DNA from: Cylicocyclus nassatus
Lineage: Eukaryota; Nematoda; Chromadorea; Rhabditida; Strongylidae
DNA: 64,000 nucleotides
Reading direction: 5' to 3'
Assembly: GCA_958299035.1 (NCBI GenBank)
Contig: CATQJL010000001.1
Location: forward strand, 107,339,769-107,403,768
The first letter of the stretch is position 1. Each line of letters begins with the position of its first letter. Positions 1 through 64,000 of the stretch are shown here, one piece after another. The notes under the pieces were generated by a model that was given only the letters and a program-made list of their open reading frames with translations, made no database searches and was not told the origin of the DNA. A program made the translations under genes and the position numbers.

Positions 1-365
1 CTCACAAGCCACCAGAGTGAGTGTCGTAAACAGCATTCTGATCAATTCAATAAAAGAAGTCTCATCCAAATTGCAAGTCTTCATCTTACTTTAGATATAC
101 CGTAAGGTCACCAGAGAAGCTAGAAAAGCTTTTTATGTAAATTGGGTATGGTTCCTGTAATCAGCACGCCAAATTAGCTCAATGAGCTCCACAAACAATT
201 ACCTATTAGATTTTCTAGTGTTTCCCACCGTCTAAAAAGCATGATTTTTAAACATGATTAACTTAGTCACAAAAGTGAAAGAAGTCGACTTTTTGTATTC
301 ATAACGAAGTATTGTTCCTTACCGGTCTATGGTAGAAATTGGACTTCAGTTAGTCACTGCGTTTT
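1..365. repeat. third copy of the 7322-9504 palindrome arm
   Basis: Bases 1-365 match, by eye without differences, the reverse complement of about 9187-9551. From base 48 onward they also match 7322 onward directly. The copy is cut by the N gap at the same GCGTTTT where the other copies continue. No gene is seen. Confidence 0.9.
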
Positions 366-865
366 NNNNNNNNNNNNNNNNNNNNNNNNNNNNNNNNNNN
401 NNNNNNNNNNNNNNNNNNNNNNNNNNNNNNNNNNNNNNNNNNNNNNNNNNNNNNNNNNNNNNNNNNNNNNNNNNNNNNNNNNNNNNNNNNNNNNNNNNNN
501 NNNNNNNNNNNNNNNNNNNNNNNNNNNNNNNNNNNNNNNNNNNNNNNNNNNNNNNNNNNNNNNNNNNNNNNNNNNNNNNNNNNNNNNNNNNNNNNNNNNN
601 NNNNNNNNNNNNNNNNNNNNNNNNNNNNNNNNNNNNNNNNNNNNNNNNNNNNNNNNNNNNNNNNNNNNNNNNNNNNNNNNNNNNNNNNNNNNNNNNNNNN
701 NNNNNNNNNNNNNNNNNNNNNNNNNNNNNNNNNNNNNNNNNNNNNNNNNNNNNNNNNNNNNNNNNNNNNNNNNNNNNNNNNNNNNNNNNNNNNNNNNNNN
801 NNNNNNNNNNNNNNNNNNNNNNNNNNNNNNNNNNNNNNNNNNNNNNNNNNNNNNNNNNNNNNNNN
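366..865. other. assembly gap, exactly 500 N
   Basis: A run of exactly 500 N, the usual scaffold placeholder of unknown true size. Both sides are repeats: the left side is a copy of the 7322-9504 palindrome arm, the right side is the outer end of the BEL/Pao inverted duplication. The join is therefore weakly anchored. Confidence 0.99.
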
Positions 866-1295
866 ACACCCTGTATTTATCAGGTTGTTTTGAAAGTTTA
901 GTCCATTTTTTTCATCGCTCAATAAAACTCACAGAACAACAATCCAAGTTTGACGGTCCCATTTGATTCAAACTTTTATCCCCTATCTTGCAGCTATATT
1001 TGCCTGATCTACCCGTCTTTGCAAAGTTATCGCCATGGCTTTTCAAACAGCTCACAGTAACGCCCAATCTTTCCTGAACTTTAAAAATTTTTATCCTGAG
1101 GTTAGCGCTGATAACTGTTAGGTAGAGCAAACATTGACTACACTGCAACCATTTTGATTACATGGGCCACGCTTACCAAGTCCATTATAATTATTTCTTC
1201 AATAAAAACCGCGGCTTTTTGATTACATTTACCACGAAGTCATCTGTTCAGGATCGCTTCGATTTCAATAGTAACTGTGGTTAGCTCTTCAAAGC

Positions 1296-2465
1296 TTAGC
1301 ACTCCTTTGCCCAGAGTTTGTAGAGCGTTTGTTTTACGGATTTTATCAGACGTTCGTAAAAGCCTCCTTGCCACGGTGCGTATGGAGTGTTGTAAGGCCA
1401 CTCAGTTTCTTTGTCGAGGACTTCACGCTCAATAGCAGGATCGCTTTTGGCTGCTTGAATCGCTTCTCTGAGTATACTTCCTCCTAGCATGAACGTGGGA
1501 GCGATCACTTATGATTGATTGTGGAATTCCCCTTCTTGCAAAGAAGCGTCGCAACATCCAGAGGAGGCTGTTGTTGACATGTCGGAGACTATGTCCAAGT
1601 GGATTAATCTTATAGTCATACATGTGATTATGCTTACGTAGCATTTACCCTTCGTTCATCAGGTAATGCAATTGGCAAGGGTCCGTAGTAATCCAATCCG
1701 ACATGCCAAACGGCCTAGATTTCTGCACTCGTCTTGCAGGAAGATCCGTCTGCTCTGGATACTTGTAAGGCAGATTGTTGAACTTTTGGCATGGTACACA
1801 TCGCCTCAAGAACCGCGTGACCTGTGCTCGCAGTTTTGGTATCCAATACTGTCGAGAATGTTCGCCATAGTATGGCTTACGGATAGGTGTCCTCTGCCGT
1901 GGCAGTCGTCGATGATTCTTTCCGCCAACAGTTTTGTAGATGATCAACGGAATTTTGGCTTCATCATCTAGGTCGCTGTTTCCCAGTCGTCCATAACATC
2001 GAAGGAGACCTTCGGCATTTTTTTGATATTCAGTTGTTGCATAGAGTTAATGAGTTTTGAGGTTATTTGCCGTCGATGAATCCTGATGAGCAGTTTTCCT
2101 GCGATGAGTATCTCCTTTCCGTTTAGCCTTGTTCCCACAGCGTTACTCGGTACGGAAAGTAGCGTAGTTAATGATATGGGTGACTGGTTGTTGGCATCTG
2201 CTTGGCTTACGGCATTACTGACGAAACGGAGGATCCAGGCTACAATGCGCCTTGTTTCCTGCCATGTCCGTAGCTGCAACAAGGATAACACAGCCGAATC
2301 TTCTTCGCTTTGGCAATCTTCGACCGTCCTGGAGGCAAGAACTTGTTTCTCCTTCATTGAAATTTCCTCTCCTTCGTTGACGGTACTCTTCATTGTGATG
2401 TGCCAATCGCTTTGTGTCCTTTGCTGCGGTGGATTTTGGAGAAATTCCGGACCTGTCCACCACAT
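1296..2465 (-). pseudogene. BEL/Pao polyprotein relic (RNase H-integrase region), left copy
   Basis: Broken minus-strand frames run in Pao order. WWTGPEFL (2465 downwards) is the linker between RNase H and integrase in this superfamily. It is followed by RRIVAWILRF, then an integrase zinc-binding region with the CVPCQKFN knuckle and SRQYWIPKLR (1645-1947). Last comes an integrase core segment ending TPYAPWQGGFYERLIKSVK (1296-1508). Stops and shifts between these pieces mean no intact product. The LTRs, gag, protease and most of the RT are absent. Confidence 0.8.
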
Positions 2466-2675
2466 GTGGTTTTGCAGTTCTTCGAGATTCAGTCCTCTTG
2501 TGCCTGCGTCTGCTGAATTATCTTCGGAAACGACGTACTCGAAATGATGGAGGAGGACGAAGAAGAGCTACAAGAGCGGCAGCAGCGCGACCCAGAAACA
2601 CGTATGTCCGAAGCTCCTCAGCAACCGCCAGAAGAAGACACAGCGCAACCCGGACCGAGTCGAAGCAGGAATGGA

Positions 2676-3738
2676 GATGAAGGAGAAACAAGTTCTTGCC
2701 TCCAGGACGGTCGAAGATTGCCAAAGCGAAGAAGATTCGGCTGTGTTATCCTTGTTGCAGCTACGGACATGGCAGGAAACAAGGCGCATTGTAGCCTGGA
2801 TCCTCCGTTTCGTCAGTAATGCCGTAAGCCAAGCAGATGCCAACAACCAGTCACCCATATCATTAACTACGCTACTTTCCGTACCGAGTAACGCTGTGGG
2901 AACAAGGCTAAACGGAAAGGAGATACTCATCGCAGGAAAACTGCTCATCAGGATTCATCGACGGCAAATAACCTCAAAACTCATTAACTCTATGCAACAA
3001 CTGAATATCAAAAAAATGCCGAAGGTCTCCTTCGATGTTATGGACGACTGGGAAACAGCGACCTAGATGATGAAGCCAAAATTCCGTTGATCATCTACAA
3101 AACTGTTGGCGGAAAGAATCATCGACGACTGCCACGGCAGAGGACACCTATCCGTAAGCCATACTATGGCGAACATTCTCGACAGTATTGGATACCAAAA
3201 CTGCGAGCACAGGTCACGCGGTTCTTGAGGCGATGTGTACCATGCCAAAAGTTCAACAATCTGCCTTACAAGTATCCAGAGCAGACGGATCTTCCTGCAA
3301 GACGAGTGCAGAAATCTAGGCCGTTTGGCATGTCGGATTGGATTACTACGGACCCTTGCCAATTGCATTACCTGATGAACGAAGGGTAAATGCTACGTAA
3401 GCATAATCACATGTATGACTATAAGATTAATCCACTTGGACATAGTCTCCGACATGTCAACAACAGCCTCCTCTGGATGTTGCGACGCTTCTTTGCAAGA
3501 AGGGGAATTCCACAATCAATCATAAGTGATCGCTCCCACGTTCATGCTAGGAGGAAGTATACTCAGAGAAGCGATTCAAGCAGCCAAAAGCGATCCTGCT
3601 ATTGAGCGTGAAGTCCTCGACAAAGAAACTGAGTGGCCTTACAACACTCCATACGCACCGTGGCAAGGAGGCTTTTACGAACGTCTGATAAAATCCGTAA
3701 AACAAACGCTCTACAAACTCTGGGCAAAGGAGTGCTAA
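2676..3738 (+). pseudogene. BEL/Pao polyprotein relic, right copy
   Basis: Mirror image of the relic at 1296-2358. RRIVAWILRF and the following region lie at 2671-3066, the CVPCQKFN zinc-binding region at 3087-3389, and the APWQGGFYERL integrase core at 3526-3738. The same breaks occur in the same places as in the left copy, so the damage predates the duplication. Confidence 0.8.
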
Positions 3739-4168
3739 GCTTTGAAGAGCTAACCACAGTTACTATTGAAATCGAAGCGATCCTGAACAGATGACTTCGT
3801 GGTAAATGTAATCAAAAAGCCGCGGTTTTTATTGAAGAAATAATTATAATGGACTTGGTAAGCGTGGCCCATGTAATCAAAATGGTTGCAGTGTAGTCAA
3901 TGTTTGCTCTACCTAACAGTTATCAGCGCTAACCTCAGGATAAAAATTTTTAAAGTTCAGGAAAGATTGGGCGTTACTGTGAGCTGTTTGAAAAGCCATG
4001 GCGATAACTTTGCAAAGACGGGTAGATCAGGCAAATATAGCTGCAAGATAGGGGATAAAAGTTTGAATCAAATGGGACCGTCAAACTTGGATTGTTGTTC
4101 TGTGAGTTTTATTGAGCGATGAAAAAAATGGACTAAACTTTCAAAACAACCTGATAAATACAGGGTGT

Positions 4169-4570
4169 CCAAAAAAGGAATCGAACGTTTGATCTTCAAT
4201 TAATTCTTTATATGGAAAGCTTTTGCGGATCTTTGGGTGCCATGCGGTAGGGATATCTTCAACTTAGATTTATGGTATGGAGCGAACCACTGATTACTTT
4301 TGGTTACTGTAGGTTTGCGGTAGGAATTTTCGACTAATTTTGGCTTCTGATAGACGAGAATTGCTTCCTAAAACTCCGAAAAAAGCCGAAGGCCGTCAAG
4401 CTAAAATTTTGGGGATATCGAATTCTACAAAGTGTTCCGCTACCGTACTTCTCGGCTTCCAACGGTATGCACACTGTGACGCTGAATTTTTGACTTTTTT
4501 TCCAAAATTTACTAAGCCAACGTTGCCTTTCTCAAGCAAAGTTCAGTCAAGTTATTGAATAGGCTATGGG
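4169..4570. other. no gene seen; fragment after CAGGGTGTCC terminus
   Basis: Reading outward from about 4156 there is AATACAGGGTGTCC, like the terminus of the foldback at 19687-20361. A short block (TTTATGGTATGGAGCGAACC) also recalls that element's arms. Nothing else is recognisable. Confidence 0.4.
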
Positions 4571-5037
4571 TTGTTTCAGACTGCCGCACTGACCGCAGCA
4601 GGCTGCTGCAGACTGCAGCAGTTGCAGAAGACTGCAGCAGAAAGCAGCAGACTGCAGCTGACTGCAGCTGACCGCACTGACCGCACCGGTCGCTGCCTCC
4701 TTTCGTAAAAGAAACAACCGGGATTATCAAAACAGCGTGATTTACGCTTAAATATCATAAGTTTCACCACATTCTTCTCAATCAAATTTTGGCAATAGTT
4801 TTCTTTGGTATGTTCGTATTTGTTCTAATTCTTGCTATCATTGCATATACCTGGTTTGTAAATTTAGCCCATGTTGTCTTTGTTTTAGGTACATATTGTT
4901 GTTGTTTGCTTGAGTCACAACTAATTATCCTCTCCACTTTTAGGCTTCAGCCGCTGCGGCCGTTGCAGTCTGCTGCGGTCAGTACTCAGCTGCAGTCTGC
5001 TGCAATCTGCTGCGGCCAGTGTGGCACTCTGAAACAA
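4571..5037. mobile_element. foldback element built of CTGCAG-type repeats
   Basis: Termini are inverted: TTGTTTCAGACTGCCGCACT on the left, and the right end read backwards is TTGTTTCAGAGTGCCACACT. Both arms are rich in GACTGCAGCAG and CAGCTGACCGCA modules. The middle (4720-4940) is unique and AT-rich. No transposase. Confidence 0.65.
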
Positions 5038-5189
5038 TTCTATGCTGTTACTATAAACACATTTAAACCCAGCAAAGAGCATACAATGGCCCTAGAGAAC
5101 GAATACCCAGTGTACTATTCTTAGATAGTCTAGAACTCATTACTCCCAGATACGTGGATTGGCTATTCAAAGGCTGACACCAGATCTCG

Positions 5190-6182
5190 TTATGTGCTTA
5201 ACGAGCAGAATCAAAGGGCCGAAACTAGGCCACTGATGTACTGTCGTTACATCGATGACTGTTGTGTTACGACTTCGGCGCACTCCAAAGTGGAAGAGTG
5301 TTTCCAAATTCTAAACCAACTGTCACAGTGTATCAAGCTCATGCTTAAGACTCCACGCGATGGATGGGCCATATCTTAACAGCCAAGTAAAGGTGACCGC
5401 TGGCGTTTAAGAGTCAATGGTATTGCAGAGAAAGCTCCAAGAACATCCTCATTGTCATAAAAACTGCACTGTTGTTGTTAAACGTACCGTCATTGGTACA
5501 TGTTTAAACCGCAATGCAGATGTGCAACGGAGAGGTTGATCTATGCGAGTCACGGAAACTAGCACCCAAATAGCTTGCAGTAACGGCTGCCATTCTTGAC
5601 AGCACATTCATCATCGAAAAAAGGCAACAACATTTGGGCTGATGACAGACTCCCTCTCTGCTTACCAGTCATCTCTGATAGGATCAGCGTAGCCATTTAA
5701 AAATGCATCGTTCGTGGCAGCTGCAAAATGATATTATGTTAGTGAACGTCCCGAACGATAATATCAAAAACAGCTCGTAGGTAATAGTCTATACGATCAG
5801 CACTGCGATACAGAGCAATGGTCACATGTCCGCACGGTAGAGCGGGTGATTGTGCAAGAGTGGGTGTTCTATATTAGTATGAGTGCCTGAAATATAAAGC
5901 ACGCTATATTGGGGAAGCAGGGAGGACGCTTAGCATTCGCATTGAAGAACATTTGACAGATAAAAGGCGCAACAACTTGGCTTCGCCGCTTGGCAGACAC
6001 AAGCAAAAATCGCACGGTTGAAGACTTTGATATCAAAGTCTAATTCTAACGTTTGTAAAGAGATCTCGGCTAGAAAAGCTTTGGAATCATTCTGGATCTT
6101 TGCAAAGAAATCAAAAATGAACAACAAAAACGAGTGTATTCCCGTAACTGCTTTTCCCGAAATATCATCTCGTGAGCTGTAA
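5190..6182 (+). pseudogene. Penelope-like element relic: reverse transcriptase and GIY-YIG endonuclease
   Basis: 5194-5379 is open and contains RPLMYCRYIDDCCV, the YxDD active-site region of a reverse transcriptase (YIDD at 5248-5259), followed by the CFQILNQLS helix. About 500 bp later, in shifting frames, come VCPHG-like and CAKVG-like remnants, then YKARYIGEAGRTLSIRIEEHL (about 5893-5955). This is the YIG-EAGR-L-R-EHL pattern of the GIY-YIG nuclease fused to Penelope-like RTs. The tail SARKALESFWIF...PEISSREL ends with TAA at 6180-6182. RT followed by GIY-YIG is diagnostic of endonuclease-bearing PLEs. Frameshifts and stops make it non-functional, and the N-terminal half of the RT is missing. 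Confidence 0.75.
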
Positions 6183-6387
6183 GTGTTTATGTGACATCTG
6201 TAAAGTTCACAGGTCCAACACGACCATCTACATCCGGTACGAACATGTAACGATGCAGCGGTTCCCTGATATATATTTTGTCTCTGCAATCTTTGTAGCA
6301 CACTAGATTGAGGGAAGGGCCGAAGCTAAGACTTGTAGAGACGTTTGGTCGGTTGGAATTACGGATGAAGCTTTGAAGCCCGGACCT

Positions 6388-6412
6388 CTGATGAAGACGA
6401 TAGCGTCGAAAC
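6388..6412 (+). ncRNA. hammerhead-like core motif downstream of the Penelope-like relic
   Basis: CTGATGA (6388-6394), a perfect 4-bp stem GACG/CGTC with an ATAG loop (6396-6407), then GAAAC (6408-6412). This is the CUGAUGA-stem II-GAAA arrangement of the hammerhead core. Penelope-like elements are known to carry hammerhead ribozymes in their flanking repeats, and this lies about 200 bp after the relic's stop. Stems I and III and the cleavage triplet could not be assigned, so activity is unproven. Confidence 0.4.
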
Positions 6413-6439
6413 GTAAGGCCGCAGACTAACGAATGAGGG

Positions 6440-7050
6440 ACCTCTGAGACTTGTTCGCTACAGCAGTATTCTACACTTGTTTTCTGTTGAATACGTTTTT
6501 TTATAACAAGATTTCTAAGAAGTTTAGGGTTTCAACTTGATAAAAAAGCAAAGAAGACGCAAGAAAATCTGGATTTTACTGGAGTAATGGTTTCTAGGCC
6601 TGTTGTGCATTAATGTAACTTTTATGCCTGATTCTTGTAATTCTGCGACAGCTGGCATTAGCAAACATCGGAAAACGCTTATCTTCTTAACATTGGCGCT
6701 ACGATTTTTCCTTGAACTAGTGTGTTTGCGTTTTTCCCAAAAGTGAAAAACAGTGCAAGACCTCTCGGTGAGAAAATCGATCTAATTTATCTATAGAAGT
6801 TGCGAATGCTAAATAGGTATGAAGAACGTTTCTACTGCAAAGTGATAGTGGTAACGATCGCTGTTTGTAAAAGTTCTTGTGACATCCAGCAAAGAGACTC
6901 CACGTGCAGGCCCAGGAATGAATAATAGAAGTCTGGGATTTGTTCAGACGTTGCCTCTAACCCTCCCGCTGACGCCCACTTACCGCCTTAATCACCTACA
7001 TAGTGTGCTAAAAGTCACTGTATTTTTGCAGCCAAATTTAGACGAAAGTC
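6440..7050. other. no feature recognised
   Basis: AT-rich sequence without a convincing reading frame or inverted repeat. It may include the 3' flank of the Penelope-like relic. Confidence 0.4.
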
Positions 7051-7057
7051 CAAACTG

Positions 7058-7321
7058 AGGCCCCCACCAGAGCGCCGAAGCCACGCCAGCGCTGCGCCGA
7101 CGTCGAGCCAGCGCCGAGCTGTCCCGTTTGTTCAAACGGGGCTAGCTGACCCTGTGCGGGCATGGGCTACCGGAGTTTCTGGCAGATTCGATCAATAGTC
7201 GGTGCAGCTACCTGGCTGAGAACTAGGTCAGCTAGCCCCGCCCCAACGAAATACACGTGTATCGAACAAACGGCGCCGGGGCAGCTCGGCGCTAGCTCGC
7301 CGCTGGCTCGTCGCTCGTCGC
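7058..7321. mobile_element. GC-rich foldback MITE, right end cut
   Basis: Shares AGAGCGCCGAAGCCACGCCA, ACTAGGTCAGCTAGCCCCGC and ATACACGTGTATCGA with the complete copy at 50837-51049. The right arm stops at 7321, where the 7322-9504 palindrome begins. Confidence 0.6.
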
Positions 7322-8330
7322 CAATAAAAGAAGTCTCATCCAAATTGCAAGTCTTCATCTTACTTTAGATATACCGTAAGGTCACCAGAGAAGCTAGAAA
7401 AGCTTTTTATGTAAATTGGGTATGGTTCCTGTAATCAGCACGCCAAATTAGCTCAATGAGCTCCACAAACAATTACCTATTAGATTTTCTAGTGTTTCCC
7501 ACCGTCTAAAAAGCATGATTTTTAAACATGATTAACTTAGTCACAAAAGTGAAAGAAGTCGACTTTTTGTATTCATAACGAAGTATTGTTCCTTACCGGT
7601 CTATGGTAGAAATTGGACTTCAGTTAGTCACTGCGTTTTTTACCTCGAGTTCTTGAACTCCACCGATCATCATAGAGCCAAAACAAGTCGAGTTAACCTT
7701 AAACCTTATTGTAAAATCTTCGAGGTTTATGCCAGCGAATCATATAAGACTAAAGTGGAAAGCTTCCTCGGTGATAAAGTTAATCGGGTCAGGCGCAACC
7801 CCTCAAAAAGTCGGGCTTCCTGAGTGCCTTTAACTTGCCTTCAAAATTCGGAAATCGCTCCATTCCTGGTATCAGTATTGAGCTCATAGCTTCTTCTTGC
7901 TGCAGTGGAAATTTGGAGCCGAAGGCCCCACCTGTAGGAAAATTATGGCCCTTTCAACGGGCCCATTCAGATCAAAATCAGCCGTCAAATTTCGTGTGAT
8001 TGTAAAGTGCAGTTCACAGAAAATCGAGCGTAAAAATCCCAAAAATCTGTAAACTCTTAACTCTTAGGGTAGTTTTCGAAAGACTTGTGCCTGACCTCTT
8101 GCTCAGCTCTGTTCATAACACAGATAAAGAAAGAAGAAGAAAGATATCTAGAGTAACGAGATCGCCCTCAAATACCCTCCCCTCCACGCGGGGATGTACG
8201 TGCATACGGGCCCAAAAGCTATATTGAGCCGTCAATTTTGCAGGACCGGCACGAAGTGGGCAAATGTCAAGCTAAGGATCGTTTTGGATGGGAAATAAAG
8301 AGGATATCTTGAATATAGATTCAAATGTAC

Positions 8331-8500
8331 CCTCGATATCACCCCATATGTCTTCCCTCAACATGACGTGGATTACGTGGCTTGATGAGGCGCCGCCTCG
8401 CCTCAGCCTCGCGCCACGTTGCGAGCGCATCATTTGGCGCGACGTGGCGCTCAACACAACGTGGCGCAGGCTTTAAGACATATGGGGTGATATCGAGGTT
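8331..8500. mobile_element. short MITE at the centre of the palindrome (TCGATATCACCCCATATGTC ends)
   Basis: Ends are inverted: CCTCGATATCACCCCATATG on the left and its complement at 8477-8500. The inside is rich in GCGCCACGTTGCG and GCGCATC(A)TTTGGCG modules. Related copies occur at 34680-34906, 34907-35117 (half) and 48418-48565. Confidence 0.7.
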
Positions 8501-9013
8501 ATTGAATCTATATTCAAGATATCCTCTTTATTTCCCATCCAAAACGATCCTTAGCTTGACATTTGCCCACTTCGTGCCGGTCCTGCAAAATTGACGGCTC
8601 AATATAGCTTTTGGGCCCGTATGCACGTACATCCCCGCGTGGAGGGGAGGGTATTTGAGGGCGATCTCGTTACTCTAGATATCTTTCTTCTTCTTTCTTT
8701 ATCTGTGTTATGAACAGAGCTGAGCAAGAGGTCAGGCACAAGTCTTTCGAAAACTACCCTAAGAGTTAAGAGTTTACAGATTTTTGGGATTTTTACGCTC
8801 GATTTTCTGTGAACTGCACTTTACAATCACACGAAATTTGACGGCTGATTTTGATCTGAATGGGCCCGTTGAAAGGGCCATAATTTTCCTACAGGTGGGG
8901 CCTTCGGCTCCAAATTTCCACTGCAGCAAGAAGAAGCTATGAGCTCAATACTGATACCAGGAATGGAGCGATTTCCGAATTTTGAAGGCAAGTTAAAGGC
9001 ACTCAGGAAGCCC

Positions 9014-9039
9014 GAGCAGTGGTATCAACGCAGGGTACT
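9014..9039. other. amplification-adapter-like sequence (likely artefact)
   Basis: Contains AGCAGTGGTATCAACGCAG followed by GGTACT. That is the SMART-type primer (AGCAGTGGTATCAACGCAG then AGTACT) with one internal difference. The opposite palindrome arm has unrelated sequence of the same length (7787-7811) between identical flanks, so this stretch was substituted into the arm. See findings. Confidence 0.9.
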
Positions 9040-9550
9040 CGATTAACTTTATCACCGAGGAAGCTTTCCACTTTAGTCTTATATGATTCGCTGGCATAAA
9101 CCTCGAAGATTTTACAATAAGGTTTAAGGTTAACTCGACTTGTTTTGGCTCTATGATGATCGGTGGAGTTCAAGAACTCGAGGTAAAAAACGCAGTGACT
9201 AACTGAAGTCCAATTTCTACCATAGACCGGTAAGGAACAATACTTCGTTATGAATACAAAAAGTCGACTTCTTTCACTTTTGTGACTAAGTTAATCATGT
9301 TTAAAAATCATGCTTTTTAGACGGTGGGAAACACTAGAAAATCTAATAGGTAATTGTTTGTGGAGCTCATTGAGCTAATTTGGCGTGCTGATTACAGGAA
9401 CCATACCCAATTTACATAAAAAGCTTTTCTAGCTTCTCTGGTGACCTTACGGTATATCTAAAGTAAGATGAAGACTTGCAATTTGGATGAGACTTCTTTT
9501 ATTGAATTGATCAGAATGCTGTTTACGACACTCACTCTGGTGGCTTGTGA

Positions 9551-9675
9551 GACTTAGGGTTTGGCTCTTTTTTTCTTCACCTTACTCAATCGTAGTATTC
9601 CTCCAATTTTTCAAACAGCTTCGCTTATTTATTACGCCCCCTCCCCTTGCTCTTACTCCCCAATACGACCCTCCT
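9551..9675. other. no feature recognised
   Basis: Short unique stretch between the palindrome and a MITE. Confidence 0.4.
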
Positions 9676-10184
9676 GCTCAGATAGTTTGTGGACCGCCGG
9701 GGGGTAAGCTGATTTCTTGAGGTCCGCTTGCAGATAATTGGGAGAATGATGACGAAAATTTAGACGAATGCTTGGAGAACAATTGCGGCCTTTTCATAGA
9801 TTGATTGCGGCGCAGTGGCCGCGCGGACTTCCGCGAGAATATGCAAAACTATTGGAGGCCGCACGGTCCTCTGTGAGGGACACCTTCCGCTGGGAAAAAG
9901 TACCCCAAACTCGGGTAATCAAACCATCAATGGCACTTTTTTAAGTAGAGTATTACCTTTGCTCGACGTATCCCGAAACTGCTTGAAAAGAGTCCGAGCG
10001 CCTGCTGAAAGTTTGGCCAGCGCTCGCTGAAGGAGATTATTTTACGAGCGCCTGCAGAAAATTTTGTATTACCACCCTCTGGCAGAACACGGAAGCACCG
10101 CTCGCTGAAGGTTTTGCCACGCCCCAAAATTTTGCTGACCGCAAGCGCGAGTTTGTGGAGCGCCTGCCCCGCCGATTATCTGAG
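9676..10184. mobile_element. GCTCAGATAA-family MITE, copy 1
   Basis: Begins GCTCAGATAGTT and ends GCCGATTATCTGAG. Inside are the family blocks: CCGCGAGAATATGCAAAA, GAAACTGCTTGAAAAGAG, AAGTTTGGCCAGCGCTCGC, GCCACGCCCCAAAATTTTGC and CTGACCGCAAGCGCG. Non-coding. The full-length reference copy is 36138-36717. Confidence 0.75.
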
Positions 10185-11176
10185 TGGTTATGGAGGTTGC
10201 TCATACTGTAATACCTGCGCATAATGGTTGCCAGAGTACTGTCATACGAGATCAGATTTTCATTATTTTGTGCGACCCCCTGGGCATTCCTCTTTCTATA
10301 AACAACTAATGAAAACGTTGTAAAATGTGCTGATGATATAATATGGCATTGCTAAATATGTTTATAGTAGAGCATTATCGCAAAATTCACAACATTCAGA
10401 TTCCACTTCTTCTGTCAAAAACATGCTCAGCAAGCCGTAGTATATCCTCAGCACAATTTTACAGCGTTTTCATCGACTCTTCAGAAACAAAAGAAAATTG
10501 GAGGTGATCCCGTAGGGATCTCGCGGATCACCTAAAATAGTGAAAATGTGATCCTGTACGGCAGTAACCTGGCATCCATTATGTGCAGCTCTCAGGGTAT
10601 GAGTACCTTCATAAGCCAGATAGAGAAAGAAGAAGAAAGATATCTAGAGTAGCGAGATATGACGCATCCCCTGCTCAGCGTAGATATAGGTGCATATGGA
10701 CCTTAGTCGTTGTGAACAAACTGATCGTTTTTATTTTTGTGCATAAATATAGTGTTTTAACACGATGGAATCGTGTGCACACGAAATGCACTAATCGCGT
10801 TTGTAATGTGTTAATTTACCTGCGACAGGTGAAATTATGTCATTCCTTCAAATTCGGGCTTGAGAAAGGAGTGTGCTTGCAGATTTTAATCAGGTCCGGG
10901 AATATCCCTGGAAACTTCACGATCTCTTTGCTTACCCTTTAAAAAACGACATCTAGCGCCATGTCTGCTGAGCCCTGCTTCCCATTATGAAGCTGTACGC
11001 CCATGTTATTATAGCGAACCATTGCTCAATGAGGATTTCTTGATGATCTAGCCCTTTTGGTCTATCCTTCTGTGCTGAATGAACAATTTCGCTATGAAAC
11101 GAGGCTTAATCAAGTTTTGAAACTATTCCACTGACTGGATCAAAAAGTGTATCCTGCAAGGTGTTTTTTTCAAAGA
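10185..11176. other. no gene; degenerate palindrome-arm fragment at about 10600-10700
   Basis: AGAAAGAAGAAGAAAGATAT and the following TCTAGAGTAGCGAGAT match the 7322-9504 palindrome arms (8110-8165). A small hairpin, GGTGATCC...GGATCACC, lies at about 10503-10533. Otherwise nothing recognised. Confidence 0.4.
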
Positions 11177-11177
11177 T

Positions 11178-11696
11178 ACCCTAATTTCCGGGGTATAAGG
11201 CGCACCTTGTATAAGGCGCACCCACCGCAGCGAACAATGGCGCGAAAACGCTTTCTAAATGATTGCTCTTTTAATCTAGAAAGCTGAAGACTCAGTGTGC
11301 TGTGATTATTCTTCACTTCTTATAAATCATGCCCAGGTACTTTTTACTCTTCTTAGAACGTATACTTTCAAATTCTACTGATAAGAGGAAGCTGTTTTCA
11401 GTGGTGTTTATGATGTTTAGATGATTCTTTCTTTAGCCAATGATATTGCCTGTGCTGCATTTTGTGCTTTCCTTCGTTTCCAATAACGCTACTGGTAGTG
11501 AAACGGTCCTTTCTTTACAATGATACTACTGATATTTTAAAGGGGCTGTTTCTGCCCTATTCTTGTCATTCTTGATAAAAGAAAAGGTAGAGATTTGCTG
11601 TATACAGCTTGTGCGGTGTCGCGCATCGCAAACGTCATCGCACATCAGCTGATGTGCGATGAAAGCTACTGCGCCTTATACCCCGGAAATTAGGGT
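11178..11696. mobile_element. TIR element with ACCCTAATTTCCGGGGTATA ends
   Basis: A perfect inverted terminal repeat of about 27 bp (ACCCTAATTTCC then GGGGTATAAGGCGCA) bounds about 519 bp of non-coding DNA. Flanking TA on both sides suggests a TA target duplication, so a non-autonomous Tc1/mariner/pogo-type element is likely. A further copy of the TATAAGGCGCAC motif lies just inside the left end. An internal palindrome (ATCGCACATCAGCTGATGTG) sits near the right end. Confidence 0.75.
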
Positions 11697-13336
11697 ACTT
11701 TTATTTGAGACTGTTGTACTATGCTGAGAAGGTGAGGATGGAGGGCTATATGTCGCCAAAAGGGGTGGACAATATTACTTCTCCAGCCATCGCCGGCTTC
11801 CTCGTCGTAACTCTGGCATCGATGCGATTGATTGAATTCTTTGCCTAGTCACGCATTCGAAGCCATTTTCTCTAAAATGGCGTCAGCTGAAAATCCCGAG
11901 CTTTATAGTTTGAACTTGATTCATTGCCGCAGTAGGAAATAATGAATCATGGAAGTGACAAGGAACGCTGACGCTATGCAGTGATTAAAAAGATGGTGTC
12001 CTGAAAGCTCAGAGATGTCTCTCTTGAACAAGGGTCGAATCCGGCTGTCTTATCACTTTCGCAAGCCTAGCCTTCTAGCTCAGAAGTAAAAGTTGTTCTA
12101 TTCTATTTTGAACATGGTAACTAATTTGTCAAAGCGTTGCTGCATCTCAGTTTTTTTGCATACGTGCGGCGCCACCATCTCTTTTTATAATTTTTCTTTC
12201 ACTTGCTAAAACCAATTTTGTTCCCGCACCTCCCATCATTCTCTCGGGAGAGTGCTGACTATAACGAGATGTTCCAGCTTTGCACGTGTTAGATGCTACT
12301 CATTCCACTTCGTCGAGAGACTCATATACCGCTTTCACTCGAAAAGTGGCATTTGGAAATTATTGTTTCTAGCACTCAAGTGCTTGAAAAACTATAGTTC
12401 ATTAAAGATGCAGCCTCTTCTCAATGAAGCATAAGCTCTTTGTTACTGAGAGTGAAATGAACTCAAATAGTTCCGGTATATTGCTATCCTTTTGATATTC
12501 CACAGCTGGCAGCCACACATCTAATAATTTTCGCGTAAGATAGCGACTCATAAGCTCTAATCAATTATTTGCACGTTGACACAAACCGCTAAACGTTTCT
12601 GTCAATGCGCGCAACTCCGTAGCGATGAAGAGAGGAGCCAAAGAATGCCAGAAAGTGATCTTATTGGTGCTGTTCCTAAAGTCTTTCTAGTTTGAATGAA
12701 TAGGAGCAAATGGTGAACGAACTTAAGTACACTAACAAACTTCCAACCTTTCTTCTTTCAAAATTCATTGAGAACCTAAACCTAGAACCTAAACCTAAAA
12801 CCTAAAAACATGGCGCAGATGGAAAAAATTGAGTCCTTTTTCAAATTATTTTGGATCCTGCATTCTAGACACAATAGATTATCTACATTCATAATTACAC
12901 CATAATGTTTCGGATTTGTTGTAAGCATAAACCTACGCTGTAATTCCCTAGAGGCAAAAATTATAAGTCTCCTCTCTTCTACTCCCCGGTTTCACGGCGT
13001 GATAAAGCCACGACCTACAACATCTTAATTTCTGGTTAGCTTTTGATTGCATTCAATAATGACAAAATGTGAAAACATGGACTAGGACTCGAGACTTCCA
13101 TCTGAGGCGAGATGATGGCGTCAAATATGCGACTTGTGTAAACAAGCAAACAATTCAAATGACGGCTGAGTTACGGTGAAAACAATCGGTCAATGGCTAA
13201 AGGCACAGACATTCGTGGTTAGCTCGCGCAATACATCCACCCACAAAACTATAGGCTACAAAGAAATGAGTACTGCTGCAGCAAACCCGCTTTTGTTGCG
13301 ACTTTCGGGCTAATCGCAATACTAGACTAGACGTAC
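11697..13336. other. unique sequence; short telomere-like run at 12772-12812
   Basis: No gene recognised. At 12772-12812 there are about five copies of an AACCTA(A) motif. The units vary and are not the nematode TTAGGC repeat, so a true interstitial telomere is doubtful. Confidence 0.35.
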
Positions 13337-13588
13337 GACCAGACGCTCGACGTATGCCCGAAACTGCGCAAAAAGAGTCCGAGCGCCTGCTGAAAGTTCG
13401 GCCAGGTTTGCTGAAAGAGATTATTTGACGAGCGCCAGCAGAAAATTCTGCGTTGCTGCCCGCTGGCAGAACATTAGACAGTAAAGGAAGTACTGCTCGC
13501 TGAAGGTTTGGCCACGCCCCAAAATTCTGCTGACCGCTTGCAGAAAAGCGCGAGTTTGCGGACCGCCTGCCCCCGGCGATTATCCGAG
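13337..13588. mobile_element. GCTCAGATAA-family MITE, right-half fragment
   Basis: Carries CCCGAAACTGCGCAAAAAGA, AAAGTTCGGCCAGG, GGCCACGCCCCAAAATTCTG and the terminal CCCCCGGCGATTATCCGAG. The left half of the element is missing. Confidence 0.7.
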
Positions 13589-14141
13589 AAGTCGAAGAAC
13601 TTTGTCGTCTAGTAAACTTTCAAAAAGGGATGTAATATCTTCTTTTGAGTCACTGCATCAAATGGATCCATAGCAGCTGCTATTAACGAACTGAGTTGCA
13701 AGTGCTATGATTTCTGCGATGCTTTTGCCAAGAAAGTGTCAGAGGGTGCCCTGTATTAGTATATCCACAGTTGCTTGCTGCAAGCACTACCGACACTGGA
13801 CCTGCTTTTGCTAATCCAGAAGGCTTCCCGTAGCTATCGCCAACGGAAGGCTGTTTCCTATCAGCGATATATTTTGAAGGCGACTTCATCAAAAGTGGTG
13901 CTCATCTGAACAGCTTGGGCGTTTACTAAACACATGTTGTGGGTGGATAGTCCGTTTCAGCAAGCTTCCATGACAAAAAACACGGTCATTCAGCCTTTGT
14001 ACAAAATCAACACATTGCAGGGTTGAATCTCTAAGCTTTTTTGCCATCTACTAAATGCTTCCACTCAGATTTAATTTATTAATGGTGGTCTCGCCACGAT
14101 ATATTTTCTGGCAAAAATTTTGGGACACATTATCACTTTTA
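13589..14141. other. no feature recognised
   Basis: Unique AT-rich sequence without convincing coding or repeat structure. Confidence 0.35.
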
Positions 14142-14986
14142 TTGAGTTGTCTCGTAAGTTTTCTCAATTTTGTCTTTTTGCCGCAATAAATTACCCACTT
14201 CTCAATTTTGTTCAGAATACAGGGTACCATTCGTTAGAGCAAAGCAAGCTCTATGAGCTGGCATGTGATTGTTGACTTGACTTAGCTGCAACACATCACG
14301 GGCTAAAATCCGAATCTTAGAACTTTCGGTATCCGAAAACTTGGAAATTTTTTGCATTTCTGTCCAAAGGAAACTTACCAGATCCCAAACATGATCTAAC
14401 GCATATACACACCTCATAAGACACTCATATGTGTAGCTGCTGTGTTTGTTCTGTGCTAGAAACGGATAAAACTAAAAATTCTGAGCTTTCAAAAAAGCGA
14501 TGCTGCGTTGTTCTCACAGAGGTAGATGTATACTAATAACAAGCTTTCAGAGATACATCAGTAAATTTTCAGCTTTTTAGAAGCGCTAGTTCTTTCAGTA
14601 GGCTTGTGGTATACAATTACGTATGTGAGGGAAAGCGCAGCATAGGATTTTTAGATTCTTTGAAATTTTGGTTTTCTCGGTTTCTAGCACAGAAAGAAAC
14701 ATACGGCATATACATGTTTTATGTGGAGTGTAAATGTATGAGCAAATTTGGGGTCTGGCAAATTATCTTTGGAGAGAAATATGAGAATTTTTCAAAATTT
14801 CGGGCATCCGAAAGTTCTCAGACTTCTGCTTCTAGCTTGTGGCTGGAGCTGGTTCGAACACCTACAAGCCATCTTATAGAGCTTGCTTTGCTCTATGGAT
14901 GGTACCGTGCATCCTGATTAGAACAGAGGTGTTGTGACTTATTGCGGTAAAAAGACAGAATTCAAAAAACTTATGATTAACATAAT
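14142..14986. mobile_element. mariner-type foldback element (TTGAGTTGTCTCGTAAG end)
   Basis: Diverged palindrome of about 845 bp. The left terminus TTGAGTTGTCTCGTAAGTTT resembles the TTAGGTTGTC ends of 21688-24460. Both arms hold the box AGAGCAAAGCAAGCTCT, just inside a GGTACCAT(T) block, and the CCGCAATAA block. No transposase frame. Confidence 0.7.
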
Positions 14987-15459
14987 ACTTCTCAGCTAAC
15001 AACCCTACTCTAAAAACGTTTACTCTTGACACGTCGTTTATCAACTATGTTCACATACCAAGCAGAGCCAAGCATTTTCGTAACACTTCCATTCAAAGAG
15101 GTCTATAGGTAATCGATCTCGCACAGCTACTACCAAACAGCGAGAAGATGGCTAAAAACATTTGTTTTCTTACAAAGTTTACAAAGTTGGAAGCTTACAA
15201 CTTCAAGGGTCTCACGGGTAACTCTTCCCATTTTACAGGCCTGTCATTGTAAAGAATCTATCGTCGAATTTACGGCATAATCTGTGAGCCTGCACACTAC
15301 ACTCAACAAACAGCAACCCTTGCTCGTGATTCCGCATTAAAAACCTTTTTCATTGTTATAAACTGTAGGAATGCGTTCGCTGACTGACACATAACTAATC
15401 GAACCAAGCGAGACAAGCAAATAACAAAAAAAAAGAATTGAGCAGGTTTAATCCCTATA
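14987..15459. other. no feature recognised
   Basis: Unique sequence; no convincing ORF or repeat. Confidence 0.35.
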
Positions 15460-15461
15460 TA

Positions 15462-17122
15462 CAGTGACCGCCAAAAAGTTGCGGACAAGCCTCCCTCCCT
15501 TTTTCATCGCTCTTTTTCAGAGGGAAAACAAGAATGAAGAAATGTAATAATTGCATGAGGTGATAGAGCTCTTCAAGATCTACAATCTACACTTTGAGCT
15601 TTTTGAGAAACACGTGTTCTAAAAATTTTAAGAATCCTTTTCTAAGAAAAGTCCGAAAATGGCCGCGTCACAATGTCGCGGACAATAATTCTTCGAACGC
15701 AAAAATTTTCCTTTAAGTCCTATCTTGAAGCGGAAACACAGGTTATCCGGACGGGTAAGCATACTACTATACAGAGCTCGTCAAGAACTACACACTGGTT
15801 ATGGTTGCTTCCCCAAAAAACGCAAGCTTGAGTTTTATTTTGCTTTTTTCAAAAAATAACTTCTAATTTCCTTTATCAAGCCAAATTTCTTCACACGGAA
15901 ACCTGTTCAAGACATCCCAACAAAGCCGTCTGGATAAAATGGATGCTCTTTGCCATCCTCTATGCATCGGACGTGTGCTGATGAGTTTCTTTGCTGAAAA
16001 TGGCCCTTGGCAGTGCTTGCACATGACCCTACCTGCACCTCCCCACTGACTTGTACCTCTTTGCAGGCTTGTAACTCGGCCTACAGTCAATATTTAAGCC
16101 TGCAAATAGGCTCATTCGAAGAACGAGACTTCCTGGACACGATGATATGCAAATGAGTTGAGTTTGAGAAAGTTCAGAGATTTGGCGGATGGGGTGGTAG
16201 AGGGCAGCTTCAGTTGTAGTCTAAGCACTTTTCAGCTAAAGTTGAAGAGAGCTCCTTTCGCTACCAATTTCATCCTGGAAGTTCAAAACTGTCAATTTTC
16301 TTGTAATAGATACATTTCGAGGCTCTAAGACTATTCTGTTGTTCATAAGAGCTTTCACTCCAATCACCTCTGAGGCTACACTTTATCACCCCATCCGCCA
16401 AATCTCTGGAATTATTCAAACTCAACTCATTTGCATATCATCGTATAGAGAAAATCTCGTTCTTTCGAATGAGCCTAATTGCAGGCTTAAATATTGACTG
16501 TAGGCCGAGTTACAAGCCTGCAAAGCGGTACAAGTCAGTGGGGAGGTGCAGGTAGGGTCATGTGCAAGCACTGCCAAGGGCCATTTTCAGCAAAGAAACT
16601 CATCAGCACACGTCCGATGCATAGAGGATGGCAAAGAGCATCCATTTTATCCAGACGGCTTTGTTGGGATGTCTTGAACAGGTTTCCGTGTGAAGAAATT
16701 TGGCTTGATAAAGGAAATTAGAAGTTATTTTTTGAAAAAAGCAAAATAAAACTCAAGCTTGCGTTTTTTGGGGAAGCAACCATAACCAGTGTGTAGTTCT
16801 TGACGAGCTCTGTATAGTAGTATGCTTACCCGTCCGGATAACCTGTGTTTCCGCTTCAAGATAGGACTTAAAGGAAAATTTTTGCGTTCGAAGAATTATT
16901 GTCCGCGACATTGTGACGCGGCCATTTTCGGACTTTTCTTAGAAAAGGATTCTTAAAATTTTTAGAACACGTGTTTCTCAAAAAGCTCAAAGTGTAGATT
17001 GTAGATCTTGAAGAGCTCTATCACCTCATGCAATTATTACATTTCTTCATTCTTGTTTTCCCTCTGAAAAAGAGCGATGAAAAAGGGAGGGAGGCTTGTC
17101 CGCAACTTTTTGGCGGTCACTG
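15462..17122. mobile_element. Tc1-type foldback element (CAGTGACCGCCAAAAAGTTG ends)
   Basis: Perfect TA target duplication (15460-15461 and 17123-17124). Termini CAGTGACCGCCAAAAAGTTG fit the Tc1 CAGTG...CCAAAAAG pattern. Arms of about 750 bp (15462-16210 and 16375-17122) are nearly identical around a 165-bp spacer. A 75-codon frame is mirrored in each arm (15863-16090 minus, 16494-16721 plus). In shifted frames it faintly recalls the FQQDN...H region of Tc1 transposase, but I cannot confirm this. A transposase relic duplicated head-to-head is possible. Confidence 0.85.
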
Positions 17123-17124
17123 TA

Positions 17125-18288
17125 TGTCTGTCTGTCTGTCTGTCTGTCTGTATGTATGTCTGTACGTATGTTCCGAATAGAAAATTCCATTTCTGAACCG
17201 ATCCGGACCAAACTTGGCACACATACAGATCGGGCCCCGGCGCGTGTCATAGGCTACTTTTCGTCATCGATCGATATCGATTTTATCGATTTTTATCGAT
17301 TTTTTTGCTGAGTTCACCTACGGGGCTGGGAGTTGGCACAGGGGGGTAATCGAGCATGGGGATTCCGAATACAATATTGGTTTTCAGGATTATCGATTAC
17401 TTTTATCGATTTTATCGATTTTTTTGCAAAGTTTGAGCTACGGGGCTGGGAGTTGGCACAGGGGGGTAATCGAGCATGGGGATTCCGAATACAATATTGG
17501 TTTTCAGGATTATCGATTACTTTTATCGATTTTATCGATTTTTTTGCAAAGTTTGAGCTACGGGGCTGGGAGTTGGCACAGGGGGGTAATCGAGCATGGG
17601 GATTCCGAATACAATATTGGTTTTCGGGATTATCGATTACTTTTATCGATTTTATCGATTTTTTTGCAAAGTTTGAGCTAGGGGGCTGGGAGTTGGCACA
17701 GGGGGGTAATCGAGCATGCTGATCATCCCCAAGGGGGGTGATCAGCATGCTCGATTACACCCCTGTGCCAAATTCCAGCCCCCTAGCTCAAATTTTCAAA
17801 AAATCGATAAAATCGGTAAAAGTAATGGACGATCTTGAAAACTAATATTGTATTCGTAATCTGCATGCTCGATTACCCCCTGTGCAAACTCCCAGCCCCG
17901 CAGGTCAAACTTTACAAAAAAATCGATAAAATCGATAAAAGTAATGGACGATCCTGAAAACTAATATTGTGTTCGTAATCAGCATGCTCGATTACCCCCC
18001 TGTGCAAAATCCCAGCCTCGCATGTCAAAATTTACAAAAAATCGATAAAATCAATAAAAGTAATCGATAATTCTGAAAACTAATATTGTATTCGGAATCC
18101 GCATGCTCACTTCCCCCCCCCCCTGTGCCAACTCCTAGCCCTGTAGGTAAACTCTGCAAAAAAATCGATAAAAATCGGTAAAATCGACATCGATCGATAA
18201 CGAAAAGTGGACTGTGACACCCGCCGGGGCCCGAAGTGTATGTGTGCCAAGTTTGGTCCGGATACGGCGGAGCCGGGTAAGCCAGCTA

Positions 18289-18289
<1 letters not shown>
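17125..18289 (+). mobile_element. non-autonomous Helitron, internally palindromic
   Basis: The 3' end at 18265-18289 has the Helitron signature: a GC hairpin (GGCGGAGCC), GGGTAAGC, then CTAG followed by T. The 5' part starts with (TGTC)n/(TGTA)n and GTTCCGAATAGAAAATTCCA. The characteristic TCTTATATATAAAGC start is absent because the Tc1-type element ends exactly at 17122. The right half repeats the left half in reverse complement (GAACCGATCCGGACCAAAC and TCGATCGATATCG blocks), so the element is a foldback with a minisatellite in its middle. Confidence 0.75.
17321..17718. repeat. 120-bp minisatellite, about 3.3 copies
   Basis: Three units of exactly 120 bp plus a partial unit differ by only a few bases. 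Each holds ACGGGGCTGGGAGTTGGCAC, GTAATCGAGCATGGGGATTC and (TATCGATTT)n. 17731-18130 holds further, more diverged units in inverse orientation. Because 120 is a multiple of 3, all strands stay open here. The long apparent reading frames (17314-17748 minus, 17333-17722 plus) are repeat translations, not genes. Confidence 0.92.
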
Positions 18290-18326
<37 letters not shown>

Positions 18327-18420
18327 GAAAATCTGTGTGTCTGTTTGTCTGTACAACTTCTCGTAGTCTTGAAGGAGAGCGGTAAAGCTCAGTTCGATCT
18401 GCTGCTAATCAAGATATAGT
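18290..18420 (+). mobile_element. (AT)n run and possible start of a second Helitron
   Basis: Directly after the CTAG of the previous element comes (AT)15, then ATATATAAAGCAGAAAATCT and GTGTGTCTGTTTGTCTGT. This resembles the TCTTATATATAAAGCTGAAT-TGTC start of the Helitrons at 42721-43459 and 50039-50622. No matching 3' end was found. Confidence 0.4.
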
Positions 18421-18513
18421 AAGGACGGTGGGAAGCGAACCCAAGACGAGTCGGAATCAAAATAAGGATAAATTTGGGGGGGGGGTAGAAGCCGGATTCA
18501 CCCGATTCATGTG

Positions 18514-18882
18514 AACCGTTGCGTCCATATCTCACTTCAAAGTGGACGAATTTTTAATTAAAGGGCACCATTCAACTCAGTTCAGCGCGGCCCATCTTCT
18601 GATTCATAGAAAGGCCCTCTTAGACACAGTAGGAGGCCAGATTCCACGAATCGTTTCAGATGTTGCTTACGATAGGTTGCTCTGTCTGCTTATTTATTGC
18701 ACTGACTGACAGCTTACCGTAAGCAAAAATCCGAAAGGATTTGTGTACTGGCCTTCTTTTGTGTCCAAACATGCACTTCTGTAAATCAGAAGATGCGCCG
18801 CGCTAAGCTGAGTCGAATGGTGCCCTTGGATTAAAAATTTGTCCACTCTGAAGAGAGATATGGCCACGCGACGGTGATATAA
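18514..18882. repeat. diverged inverted repeat with arms of about 100 bp
   Basis: GAAGTGGACGAATTTTTAAT-type sequence, the GGGCACCATTC(A/G)ACTC block and the GCGCGGC(CC)ATCTTCTGAT block at 18520-18610 recur in reverse complement at 18775-18875. Termini and target site are not clear. Confidence 0.65.
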
Positions 18883-19684
18883 TTTAATGCGAGCGACTGC
18901 GCGTCGTTTTTTTTTTGAAAAAAGGGGTATTGTATAAGCTTTCAAAAAAACATTGATTTATCCGAACATTTTGGTTGTAAATTATATCCTTCGTAATTTT
19001 TTTCTAATTTTTTGAGCTTTTTTTTAGCTCGTGGAATTTTGGGGTGTATCCCATCACTTGTGACTGTCAATTTACGCGGACGCCGCGCGCGACAGGCTGG
19101 CAGCAGTCAGTTGCGAGGAGAGCTCGGGTAGCCCACTCGCAGGGCGTACTGCTTGATTTTTTGTAAAGGTTTCTCCACTATCATACCAAATTCAACTGAT
19201 GGAATTTTGGCCCCAAATCTTGCAAAAATGAAAGAGATAGTAAATGAAAATATGGAAATCACTATGTATTTTGTCACAAATTATGAACTTTTTGCTCACT
19301 ATAACACGTGACCCCTGAACATTTCCTCTGGGACTTCTCCCGTGGCCCTGCTGCCTCTCGCCTGGGTTACTGTAATGCCGCGTCGCGGCAATTTCTAATT
19401 GGCACCTACAAGTAATGGGCGCCCCCGGAATTTTGTCTTGAATTTTGTTTCAAATATTTTATTTCATTCATTTCATTTTCGCTTTATTTCGCTGTTGCTG
19501 TTTTTTTTTCTTTCAGGTTCTGATCCAGTGCTTATTTTGTTCTGCATATTTATTTTGGCTTCTCTGATTTATTGGATCCAAATGAAACACTACTTTACCA
19601 TTATCGATCGTCACGTGAAATTTCTAAATTCGCCTTAACTACTCAGTTTGGCGACTTATTTTCCCGATCTACATATCTAACTTA
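18883..19684. other. no feature recognised
   Basis: Unique sequence with a GC-rich patch (19078-19160). No supported gene. Confidence 0.35.
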
Positions 19685-19686
19685 TA

Positions 19687-20361
19687 CAGGGTGTCCCAAA
19701 AAGATGTGCACACTGTTTGATTGTTAATAACTCTCTTGCTTTCATGTCTTGCCAAGCTTGAGGTTCCATTCTTTAGAGCGAGGTTCAACTTATATTTACG
19801 GTATGGAGCGATTTATAAGCAGCTCTTTATTGCTGTAGGATTGGTAAGAATTTCGGAAAGGATTTTGAGTTATTGAAAGCAGTTTTTTGCCTCAGAAAAA
19901 AGCCAAACAAGCCAGAAACTCATGAAGTGGGTCAATCGAAGTTGCTAATTCTAATTATGAAAATTTCACGTTAGTACACTGTTTCTTTCATGAGTTATAT
20001 CAGATTTAGGGTAACAACTGATTTTCCAGTATTTGTTAGAAATGTGAATACGCCACCAAGAAAGCTCGAAAAACTGGTGGAAAGTTATGTGGTAAAATCA
20101 GCACGTCTGAAAACCTTGTTACACAGTTTTTTAGATTTTTTCGAAGTTATTTCATCAAAAGGCTTATTCCACAATGACGCTGTATGCTGAGAGTTCTTAC
20201 TGTGATCCTACAGTAACGAAGAGCGATTGGTGATTCGCTCCATACTGTAAATCTAAGTTTATCCTCGCTCTATAGAATGGTACCTCAAGCTCGGCAAAAG
20301 ACATGAAAGCAAGAGAGTTATTAACGATCAAACAGTGTGCACATCTTTTTGGGACACCCTG
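19687..20361. mobile_element. foldback MITE with CAGGGTGTCCCAAAAAGATG ends
   Basis: 675 bp flanked by TA on both sides. Terminal repeats CAGGGTGTCCCAAAAAGATG continue inward (TGCACACTGTTTGATTGTTA) as long, diverged arms up to a central region near 20000-20170. Both arms hold CATTCT(T/A)TAGAGCGAGG. Related pieces lie at 44560-44754 and as bare ends at 866, 4156 and 58350. Confidence 0.8.
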
Positions 20362-20363
20362 TA

Positions 20364-21443
20364 TGTGTTTGATGTTATTATATACTAACAACGCTACTAG
20401 CCAGACAGTCACATTGCATTTCCTCTTATATACACTATTTTCTCATCCTCAAAAACCTATACATCCACTTCTGTATAGAAGAATCGGATTATACTCAAAA
20501 CGTTCATCTATACCTATGACTGTTCCAATACTTGGTATAGGGCAGTATCTATTTCACATAATTCTCATCTGGATCTACAAAATGGATTCTCACTGCACTT
20601 TATTACTTTATCTTCTTCTGACGTTGTCACTTTCTCTGATCTTGCATTCTTGTTAAACTTACTTATTGCATGCAGCTCAAAAACGGAGGAAATGAGTGCG
20701 GCGGGTAGTTGAAAAGTCCTAGGTACGCATGGGTTTTGCCATATCGTCTAGGCACTATCCGCCAAAGCGTACCACTTGAGAGTGATGGGTTATATCCCGT
20801 CATACCCCGTTATTTTCAGCTTACATGTAATTTCTCGAAGAATGCTTCTGACCAGAGCTTTGATAATGTTCAAGATACATATATTGTCTTTAAGCAGTAT
20901 AGCTTGGTTCCGTCTTATACCGTCGAACGGATGTGAGGTTTTTGAGTGTGATAATTACGTATTTACTACTTAATCTTTGTAGTGTGGCTTGATTGGTCTG
21001 CGTTTTCACTAACTATTTTTTGGTGCATCTCGAGTGTAATAGATAAAGATAAAGATGAAAATATTTTAGCGAACGCGCATTTGCACAACCACAGTCGACT
21101 CCGATCTGGTATACATTATGAAAACCGAAGATGACTAAAGAAGAAATTTGATGATCAAGATCTCATCATATCTGCTATACCGCTTCAAGTTTCATGATCA
21201 GGCTTTTTTCTCATTACCTCCACGCTGACTAGAAAAAATGCACTAATTTCATAGCTTTACTATTGTGCTCATGCGTCCAGTTTTGTTTACACTTGTTTGT
21301 TTGTTTTGTTGTTGTTGTATTTGTTTCCTATTTTTTCATAATTTTGTTTCATACTAGTTGAAGAACCGAACTCACTCAATTCAGATTGTGTACAAATGTT
21401 GTAAAACGTTTTCAACAAACATCCATTTAAATACTAGTGAGTA
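20364..21443. other. no feature recognised
   Basis: Unique AT-rich sequence. Small frames at 20303-20656 and 20709-20936 show no recognisable domain. Confidence 0.35.
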
Positions 21444-21675
21444 CCAAAGGCGTACCGAGGAGGAGGGGGCGCCCCGAGGATGGGTCGCGAAATTTTTGAA
21501 AGTTGCTTAAACGTGTTATAAAAACGTGCAGAGGTCAGGCAGGGGCCCGAAAAAATTTTGGGAAGCATACCAAAAAAATTTTGGAGTGCGTGGCTAACGC
21601 AACGCACTTTCACCCGAAAATTTTTTTGTCGCAACCCCCCCCCCCCCCAAACGGAAATTCTGGGTACGCCACCGG
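21444..21675. mobile_element. CAGTGGCGTACC-family MITE, copy 1
   Basis: Left end AAAGGCGTACCGAGGAGG, right end CTGGGTACGCCACCGG. Inside are GGGTCGCGAAATTTTTGAAA, GGGGCCCGAAAAAATTTTGG and CGCACTTTCACCCGAAAATT. A shortened relative of 35137-35495. Confidence 0.7.
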
Positions 21676-22098
21676 TAAGTATATATATTAGGTTGTCCCA
21701 TAAGTCTTTTCATTTTTGAGTTTTCGCTGCAATAAGTGTAACATTTCTTCTCCTAAATAGACACCAGGACACCGTTCGATAGAGCAAAGCAAGCTCTTTA
21801 AAATGACATTTATGGTTTCGCAACAGATTCGATCCACCTCAAGTTCGAAATCGAAATCCGAAATGTTTCGGATGCCCAAAAAATTGAAAATCTTCTATAT
21901 CTTCATTCAGAAAAGTCCTACAGATCTCTCACTCGCTTATGTATATACACTCTACATCAGACATCGCATTGCTGTTGCCGCCTTTTTTATCAGCTAGAAA
22001 TCAAGAAACCGAAAATTTCTATGTTTTTACCGTGATGCTGTGCTCTTCTTATACTAACAGTTTATACTACGACAGTATACTAAGACACCTTAGAAGTA

Positions 22099-22972
22099 TT
22101 AGGTGTCCGGAAATTAATGCCCGTTTTGAATTTCAACCGCAATAAGTCATACACTGCTCACTTCTAGATAGGTTGCAAAGTACCATTCGGTAAAGCAATG
22201 CAAGCTCTGTAAGATGGCCATTTTGCTTTTGCCAGCTCTCATCCACCTCGAGTTTCGAGAAAAACTAAAAAGACTCAGCTGCCCGAAAAATCGAAAAAAA
22301 TCGTAACTCGGTTCATAAAAATCCTACAAAAATTTTTATTTGCTCACGTAAAAACTATTTACATAAAAAATCCATATACTCCTTTGCCGTATTTTTTCCT
22401 CGGTTAGAAATCAATAAACGGAAATCGTGCATTTGCCAAAGTGATGCTGTGCCGTGCCCACATAGGCAGTTGTATACCACAAGCCCATAGAAATGCAGAC
22501 TCAAACTTTCAGCTCTCTACAAGCTTTAGTTTTCGAGAAATTTGAATTCTAGCCAGGATCACCTAACTGGGGAAAGCTATTTTCGGTATTTCTTGAGAAC
22601 TGAAGCTTGTAGAGAGCTGAAAATTTCAGTCTGTACTTCTACAGGCCTGTGGTATACAACTACCTATGTGGGGACGGCACAGCACTACTTTGGCAAATGC
22701 GCGAAGATTTCCGTTTTCTTATTTTCTAACAAAAGGAAAAATACGACAAAGACATCTATAGATGTCTTATGTGGATATTGTTTATATGAGCAAGTAAGAA
22801 GCTTTGTAGGATTTTTATGAACTGAGTTACGATTTTTCTCGATTTTTCGGGCAGCTGAGTCTTTTTATTTTTTACCTTAAAACTCGAGGTGGATAAGAGC
22901 TGTTGCAAAAGCAAGAGAGCCATCTTGTAGAGCTTGATTTGCTCTATTCAATGGTACTTTGCAACCTATTTA
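22099..22972. mobile_element. mariner-type foldback element E2, right terminus missing
   Basis: Starts TTAGGTGTCCGGAAATTAAT after TA (22097-22098). Long arms meet near 22555. The right arm runs to GGTACTTTGCAACCTAT and then stops where E3 begins. The last 80 or so bases expected from the left arm are absent. Confidence 0.75.
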
Positions 22973-23920
22973 TTAGGTTGTCTGGAAATTAATGCCCGTT
23001 TTGAATTTCAACCGCAATAAGTCATACACTTTTTATTCCCGAATAGCTTTCAAGGTACCATTCGATAGAGCAAAGCAAGCTCTACAAGATGGTGGTCTTG
23101 CTTTAACAACAGCTCTGATCCACCTCGAGTTTTGAGCCAAAAACTAAAAAGATTCAACTGCCCAAAAAATCAAGAAAAGTCATAATTCAGTTCGTAAAAA
23201 TTCTACAAAAATTTTAATTTGCTCACGTAAACACTATCCACATAAGACATATATGTACGCTATTGCCGTATTTTTCCTCTGTTAGAAATCGAAGAAACGA
23301 AAATGTTCATGCTTTTGCCAAATGATGCTATGTCGTCCCTACATAAGTAGATGTATACTACAAATTTGTAGAAGTGCAAACGTAAATTTTCAGCCCTCTA
23401 CAAGCTTTGGTTATCGAGAAATATCGAATATAGCTTTTATTGGTCAGGTGGTCCAAACTAAGATTCAAATTTCTCGAGAACTAAAGTTTGTAAAAAGCTG
23501 AAAATCCACGTATTTACTTCTGCAAATTTGTAGTATACATCTACTTATGTGGGAACGACACAGCCTCACTTTGGCAAAAGCATGAACATTTTCGTTTTTT
23601 CGATTGCTAACAAAGGAAAAAATACGGCAATAGCGTACATATATGTCTTATGTGGATAGTGTTTACGTGAGCAAATTAGAATTTTTGTAGAATTCTTACG
23701 AACTGAATTATGATTTTTCTTGATTTTTCGGGCAGTTGAATCTTTTTAGTTTTTGGCTCAAAACTCGAGGTGGATCAGAGCTGTTGTTAAAGCAAGACCG
23801 CCATCTTGTAGAGCTTGCATTGCTCTATCGAATGGTACCTTGAAAGCTATTCGGGAATGAAAAGTGTATGACTTATTGCGGTTGAAGTTCAAAACGGGCA
23901 TTAATTTCCGGACAACCTAA
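22973..23920. mobile_element. mariner-type foldback element E3
   Basis: 948 bp, ends TTAGGTTGTCTGGAAATTAA and its near inverse, TA on both sides. Arms of about 450 bp meet near 23450. Each has the box GATAGAGCAAAGCAAGCTCT just inside the end. No transposase frame. Confidence 0.85.
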
Positions 23921-24462
23921 TACAATCGTAATTTTTCAGCTAGCTGAGCTCTAGTTTCGGAGAAATATCGAATTTATCTTTTTTCACTCAAGTTTTTCAA
24001 GCTTAATTCAACAATTCTCTGAAACCAGAGCTTGTAGAAAGCTGAAAATTTACGATTGTACTTCTGAGGGGTCGTAGTATACAACTGTTAACATAAGAAG
24101 AGCACAGCATCACTTTGGTAAAACATGGAAATTTTCGGTTTCTTGATTTCTAGCTGATAAAAAAAGGCGGCAACAGCAGTGCGAGTGTCTGATGTAGAGT
24201 GTATATACATGAGCAAGTGAGAGATCTGTAGGACTTTTCTGAATGAAGATATAAAATACTTTCAATTTTTGGGCATCCGAAACTTTTTAGATTTCGGTTT
24301 CGAACTTGAGGTGGATCGAAGCTGGTGCAAAAGCGTAAACGTTATCTTAAAAAGCTTACTTTGCTCTATCGAACGGTATCCTGGTGTCTATTTAGAATAA
24401 GAAATGTTACACTTATTGCAGCGAAAACTCAAAAATGAAAAGACATATGGGACAACCTAATA

Positions 24463-26374
24463 AATTTGGAAATATGGATATGAAATGCATGTCAAAAAAT
24501 CTAGAGAACAGCGATGAGCGCAATTTGCGCCGTAATTAAATATCAAAACATCACTGGGTTTTGCACTAAAGTTCAGATTTTCCCCCGGCCTGCACGAACG
24601 CGGAAGAATAAGTTGTCTAGGGCAGTAATTTCCCGATCAAGAGATGCCGGTGTCCGCGACAAGCTGACTAAATACCGCAATCATTCTGTCACTACACAAG
24701 TTTTCTATGAGCTCGAGTCAACCAGGAATCTGAGAAGGTGATATTGTGGCCCCAGACGGATATCTGCGCCAGAACACCAGCTCCATACATTACAGATTTG
24801 CACCAGCTGGTGGAGCCTACGGCAACATTCAGTTCCTGCCTGGATGTCGTTGCGAAACGCGGGCTGGACTTCGTTTCTGGAGCATAAAGCGAATGAGATA
24901 TCGTTTTTGACGAGTCGGGGCCGAGTAGCAAGAATGAGCGTCATTTAGTCGAACACAAGCTTTTCGGCAGGTAACACACGATTGACATGCTCTATCGCGT
25001 ATGGCAAAAAGTGCGCGCGATTTGAAAGCAAGGCTAAAATGAACAAATTGCTTGTTTACAGCGTACACAGAATCATATGACAACAACTGCATACATACAA
25101 TAATATTTGCAAAACAATTATGCAAAGAGATTTGAAAACTTATGTGAAGTATTACCTTTTCCAAAATTAGTCCGTCTCCCGACGGTCACCAGACGATCTG
25201 AGACCGTCTAGAGCATACATTTCTGTCATTTCACATAAGTTTTGAATTTCTCTTTCATGAGCGGATTCCACGGTCAAAAATCTATCCTTGAGCATGAAGA
25301 CATTTTCATATCATTTCTTACCTCTTTTTGCCTCAATTTCTTCATAAATCGCTTTGTTGAATACCGCGCTCCAATGCCAAACTCTTGCGCATGCGTAGTA
25401 TTCAACTACAATTTGGATTTTCACTCTTATTTCATGTTTTTATTGTTTCAGACTTGTAAATCTTTCTTGTTTTTATCTTCTCCTAAGCAGGTAGGTCAAA
25501 AGGGAATTCGTAAAACTTCCGAAAGTCGGGGAAGACTGTTTTCAGAAACCCTAGAAACCGACTCGTGCCGGGCTCTGTGCCCGCGCTGTAAATTGAACAG
25601 TAAACAAGCGGTCGCCGCAAACGACTGTAAGTGTTCACTATTTTTTAGGATTTCTATCACCAAGTTGTTTTATAACGCAAACTATGTTTTGACAGAAACT
25701 TGTTTCATAAGTTTGGATATCTGTGAAAGCATTCAACATTCCCGAACTTAATTCTATAATCAGCGCCTGTTTAACAGACGTGAGATATTGGCGCCTCCCA
25801 TAGCTCTGTCCATTCCATGTTTGCTTTTACTTTTAGCGTAAACAACTATTCTCCCATTTCCCTTATGCCATATAAACACTGGCTTTCTCTCCCTGAACCT
25901 CTACATCGCGAACGGTGACTAAATAAATGTATTCAATACTCCTCATTTGAAGATGTGCAACAGAAGATTAGCAAAGTCATCAATGATGCTTTTGAAGTGC
26001 TTGTGCCTTACCAAGGTATGTCCAACACGTGAAATTTGTTGGAATTAACAATCGCCTTTTCTTCGTCTGTAATTTCCGCTCAAAAAACTATAAAAAAAGA
26101 CATGCATAAATTCCATCGCCATTTACGCAAATTTTGTTGCAAAGAAGAGTTTGCTATGCCAGAAAACATTCGAGAAGAACTTTCGATTGAAAGTTTCAAA
26201 GGATACAACTGGCGATTACTACAGATGCTTTATCCTGTTCTTAATGCTTCAATTAACGAGGAAGTTTTTTACAGCTACTTGCCATCAGTTTGCTGCTGTA
26301 TGCAAAATCGGTTTTCCTTGCTCAGAACAACTCTGTATGAAAGAACGAAACCAGTAGATTTAAATGTGGAATTA
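24463..26374. other. no supported gene; weak exon-like stretches
   Basis: Contains a 169-codon frame (25242-25751) without a recognisable domain, and an exon-like piece ending at a GTATGT donor (about 25930-26010; DVQQKISKVINDAFEVL). Neither can be tied to a known protein. Confidence 0.3.
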
Positions 26375-26925
26375 CTCAGATAATTGCTAATAGGTAATTG
26401 TTTGTAGAGCTCATTGAGCTAATTTGGAGGTAAGCGGCCATACGAGTTATGAGCAAGCGGAAAAACAGTTTACTGATTTGTTGCGATCCGCTTGCAGAAA
26501 TTTGAATGAATATTGAACGAATTTTGGACGAATGCTCGGGAAACAATTGCGGCTCTTTCATAGGCTAGTTGCGGCGCAGTGGCCGCATTCTCGCGAGCTT
26601 TCCTTGAGAATATGCAAAATTATTGAGGGCCGCACGGCCCGCAGGTACATTTCGTTGAGAGAAAGTACCCCAAACTCGGGTAATTGAACCACGATGAGAT
26701 TTCTGCCTTGTAGAGTGTTACCTTCGCTTGGCGTAACTCTGAGACTGCGTAACAAAAGTCAGAGCGCTCGCCGACCGCTTGCAGAAGATTCTGTATTGCT
26801 GTCCGCTGGTAAAACATGCGACAGCAAAGCAAGTACCACTCGCTGAAGGTTTGACCACGCCCCAAAATCCTGCCCGCCTGCAAGAAAACGCTAATGCGGA
26901 CCGCCTGCTCCCAGCGATTGTCGAG
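26375..26925. mobile_element. GCTCAGATAA-family MITE, copy 2
   Basis: Starts CTCAGATAATTGC. An extra block follows (TAATAGGTAATTGTTTGTAG then AGCTCATTGAGCTAATTTGG) that is also found in the 7322-9504 palindrome arms (about 9345-9385). Then come the usual family blocks, and it ends GCTCCCAGCGATTGTCGAG. The extra block suggests sequence exchange between repeat families. Confidence 0.7.
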
Positions 26926-27611
26926 GACCTACTCAGAAGATATAAAATGCTATATAAATTGCGGGGCCTGATGGTCGATGCAATTTTGCAGTTGTCAAAC
27001 ATACTCTACCCTCCCCCCCCCCCCCCCCCCATAGGTGCGATATGGGAAGCAGGATCCCCTCCAGGAAAAGGGGGTTTTGGCTATTTCTGACCTAGAAAAG
27101 TGAAGGGATAACTGCGCATGAGATGAATGCTGATGCAAGTTTACATGTCTAAGGAAGCGGAAGCAAAAAGAAGGAAAATAAGTGGTGAGGAGGTGTAATA
27201 TAAAGATTTCCTCAGTCCTTAAGCTTTGGAAAGGACTTTTTGACTCAGGAAAGCTTCATATTTCATCGAACCACATACCATTCGAAATCTTGGAACATAC
27301 AGAATTGAAGTATGTCGCCAAGCGGCAACAAGAAAAACAAGTAAGTATTCGAGGTTTGCAAGATACCGTACTCTCATACTTGCAAACTTTACTTCAGGCT
27401 ATTAAAAACAGCGCGACCGAGTGACTCAGGGCGGCAGCTGCGCCAGATGGCAATGACTGATTTTGCAAGAAAATCTAAAACAATCTAAAACTCAAGTATT
27501 TTGGAGAAAAATGACAAATATCAGTAAGTTCCATGCTCTCTCTAGATAAATAAAACATTCCACCGTATAAACCTGGCATTGGCTTAACATCATCTGACAA
27601 TATGGCAAATA
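26926..27611. other. no supported gene; poly-C run at about 27012-27030
   Basis: A possible exon with acceptor TTTCCTCAG and donor GTAAGT (about 27215-27341) has no recognised homologue. Confidence 0.3.
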
Positions 27612-28559
27612 TTAGGTTGTCAAGAAAATAATGTCCGTTTTTATTTGCTTGCTTTAACAAAGCAACTACACTCAACCCAACAAAGGATTAGGGGTACTGT
27701 TCGATAGAGCAAAGCAAGCTCTACAAGATGGCACTCATGTCTTTGCGCCATGCTCGATCCACGGAGAGTTCGAACTCAAAATCTAAAGATTTCCAAATGC
27801 CCAAAAAATCGAAAAAAAATCAGATCTTCGTCCAAATAATTTCTACGGACCTCCCACTCGCTCACATCAATACTATCGATATCTGATATCCATATGTGCG
27901 TTTCCGTATTTTTTTCCTTGACTAGAAACTGAGAAAACGAAAATTTCTCTGATTTTCTCAAAGCAAAGCTGAGCCGTTTTTGCATATGTAATTCTATACT
28001 ACAAGCCTAGGTAAGCATAACTGTAGGTTTTCAGCCTATTTCGAGCGGTACTTTTCGAGAAATGTCGATTTTAGCACTGAAACTGAAATGAAAAAATCTG
28101 AATTCGTTATTTTTCAAAAACTACCGCTGGGAATGGGCTGAAAATCTACATTTATGCTTACCTACGCTTGTAGTATAGAACCACATATGCAAAAACGGCT
28201 CAGCATTGCTTTGAGAAAATCAGGGAAATTTCCGTTTTCTCAGTTTCTAGTTAAGGAAAAAATACGGCAATCGCACATATGGATATCAGATATCGATAGT
28301 ATTGATGTGAGCGAGTGGGAGGTCCGTAGAAATTATTTGGACGAAGATCTGATTTTTTTCGATTTTTTGGGCATTTGGAAATCTTTAGATTTTGAGTTCG
28401 AACTCTCCGTGGATCGAGCATGGCGCAAAGACATGAGTGCCATCTTGTAGAGTTTGCTTTGCTCTATCGAACGGTACCCTTTACCCTTTGTTGGGTTGAG
28501 TGTAGTTGCTTTGTTAAAGCAAGCAAATAAAAACGGACATTATTTTCTTGACAACCTAA
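27612..28559. mobile_element. mariner-type foldback element E4
   Basis: 948 bp (the same length as E3), perfect terminal repeats TTAGGTTGTCAAGAAAATAA, TA on both sides. Arms are close inverse copies meeting near 28090. The box GATAGAGCAAAGCAAGCTCT is at the same distance from the end as in E3. The 98-codon frame at 28154-28450 and its mirror are shadows of the arms. Confidence 0.88.
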
Positions 28560-28839
28560 TATTATTGAATCACTTTTGATCGCATACATATTTTGTGTAA
28601 TTATTATTCCTCTGTGTCGTTACTATTTTGGCATCTCACAATCTATCGTTATGTAGTTTTAGATACATGTTGCGTTATTTCTTTATTGTTTACTTACCTT
28701 TAGTAAACGGTCTAATTACCCAAGTTTGAGTTGAGGTACGCATCACCAGTCACCATCACGAGTCAGCCCGCGTGGCATCTATGATTATCGTTGATATTGA
28801 AAGTTTATCGTTCTGAACTTTAGCCAAAGGTACTCAAGC
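28560..28839. other. unique sequence ending in a direct repeat (28735-28795)
   Basis: GTACGCATCACC followed by GAGTCAGCCCGCGTGGCATC and TATGATTATCGTTGA recurs at 30357-30410 on the far side of the BEL/Pao relic. Confidence 0.6.
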
Positions 28840-30330
28840 GAAGTTTAGTTGTTTTTATCAATGGCAGGTGCAGTTCTTCTGCACTTGTGTCGATGAAGGA
28901 TAGTTCTGCTCCTGTGTCCAACAAGACCGCGATTTTTCGTAAAGTTTTGGTGTTTGGATCCATCACCAGTAGTGCCCCGTTGGGGAAACGTTGGGTTGGC
29001 TTTAGGTGCTTGCTTGAACGAATGCAGTTCGCATACGGCGGCCGATTCCTTTTTCTTTCCCTTCTTCGCTTGTCTGGTGGACTTTTGTTGAAATGGGTGT
29101 TGTGGATTTGAGTTGTGGTGGGTGGGGCTTTTCTGTTCTTTGGGTTGTGGGTGGGGACCTTTCTGTTCTTTGGGTTGTGAGGGGGGGGCTCTTCTGTTGT
29201 TTGGGTTTTTCTTCTTTTGGTCTTCGATACGTATTGGGCGTGTTTTCGTTCGCTTGTCCCTTAAAGCAGCATGAAGTGTGGTGGGGTCCTTGACACACAA
29301 AACACATTCATTTCTTACAATCCGTGGTTATGTGTTTTGGAGATGCACAAATAAGGCAAAGTTTGTGCTCTCGTAGATATTGTGCGCGGGATTAGGGTGT
29401 TGTGTATTTGGTGCATGCTATGGCTTTATGGTCTTCTCCACAATACATGCAGTTGTTGGTCCATCGGTTGATTCTTCCTTCCCTCTAGGAAATGCCGGGG
29501 ATACAAGATGTTGTTTGAGAGTCGCTTCTCTTGTAAAAAGTGACACCTTTTCTTCCGTAATGATGAATTCTTCGAGAAGCTTGAGGAGTATTTCCATGCC
29601 AAAGGTGTTTTCTGTCTGTGTATATCTGCGCTCTAACACCTTCTTTGCACTTTGTTCGAAAACTTTGAAAGGACTTGTTTGATCATGCACTTGTTGTCGA
29701 CATGTTCATTTTTTTTCTTGTAATTGTGCCACTATAGTTTGAACCTGCTCCAGAAGTTTGCGCTGATCTCTAATGGATGATGAGTTTAAATGTAATCTTT
29801 CTAGCCTCTCATATAGTTGATTTATTAATTGTTTCTGTCCCCGTATTTCAGTATCAGGAAAATTACCGCTTTTTCATAATTGTCTTGTGGCACCCTAAAT
29901 TTCTTTACTGCTTGAAGGGGTTCTCCTCTTAGAAAACTGATCAAATAGTTGAACTTGTAGAGGTCAAGTAGAGGTTGCGAATTTACGTATGTGTCGAATA
30001 GGGTTCAAAAATTATCCCATTCCCATATATCTCCATAAAATGTTGGTACTGGAAGTGTTGGTAGTTCGATTTTCCTGACCCCTATCGCGCCCTCTGATTC
30101 GGCGTTATTGTTGCTTGCTATGCGCGGCGCTCGTGCTCCCTGGTATGACGTAAATGCGTTCAATCTACCTTTCAAGAGTACAATATAATCCAGAGAAGAA
30201 AAAAGTACCGTTTCTACCTTGTTCGAGTACAGTTCGAAATCATCTAATTTTTTTTCGCTTAATGATCCATTCTTGTCTAGCGCTATCGCATAATTTTGCA
30301 AAGTTTCTTGTATTTTCGTGTTGCAAGTCT
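28840..30330 (-). pseudogene. BEL/Pao gag-protease relic
   Basis: Reading leftwards on the minus strand: LPTLPVPTFYGDIWEWDNF (about 30064-30008), the conserved gag motif of Pao-type polyproteins (DUF1759-like). Next a capsid-like stretch with stops. Then three CCHC-like knuckles: CMYCGEDHKAMAC (about 29455-29415), CLICASPKHITTDC (about 29360-29318) and CFVCQGPHHTSCC (about 29306-29268). A Pro/Lys-rich linker follows, and finally the aspartic protease motif LLDTGAELSFID (28924-28889). Frameshifts occur throughout and there are no LTRs, RT or integrase. The relic is flanked by a 50-60-bp direct repeat (28735-28795, 30357-30410). Confidence 0.85.
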
Positions 30331-30410
30331 CAATTGCCCCATTCCTTCTTCTAACAGGTACGCGTCACCAGGAGTCAGCCCGCGTGGCATCTATGATTAT
30401 CGTTGAATTA

Positions 30411-32065
30411 GAGGATTATTGTTCTAAATATATACCTTACCCTTCAATTCAAAGTAGACAGTCTCTCTATTTCCAGCTCTCCTTTGAATTCAGATACAAA
30501 AAATCATATCTAGTTCCAGCATCAGCTGCTTTTTATGCAATCACTTTGAGCTCCATTTCTGAAAGAAAAAGGAAAGCTAGGAAAAAGAGACGTCTACGTT
30601 TAATGGCGAAGTCTTGCGCTGAAATAAGGTTAGGCAACTGGGCATTTTCAGCCACTCATGAAAATTTCTTGACAAATCCACAAATATTTTTAGCTAAAAT
30701 GCCATATATAACTGAGTAGAGGGGAGCTAAAGAAAAAAACACTACGTCGAATGCTTGTTTCGTGAACTTTCTAAAGGTCTATAGGTTGTTGGGTTACAAA
30801 AACTAGTGGCTTCTCAAAAATGAGGTGGACATATTTAGTATTAACCTTGCTTCAATCCGCTCTTGCTTTCTATGAGTCGCCGGAGCAAGGCTTTTTGAAC
30901 TGAAGAGCTTTGTACGCCAACACTTTGTATACCATTCGATAGCTAAGAACACGAGGAATCGATTTGGACTGTCTTTTTCCTAAGTTTCTGTGAAGCGAAA
31001 TATGAGCAGTTTTATTTACCTACAATGTCAGCCAATTCTGAGTAATTACCTCTTCAAATCAAGACGGTCTTTTTCGAACTATTATATAATATACGATTCG
31101 AAAGCTTGAGAAACAAGTAATCTACCAGCTCTTTTGAGTGTAATCTCCAGAGGAAGGAATTATGGTACGATTCTTGTCAGTAAACATGCATCCGTCACTA
31201 GCTAGTCCAGATTTTCTACTCTTGCTCAACTCTTTCTTGCGACAGTGTGTATTCATTGATACAATGTTAATAATTCAAAAATCAGACATCCTTTTGATTT
31301 TTGATTATGTTTCGTTATCAACGCCACTTGGAGTGTGGAGTCTCAAGCATGCGTTTTCTCAACAGAACGCTGTTGCTCCGCTACTCTCTTGCAGTCTTGA
31401 TGTCTGAAAAGAAGAGCAATTGGCGTCGTTATGCCTTTATTCTGGATTCAACTTCAGATGAAAGGAGTCAGCCAGATGCCGCCCCCAAAGTGAAGGGGGT
31501 CAGGGAAATTTCTCCACCTATCGCATCTATGCCCCCTCCCCCTCCCCCAACCATTCCCATATCATGATGAGGAGGTCTTCCCATAATCTGTTTCCTTCAC
31601 TATCTTGTGAGGGATGTCTGCTTGATATTCCCTGTTGTATGTCATTTAAGATCCCCAAGTCATTGCTGCAAGACTCCTTCTTTAGAACAAATCTTTTAGC
31701 GACAGCCCCAGCAATATCAAGTAAACCTTTCCAATTAAGACAAAAAAGTAGTTCTCTGGAGGTCCTCGCCAAGATATAGGACGTCAAACAGGCCCCAAAA
31801 CGATTTTTCTGCAATAACTTTCGAGTGAATGAACAGAAATCAATAGAGAACTGTGATTAGATCCTCCTCTTCTGGAGCCCTGCGAAAGCGAAGCATAAAC
31901 GGGATGGTCACATCATGAGAAGAACAGATGACTGGACCTCGTCAGAGTGGATCGCGAAGCACAACGTCCCCCTCCAGCAATATGGGCAGACGTGTTCTTG
32001 AAATGGATGGTCCAGCATAATCAGCGAAATACGATTTTCGCATCTGTAACTCGTGGATGCACTCA
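30411..32065. other. no supported gene
   Basis: Open frames at 30318-30719 and 31162-31567 have no recognisable domain. Nothing else seen. Confidence 0.35.
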
Positions 32066-32386
32066 CTCAGACAATCGCTGGGGGCAGGCGGGCACCGGAA
32101 AAACAGATTGCTGATTTCTCGCACCCCGCTCGCGGATTTTTTGCAAAGCAATCAGGACTTTTCGGAAGACCGCTTGCTGAGTCAGCGGATTTTCGAGAGA
32201 CCGCCTGTTGAATTTTTTTTTCGCTCTTATCTTTTGCAGATATATTGCTGAATCTCTGAGGAATCGAGAACTCAGCAAGCGGTCTTCCGAAAAGTCCTGA
32301 TTGCTTTCCAAAAAATCCGCGAGCGGGGTGCGAGAGATCACCAATCTATTTTTCCGGTGCCCGCCTGGCCCCAGCGATTGTTTGAG
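32066..32386. mobile_element. short palindromic relative of the GCTCAGATAA family
   Basis: 321 bp. Ends CTCAGACAATCGCTGGGGGC and its near inverse (CCCCAGCGATTGTTTGAG). Unlike the 580-bp members, the arms are palindromic almost to the centre (AAGCAATCAGGACTTTTCGG in both). Inside: GGGCACCGGAAAAACAGAT. Confidence 0.8.
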
Positions 32387-33003
32387 CATCGACGACTGGT
32401 TAGAAGATCATGGACCTACACCATACTCAGATGAAATAGATGGATGTAATCCAATCCCGAAACTAATACTGTAATCGTGATCAGCATGCTCACTCGTTCT
32501 GTACTGACATGAGATATCTTTGACTGGGCAGTCGGCTACTTTTTCGCAACCGCCGTAATTCTTGAAACTATGTGGCTTTCTACCCAAATCATGTAACGTT
32601 TTATCTACATTCCTGTGCAATGAATTGAGCCTTCTTAGTTGACTTCTTCTTCAGCTTCAGTTGTTTAACCCCAGATGAAAGAGCCAAAAAGGTCTTGTCA
32701 CCTCATTACTGCAAAATCAATTTAGCTACAAGATAGTTTGTTATAAAAGCATATTTCATGTAGTACTGGGTCCACTTAATCACCGGAAAATAGGTAAAAC
32801 ATCTTATTCGGAAGATACCTGACAGTGGATGATAGAACTAGACTTATTTTATCCTTAGCAAGATGAGTAAAATCGAAGTAGTGACGTGCTCATACTGTAA
32901 CTGAGTTCATCAAAACGGTATCAAGACGTCCCTATAACAAAGTTTAACGGTGGTAACAACAGATCAGCATGTATATCGAGAGGCAAACATGTACAGGCAG
33001 CTC
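32387..33003. other. tomm-20: 3' flank of tomm-20; no other feature
   Basis: Presumably contains the 3' UTR on the minus strand. No clear poly(A) signal was chosen. A short Helitron-like fragment (GTGATCAGCATGCTCACT) lies at about 32475-32495. Confidence 0.35.
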
Positions 33004-33042
33004 CTATTCGAGGTCGTCGGTATCGTCCAACAAATCTTTGAT
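33004..33042 (-). CDS. tomm-20: tomm-20 exon D: last exon and stop
   Basis: 39 bp, 12 codons (IKDLLDDTDDLE) and TAG. Preceded by a strong nematode acceptor, tttttgcag. The acidic DDTDDLE ending is the hallmark C-terminus of nematode TOM20. It is separated from exon C by an ordinary 124-bp intron, in sharp contrast to the two transposon-filled introns upstream. This exon is too short to appear as an open reading frame by itself. Confidence 0.92.
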   Translation of the reverse strand: MKDLLDDTDDLE

Positions 33043-36000
33043 CTGCAAAAAGTAAACTAGATACCATCCCGACAAATTCAGTTGGATGAAGTAAAACCGT
33101 TGACATTTCAGTCAAATTCAAAAATGCTCCCGAATCACTCTCCGCTACTGAACAAACCTCTTCTACCTGTGGTGGAGGCGGCCCGTCTCCCATATATGTC
33201 ATCATCGGTGGCTGTGACTCTACTGCATCTGCTGCTTCACCAAACATGGCTGCCAACCGCTAAAACCATTAAATTGAGTGTGATCCATTCTTATACATAA
33301 GTTTGAGTTTTGTATATTAGGTTGGTCCGAAATTTCGTTGGCCACTTAAAAAGATAACTTCTTTGATCTATGTAAGTTTTTCAATTATAACCAGAAGGCA
33401 CCCTCTACATAGCAGTCAGTACCTCAGCAGTAAATTAATACGAGAAAGTTCGAGAGTCAAAAGCAAGGAAGAAAGCTCACGGTTGGCAATTTTGAATTAG
33501 AGCATTGTTGTTTGATAAAGGAAAATATGCGCATTACTATAATAAAGTACCTTTGCCATCGATTGAAGGCAGTGTCCAAGCAAAGCTGAGCGCATGCTTT
33601 TTGCTTGGAAACTGAAGAGGGGATCCTAACTAAAGCACTGCCCAAGCGGCAGTGCAGTTCATTCACGGCTGAGAGATACATCCCCAAGCCTCCGCGCCTG
33701 CGCCGTGACCGTAAATCGCGAGTATCTCGGAACGGGTCCCAGCGCGAACGCAGTGTTAATAGGAGCAAAGTTGTTTGCGAGTTACGGTCACGGCGCACGA
33801 TCTGAGAATTTTGAAAATGGACTTCTCAGCCGTGAATTGATGATGTGCGCTGCCGCTTTAGCAGTGCTTGAGACCCCCTCATCATTTTCCACACGGGAAA
33901 CCTATGTGCCCAAACTTGCCTGGACACTGCCTTTAAGCAGAGAAAACTCGCGAACCCACTTTTGCAAATTTTGAACAGGCTAGAAAAATCTTATAACGTC
34001 ACCGCGGAAATCAAAACACTCAAACATGGGTTTTATGATATAGCTAATTGTGGGCATTTCTCTTATCCATGACTTTTCACAATTTTTTGATGGAATTTTT
34101 ATCAAGACCATCTAATTTAGCAGGCCTGTATCAAACTCATCGAACACTCACATATCTCCGGAATGCAAAGCTTTCAAAAAAAGATCGTGATTCAACACAA
34201 ACTTTAAGACAAGTGAGCGTTCACGATTCAAATTCAAATTTCGAATTTTCTAGGTAAGCCTAAGGTGCGTTTGGAAACATGAACTCTGATGCTTTCTCTC
34301 AAAGACACAAACGGAAGCAGAAAAAAGCCTATTAAGGGAAAACTGCAGCGAATGACACCCGAGCTGCCCGCCGGAATGTTGTGCGAAGTAAAATTGACAA
34401 GATATAAACTTGATAGCGTGAAAATTGTTATTCAAGTTTCAAAAAGCAGGCTATAGAAAAGAAAAGTTTTCATATCCTGTACGGTTTGCTCTACCCATAC
34501 CTTATTCAAAGTTTTCTGGAGATCCCGCCACATATGAGACGCGCGGCGCGTCTGATATGTGGCGGGAGCACGATTGTACAATGGCGAATTTGTACTGGGG
34601 CATTTCACCTCGCGGCGCGTGCTCCACGGTGATGACCAGTCCGTGCGGTCAGCGAATCAACTATACGTATGTTTTCACCCTCGATATCGACCCCCTATGT
34701 CTTTCCACAACATGACGATTACATGGATTGATGAGGCGCCATCTCGTGAGATTGCGCCACGTTATGGGCGCATCGTTTGGCGTGGCGTGACGCAGGCTTT
34801 CCCACGTTCTTCTTGTTGCCAACACCATGCCAAAGATGCGCCCGCAACTTGGCGCAACCACGTAATCGTCAAGTTGGGGAAAGACATAGGGGGTTGATAT
34901 CGAGGGTACTGGATTGATGAGGCGCCGCCTCGCTTTGAGCTTGCGCCAAGTTGCGGGCGCATCTTAGGAGTGGTGTTGGCAACAAGAAAAACGTGGGAAA
35001 GCCTGCGTCACGTCACGCCAAACGATGCGCCCGTAACGTGGCGCAGGCTCGAAGCGAGGCGGCGCCTCACCAATCCAGTAATCCAGGTCACGTTGAGGGA
35101 AGACATATGGGTTGATACCAGTGGCGTACCGAGGGGGGGGGGGGCGGGGGGGGGCGCGCGCCCCCCCCCCCCCGAGAATGGGTCGCGAAATTTTTGAAAG
35201 TTACTCAAATGTGTTATAAAAATGTGCAGAGGACTTGTTTTTACTTGTAAATAATTAAAATAATTTTTAAAAATTTTTAAAAATTCAAATTAGCCTTGTA
35301 AAAAATTTTTTTTCGGGGGCGTGGCTGACGCCACGCCCCCTTTTTCTGAAATTTTGGGGTCAGGGGCCCGGAAAAATTTTGGGAAACATCCCAAAAATTT
35401 TTTCGGAGTGCGTGGCTGACGCCACGCACCTTCATTAGAAAAAAATTTTTGTCGCGCCCCCCCCCCCGAGCCGAAATCCTGGGTACGCCACTGGTTGATA
35501 CCGAGGCTGCGTTTGTATCGGTGGCGGTCTCAAGATGTGAAAGTGACTTGTATACACTTGGGATTGTTGTAAGTGACTTTTATAAGTGCAGAGAACTAGG
35601 AATTCATTGGAAATACTCTAAAAGGTAAAGAAATTTCAAGGAAGTGATTAGGGAGCCGCAAAAATTTTGGGACATCTCAGGGAAACTTCAACTTGTTTGA
35701 CTGACGCCACGCACCTATTTCAAAAACTTTTAATGCGACTCCTGAACGGAAATCCTGGTACCGCCACTGATATGCATGTAGAGTAGGCGCCATTTGTCTA
35801 CTCACCTCATCGTCTCGCTATTCTACAAAAGCGACACTTAATTTCGTTGAGTGTTGATTCGACGAAAAATAGTCGATCAAGTCAATTTACTAAAAGAATG
35901 CAAAGAATATCTCGGCGCTGCCAAATGAGACGTTAGGCCTTCGTGTGCAGTAGCGGGGAGGTGACTCGGCAGATGGTGCCTACACAATACCACTCTCAGA

Positions 36001-39000
36001 GTGTGCAAAATTTTCCGAAATTCCGCGAAATTTCGGGAATTCGGCGAAATTCCAGGAATTTCGCGAAATCAACGCGAATCACGCAAATGCAAACCGCAAA
36101 ACCATAACTTCCTTCGGGATGGAAATATTCTGAATCCGCTCAGATAATTGCCGGGGGCAAGCGGCCATGCGAATTTTGAGCAAGCGGGCACCGGAAAAAT
36201 AGTTCGCTGATTTTTTGTGGTCCGCTTGCAGAAATTTGGAATAATTTTGGCCAATTTTTAGACGAACGCTCGAAGATCTATCGCGATTTTTCTATACATA
36301 AGTTGCGGCACAGTGGCTGCATTCTCGCGGATTTTCCGCGAGAACATGCAAAATTATTGAGAGCCGCACGGTCCTTTTTGAAGGACCGCACAGCCCTCAG
36401 GTACTTTCCGCTGAAAGAAAGTACCCCAAACTTGGGTAATAAAACCATCGATGGTACCTCTGCCACATAGAGTCTCATCTTTTCTCGGCGTACGCCCGAA
36501 ACTGCGTAAAAAGAGTCTGAGCGCCTGCTGAAAGTTTGGCCAGCGCTCGCTGAAAGAGATTGTTTGACGAGCGCTTGCAGAAAATTTTGTATTGATGCCC
36601 GCTTGCAGAAAACGCAAATACCGCCCGCTGAAGATTTGGCCACGCCCCGAAATCCTGCTGACCGCCTGCAGAAAAGCGCGAGTTTGCGGACCGCCTGCCC
36701 CCGGCGATTATCTGAGCGGAAGCAGCATTGTGTTTAACTCGTCAAGGTAAAACTTTTCGTATGCAGCATGTCCTCGATATTCCGTTTCCAGTTTTCTCAA
36801 ATTCTTCTTTGGAGGTCCTCGTGGATGTAACGCAGCGCCTATCCAACGTAAAAGAAGTCTGTAAGTAGCATTCGATAGTACTTCTTCTGTAGATTACGGA
36901 GCGCTAGAGAGCAGCCGCAGATTCCTTTCCAAAAGAGATAAAAGCGCCGGTGAAATCTGAAAAAATCATGTTGTTCTGAATTTTACTCACCATAACCCCA
37001 AAATATGAAGCTCTCCTTCTGAGCGGATGTGATTTTCGTAATCAGCAGGTCGGATAACTTCTATGAGCAAGTTTTCCGAAATGTTCGGGTCATTTCATTT
37101 TTTCTCGTTTTACCCCACACAAGGCTCGCTCTAAGGCTCGCCGGTCGGTTTTGGTCAAAAAGTTGATGATCTTCGATTGTAAGGAACCTTCGCTTATAGA
37201 GGTTCTTATAGAGGTTTTCGGACATGCTGTTCGAAATTTATGGTCTTTGGGAAATAAAGGGTCTTTTCGCAGAGATATGGTGGGGTAACGGTAACGGAGT
37301 CACGAAAATTTGTAAATTCGCCTGCACTTCTCGCGTATCTTTCAGAAAACTGACTGCTGCTTGACTGCTTGCTTTTATGTGCCAAAGTTATACTAGGAGC
37401 CGTGCTATTGAACGGTGCCTGTCCCAGGCTGCAATCTATGAAAATCGCCAAGTTACGAGCCTACGAAAACACGTCCTTATGAATTTTGCCTAGAATGTAA
37501 AGAATGCATACTTCGTCAAAATTCCACCGCGAGTTTTCCTCGAAATTCTGGTTGCAAACATTATGTTATATATCAATATTATGTTCATTTAGCCCAGGGG
37601 ATCCCGCTTACTGAATATGGCGGTTGCGTGTGCTTCAGCTGCTTATCTGAATATCAAAGCAGTTTCGTAGCCAGAGCTCAGATATATAACCATCAAATCC
37701 AATACAGAAGGATCCATTAAACAATGTGAAAAGATTTAGCCAACGTGTTGTACAACCACTCGCGGTGGAATTTCGACGAAGTATGCGATCTTTGCATTCT
37801 GGGCTTCATGAGGACGTGTTTCCGTAGGTTCGTAACTTGGCGATTTTCATAGATTGGAGCCTGAGGCAACCACCTTTCAATAGCACGGTTCCTATAACCT
37901 TAGCACATAAAAGCAAGCAGTTAAGTTCTCTGGAAGATACGCGAGAAGTGCAGGCGAATTTACAAATTTTCGTGACTCAGTTACAGTTACCTCACCATAT
38001 CCCCTCAAAAAGACAATTTATTCCCCAAAGACCATGATTTTCGTAAAGAGCGTGTCCGAAAACCTCTATAAGCGGGGTTTCCTAACAATCGAAGATCACC
38101 AACATTTTGAACAAAATCCACCGGCGAGCCTTAGAGCGTAAAACGAGAAAATATGAAATAACTCGAACATCTCGGAAAACTTGCTCATAGAGGTTATCCG
38201 ACCTGCTGATTACGAAAATCACATCCGCTTAGAAAGAGAGCTTCATATTTTAGGGTTATGGTGAGTAAAATTCAGAACGACATGATTTTTTCAAAAATCG
38301 TCAGCCATTCTATTTCCTTTGAAAAGGAGTCTGCGGCTACTCTTTGGCGCTCCACAATAAAGAAGAATTACTGTCGAAATATCCTTGCTTGAACCTACTA
38401 GGGGCAATGCGCGCTGCTTTACACCTTTGCGAAGAGCCGTCCGCAGAAAGACTGCAGAATACTGAAATCAAAATTTCAAGGACATGCTATATATGGAAAG
38501 ATTCGTCTTGAAAAGCTGAGCACAATGCTTCTTTCCGATTCAGGATATGTTTATTCCAAAAAAAGTTACGGCGAGTAGAATTTAGAAACCCGTGAGTTCT
38601 CCAGATTTCACCAGCGCTTTTATCTCTTTTGGAAGGGGCGGCCATACTCTCTAGCGCGCCGCAATATTCAGAAGGAGTACTATCGAATGCTACTTAAAGA
38701 CATCTTTTTACATTGGATAGGCGCTGCGTTACATCCTTGCGAGGACCTCCACAGAAGAATTTGAGAAAATTGGAAACGGAAAAACGAGGACATGCTGCAT
38801 ACAAAAAGATTCGCCTTGACGAGCTGAACACAATGCTGCTTCCAAATTCAAAATATATTCATACCGAGAAGTTATGGCGCTGCGTAGTTTGCGTGATTCG
38901 CATTGATTTCGCGAAATTCCTGGAATTTTGCGAAATTTCCGAAATTTCGCGGATGTTGATAATAATAGAATAATTATCGACCATTAATTTATATTGTATA

Positions 39001-42000
39001 TTATTCTTGTCGTTGACAAACCATCCTAGCGTGAAACACTTAAGCCGCCAAGGTCACCCCCCATTGCTGCTTCATAGCACACTTGGCGGCTATTACTTTC
39101 ATGTAAGCACCAATAATTTTCGAGTGATACCTTTACGATACTATTGTTTGCCAGAAGGAAGCATCTAGGTTGCCACGCCCAAAATAGTGGCATAAATAGA
39201 CCTGGATGCTCACTTCTGGACTCGTCTCGCCAAATCTATATTCCACTGGAATTGTTTCCCGAATAAACAATTCCTTCAACGTAGTGGCATCCAATATTGG
39301 TTAACACCAAAGCGGAATTCCGGTAATGTCGCGGACTTTCGCGGAGTTCCCGAAAATTTTGCACATTCTGAAAGTGGTATTGTATATGTATGTCTGTATA
39401 TGTTCCGAATAAAAAATTCATTTCTGAACCGACCCGGATCAAACTTTGCACGCATACACTTCGGGTGGGGCAGGCGTAAGCTACTTTTCGTTATCGATCG
39501 ATATCGGTAACGAAAAGTAGCTATCAATTGATTTTATGATTTTTGCTAATCAAGCTATGGAGCTGGAAGTTTGCACAGAGGTATGTGATCATGCTGATTT
39601 GGTACAATGTGTATTTTAGAAATTATACTAACTCCATGGAATCTACCGTTTTGTTGCAAAATTCGAGCTATGGCATAGAGAGTTCGGAAAGGGGATAAAT
39701 GAGCACGTCAATTACGAATACGAACAAAATGAAACTTCTGAAATTGTAGCTAACGCTAGAACCTTGTTCACTTAGGTCAGGTTTATGTAACATTAGATTA
39801 GTTACGTAATTTAGATTTTTCTAAGACCGTAGAACGTAGTCGCGAGACATACGTTGCACCATATCTCAGGCTGCCGGTCTCAGGTTGTTAATTGTTCAAT
39901 TGTAATCTGATCTTTTTTTTCCATCCTTTGCAGCCTTCTATTCTCTTGTAATTGTTCTCATTTGTTGAATTGTTACCAGATTCTCCGATTTGCCATTTTA
40001 ATAAACTTTTGTTCTCAACCTGCGGATCCGCTCAGATAATCGCCGGGGGCAAGCGCTCCGCAAGCTCGCACTTTTCTGCAAGCAGTCACCAAATTTTGGG
40101 GGGTGGCAAAACCTTCAGCGGGCGGCACCTCCTTTACTGTCAAATGTCCTGCTAGCGGGGCAGAACACAGAGTTTTCTGCGGGGCTCGTCAAATAATCTC
40201 TTTCAACGAGCGCTGGCCAAACTTTCAGCAGGCTCGTTGAAAGAGATTATTTGACGAGCCCCGCAGAAAAATCTGTGTTCTGCCCCGCTAGCAGGACTCT
40301 TTTCAAGCAGTTTCGCTCGGACTCTTTTCAAGCAGTTTCGGGTAATGAGAATGCGGCTAATGGACCGCAACTAATCTATAAAAAAACAGCGATAGCTCTC
40401 CGAGCATTCGTCTGAAAATTGGTCAACATTCTTTCGAATTTCTGCATGCGGGCCACAAGAAATCAGCGAACTATTTTTCCGGTGCCCGCTTGCTTAAAGG
40501 CAGTGGCTCGGCAAATCTCAACCTAGTCAAATTTTCCCTTACCTGGGGTTTTTCAATACGCTGATCCCGGAAATCCACTTGTGAAAGCTTGAAAACGGCG
40601 AAAATGAGCGTTTTCTAATGCCCTTCCCTTTGATATTGGACGAGTGGAGCAAGGCCGATGACGCTAAATCGTGGCAGGACCCAATGGTTATAGCGTTGCG
40701 GCGGGCAGCTTCCAATGGTGAGAAGGAAATTGCCAACTCGTCCAGATGCGTGTAAGATTGGCCTGCGCGTGTAAGTTCGAGAGCGATTTTCTCGGCAGGG
40801 AAAGCATGCTGTGCAATCGGGATTGCACTGTTTTCATTGTTGGGCCATGAGGAACCTACCGCGTTAAAATCCCGAGTTGTTGGTTTTTGCCGATCTACTG
40901 CCTTTAAAATTTGCATGTCCTCCTGCCCCCGGCGACTATCTGAGTACGGGCTGTGCGGTCCTCCACAAAGGACCGCGCGGCCCTCAATAATTTTGCATAT
41001 TCTCGCGGAAAGTCCGCGCCGCAACCAACCTATAGAAAAACCGCGATACTACCAAGCATTCGTCTAAAATTTCGCCAAAATTTTCTCAAATATCTGCAAG
41101 CGGAACGCAAGAAATCAGAATATTTTTCCGGTGCCCGCCCGCACATCATCATTCGCATGGTCGCCTGCCCCGGCGATTATCTGAGCGCCCGTTACCGAAT
41201 TATTGTTTACCTTTATCAATTTTAGCGATTCCTAAACTTTCAACTAAGAGGGCAAGAGTCAGCATAGAGGTGGGAGTAAGTGAGCATGCTGATTACAGAA
41301 AAATACCAGTTTTTAAAATTATCATCAATTACCAATTTTTTGCAAACTCTGAACTATGAGGCTGGGAGTCGGCAGCATAAAGGGGAGAAGGGTAAGTGAA
41401 CGCTGATTACAAACATAATGACCGTTTGTAAGCATAACCATTCCTTTCATCAAATTCATCGAATTCCAGCAGACTTTGAGCTACAGTGCCTGGAATCGTA
41501 GGGGGCAAGTGAGTACACTGATCTTATATGTAAAGCTAAACGTCTGCTCTCTGTGTGTCTCTTGGTCTGTCTTATGTGTGCACCAATGGCGGGTCCAGGA
41601 TTTCAGACCGGGAAGGCGTGACAAAAAATTTTTTCGAATGAAGGTGCGCAGCGTTAGCCACGCACTCCGAAAGAAAAATTTTGGTATGCTTTTTGACATC
41701 GCGTAAATGAATTGTTCATCATGTAAAGGATTAGAATAATTTTTTTTAGGAATTTCAAAAGAATTCAAAACCTTGTATAAAAGTTTCGGGGGCAATTCAA
41801 TGGGGCCGCAAAAATTTTGGGCAGCATCCCAGGAAATATTCTGGCATGCGTGGCTGACGCCACGCAACTTTACCAAGAGGTTTTTGTTAAGCCGCGCAAA
41901 CGGAATACCGGGACCGCGATCGGTTTGCATATCTCTGTCTCTCTGTAAGTATGCTCCAAATAAAAAAAACCTATTTCTGAACCAAATCGGACCAAACTTT

Positions 42001-45000
42001 GCACACATACAATTCGGGGCGAGGCGGGTGTCGTAGCTACTTTTCGTTATTAATTATCGATTTTATCGATTGAATTTTTGCAAGGTTCGACCTACGGGAT
42101 TGGGAGTTGGCATAGGTGTGGGGGGGGGGGAGAGGGAGTAATCGAGCATGCTGATTACGAATACAATATTAACTTATGGAATTATCGATTACCTTTATCA
42201 ATTTTTTGCAAAGTTCGAGCTCCGGAGTTGGCACAGGGAGGTAAATGAGCATGCTGATTACGAATACAATATCAGTTTACAAAATATCCGTTTTTATCGA
42301 TTTTATCGATTTTTTGCAAAGTTCGAGCTGGGGCTGAGAAGTGGCACAGAGGCGTAATCGAGCATGATGATTCCGAATACAATATTAGTTTTGAAATTGT
42401 CCATTAGTTTTATCGATTTCATCAATTTTTTGCAAAATTTTTGCTACGGGGCTGAGGACTAGCACGGGTGGGAGGGGGGAGTAATCGAGCATACGGATTA
42501 ATTAAAACAGGGAATAGGGAAATGGCATGTAGAAGTGGACAAGGGAAAGGTTGTACTGGGATAGGAAAGGAGCTTTATCATAGCGTTTTGACAGGGCCGG
42601 GCGGAGCCGGGTAAGCCAGCTAGTAGCATATAAAGCGGGACTGGGATAAGGAAATGTTGTGCGAAAATTAGTCGTGATTTCTATGGGTGTATGTCAAGAA
42701 GCGTGATTCTTATTGCCAGACTAGCTTGCTCACCCGGCTCCGCCCGGCCCTGTGAAAACACTGTAATAAAGGTCCCATCCCTATCCCTGTACAGCCTTTC
42801 CCTGTGCCCACTTCTACACTTCATTTCCCGTTTCCTGTGTTGTTTTCGAAATCAGCATGCCCACTTACCCCTCCCGTGCCAACTCCCAGCCCTGTCGCTC
42901 AAACTTTGCAAAAAATCGATAAAAGTAATGGACGATTTCAAAAACTAATATTGTATTCGTAATCAGCATGCTCGTCTACCCCCCCTGTGCAAACTCCCAG
43001 CCCCGCAGGTCAACCTTTACAAAAAATCGATAAAATCGATAAAAGTAATAAACGATTTCAAAAACTAATATTGTATTCGTAATCAGCATGCTCGACTACC
43101 TCCCTGTGCAAACTCCCAGCCCCGCAGGTCAAACTTTACAAAAAAATCGATAAAATCGATAAAAGTAATCGATAATTCTGAAAAATAATATTGTATTCGG
43201 AATCCCCATGCTCACTTACCCCCCTGTGCCAAACTCCCAGCCCGTAGATGAACTCTGCAAATCGATAAAAATCGATAAAATCGATATCGATCGATGACGA
43301 AAAGTAGCCTATGACACCCGCCGGGGCCCGAAGTGTATGTGTGCCAAGTTTGGTGCGGATCGGTTCAGAAATGGAATTTTCTATTCGGAACATACGTACA
43401 CACATACATACATACAGACAGACAGACATACAAACAGACATTCAGCTTTATATATAAGATGGACACTAATTAGCGCATTTTTTAGTAATTTATGATGTCC
43501 TAAGAGCAATTCAAATTTCTAACAAGATATGTATGATCGTCCTATGTGTTGCTCGATCTTATTGAAACAAATTTAAAACATAAGTTTTGGAGGTCAAAAA
43601 CCCGTCAAAATGCAACTAATGGCGTGTTTTGGATATTTCAATGAAGTTTCCAAACAAAAACCGTCAACTTAGCCAGTGCTATTCCGTTAATGAGTTAATG
43701 AGCTAGGGCACATTGCTTGGTAGTATTGAAAGATTCGCGTAGCTTTAATATGGGTTGTTCGATTGGTGACCTCTAAAGAAATCGCCACACATGACCGTCT
43801 CCACATTTTTAACACAGTGCATGATAGGGGCTGGCGGACCAGGTAAAGCCAGCTAGTTGTAAAATACAGCACATGAACATGATAAACTAACCGCTCGGGT
43901 ATGTGGCAATTGCTCAATAACGGCCGCGTATTGTTCTGGTGGCAACGTTTGCTGGAAGATTTGCAATAGTTGCTGCGAAGGCCCGCACAGTGCGATGGCA
44001 TTGGCGATGTGGATCGCCCCCTCTTCAACATTCCCTAAACAACTGAAGTTGACTTTGCCTAACGCTGAAGATCAGAGAGAGTCTATTAGCAAAGAAGCCC
44101 ATTCGACTAAAATTTGTGTTGAAGACAAGATTTGAGTCAATTGCATTGATGGAATGTCATAATTTCTCTGTACCACTGGCGGTGATGGGGCTCGTGCGGC
44201 GCGGTTCCCGCAAGAGCGCTTTGCCTGAGCTATGCAACTCTTTTGCGAGCATGCTCTCTAATCAATTTCCCATGCTTAATTAGCGATTGTCGGCCTTTCC
44301 CACGCCTGTGGTAAGAAAATGAACAAAGAGCATGCTCACGAAAGTAGTGCAGAGCTTGGGCGAGGCGATCGAGCATTACACGAACCGAGCAAGTTTACAA
44401 CGGTAGGGTCTAAATAATCAATCCATCGCAACTTTTCGTAATGGTTCATTAAAAAATTATGTGAGGTAAGCAATAGCAACCATTTTTTCAATTTTCCTAA
44501 AAAGTGCGTTTACACCGTTTAGGAAGCTTCGCAATCTGGTGAATAGTTGAGTATTGAACTCAGCGTCCATGAAAACCCTATTACACAAGTTTCCACATTT
44601 TTTTTTGAAAATTTTTCAAAACGGCCGCTTTTTTCACAGTGACACCATATGTTTGAAGTTTCTACCGTAATCCTACAGTAACAATGAGCGATCGGCGATT
44701 CGCGCTAACTGTAAATCTAAGTTGAACCTCGCTCTACAAAATGGAATCTGAAGCTTCGCAAACTCGCGTCTTCTTGCAGGCGGTCAGCAGAATTTTGGGG
44801 CGCGGCCAAACCTTCAGCGGGCGGTACCTCCTTTACTGTCAAATGTCCTGCTAGCGGGGCAGAATACAGAGTTTTCTGCGGGGCTCGTCAAATAATCTCT
44901 TTCAACGAGCGCTGGCCAAACTTTCAGCAGGCGCTCGGACTCTCTTCAAGCAGTTTCCGAGCGTACGTCGAGCAAACGTGACACTCTATGCTGCAGAGGT

Positions 45001-48000
45001 GTCATCGATGATTTAATTACTCAAGTTTGAGGCACTTTCTCCTAGCGGAAAGTACCTGAGGGCTGCGCGGTCCTCCACAAAGGGCCGCGCGGACCTCAAT
45101 AATTTTGCATATTCTCGCGGAAAGTCCGCGAGAATGCGGCCAGTGCGCCGCAACTAATCTATAGGGAAACCGCGATGATTCTCCGAGCATTTGTCTGAAA
45201 ATTGGTCAACATTCTCCCGAATTTCTGCAAGCTGGCCGTAAGAAATCAGCGAACTATTTTTTCGGGGCCCGCTTGCTCAAAATTCGCATGCCGCCTGCCC
45301 CCGGCGATTATCTGAGTATGTGCTGCCACTACGCTCTGGCAGAGGAGCATCAAGGTCAAAATCATTCGAAAAAGAGGCGCCAAAGGAGCGCATAGGCGCG
45401 AAAGACATGCAAAGCGGTGCTATGGGAAGAACGCATGGACGCGATCATACCTATGCAAAGTACATGCCGCACGTTCGGGCTGTCGTGGCGAGCGTTTCTC
45501 GTTTTATTCCCTGTGAAGTATCTCATGCATATGGGTGAAGGACTATTGTCGCCAGAAGCGGGAGGTCCCGCACGGACAATGCAGCAGATACTCAGCACTG
45601 GCATGTACATACTGGAGTGTGTATTTGTTGCACATGTCCGGCGGGACCTCCCATTTTCGGCGACATTTAGTCGACGAATTTGAAACGCACAAGCGTACCC
45701 TGATCGGCAATGCGGCAGCGACGCGCAGTTTTCTTCGCCGAGCGTGACAGCGAGCACGAACTTGGTTTTTTTCTACGTTTTTTGAAGTTTCAGACGCTGA
45801 TCTTTCTATGTTCCGAATTCGCTTTGGACAAGGTTTTCCGAACTCGATCAGCAACAAGCACTATTGTCACAAAGTGGAGCAATCACAGCTTTGTAATGTT
45901 GATGTCTAAAATTTTCTGGTACAGCCATGCGCACATGGATGGTTTTGCATTTCGTCCACAAATCTCCAAGAAGCTTTCTCCACAGTCTGAAATTTCTCTG
46001 AAATATCACGCAGTGGAGAAGCATCGTTAATCTAAGGCTCAAATTCCCACTAACGGATTTGGTCACGACAAAATGTTACCTTTATTGATTTCAAAAGGCC
46101 GCGCAGACTGAAAAAAGACACTGAATTGCGAAATGCTTGCTCAACAAATTGTGTTTGGGATCTTAATAAGAATGAGAATTAATCACAATTATACATGGTG
46201 AAAACGTCGGGTTGAGCCTCGGTGAGTGACTTCGAGGAGCCACCAAATCGAGAACAGAAATGCTGAAAAATGAAAGGCGAAATATCTATGGCGGTTGTTT
46301 CTTTGTAAATCCACCCCTACCGCGTCTCGCAATGTCCTTTAGCATCAAATAATTTGTAATCGTCACAGTGAGCAGCCTATGTAAGCAAAAAATTGGAAAA
46401 GAAATTTGATGAGTATCTTCCACTAGCTACTGTACCCGAAGCTAAAGCAGTCATGTAGATATATGCAAAGGCATGCCATGTCGAAGTAGCTGAATGGTAA
46501 CCTTCAGAACTAGTCCACTGTGAACATAGACCTGATGCGAAATTTCGGTGAACTTCGGCGTAGGCCGTCCAAACACAGCCACCGCGATTCTTTTTTCACG
46601 AATAGTGAGCGGCAATTCAGGAACTTCACACCCCGGTAGCTGATTTGACTTCGTCATAAAGACTTTATTGTAGTTTCAAGCCTCAAAGTACATATTTTGC
46701 ACAAACTATATTTGTAGTAGTGTAGGACCACCAATGGTTTCTTACGAATTCCAGCTTTTGGTGCTACACCCCAAAACCAATTCGAACTTTTTTGCTTTCT
46801 CTTACAGACAGGTGAGAGCAGAATTGGCAACAAGTTTGCAAAGAAGCCGTGACTTCATCAATATCGCTATCGATAGATTTTCTTTTCGCTTCTTGGTAAT
46901 GTTAACAATTGAGTCTATAAATTTAGGCTGAAAAGGACATGTCGATAAACAATCAGTGTAACTCCTCTAATTGTAAGCGGTTTCACTTTTCTTTCCACCC
47001 TTGTCATACATACATACTTGACTACACGATGTTCCACAATAAAGTGTTCCACAATTCCACGATAAGTAAGCTAAGCACAAATAGTGCATGCAAAGAAGTC
47101 ACAAAAAACCAAGCGTTCCAATTCTGTCTTTCATACATGCTCCGATAATCGTGCGCTCGAAAGTCGGGACGAATTCGAAACAGACAAGCGTAAAAAGATC
47201 GGCGTCTGATACTTCAAAAAACGTTTAAAAAAACCAAGTTCGTGCTCGCTGTCGCGCTCGACGGAGAAAATTGCGCGTCGCTGCCGCGTTGCCGATTAGG
47301 GTATTCTTGTGCGTTTCGAATTCCATGTAGTCCCTTACCGCACGCATTTCCCTGTGGCCGTATTCATTAACGAACCCTGAGAAACCCCGAAAAGCAATTA
47401 ACCCTTATTCATGAAGCACAGGGTAGGCTTAATCCCAAGGGTTGAATCTACCCTCAAGGGTAAAACTTACCCCAGAAAGCGATTGACCCGTATTCATGAA
47501 CGTGATTTGTCAGGCCTTTTGTGCTTGCTATGGTAAATTTGACCCTACCATAGAGCAAGACTAAGTTCACTTTGGCACTTCTAAAAATATCAAAAGTGAT
47601 CTCTCGATGCACAACTCAGTCTCAGCAATGCCGTTTTGACAATGAACACATATTCATGGTTACTACTACTCAACTTCCTATGGCCTCTTTTCGTGTTTTC
47701 GTTCAATGTTATTATCCGGTACTGAATTAGCCGAGTTGTTATACTGATAGCTTTAGTTTTGAATAAAGTACATGTCCAACTAAGGACACTGATATGACGA
47801 ATATCAATCTCAACAACTCGGAAAATTTTCGTAGTGTGGAACTCTCTCATTATAATTTTAGACCAGCAATATATTCGTTCATTAAATGGTTTGATGCATG
47901 ATCACACTATCGTAGCTAAATTAGATACTAAGGTAAGATCAAGATAATAAAAAATTTGACAAACTTGAGATAATAATAATTAGAAATATGTGTTTGCTGT

Positions 48001-51000
48001 CAAATAGTATCGTTAGGGCTAAGTGCATCGAGAGATCACTTTATGGTTTGCTGAAGGGTAAGGGTAGAGTTAACCTTGCTCTATGCTATAGTTAAATTTA
48101 CCCTGACAAAACCGTTCATGAATCGTTAATCGTTAATCGGGTTTATCGTTTTCTGGGGTAAGTTTTACACTCAAGGGTAGAGCTTACCCTCAGTGTCGTT
48201 GATGAATATGGGTTAATCGCTTTCCGGGGTAAGTTTTACCCTCAAGGGTAGATTAAATCGTCGAGGTTAAGCCTGCTTCATGAATAAGGGTTAAATTTAC
48301 TCTCCAGGGTAAGTTTAACCCGCAGGGTTCGTTGATGAATACTGCCACCTGTGTGTGATGTTGATGTTATTTACAGCCGTTGTTAATGCGTATTGGTTTT
48401 TTCTACAGTATGCATTCCATCTTCAACATTACGTGGATGGTGAGGCACCGTATCGCTTCGCGCTTGCGCTACGTTGCTTTTCTCACCACACCACGCCAAA
48501 CGATGGGTCCGCAACGTGGCACAAACCAGAAACGATGCGGTGCCTCAACAATCCACTCATGCTGAGGCTGGAACTGCACATGCATAGTGTGTATAACTTA
48601 CGTAAACTGATGAAATGTCCTATCTTCTGTACATTTATGATGTGCTTACAATGAGTTATGGACACTTGGAATATTGCCAGATCGCGTCGCGATTAAAATC
48701 GCTTGAAGTATGCCCGGCCCTTAAGATAACCCTTATGTACGAAGTTTGAGCAAGCTCTACGACAAAAAATTTTGGGGCTCGGATACCGAATAGCGCCAAT
48801 CTAATATCGAACTCGTAATCAGCATGCTCGATTACCCCCCCCCCCTGTGCCAACTCCCAGCCCCATAGCCCAAACTTTGCAAAAAATCGATAAAATAGAT
48901 AAAAGTAATGGACGATTCTAAAAACTAATATTATATTCGTAATCAACATACTCGATTACCCCCTGTGCAAACTCCCAGCCCCGTAGGTCAAACTTTGCAA
49001 GAAAATCGATAAAATCGATAAAAGTAATCGATAATCCTGAAAACTAATACTGTGTTCGGTATCCCCATGCTCGATTATCCCCCTGTGCCAACTTCCAGCC
49101 CGTAGGTGAACTCTGCAAAAAAATCGATAAAAATCGATAAAATCGATATCGATCGATGACGAAAAGTAGCCTATGACACCCGCCCCTCCCCAAAGTGTAT
49201 GTGTGCCAAGTTTGGTCCGGATCGGTTCGATAATGGAATTTTCTATTCGGAACATACGTACTTACATACATACAAACAGACAGACATATCGTCTGCACCC
49301 CAGAAAGGTTCCCATAGGTACCACGTCATCTCGCTGCCTTTCGCACTTTTGAACGTGTTAACCTCGGGCACTTCCGTTGAAATCTCAGGAGAAACGTGTC
49401 AAAAAGAGCGGAAGGCAGCGTCTTACCACGTACGCGCGCTGGTTCACATGGGAACCTTTCTGGGGTGCAGACGGTACAGACAAACAAACACTTAGTTTTA
49501 TATATAAGATTATCAGCAGATACCCGTTTCACAAAAGTACCTTAAGGTAAATTCTCAAGGTAAATTTTACCTTGAGAATTTACCTCAAAGTTTAGTATTG
49601 AATGGGTACCTTGAGGTAAATTTTACCTCAGGTACTGTTATTACTGAGAATCCGTATTTATCAAACGGACTGCATTTACCTTGAGGTAAATTCTCAATGC
49701 AACTTCTAACCTTAGCTGGAGGCAAGATTAGAAGGATACCTTTAGAGATCTATAGAATTTCGGAAGCTGGTTTTTTGCATGAGTAATGCAGTAACGTAAA
49801 TTAGGTCACTGTGGCAACTTTGCGAAATTTTGTTACGATTGTTGAGAGTTATGGGGATTGAGCGAGCTTAAGATAAAATTTCAGTCTATATTCTTAGAAA
49901 CTTCATACATTTTGATAAACGCGTGGATGGATGTAGTCATACGCTTTCACAGCATCTTGAGCACCTAGCTGTGTTTAATCATAAAGTCGAAGTTGCTTGA
50001 TGAAACTACTTTGGAAACATCTTCAAAATTATTAGACACTAGCTGGCTTACCCGGCTCCGCCGCATGTTCCGAATAGAAAATTCCATTTCTTAACCGATC
50101 CGGACCAAACTTGGCACACATACACTTCGGGCCCCGGCGGGTGTCACAGCCCACTTTTCGTTATCGATCAATATCGATTTTATCGATTTTTTGCAAAATT
50201 TGAGCTAGGGGGCTGGAATTTGGCAGAGGGGAGTAATCGAGCATGCATGCTCGATTACCCCTCTGCGCCAACTCCCAGCTCCGTAGCTCAAACTTTGCAA
50301 AAATCGATAAAATCGATAAAAGTAATGCACGATTTTAAAAACTAATATTGTATTCGGAATACCCATGCTCACTTACCCCCCTGTGCCAACTCCCAGCTCC
50401 GTAGCTCAAATTTTGCAAAAAATCGATAAAATCGATGTCGATCGATGACGAAGAGTAGCCTATGACACCCGCCGGGGCCCGAAGTGTATGTGTGCTAAGT
50501 TTGGTCCCGATCGGTTCAGAAATGGAATTTTCTATTCGGAACATACGTACACACAGACAGACAGACATACATACATACATACAGACAGACAAACAAACAG
50601 ACATTCAGCTTTATATATAAGAAGATTACGAGATGGTGACGTGTACTGCAACGTAACCCTTGATCCCATTTCCTGACTGGTCATATCGGAATTCAAAATA
50701 TGATTTCACCAAAATGTTTGTATCTCTAATGTACACTGTTCCGCACTCTCGCAGAAAGAAAGAGCTAGTTGTTGAATGCAAAAAATAGATAAATGTTTCT
50801 GATTGAGGAGGAAAGTTTTATCTCAACTCTTCATTTAGGCTCCCGCCAGAGTGCCGAAGCCATGCCAGCGCTACGCCAGCGCCGAGCCAGCGTTTCGATC
50901 GATACACGTGTATTTCGTTCGGGACATCTACCTGCTGAGAACTAGGTCAGCTAGCCCCGCCTCAATGAAATACACGTGTATCGATCGAAACGCTGGCTCG

Positions 51001-54000
51001 GCGCTGGCGTAGCGCTGGCATGGCTTCGGCACTCTGGCGGGAGCCTTACTCACAACGCACACATGTGGGTTTGAATATTCATAGCTTTGAGCAAAAAAAT
51101 ATTCCCTAAACCCCGAAAATGACCCATTACGGAACCGTCTGCACATACATTCAATGACGATGATTTTGAAGCTTTGGAAGTCAAAACTTCACTACTTTTG
51201 GAATAATCGGGTCTGTGTGAACTACAAAGAACTCAGAACGAGGCAAAAAACATTTGGCGGAATTTTGCGCACCATAAAAATTTGCAAAGTACTTGAAAGA
51301 ACATTATCGGTAAAAACCTCATCAAATAAGGCAGGTTTCAACTCAAACCTAAAGTAACTATGAAAAAAACTACTTTGACAACTTGGATGCTTTTGTTAAG
51401 ACTACTCTCTCGACAACTTTGTAAGAAGAACTTTTTCCAGAAAGGTAGGTTTCATTGTTGTAGAAACAATATCACGAATTTGAAATCCAATTTAACTGAA
51501 AGAAACCAACTTCTTGTTGTTAGATAAACACCCTTTGGGCTCGTAATAATTGCTTATATAGACTGTACAGTCTCAAAATCATTGCCTGTAAAACTGTGAA
51601 ACCGATATTTCAACATGTTCCTCGTGAAAATATCACGGAAATACAAAAAAAGCAATTTACTGCAAGTGTGTCATGCCATGCTCCTAATATACGTCAGTCC
51701 TAATCGTCTTGGCCAGAGGTGCGATAGGGGGAGCCAAGTCTCCCCCTACCTTCACTTTTGAGCTGGTACGGGGTGACCACCTTCACTTTTGGAATAAAAA
51801 ATTTTTCGCTGGACGACAAAGAAGGAAAATAAGCAAAACAAACGCAAAAAAGATTATTGAAAGCATGTATTTATGTATACGGCGGCATATATATTTAAAA
51901 TAAAGGTTTTTAGTAAATGGTGTATTTGGAAGTAAAGCTTAGCAAAACTGTACGGATTTTATTAAGCAAATTATGTTATAACGTATAGCGAAGGAAGTAG
52001 GTCGATCCAGGCAGTAACGGCGGAGAACCAGAATTTTGAATATTTGAATAGTGAAAAATCATGCGAAATTTCCACTGTTATAAATCTGTTGTTTGAAGAT
52101 GTCAGCAGTTGCGACTTCATAGGTTTTGAAGAGTAGATGTTGCTCTATCAGCTAGTGAAGGAATCGGGTCGATTTAAGAGATAGTCGTTGAAAACCAGAG
52201 TTCTAAAACTTTACGCCATTTTTGCGTGTTTTTTGACTGTTGAGAGTTAAACTCTTATAAATCTTGAATGTGGAAGTGTATGATGTTGCGACTTCATAGG
52301 TTTTATAGAGTAATGTTTGCCTTATCAGAATATGTCTTGTCCGTTCCGATCCATTGAAACACCTCCGAGATCCAGAGTCATGAAAAAGCAGGTAAAAAAG
52401 AGCTTTTTGAACCTCAACAGCTCATAACTTCTTCAGGATTGCACGAATCATGTTGCGACTTCATAGGTTAGATTCTTCTCGTCAAGAGCTTTCAGATGAT
52501 ATATAATATGTGGGGGTTTCGCGCCTCTTACGGCATATGCCCGGGGGGGGGGGAGACTTTTTAGGCCAAAGTCTCCCCCGGCAGCCTCCAGCCAATACAT
52601 TAAAATGGGCGAGGGGGAGACTTTGGCCTAAAAAGTCTCCCCCCGGTCATAATTCGCAGGAGGCTCTAAACCCCCACATATTATATATCATCTGAAAGCC
52701 CTTGATGAGAGGAATCTAACCTATGAAGTCGCAACATGATTCATGCAGTTCTGAAGAAGTTATGAGCTGTTGAAGTTCAAAAAGCTCTTTTTTACCTGCT
52801 TTTTCATGACTCTGGATCTCGGAGGTGTTTCAATGGATCGGAACGGACAAGACATATTCTGATAAGGCAAACCTTACTCTATAAAACCTATGAAGTCGCA
52901 ACATCATACACTTCCACATTCAAGATTTATAAGAGTTTAACTCTCAACAGTCAAAAAACACGCAAAAATGGCGTAAAGTTTTAGAACTCTGGTTTTCAAC
53001 GACTATCTCTTAAATCGACCAGATTCTTTCACTAGCTGATAGAGCAACATTTACTCTTTGAAACCTATGAAGTCGCAACTGCTGACATCTTCAAACAACA
53101 GATTTATAACAGTGGAAATTTTGCATGATTTTTCACTATTTATTTATTCGAAATTCTGATTCTCGGCCGTTACTGCCTGGATCGATCTACTTTCTTCGCT
53201 GTACGTTATAACAAAATTTGCTTAATAAAATCCGTACAGTCCAACAAACTTCTACTTCCAAATACACCATTTACTAAACACGTCTATTTTAAATTTTTAT
53301 AAATAAAATTTATAGATATTTTTAATATTCATCGTATCTGTGGCCCTAAAGAGGGCCGTTGGGTCGACGTTAGACCTAGAAAGATAGCTCCGTTCGTCCG
53401 TTCTATCCTCCCCCCGCACCTCCCCCCCCCCCCCCCCCGTCGACGTTTTTGGGAGGTGAGTGTCCGACACTACCACCTTCACTTTTGGCCGGCCAGTGGT
53501 AGCTGAAACCACCTTCACTTTTGGGGGACCCGGCTCCCCCTATCGCACCTCTGGTCTTGGCACAGGTAAATCTAACCTTGAGAGAGAGACTTTGATGAAT
53601 ACGAAAATTATACCTCAAAGTATGTACCTTGAGGTACGGCTCAAGGTAAATTGTGTTGCAGTAGGGTTTATTCTAATAACATCCTTTTACTTGGAAGCAG
53701 GGGAGGATGTGTTGAATAAAATGATTTCTTTTTCTAAAGGACGGCCAAATTTGCCGAAAAGAACTCCCAAGTGTCCAAAAGCGCCGAAAAGCATTGAAAG
53801 CGAGCAAAAAAAGGGGCCAAGTAACAGGTAGATAATGCAAAACCAAACAGAGTAAAATTTCAAACCCAAAAACTAAACTTATATAAACTTCTTGAGCACA
53901 ATAAAAAACAGTGATTATAATGTGACCGGCGTGATTATTCAACGATGTTTTGGTAGAAAATGCAATCTTATAACCGAAATCTGCCACTTAAAGGTAGTAG

Positions 54001-57000
54001 ATCGGCAGAATGAGACCGTGGCAAGACAAGGTCATAGGGTAAGAGCCCCCATAATGGAACCTATGGGCCAAAGTTCGATCTTTCTCTGTCACTTCTAACT
54101 CCCGAAATTTCAAAGCGAAAGCAACGCTCATCTCCTGTCTTCTGCGAACCCGCCCACTCCATGGACGAGTGACTTCCACGATCAGAGCGCCAGCCGCAAT
54201 GCTACAAGCATGAGGTCCCGCAACGACTCTGCGTTTTCGCCATGATGGGCTTCGCGTTCACTCGTCCATGGGGTGGGCGGGTTCGGAGAGGACAGGAGAT
54301 GAGCGCTGCTTTCGCTTTGAAATTTCGGGGATTAGAATTGACAGAGAAAGATCGAACTTTGGCCCATAGGTTCCATTATGGGGCTCCTACCCTATGACCT
54401 TGTCTTGGTACGGGTCTCATTCTGCCGACCCACTGCCTTTAAACTGATTGGTATTACATATCAGCTTTTTCGGGCTTTCGCATCCGAAAAGTTTGTCCTT
54501 CCCAGTGGCAGGACCATTCCAAGAATTTATGTTTCAATTCTATTAGGTCGTTTCATAACTTCGTCCTTTTTATTTTTGTCGCCGTTTTTCGATGAGGCGG
54601 TTGGTTTACGGCAAAGTACCTATACCATTGAAAAGAGAAAATCTTGCTCTACAAGAACTGTTGTTCGTTTTTGAAGCAAACTTGAATCCCCTTCTTTTAC
54701 GATTTATCAAAGCAAAATTCTTTGAGAGGCAAAAAGATTTCGGCACCTGCAACTTTCGATCCGTATACGGAGCCACAAGTGGGAATTTTTCGTCTGAAGT
54801 TGTTATGAGTGATGAGAAACAACTGTTTGTGGTACTACGGTGCATATAAAAGTAGTGTCCATATCCAAAGAGACGCTATAAAGAAAGATTAAGCGCACGT
54901 TTACCATGTGTGTAGATGTTTTGTGTTTGACACAATTTGAAGAAGTTCCCACGTGAAAAATTTTTTTGAGAAAGCGTAAAATGTTGGCCAGAGCTTGTAC
55001 TCATACATCTACACCACTTAGAAAAACGCATCCATTCCTCAAGTTCCGATAGGAGAACCGTCACATTGTGTCGCTGAACAACGCGCCAAACTCAAGCGGC
55101 AGTAGTCAAGGACAACAACTATTGGGACTTTGTTCAAACGGTCCTATGCATATTGGCATGCTGCAAATTTATCAGTGTTTCAGTCTTGCTTGCTACTATC
55201 CATCCCGCCTTCCTATCACAGAAACATCTTGCGGAATACGGACCAAATGCGGAAAGTGCAGTTGCCAAAATCGCCAATTTTTGCCTCTCAAAAAACTTTG
55301 CTTTGATAAGTCGTAAAGATTCAAGTTTGCTCCAAAAACGAACAACATCTTGTAGAGCAAAATTTTCTCTTTTCAATGGTATAGGTACCTTGCCGTAAAC
55401 CAACAGCTTCATCGAAAAACGGCGACAAAAATAAAAAGTCGACGAACTTATGAAACGACCTAATGCAATTCTACAATAAAGAGAAACCGGTGTTTTGTGC
55501 ACGAAGCAAATACCTTTTTGAAATGATGTCATCTTTACGACAAATTCACTTGCAAACTTTGGTTCGAATGCAAAGGATTCTACAAAATTACACTGTTGCA
55601 AAGTTAGGCTGAAAGACTTGGCTCCATGTCAGGAGTCACGCCGCGCGCCGCGCCGCTTCGCCGCGAACGTCGCGTCTAGATTTTGTACCCCGCAAAACTG
55701 CCCGGTGCCAAAGTGGCACGGCGCCAGTCTAGGGGGGTGGGGGGTGGGGGCAGATACATGGCTCGTGTCATAAGTAAGACTGCGCCAGGAGTGCTGGCTT
55801 CTGTTTTGCTGACAACGCTTGCGGCATCGCTTCGCGAAAAATTCGCGCCGACCGTGACTCCTGACCGTTCCCCGAAAGACTTTGCGACACCCTGTACATA
55901 TTTCTTCGAGGCCACTGCAACTTGCTATCCTCCGCTTATAAGTTTCGAAAATGAGGTGCAAATTCATGTTTTGTCAAAATATGGGGTTTGAACAAAGAAA
56001 ATGGCCACAAATTCCCTTTGATCTTTTGAGACCTGAGACATTCTCATTTTATCGTGTTCAAGAATGTAAGGGTACTTCGAACCGTCTCCTTGTCAAAACA
56101 TGTCATCTCGGGCCCGAAGGACACAATTAGCAATGAATTTTGTCCCAGCAAAAGTTCTATTGGCAATAAAAAACTTTATGCACCGTTAAGACGTCATAGC
56201 GTGCTCTAAATAAACGTCAGTGTATATCAAGCTGGCAAAGGTAGGATTTACCTCAAGGTACGTTGATGAATACGAATCGCTCAAGGTAGAATTTACCTTG
56301 AGATAAAATTTACCTCAAGGTATACTTACCTCAGGTTTAATGATGAATACGGCCTCTGGATTCACCTTGTGTTCATCGATATTTTCAAAAAAAAAAACTG
56401 TCAAAAATACTCGGATTTTTGGTCTGCTTTTTGTTGACAATGAAGTCGGTCGTAATTATCATAGCGCTTCTTTCAGGCACATCTTTGCTGCACATTATTC
56501 TTATTTACTGAAATCCCAGTTTTACACATCCAAACGCTCGTGAATTTTTCTGAATAAGGAGGCAGACTGAAATCAGCTTGCCTCTAGTGATATGGTGGAC
56601 TCCCAAATACAGAACAAATTCGGCATTCATTGCAATTTTCAACTACAGGCCATTTACAGGGTATTCGTGGCGGGACCATCTGTGTGTTAATCCAATTTCA
56701 AAATATGGCGCTGCACACCATGCCACTCATTCTCCTTTTCCTACTCGCTTTCTATAATGAGGAATTATCGTGGACTCTGAGGTTTCTAAAATGACATCTC
56801 AAGTTCAAAGATTCGATTTCGGCAGCTAATGTCTCAAGTTGTGTTGAAATTGTTGGAATCTACTGATTATACTTTGGGAAATTCGAATTTTTTTCGAATA
56901 TTCGAATATCGAATAATATTCGAAAATCGAAATTCTCGAATATTCGACTATCGAATATTATTCGAAAATTGAAAACTTCGAATATTCGACTATCGAATAT

Positions 57001-60000
57001 TATTCGAAAATCGAAATTTTCGAATATTCGACTATCGAATATTATTCGAAAATGGAAGTTTTCGAATCGAATAATATTCGAATATCGAATACCATTCGAT
57101 ATTCGAATTTCGAATATTATTCGGTTCTCGAATAATACTCGATTTCGAATATCATTCGATTTTCGAATACTATGCGAATAAATTATTCAGTGAGACTACC
57201 TGTGAGAGACCAAAACATCTCAGAATAAATTTTTTCAAGTATAGACATTTTTTTATGTTTCAATTTACAACGAAAAAAAAACGGTTCAGTTGCAGCCCCG
57301 ACAAGAAGATGGGTGCCGATTGTAGCGATGTTAAAGTAGTCCCCCCACCTAAGCGATGACTGATTTTCGGAGCGAAAAAGGGGGCTACCAGGCCTGAAAT
57401 TGGCCCGTAAGTGGCCCGGATCTTGCGGTAGGCTCGTGAGTCGAGATGCATGCAGGGTAGAGACGCAGAGTCGTTGCGGGACCCTGCACTCATGACTGTG
57501 TGTGCTATGCGTTCTCTGGCCTTGCAGTTCGAATTAGCTGTACGGGCGGCATTCGGGCCTGCCGTAAGACGGGCCACTTTAAGAGCAATTTTCAAGTTTA
57601 CCAGAACCTCTTTTTCGCACCGAACTTCGTCACCGCTTAGGTAGGGGTCCAATTTAACATCGCCACAAATTCTCGGACCCCTTTTGGGACGCTGCCTTTA
57701 AGAACCTAAAAGCGTACGTGACAGTTGTAAAGATTTCAAAAATCAAAGAAGATTATTTATCCTCATTGAGAGTTGTGGACTGACATGCAGGGGTCCCAAC
57801 AGTATGTGAATCTGTGGGCTGACATCAACCTAGACTTACAGTTTGAAGCGATGTATCGATGCTTTTCACTGTTGTAAATTACCGTAGGAACACTGAGGAG
57901 GGTTTTGAGATCAAGAGCAGTTTGCCCAAGAATGAGAAACAAAAAGGCCGATCTTACACTAGGCTTCTAAAGGCACTCACTATATAAAGAATTTGCGCTC
58001 AACCGTTACGCCTTTTGCAAATTATGCCAGGTACATCATAACAGATGTTTTCCAACGCTTTTCAAAAAAGAGAATGCACATTTAAAAGGCTTGAAAGCGC
58101 GTGCGTAGTTAAACATACGTAAAATCCTGCTACATAGATTTGAAATCTCTTTTTGTTGGGAAACTCTTTTGGATGTCTCATTTCGCAGTTGCTCTTTATG
58201 CTAAGTTCATACCGTGATAACACAACAAGAAAAACATAGGTGATTTGCTTTCCTATTTGTAAGCTGAAGCCATCCCTACAGGATGTTACTTAAAGGTTGG
58301 CAAAAGACTTCGTGAGAGGTATTAGCAATTAAACACTTTGTACATACCCTTGGGACACCCCGTATATGTTGTGGATATCGAATTTCCGAATATTCGATGC
58401 TTCGAATTTTAGAATAGTCAATTTTCTTATCGAATTTTCGAATATTCGGTGCTCATCGAATATTCGAATATTCCATGGACATCGAATGATCGAATTAATG
58501 ACTATCGAATATTCGACTATCGAATAATATTCGAAAGTTGAGAATTTCGAATATTCAACTTTCGAATAATATTCGAAAATGAAAATTTTCGAATCGACTG
58601 TCGAATATTATTCGAAATCTCAGATTTTCGAATATTCGAATTTTCGAATCATTCGCATTTGAATGATTTATTCGAATAATCGAATAATCATTCGATTCGG
58701 TCCAAAGTATACTACTGATGCCCTGTATTGTATGCACCACGATTAGGGAATGCTAAACGTATATTTAGCTAGCTTTGAATGAAGAAGTGTTATACATATT
58801 ATACAGAATAGTACACATGTACTAGTAGAGGAACAAAATCGCTGATAAGGATTTGAGAAAGCGCATTGTGATTAATAAAGATACTCAGTGGTACAATATA
58901 ACGTACACGACGGAAAGATTGAGCAGAATTGACGGGTGACTCGTGGGAGAAAAGATCAGGAACAAGGTTGTCAAGAAATAGCACATTTCGAGAAATTATA
59001 TAACTTCTAGATGTACAAGATGACATATGTACTTTGACTCCTGATGCAGTTTGTAATAAAGCAAAAGATATATTGTAACACAAATCAACCGTTGACTTGA
59101 TATGCGCTTTTTCTGCGTGATGCAAGGCACAGCCCACCGCTGCAAGGATAGCATGAGGTATATCCTCTATTCGGAATTCAATTCTGGGCCCATATCAAGA
59201 CTCAAAAGTTTAGGTACTAACGGTAGAAACGCAATTACTCCAGATGCGATGTACTCGGCATAAGAACAAAGCAAAATAAACCTCTGATAGACCCATATAA
59301 GCCTCAGAAACCCAAGTGAAAGTTGTGGACTCATAGCAGCCTGGTATTACTACGCAGCAGCATTGGACCTTATCCAAATAATGATCCCAAGATATTGTAC
59401 TCATTAAGGTAATGGGGATCACTGCCCTCCGTTTCACAGTTATTTCCTCTTCCCACCTCTCACTAATACCATCCTGAACATCGCAAGTCGTCTGCATAGG
59501 ATGCTAGTCCATTTCCTTGGGATCCGCGAGTCATTAAAAAGCAGCGAAGGTTCCTTCATTAGTTAGTAGAAAACCTGTATTACTAGGCGGCGATGCTTAA
59601 AAACACCATTTCGCATAGGTGGATAGCTTTGGAAACTTCAGAATCAGCATCCTTGAATGCAAGAATGCACTGCTGCTAGAGCAACCTCTAATTGGCTGAA
59701 ACACACAAGGTCCCGCCACGAATACTCTGTAAATGACCGCGGGATACCGTAGTTGAAAGTTGCAACGACTGTCAAACCTGTTTTGTCTCCCAGATTCCTA
59801 TAGAGGCGGTTGCGGACTTCTGATAACTTGAATGTTAAACCTCCACGTTGAAGCGTTACTTTTCGTACTATCTCGTTATCAAAGACCGCAACGCTTAAAG
59901 CTATCATGAGTCCGCCCCAACACGACGGGAGCATCTTCCCGCTCAATCGACACGCATTCTTCCCATGTTAGAAAATGTGTTAGAAGTTTTGGGAAAAGTG

Positions 60001-60204
60001 TTACAAGTTTTGGCCAGCTGACAAGATTTGAAAAATAAACTGAGGCCTTACCACTAGCCATAAATTCTTCACCAAGTTGGACTTCCTGTAGAAAGTACGC
60101 TTGCATAGCGGAAGGATCGGAAGGATCCGGAACTTGAGTAGAGCCTGCTCCGCCTCGTCCTAACCCGGCACCTCCTGTACGTGCGCGAGCTTTCTCGCGA
60201 CGAT
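33004..60204 (-). CDS. tomm-20: tomm-20, mitochondrial import receptor TOM20 (5'-partial, four exons)
   Basis: Outer-membrane receptor of the TOM complex that binds amphipathic presequences of precursor proteins through a TPR-like cytosolic domain. The minus-strand join 60204-60052, 44034-43892, 33259-33167, 33042-33004 gives 141 codons plus TAG with phases that fit at every junction. Visible landmarks: basic linker starting RREKARAR, FLQEVQLGEE, ASGNVEEG across the first junction, HIANAI, CGPSQQLLQIFQQTLPP, then MGDGPPPPQ and a DDTDDLE tail. Order and wording match nematode TOMM-20 as I remember it (about 190 residues), so roughly 45-50 N-terminal residues with the transmembrane anchor are missing. 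They should be encoded right of 64000. Introns of about 16.0 and 10.6 kb are filled with transposons. No frameshift or stop is seen, so the gene looks functional. Confidence 0.95.
33167..33259 (-). CDS. tomm-20: tomm-20 exon C: C-terminal region
   Basis: 93 bp, 31 whole codons starting RLAAMFGEA and ending MGDGPPPPQ, matching the RLAEMFG and GDGPPP segments of nematode TOMM-20. Acceptor ggttttag, donor gtagaa (33166-33161). Reading on through the donor would add an unrelated tail (VEEVCSVAES and so on) instead of the acidic terminus found in exon D. The splice is therefore preferred on homology. Confidence 0.93.
33317..33450. mobile_element. mariner terminal fragment
   Basis: TTAGGTTGGTCCGAAATTTCG after TA is a typical mariner terminal repeat. 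No opposite end or transposase was found. It lies just inside the 10.6-kb tomm-20 intron. Confidence 0.5.
33563..33936. mobile_element. TTAA-type MITE, copy 1 (AGGCAGTGTCC ends)
   Basis: TTGA at 33563-33566 and TTAA at 33933-33936 bracket inverted ends AGGCAGTGTCCAAGC / GCCTGGACACTGCCT. Arms stay complementary inward (TTCACGGCTGAGA; GCGCCGTGACCGTAA) to a short centre near 33740. This is the piggyBac-type target pattern. Confidence 0.82.
34680..35117. mobile_element. TCGATATC-ended MITE copy plus half copy
   Basis: 34680-34906 runs from TCGATATCGACCCCCTATGTC to its inverse. Within it GAGGCGCC, GCGCCACGTT and GCGCATCGTTTGGCG modules form a palindrome. 34907-35117 is a second, one-sided copy ending CATATGGGTTGATACC. 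Just upstream, 34530-34562 holds a small perfect palindrome (CATATGAGACGCGC / GGCGCGTCTGATATG). Confidence 0.65.
35137..35495. mobile_element. CAGTGGCGTACC-family MITE, full copy
   Basis: CCAGTGGCGTACCGAGG at the left and CTGGGTACGCCACTGG at the right. Interior order: GGGTCGCGAAATTTTTGAAA, AAAATGTGCAGAGG, CGTGGCTGACGCCACGCCCC (an internal hairpin, found twice), and TTTTTGTCGCGCCCCCC. Long G and C runs are present. This copy serves as the reference for the truncated copy at 61575-61885. Confidence 0.85.
35510..35772. mobile_element. degenerate CAGTGGCGTACC-family copy
   Basis: Retains GCCGCAAAAATTTTGGGACA, TGACGCCACGCACC and a right end CCTGGTACCGCCACTGAT. The left end is not recognisable. 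Confidence 0.5.
35981..39384. mobile_element. 3.4-kb foldback element with nested insertion
   Basis: Outer ends TACACAATACCACTCTCAGA and AGTGTGCAAAATTTTCCGAA recur inversely at 39345-39384. Inner arms (36718-37545 and 37755-38845) are diverged inverse copies around a 200-bp spacer. The right arm also holds a diverged tandem duplication of about 240 bp (38310-38545 resembles 38640-38870), and it carries extra sequence at 38966-39300. The left arm is split by a GCTCAGATAA MITE (36138-36717). Non-coding. Confidence 0.75.
36138..36717. mobile_element. GCTCAGATAA-family MITE, reference copy (580 bp)
   Basis: Begins GCTCAGATAATTGCCGGGGG and ends CCCCCGGCGATTATCTGAGC, a terminal inverted repeat of about 20 bp. 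Both flanks are known from the opposite arm of the surrounding foldback. The unoccupied site there reads GAATTTGGAAGC against GAATCC|element|GGAAGC here, so insertion left little or no target duplication. Interior blocks are shared by all copies. Non-coding. Confidence 0.9.
39385..39760 (+). mobile_element. Helitron 5'-part fragment
   Basis: TATGTATGTCTGTATATGTT, GTTCCGAATAAAAAATTCAT, then CGTTATCGATCGATATCGG and GAGCATG-type minisatellite remnants match the Helitrons at 42721-43459 and 50039-50622. No CTAG end is seen. Confidence 0.55.
39761..40029. other. no feature recognised
   Basis: Unique intronic sequence. Confidence 0.35.
40030..40945. mobile_element. GCTCAGATAA-family MITE, copy interrupted by a TTAA MITE
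   Basis: Starts GCTCAGATAATCGCCGGGGG and ends GGCGACTATCTGAG. It contains an internal inverse duplication (40185-40345) and the 414-bp TTAA element at 40494-40907. Removing that insert restores CCCGCTTGCTTAAAATTTGC, matching the uninterrupted copy CCCGCTTGCTCAAAATTCGC at about 45270. Confidence 0.85.
40494..40907. mobile_element. TTAA-type MITE, copy 2
   Basis: TTAA (40494-40497) and TTAA (40904-40907) bracket inverted ends AGGCAGTGGCTCGGCAAA / TTTTGCCGATCTACTGCCT. The paralogous empty site at 45270 confirms a TTAA duplication. A 161-codon minus frame (40539-41024) runs across the boundary and is not a gene. Confidence 0.9.
40946..41186. mobile_element. GCTCAGATAA-family MITE, second adjacent partial copy
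   Basis: Picks up inside the family consensus (GCGGTCCTCCACAAAGGACC) and ends CCCCGGCGATTATCTGAGC at 41186. The first half is missing. Confidence 0.75.
41187..41586. repeat. degenerate Helitron-type minisatellite units
   Basis: AAGTGAGCATGCTGATTACA, GAGGCTGGGAGTCGGCA and similar blocks occur several times, resembling the 120-bp unit of 17321-17718 but strongly diverged. Confidence 0.5.
41587..41925. mobile_element. CAGTGGCGTACC-family MITE, diverged copy
   Basis: Left AATGGCGGGTCCAGGATTTC, right GGAATACCGGGACCGCGAT. Inside are GTGACAAAAAATTTTTTCGA, GCGTTAGCCACGCACTCCG and TGGCTGACGCCACGCAACTT. Confidence 0.65.
41930..42623 (+). mobile_element. non-autonomous Helitron, 3' end intact
   Basis: The 3' end GGGCCGGGCGGAGCCGGGTA with AGCCAGCTAG then T is the Helitron hairpin plus CTAG-T. 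The 5' part begins with (CTCTGT)n and the AAACCTATTTCTGAACC block, then TCGATTTTATCGATT minisatellite units up to about 42500. The exact TC start is lost. Confidence 0.7.
42721..43459 (-). mobile_element. non-autonomous Helitron, both ends intact
   Basis: On the minus strand it starts TCTTATATATAAAGCTGAAT at 43459 (preceded by A) and ends GGCGGAGCCGGGTGAGCAAG-CTAG at 42721 (followed by T). That is the A^TC...CTAG^T insertion pattern of Helitrons. The interior carries GAACCGATCCGCACCAAAC, TCGATCGATATCGATTTTAT and four diverged minisatellite units. No Rep/helicase frame. Confidence 0.85.
43460..43891 (+). other. intron sequence with a degenerate Helitron 3' end at about 43830-43856
   Basis: GGCTGGCGGACCAGGTAAAG-CCAGCTAG-T resembles the Helitron 3' end. 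No start is recognised. It ends 36 bp from the exon B donor of tomm-20. Confidence 0.5.
43892..44034 (-). CDS. tomm-20: tomm-20 exon B: TPR-like core
   Basis: 143 bp. The first two bases complete a Gly codon split with exon A, giving ASGNVEEG across the junction. The 47 whole codons include AIHIANAIALCG and QQLLQIFQQTLPPEQ, the most conserved stretch of TOM20 proteins and the groove that binds presequences. Acceptor tgtttag; donor gttagt, a weaker but acceptable 5' splice site. The CTAG end of a Helitron relic lies at about 43856, only some 36 bp inside the following intron. Confidence 0.95.
44035..44559. other. intron sequence, no feature recognised
   Basis: First part of the 16-kb tomm-20 intron next to exon B. 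Confidence 0.4.
44560..44754. mobile_element. half copy of the 19687-20361 foldback
   Basis: ATCCTACAGTAACAATGAGC, ACTGTAAATCTAAGTTGAAC and CTCGCTCTACAAAATGG match the right arm of that element. The CAGGGTGTCC end is missing, replaced by the next MITE. Confidence 0.65.
44755..45316. mobile_element. GCTCAGATAA-family MITE, copy with lost left terminus
   Basis: Begins in the family sequence at CGCAAACTCGCG, runs through all blocks and ends CCCCCGGCGATTATCTGAG. It holds the uninterrupted TCAA site (about 45268-45275) used to verify the TTAA insertion at 40494. Confidence 0.82.
45549..45663. repeat. small foldback with CGCCAGAAGCGGGAGGTCCC ends
   Basis: About 115 bp. The left end CGCCAGAAGCGGGAGGTCCC recurs inversely as GGGACCTCCCATTTTCGGCG, with a short diverged stem inside. 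Confidence 0.6.
45664..47340. repeat. inverted repeat pair (45669-45830 and 47175-47335) around 1.3 kb
   Basis: GAAACGCACAAG, CGGCAATGCGGCAGCGACGC, ACAGCGAGCACGAACTTGG and CAGACGCTGATCTTT occur in both arms. The enclosed stretch has a coding-like minus frame at 46657-46533 (MTKSNQLPGCEV...RIAVAVFGRPTPKF), but no recognisable family. It could be part of an unrecognised element. Confidence 0.6.
47354..48348. mobile_element. foldback element with GTATTCATTAACGAACCCTG ends
   Basis: Left end GTGGCCGTATTCATTAACGA; inverse right end read backwards GTGGCAGTATTCATCAACGA. Arms (47354-47615, 48020-48348) are made of repeated GGGTAAAACTTACCCC, CTACCCTCAAGGGTA and TATTCATGAA modules. The middle 400 bp is unique. 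Non-coding. Confidence 0.8.
48418..48565. mobile_element. TCGATATC-type MITE relative
   Basis: ACATTACGTGGATGGTGAGGC, GCGCTTGCGCTACGTTGC and ACGCCAAACGATGGGTCCGC are arranged as an imperfect palindrome, matching the interior of 34680-34906. Confidence 0.55.
48680..49509 (-). mobile_element. Helitron with intact 5' end, 3' end not found
   Basis: Starts TCTTATATATAAAACTAAGT at 49509 (preceded by A) on the minus strand. Minisatellite units continue to about 48800. No CTAG end was seen; the left part meets a GTCGCGATTAAAATCGCTTG fragment shared with 61030-61075. A 184-bp MITE is nested at 49290-49473. Confidence 0.7.
49290..49473. mobile_element. MITE with CGTCTGCACCCCAGAAAGGT ends
   Basis: Perfect inverted ends CGTCTGCACCCCAGAAAGGT plus TCCCAT, with an imperfect stem inside (ACGTG). 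It splits the (TGTC)n tract at the 5' end of the surrounding Helitron. Confidence 0.85.
49530..49720. repeat. AGGTAAATTTTACCT module array
   Basis: Five or more short palindromic modules (CAAGGTAAATTTTACCTTG, ACCTCAGGTA). Similar modules with GATGAATACG occur at 53570-53660 and 56230-56350, and they resemble the arms of 47354-48348. Confidence 0.65.
49721..50038. other. intron sequence, no feature recognised
   Basis: Unique AT-rich stretch. Confidence 0.35.
50039..50622 (-). mobile_element. non-autonomous Helitron, both ends intact, palindromic
   Basis: On the minus strand TCTTATATATAAAGCTGAAT (50622) to GGCGGAGCCGGGTAAGCCAG-CTAG (50039), followed by T. The GTTCCGAATAGAAAATTCCA...GGACCAAACTT block occurs near both ends in inverse orientation, so the element is a foldback as well as a Helitron. 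Confidence 0.85.
50837..51049. mobile_element. GC-rich foldback MITE, complete copy
   Basis: AGGCTCCCGCCAGAGTGCCG and its inverse at the two ends; arms of about 95 bp with AGCGCCGAGCCAGCGTTTCG and ATACACGTGTAT. The centre holds GAACTAGGTCAGCTAGCCCC. Relative at 7058-7321. Confidence 0.85.
51050..51713. other. intron sequence, no feature recognised
   Basis: Unique AT-rich stretch; a 67-codon frame (51154-51357) has no recognisable domain. Confidence 0.35.
51714..53553. mobile_element. 1.84-kb foldback with CAGAGGTGCGATAGGGGGAG ends
   Basis: Ends CAGAGGTGCGATAGGGGGAG and the inverse. Arms of about 880 bp, diverged by scattered differences, meet at about 52600 in a GGGGGAGACTTTGGCC-rich centre. 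CACCTTCACTTTTG occurs several times near the ends. Non-coding; a long C run (53418-53439) breaks the right arm. Confidence 0.88.
53554..53987. other. intron sequence with AGGTAAATT modules at 53565-53660
   Basis: GATGAATACG, ACCTTGAGGTACGG and CTCAAGGTAAATT continue the module family of 49530-49720. The rest is unique. Confidence 0.5.
53988..54442. mobile_element. TTAA-type MITE, copy 3
   Basis: TTAA at 53988-53991 and 54439-54442. Inverted ends AGGTAGTAGATCGGCAGAAT / ATTCTGCCGACCCACTGCCT. Arms of about 200 bp (AAGTTCGATCTTTCTCTGTC; AAATTTCAAAGCGAAAGC; CCGCCCACTCCATGGACGAG) around a short centre. Confidence 0.88.
54543..55463. mobile_element. mariner-type foldback with TTAGGTCGTTTCATAAC ends
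   Basis: TA before the left end. Ends TTAGGTCGTTTCATAACTTCG and the near inverse. Diverged arms share TTTTTATTTTTGTCGCCGTT, GGTTTACGG(C/A)AA and AAGAGAAAATCTTGCTCTAC. The short frames inside are arm shadows. Confidence 0.82.
55464..55625. other. intron sequence, no feature recognised
   Basis: Short unique stretch between two elements. Confidence 0.3.
55626..55868. mobile_element. short TIR element with GTCAGGAGTCACG ends
   Basis: GTCAGGAGTCACGCCGCGCG at the left; CGCGCCGACCGTGACTCCTGAC at the right. GC-rich (GCCGCTTCGCCGCGAAC) arms around a GGTGGGGGGTGGGGG centre. Target site unclear. Confidence 0.55.
55869..56865. other. intron sequence; module array at 56230-56350 and half of an inverse pair at 56616-56690
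   Basis: TACCTCAAGGTA and GATGAATACG modules; then a 75-bp block (TTTCAACTACAGGCCATTTA, GTATTCGTGGCGGGACC) repeated inversely at 59690-59775. No gene. Confidence 0.5.
56866..58710. mobile_element. AT-rich TTCGAATATTCG element
   Basis: Ends TATACTTTGGGAAATTCGAAT and its inverse. Both arms (56880-57185, 58375-58690) are built of short self-complementary TCGAATATTATTCGAAAA modules in varied order. The centre holds a TTAA MITE (57285-57701) and unique sequence. The CAGGGTGTCC-type end GGGACACCCCGTA lies at about 58350. Confidence 0.72.
57285..57701. mobile_element. TTAA-type MITE, copy 4 (diverged left end)
   Basis: The right end GGGACGCTGCCT then TTAA is clear. The left end TTCAGTTGCAGCCCCGACAA is a decayed version of it. 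Arms share GCGATGTTAAA, CCACCTAAGCG and GTGGCCCG. Confidence 0.7.
58711..60051. other. intron sequence with weak minus-strand frames
   Basis: Minus frames at 58799-59137, 59210-59497 and 59644-59946 have coding-like composition but no recognised family. 59690-59775 is the inverse partner of 56616-56690. An unidentified element or pseudogene is possible. Confidence 0.35.
60052..60204 (-). CDS. tomm-20: tomm-20 exon A: linker and start of TPR-like domain
   Basis: 153 bp, begins with the last two bases of a split codon and ends with one base of the next. It encodes 50 whole codons: a basic, Gly/Ala-rich linker (RREKARARTGGAG), a DPSDPSAMQ segment, then FLQEVQLGEEFMAS, the first helix of the TOM20 presequence-binding domain. 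The acceptor is a nematode-like attctag just upstream (60205-60211 on the minus strand). The donor is gtaagg at 60051-60046. The preceding exon was not found between here and 64000, where the intron holds a palindromic element and an LTR retrotransposon. Confidence 0.93.
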
Positions 60205-60420
60205 CTAGAATATGATTGTACAATATGAACAAGTTCAAAAGAAAGCAGAATGCAAACGAGGGAAGCTACCTAACTTAGCTCGCGCTTTCGGAATAAGACA
60301 CATATACTTGGAATCAGCCCGGAACGCTGATGCCGACTATGCTGTTCCCAGGTGCCGCGCATTACTCGGAACGGAGTTACGAGGACCTCCTTCCGTATGA
60401 CTCCTCCACCGGCAAGTCTA

Positions 60421-60492
60421 GGGGGTCTTGTGGTAAAGTGGTAAGCGTCTAGCCTTGTACGCTAAGGGTCCGGGGTTCGAGTCGTATTGGAC
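60421..60492 (+). tRNA. tRNA-like sequence with A and B boxes (probably pseudo or SINE-like)
   Basis: A-box-like TGGTAAAGTGG (60431-60441) and B-box-like GGTTCGAGTCG (60474-60484). An anticodon loop CTTGTAC would read TGT (Thr), with four of five stem pairs. The T stem and acceptor stem do not pair, so a functional tRNA is unlikely. Confidence 0.4.
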
Positions 60493-61117
60493 GTCTACCG
60501 TTCTGCAAAGGTAGTCCACAAATCCAAACATGATCCACAAGTAGTCACAGATGCCTACGTGCATCTGTGGTAAGTGGGGTTATCACAAATCGAAGATGTT
60601 TTGCCCGAGCTGATCGTTACTTATCTGCGAAAGACCTTTTGCTCTTGCGACATTACAAGAGAGCCGTTGAGGAAGGAGCAGAAAGTGATTAGTTGCTTCA
60701 CGTACATCCTACGTGAAGCTACCACAGACAGTATGGACGTAGAATTAGAAGAGGATGAGGTGATGGAGGAGGATGAAGAAGATGGGGCAAAAAACGGGGC
60801 AGCATGTGAGAAATTCATGTAAATTTTTCATGGTGAAACTGGTACGCCCCAGTCTGACGATGAATTCACTTTTAGGCCCCGAGCAGACTTCACGCGATTT
60901 GATCGTCGCGACTGAGTCGCGACGAGACAACTGTTACAACATCATTCCATGCCGATCAACTTGCATTCGGTTGTGATACTTTTCCAGGTCGAAATTTTTG
61001 AATGTGAAATGAAAATGGAAATCTTGGCGATTAGATCGCGGCGATTAAGTCGCTTGAAGTTTGTCCGGGGCCTTAGGCTGACTAATAAACATTTTCGAGG
61101 GCTTGCAAAAGGAAGGA

Positions 61118-61187
61118 CGTCCAACTGGAGTCGAACCTCGGACCCTCCACAGAGCGAGACACTTACCACCTTACCACACAACCTCTA
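61118..61187 (-). tRNA. tRNA-like sequence, inverse partner
   Basis: On the minus strand, A-box-like TGGTAAGGTGG (61178-61168) and a perfect B-box GGTTCGACTCC (61137-61127). Stems do not pair well. It lies in the same place in the right arm as 60421-60492 in the left, so the pair was duplicated together with the arms. Confidence 0.4.
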
Positions 61188-61574
61188 TTGGTCATTGTCG
61201 AGTTTCCCCTAGACTTGCCGGTGGAGGAGTCATACGGAAGGAGGTCCTCGTGACTCCGTTCCGAATGATGCGCGGCACCTGGGAACAGCATTTTTGGCAT
61301 CAGCGTTCCAGGCTGATTTCAAATATATGTGTCTTATTCCGAAATCGCGAGCTAAATTAGGTACAGGCCCCGTAAAATCCAATTTCCCATGCGTCGCTTT
61401 GAACACCAAGGCGCGGCGCGGCTAGGAACGTTTGGTCCCGAAGCGCTACAGGTTTCTTGCGAGCGACAATGAGCGCGCACCCTTTCCACATATATTTTTT
61501 TAAACTTGTGAAGGGAGCTGTCGTCAAGATATACCTTGCATTGACGAGAACAACATGAATGCTAAAGAAAGATT

Positions 61575-61885
61575 TCAGTGGCGTACCCAGGATTTCCGCT
61601 CGGGGGGGGGGGCGACAAAAATTTTTTTTCAAATGACGGTGCGTGGCGTTAGCCACGCACTCCGAAAAAATTTTAAGGGTGCTTTCAAAATTTTTGCGGG
61701 TCCCCAACCCCTAAAACTTGGAAAAAGGGGGCGTGGCTGACGCCACGCCCCCGAAAAAATTTTTTTTACAAAGCTAATTTGAATTTTTAAAAATTCCTGA
61801 AAATTATTTTAATTATTTACAAGTATAAACAAGTCACTTGCACATTTTTGTAACCCATATAAGTAACTTTCAAAAATTTGGCGAC
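61575..61885. mobile_element. CAGTGGCGTACC-family MITE cut by the LTR retrotransposon
   Basis: Starts CAGTGGCGTACCCAGGATTT and follows the family in order (TGGCTGACGCCACGCCCCC; CAAGTCACTTGCACATTTTT; AACTTTCAAAAATTTGGCGAC). It stops at GCGAC where the complete copy (35137-35495, read inversely) continues CCATTCTCGGGG. The retrotransposon begins at the next base. Confidence 0.88.
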
Positions 61886-61972
61886 TGTTGTCGTATAGTG
61901 GCCTTTTTAGGTCACTATGCGACAACCTTGACGGGGCCATAAAGATATGGCCCCGTTTGAGGTATAAAAGCC

Positions 61973-61980
61973 CGGGGGGA
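61973..61980 (+). promoter_or_regulatory. TATA box of the LTR
   Basis: TATAAAAG, 17 bp after the second U3 hairpin. Confidence 0.75.
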
Positions 61981-62042
61981 GAGCAAGGGAGGCGCTCGTT
62001 CATACCCACCGTTTGTTGTTAATCATATTATTGTGCCATATA

Positions 62043-62048
62043 AATAAA
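62043..62048 (+). terminator. LTR polyadenylation signal
   Basis: AATAAA, 63 bp after the TATA box and 28 bp before the LTR end. Confidence 0.6.
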
Positions 62049-62080
62049 TTTGTTCATCCACACCACTGTTGAAACATTTT

Positions 62081-62098
62081 TGGTGCATCGGCCGGGAA
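62081..62098 (+). promoter_or_regulatory. primer binding site, tRNA-Gly(GCC)
   Basis: TGGTGCATCGGCCGGGAA is complementary over 18 bases to the 3' end of eukaryotic tRNA-Gly(GCC) with CCA added (TTCCCGGCCGATGCA-CCA). It starts 4 bases after the LTR, as expected for minus-strand priming. Confidence 0.85.
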
Positions 62099-62116
62099 GA
62101 GCCTTCGCCGATCAAA

Positions 62117-62640
62117 AGTCTAGGGCATAAACCTAGCAAAAAGTCCAAGAAACCCTTGGCAAAGAAAGTCTAGGCTACCACGCCTAGCATCAAGACCAGG
62201 AGATCCTTGGCACAAAAGTCTAGGCTACCACACCTAGCATCAAGACCAGGAGATCCTTGGCACAAAAGTCTAGGCTACCACACCTAGCATCAAGACCAAG
62301 AAATCCTTGGCACAAAAGTCTAGGCGACCACACCTAGCATAAAAACCCAGGATACTCCTGGCACAAAAGAAGTCTAGGGCATAAACCTAGCAAAGACCAA
62401 GGAAGTCTTGGCAAAGAAAGTCTAGGGTAGAAACCTAGCAAAAGACCAAGGAAAAACGTGGCAAAGAAAGTCTAGAGCATAAATCTAGCAGAAAGACCAA
62501 GAAAAGCTTGGCAATAAAGTCTAGGCAATCAAACCTAGCAAAAAGGCCAGGAAAACCTCTGGCACGTATCTAGGCTAGCAAACCTAGCGAAAAGACCAGA
62601 AAAGACTCCTGGCATTGAACTAGGGCAACCTAGTGCCAAC
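62117..62640 (+). ncRNA. tandem double-hairpin array in the retrotransposon leader
   Basis: Ten full units of 48-54 nt and a final half unit start at 62117, 62167, 62217, 62267, 62317, 62371, 62419, 62469, 62518, about 62567 and 62618. Each unit has hairpin A (CTAGG, 4-8 nt loop, CCTAG) and hairpin B (CCAAG, about 5 nt, CTTGG), separated by A-rich linkers. Stems are conserved by compensatory change: hairpin A is CTAGA/TCTAG in the eighth unit; hairpin B is CCAGG/CCTGG in the fifth, and the G-U intermediate CCAGG/CTTGG occurs in the second and third. It lies between the primer site and gag. Confidence 0.85.
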
Positions 62641-62862
62641 CATATTCAAGTAGTAATCATTTTTGATTTATTGCTCGGCAAAAGTAGCTGTAAATAACGT
62701 TCTATCCTACTTGGATTTTCAACGCAAGTGCTTTGCTTGATGGCAGCACAGTTGGTTATGTAACCTAGGGACACATCCCACATTCGCGCATAAAGCGAAT
62801 ACCTAAGGTTTATTGAACGTCAGATATTTCTATTACTGGCGAAGAAGCCTCAACAACACAAA
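62641..62862 (+). other. rest of the retrotransposon leader
   Basis: Unstructured AT-rich stretch between the hairpin array and the gag-like start codon; it may hold splice or packaging signals, but none is recognisable. Confidence 0.5.
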
Positions 62863-63918
62863 ATGTCTCTGAACTTTTATAAAGAGGAGATTTTGTCGTT
62901 GTCAACATTACTGGCGAATATACTGAGCAAGTTCAATTACTTGAATGATTTTCATCCTGATCTGAATCGCAGTAGGGAGCAATCGCAAGAATGTTTCGGC
63001 AGATTGGATGTTCTCAATACATGCCTTTCGCAAGTGAAAGTCGGGGCAAAAATGTTGCACTCAAAAGTAGATAAACTATCAGACTTTTACATGGCACACT
63101 GCTATGAACAGAAACAGTTGATAGTGCGTGAGGTAGAAGCGCTGGAAGAAGAAAGTGGATTTTGCGATATACTTTCCAAAGCAGAAGTACTTATTCATAT
63201 GGCAGAGCTACAAATGAAGTATGCTCGAATATACGCAAAAAAGTGCGCAAATCCATCGCCTTCACAGACGAAACAAGGCGAAAATGTCTTGGATGTTATT
63301 AATCCAGTAACGGACGAGGAGTCAGAACGCGAAATACCCGCGGAACCTGGTGTAAAAGAAAATGACGAGGCAAGCAAAATCATCACGCCCACAAACGATA
63401 ATTATGAACAATGCAATACTTATAATACAAAGACTCGTACGCACGAAACCTGTGCTGATGTAAAACTTGACGAAATTTCAATCAAAAGCGCCCGAAATGA
63501 AGAAGTGCCGATGCAATTTGGGGCTGCCTACAGCAAACCGTATCTCCTATCGGAAAATTACACTGCAAAGGGTAGCGAAAATACTCAAAAACTGCGATTG
63601 TTCCGCAAGATATTTATCAAGCTTGCCGATCGTAAACATCGGCAAGGAAGACAGTGCTGTCTTTATTTTTATCCGCTCCAACACACCTCTTCAAATTCTC
63701 GACTCATCTCCGACAACGAAGTGGTTCCCGTCTTCACGCGCACGCCCCCTCATCAACGTCCAATTAGAGACCCCGATAAGAACACTATGCCGGACGTACT
63801 ACCGCTTACCCCGATGAAGATACCAAGTCGTCATCCTTATTCGCCTATCTGCTCCACTCCTCAATCCAACGTCACCACTTACCACTATCTGTTACCAAAG
63901 CAAGCCTTCATGCCGTAA
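62863..63918 (+). CDS. gag-like ORF of the LTR retrotransposon
   Basis: 351 codons, the longest clean frame in the window, starting at the first ATG after the leader (context CACAAAATG) and ending TAA at 63916-63918. Residues 1-130 look helical with heptad-like leucines, as in the N-terminal coiled coil of many gag proteins. Residues 145-215 are acidic, and the C-terminal third is Pro/His/Arg-rich. No zinc knuckle is visible. I do not recognise the family; assignment to gag rests on position behind an LTR, primer site and leader. An overlapping second frame (63467-63817) may be chance. It is not similar to the BEL/Pao gag relic at 28840-30330. Confidence 0.6.
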   Translation: MSLNFYKEEILSLSTLLANILSKFNYLNDFHPDLNRSREQSQECFGRLDVLNTCLSQVKVGAKMLHSKVDKLSDFYMAHCYEQKQLIVREVEALEEESGFCDILSKAEVLIHMAELQMKYARIYAKKCANPSPSQTKQGENVLDVINPVTDEESEREIPAEPGVKENDEASKIITPTNDNYEQCNTYNTKTRTHETCADVKLDEISIKSARNEEVPMQFGAAYSKPYLLSENYTAKGSENTQKLRLFRKIFIKLADRKHRQGRQCCLYFYPLQHTSSNSRLISDNEVVPVFTRTPPHQRPIRDPDKNTMPDVLPLTPMKIPSRHPYSPICSTPQSNVTTYHYLLPKQAFMP

Positions 63919-64000
63919 AGTCGCCATCCATTCCACTGCCATGTCGTCAAGCTGCAATTCACTACACCACTACGCCACCAAGCCGCCGTAACGCCAGCCA

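Follow-up and report, generated by a model that had tools for sequence, protein, structure and literature searches.

The window, that is, the whole 64,000-nt stretch of Cylicocyclus nassatus DNA analysed here, contains the leader of an LTR retrotransposon copy, and this leader hosts a tandem array of short potential hairpins. The following features of the element were placed:

61886..62076, + strand: 5' LTR, TGTTG...AAACA, 191 bp; start set by a repeat break, end read from the sequence
61887..61926, + strand: U3 inverted repeat, 18-nt arms (89%), 4-nt loop
61931..61956, + strand: U3 inverted repeat, 11-nt arms (100%), 4-nt loop
61963..61969, + strand: TATAAAA, putative TATA box, from the sequence
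62043..62048, + strand: AATAAA, putative polyadenylation signal, from the sequence
62081..62098, + strand: primer binding site, 18 nt, 4 nt past the LTR, by sequence match
62115..62640, + strand: tandem hairpin array, 10 units of ~50 nt and a half unit, by Tandem Repeats Finder (TRF) and hand parse
62740..62763, + strand: 7-codon upstream ORF with the first ATG past the primer site, ending ATGTAA
62863..63918, + strand: 351-codon ORF in gag position, without known domain

The LTR start at 61886 is well supported, because the LTR breaks an interspersed repeat whose copies at 35182-35493 and 21484-21530 (both on the - strand) align up to exactly 61885 and beyond it resemble each other, not the LTR. 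Besides this clean junction at 61885/61886, the LTR has TG..CA ends and, judged by sequence only, a promoter and a poly(A) signal. The primer site is the sole match in the window at ≤ 2 mismatches (chance expectation 0.00) and was taken to be the complement of the 3' end of an animal tRNA-Gly; no tRNA genes were detected in the window by ARAGORN. The original prediction had placed the array between a tRNA-Gly primer site and gag, and this arrangement holds for the LTR, the primer site and the ORF in gag position, with the tRNA identity being our assumption. Neither a second LTR copy nor a second array was found within the window; a 3' LTR and any pol would fall past its end. The two strong U3 inverted repeats (61887-61956) are expected to lie at the 3' end of the element RNA.

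The array begins 16 nt past the primer site and precedes the 351-codon ORF. TRF reported it as three overlapping rows, of which the row with the shortest period (62113-62603, period 50) has 9.8 copies with 80% matches and 7% indels; the half unit extends the end to 62640. The ten and a half units of ~50 nt described originally were thus recovered by TRF and by hand parse. The hand parse gives 21 hairpins, 11 of class A (CTAGG/CCTAG) and 10 of class B (CCAAG/CTTGG and variants), with a start-to-start spacing of 23-27 nt. The positions listed below are those of the hand parse, for A11 together with the sequence itself:

62120..62136, + strand: hairpin A1
62145..62159, + strand: hairpin B1, T before the stem as in class A
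62170..62187, + strand: hairpin A2
62196..62210, + strand: hairpin B2, G.U at pair 4
62220..62237, + strand: hairpin A3
62246..62260, + strand: hairpin B3, G.U at pair 4
62270..62287, + strand: hairpin A4
62296..62310, + strand: hairpin B4
62320..62337, + strand: hairpin A5
62347..62361, + strand: hairpin B5, pair 4 G-C (compensated)
62374..62390, + strand: hairpin A6
62397..62411, + strand: hairpin B6
62422..62438, + strand: hairpin A7
62446..62461, + strand: hairpin B7, A.G mismatch at pair 4
62472..62488, + strand: hairpin A8, pair 5 A-T (compensated)
62497..62511, + strand: hairpin B8
62521..62538, + strand: hairpin A9
62547..62562, + strand: hairpin B9, pair 4 G-C, pair 5 G.U
62570..62587, + strand: hairpin A10
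62596..62612, + strand: hairpin B10, pair 4 G-C, A.C mismatch at pair 5
62619..62634, + strand: hairpin A11 of the half unit, 5-bp A stem with one A-T pair beneath, GCAA loop

Loop length in the hand parse ranges between 4 and 8 nt while the stems still pair, and the linkers consist of 57% A and 11% T. Eighteen of the 21 hairpins (not A10, A11 and B5) have G at -2 and C at +1, which would add a pair over a one-nt bulge; since both letters hardly vary, this says little on pairing. The primer site lies inside a predicted hairpin AUCGGC...GCCGAU (62081-62112). In the predicted energy minimum, the UGGUGC that opens the primer site is paired to GCAUCA at 62187, and GCATCA ends hairpins A2, A3 and A4 (62187, 62237 and 62287).

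Classes A and B are alike beyond their form. Of the 17 consensus positions outside the loop, 12 are the same in both classes (5' AAAG-N-C.A.G, 3' C.T.GCA), a likeness with a frequency of 0.0056 among random 5-bp hairpins with A-rich flanks under a crude model. In the stem the classes differ at four positions, which amount to two compensated pairs (T-A to C-G and G-C to A-T, taken from the consensus arms). The mean local score of A against B was 7.57, compared with 5.94 ± 0.35 for B hairpins that were all permuted alike (maximum of 300 permutations, 7.11). In the autocorrelation (0.62 at lag 50, 0.28 at lag 25) only the 50-nt period is clear. From the shared positions and the local score, we infer a basic unit of probably ~25 nt, doubled and then multiplied, so that the A and B classes would probably be old duplicates of one motif.

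All stem changes named in the original prediction are present in the sequence: the A stem of unit 8 is CTAGA/TCTAG, the half unit reads ACTAGG-GCAA-CCTAGT, and the B stems are CCAAG/CTTGG in units 1, 4, 6 and 8, CCAGG/CTTGG in units 2 and 3 and CCAGG/CCTGG in unit 5. It did not mention the broken stems B7 (A.G) and B10 (A.C), nor the G.U top pair of B9. The hand parse yields pairing in 103 of 105 stem cells, with G.U in three (B2, B3 and B9); for B7, B9 and B10 the arms that pair best were selected visually, a choice biased towards pairing. This parse was used for the pair counts because of faults in the MAFFT alignment of the units, in which hairpin B of unit 7 is displaced and those of units 9 and 10, being longer, appear as insertions. 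The units for MAFFT were cut by hand, with neighbours overlapping by ≤ 3 bases and five bases between units 5 and 6 omitted.

The arms are more conserved than the loops, with a mean pairwise identity of 0.96 (A) and 0.84 (B) for arms, 0.59 and 0.52 for loops and 0.73 and 0.70 for linkers. When all 21 hairpins were pooled, 103 pairs were counted and the highest value in 5000 column shuffles was 99; this result leans on the A/B split because a difference shared by descent is counted many times. Within classes, covariation is not significant, as 447 of 5000 column shuffles reached the observed pairing in class A and 587 of 5000 in class B. Across the six distinct stem variants, 28 of 30 pairs are intact, with P = 5e-5, 0.004 and 0.028 under random substitution at transition shares of 0.33, 0.67 and 0.9, respectively; four of the six are fully paired (P = 0.0004, 0.011 and 0.063 at the same shares). 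RNAalifold, run on the automatic alignment and hence the less favourable view, gave a covariation term of -0.06 kcal/mol, with changes on both sides in 2 of 11 pairs. We counted no more than four or five compensated changes that are independent, and the A/B split accounts for two of these. Judged by sequence comparison, this is suggestive of a pairing constraint on the array stems and is not proof. The original statement that the stems, not the bases, are conserved stands in so far as pairing is kept better than under random substitution and A and B together covary more clearly. It was overstated with regard to the A arms, which are identical in 9 of 10 full units, to covariation within classes and to the RNAalifold term.

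The same variants bear on a reading as a passive minisatellite. Here, a palindromic stretch would have been multiplied by slippage or by template switching during reverse transcription, without function, and the apparent pairing would reflect young related copies or arm-to-arm copying (quasi-palindrome correction). Units 2-4 are 92-96% alike, therefore part of the expansion is recent. The internal repeats of non-autonomous LTR elements of Culex vary among the copies of one family, according to the excerpt of the source (PMC3286476), and the partial text of another report describes repeats of both kinds, direct and indirect, as a common feature of the LTR-ORF interval in BEL/Pao and Gypsy elements (PMC4580426). 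Palindromic tandem arrays also occur elsewhere in the window (56891-57180 and 58372-58660), as do strongly folding segments in general (see below). On the other side, loops and linkers have dropped to 52-73% identity while the arms stay at 84-96%, and the variants keep pairs better than random change would. Slippage alone gives no reason for arms being better conserved than loops; arm-to-arm copying would. We regard passive multiplication as doubtful, though with an appreciable share of the probability.

Exact 5-bp hairpins with loops of 4-9 nt number 17 in the 526 nt, the maximum being 6 among 500 dinucleotide shuffles and 14 among 230 further windows of the same DNA, which overlap one another. 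The mean energy of the 21 hairpins is -5.86 kcal/mol, against -1.32 ± 0.33 in mononucleotide shuffles (lowest of 300: -2.23). The ten aligned units fold at -143.5 kcal/mol compared with -90.4 ± 10.0 under a common column permutation (0 of 100 as low), a null which uses the MAFFT alignment and does not keep dinucleotides. With 200 shuffles, the fold z of the array is -5.84 for the sense and -7.09 for the antisense strand; the sense values are -1.65 for the leader downstream of the array and -1.33 for the first half of the ORF. Other cuts gave -4.51 for 62113-62603 (60 shuffles), -4.11 to -5.37 for 350-nt pieces of the array and -4.48 for the whole leader (20 shuffles). Single units range from -1.00 to -3.55 in sense (mean -2.05) and from -0.54 to -2.79 in antisense (mean -1.59), the sense value being lower in 8 of 11.

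These z values are unremarkable here; the DNA of the window is rich in inverted repeats. Background windows of 350 nt (n = 46) have a median z of -0.6 with z ≤ -4 in 24%, those of 490 nt (n = 23) have a mean of -5.56 (sd 8.63, lowest -36.37), and four of nine other tandem arrays fold lower than the -4.51 found here (-4.94, -4.99, -6.74 and -9.68). Fold z was therefore dropped as proof of structure; the number of exact hairpins, the mean hairpin energy and the common column permutation serve as better controls. The frequency of low-z windows also suits passive multiplication. As to the expectation that the array folds better than dinucleotide-shuffled sequence, the hairpin count and the negative z agree with it, but this z is not unusual among background windows.

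When 790 nt are folded without constraint, 11 of the 21 hairpins are predicted with a mean pair probability > 0.5; with the pair span limited to ≤ 60 nt, 17 of 21 exceed this value, the others being B2, B3, A10 and B10. The modelled row of separate hairpins (-106.2 kcal/mol) is 50 kcal/mol dearer than the free minimum (-156.2 kcal/mol) because arms also pair between units. About 21 regular hairpins, as originally claimed, are thus parsed in the sequence, but as a row of separate hairpins they are not the predicted energy minimum. During transcription, local hairpins would form first. Nothing in particular speaks for dimerisation via the self-complementary CTAG: this sequence is part of the stem arms and is left unpaired in loop A10 only. 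An Rfam scan of 61500-64000 to E = 1 found no family at the gathering cut-off; its three sub-threshold matches all lie outside the array.

Further repeats were observed in the window. The minisatellites at 56891-57180 and 58372-58660 consist of TTCGAATATTCGA-like palindromes and have a fold z of -9.68 and -6.74. Tandem arrays of 113-120 nt at 17281-18183, 42194-43243 and 48841-49142 look similar to one another, have ATCGATTTTATCGAT-like ends and occur in both orientations; the 350-nt windows at 17500 and 42500 have a fold z of -26 and -23. Beside an N run (366-865), a perfect inverted repeat of 1492 nt (100%; 866-2357 and 2677-4168, 319 nt apart) is either an assembly artefact that mirrors the sequence or an inverted duplication of very recent origin. 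Mirrored ORFs with a retroelement-like look and no Pfam match overlap this repeat (866-4168).

The identity of the 351-codon ORF as Gag rests on its position, because no Pfam domain above the cut-off, no relatives and no usable structure model were obtained. Among 949 candidates no relative was found at E = 10, six peptide patterns of the ORF had no match in viral contigs, and a single-sequence structure model (mean pLDDT 35.4) was discarded as being of no value. The missing relatives carry some weight, because the protein collection does include such nematodes: ORF 2548-3063, which has no Pfam match and which we presume to be retroelement-like, has just two relatives at E = 0.001. Each is a sequence of the strongylid Cylicocyclus nassatus, with 77% identity across 70% of the query in one case and 80% across 67% in the other. 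This single ORF, which could mislead, points to a strongylid or a close relative as the probable source of the window. Searching for the hairpin-pair pattern gave 4 viral and 9 bacterial loci with a single match apiece. The four viral loci were scanned and contain one A-type hairpin each and no array; all 13 were taken as chance and rejected as relatives of the array, the nine bacterial ones being judged by the single match alone.

The array is free of ATG. From the primer site to the 351-codon ORF, ATG occurs at 62740 and 62758 only, both within the 7-codon frame, which ends 100 nt ahead of the ORF. This would suit a device for translation or RNA stability, such as a region for internal entry or shunting to the ORF, or a guard of the leader against small RNAs. 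However, the lack of ATG may go back to a single ancestral unit, scanning should not be blocked by hairpins this weak (mean -5.9 kcal/mol each), and no Rfam family reached the cut-off; we consider such a device very improbable. The motif TTTYAG (nematode outron trans-splicing) is absent from the + strand between 61911 and the window end, which says little as about two are expected.

Repeats between the LTR and the gag-position ORF, present here according to TRF and hand parse, are also found in the leaders of gypsy, ZAM, Tirant and Achilles. Achilles of the olive fruit fly is an example of the BEL/Pao and Gypsy elements with such repeats, for which the excerpt of the source gives no regular unit, copy number or kept pairing (PMC4580426). 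The gypsy insulator of Drosophila has 12 degenerate Su(Hw) sites in 350 bp of the 5' UTR (PMC7168160), i.e., about a dozen degenerate leader repeats of an LTR element with multivalent action. These sites serve the DNA-binding protein Su(Hw), and the passages available do not describe them as hairpins. ZAM and Tirant, also of Drosophila, have units of 307 and 102 bp in 2.3 and 2-6 copies; the ZAM 5' UTR repeats bind HP1a, and the partial text links the repeats of both elements to chromatin placement and describes no hairpin array (PMC5408687). Plant Sireviruses resemble the present element in being LTR elements with repeated palindromes of variable middles. Their motifs lie upstream of the LTR TATA box and on the 5' side of ENV, unlike the array, have a CGG-CCG core except in Tnd-1 and were likened to transcriptional activators, as far as the excerpt goes (PMC2829016). 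One of the Culex Mag-like elements with 5' UTR repeats has a repeat region of ~3 kb, and the accessible part of the report names no hairpins (PMC3286476).

These systems raise the question of a control array at the DNA level, in which tandem dyad-symmetric sites for a host protein would serve as enhancer or insulator after the LTR. Tandem repeats are common in the UTRs of LTR elements and, in the partial sources, those with a studied function (gypsy, ZAM) act on DNA; repeated palindromes are known from Sireviruses (PMC2829016), and the U3 of the same LTR carries two strong dyads. Compensated changes are possible in DNA palindromes as well, and the antisense strand folds as well as the sense strand. 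Sites for a DNA-binding protein would, however, be odd in having two half-site sequences (CTAGG and CCAAG) side by side, a middle varying from 4 to 8 bp and asymmetric flanks (5' AAAG-N, 3' CA). Three G.U cells (B2, B3 and B9) stand against one A.C (B10), a count too small to decide. A DNA-level role appears unlikely, but it is a serious rival.

Retroviral psi is a structured leader between primer site and gag, the place where structure is predicted here. It is a handful of individual stem-loops, not ~21 repeated ones. Engineered tandem arrays of MS2-type hairpins look similar to the leader array; the likeness to coat-protein hairpins of the MS2 type is one of shape only, namely a one-nt bulge on the 5' side beside a 5-bp stem. 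Among the matches listed (titles and abstract openings; most subscription journals lie outside the collection), none was found to describe hairpins arranged in tandem within an LTR-element leader. The claim that no leader of this kind has been described must be narrowed, since leader tandem repeats as such are described in the sources excerpted; a regular array with kept pairing was not met there, and the regular leader array with mostly conserved pairing may be a new form of such repeats.

We tentatively prefer, at somewhat less than even confidence, an array acting at the RNA level as a platform for multivalent protein binding, perhaps for packaging by Gag. The grounds are its place, the A-rich and one-sided linkers, loops free to vary in length, a common form built from two stem sequences, and pairing that is mostly kept. 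A hairpin motif of ~25 nt (AAAG-N-5 bp-short A-rich loop-5 bp-CA) would have been doubled into the A/B pair, and this pair would then have been multiplied to ten and a half copies. In the genomic RNA, short hairpins of like form would follow one another, joined by A-rich linkers that pair weakly. They would be occupied many times over by one RNA-binding protein, for which the Gag of the element is the most likely candidate, and such many-fold binding would select the full-length RNA for packaging. The position speaks for this platform, as the array starts 16 nt past the primer site and ahead of the gag-position ORF; retroviral packaging signals are well established to sit between primer site and gag (abstract openings of PMC8096270 and PMC10726167). 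Against it count the lack of significant covariation within classes, the broken stems B7 and B10, an antisense fold that is as good by z (-7.09 vs -5.84 in sense) and pairing between units beating the hairpin row. The 351-codon ORF is Gag by position only, and no second copy of the family lies within the window. More specifically, and rather doubtfully, the array may be a natural high-copy RNA tagging array, in which ~21 bulged hairpins, kept as structures and not as letters, form a handle for a single protein and packaging is set by avidity.

To our knowledge, little is known about the choice of RNA for packaging by animal LTR retrotransposons, outside yeast Ty elements and retroviruses. If the RNA platform is true, leader repeats, which are treated mostly as DNA elements in the sources cited, would gain a role at the RNA level, and a repeated, countable binding motif would make the packaging choice directly testable by deletion of units.
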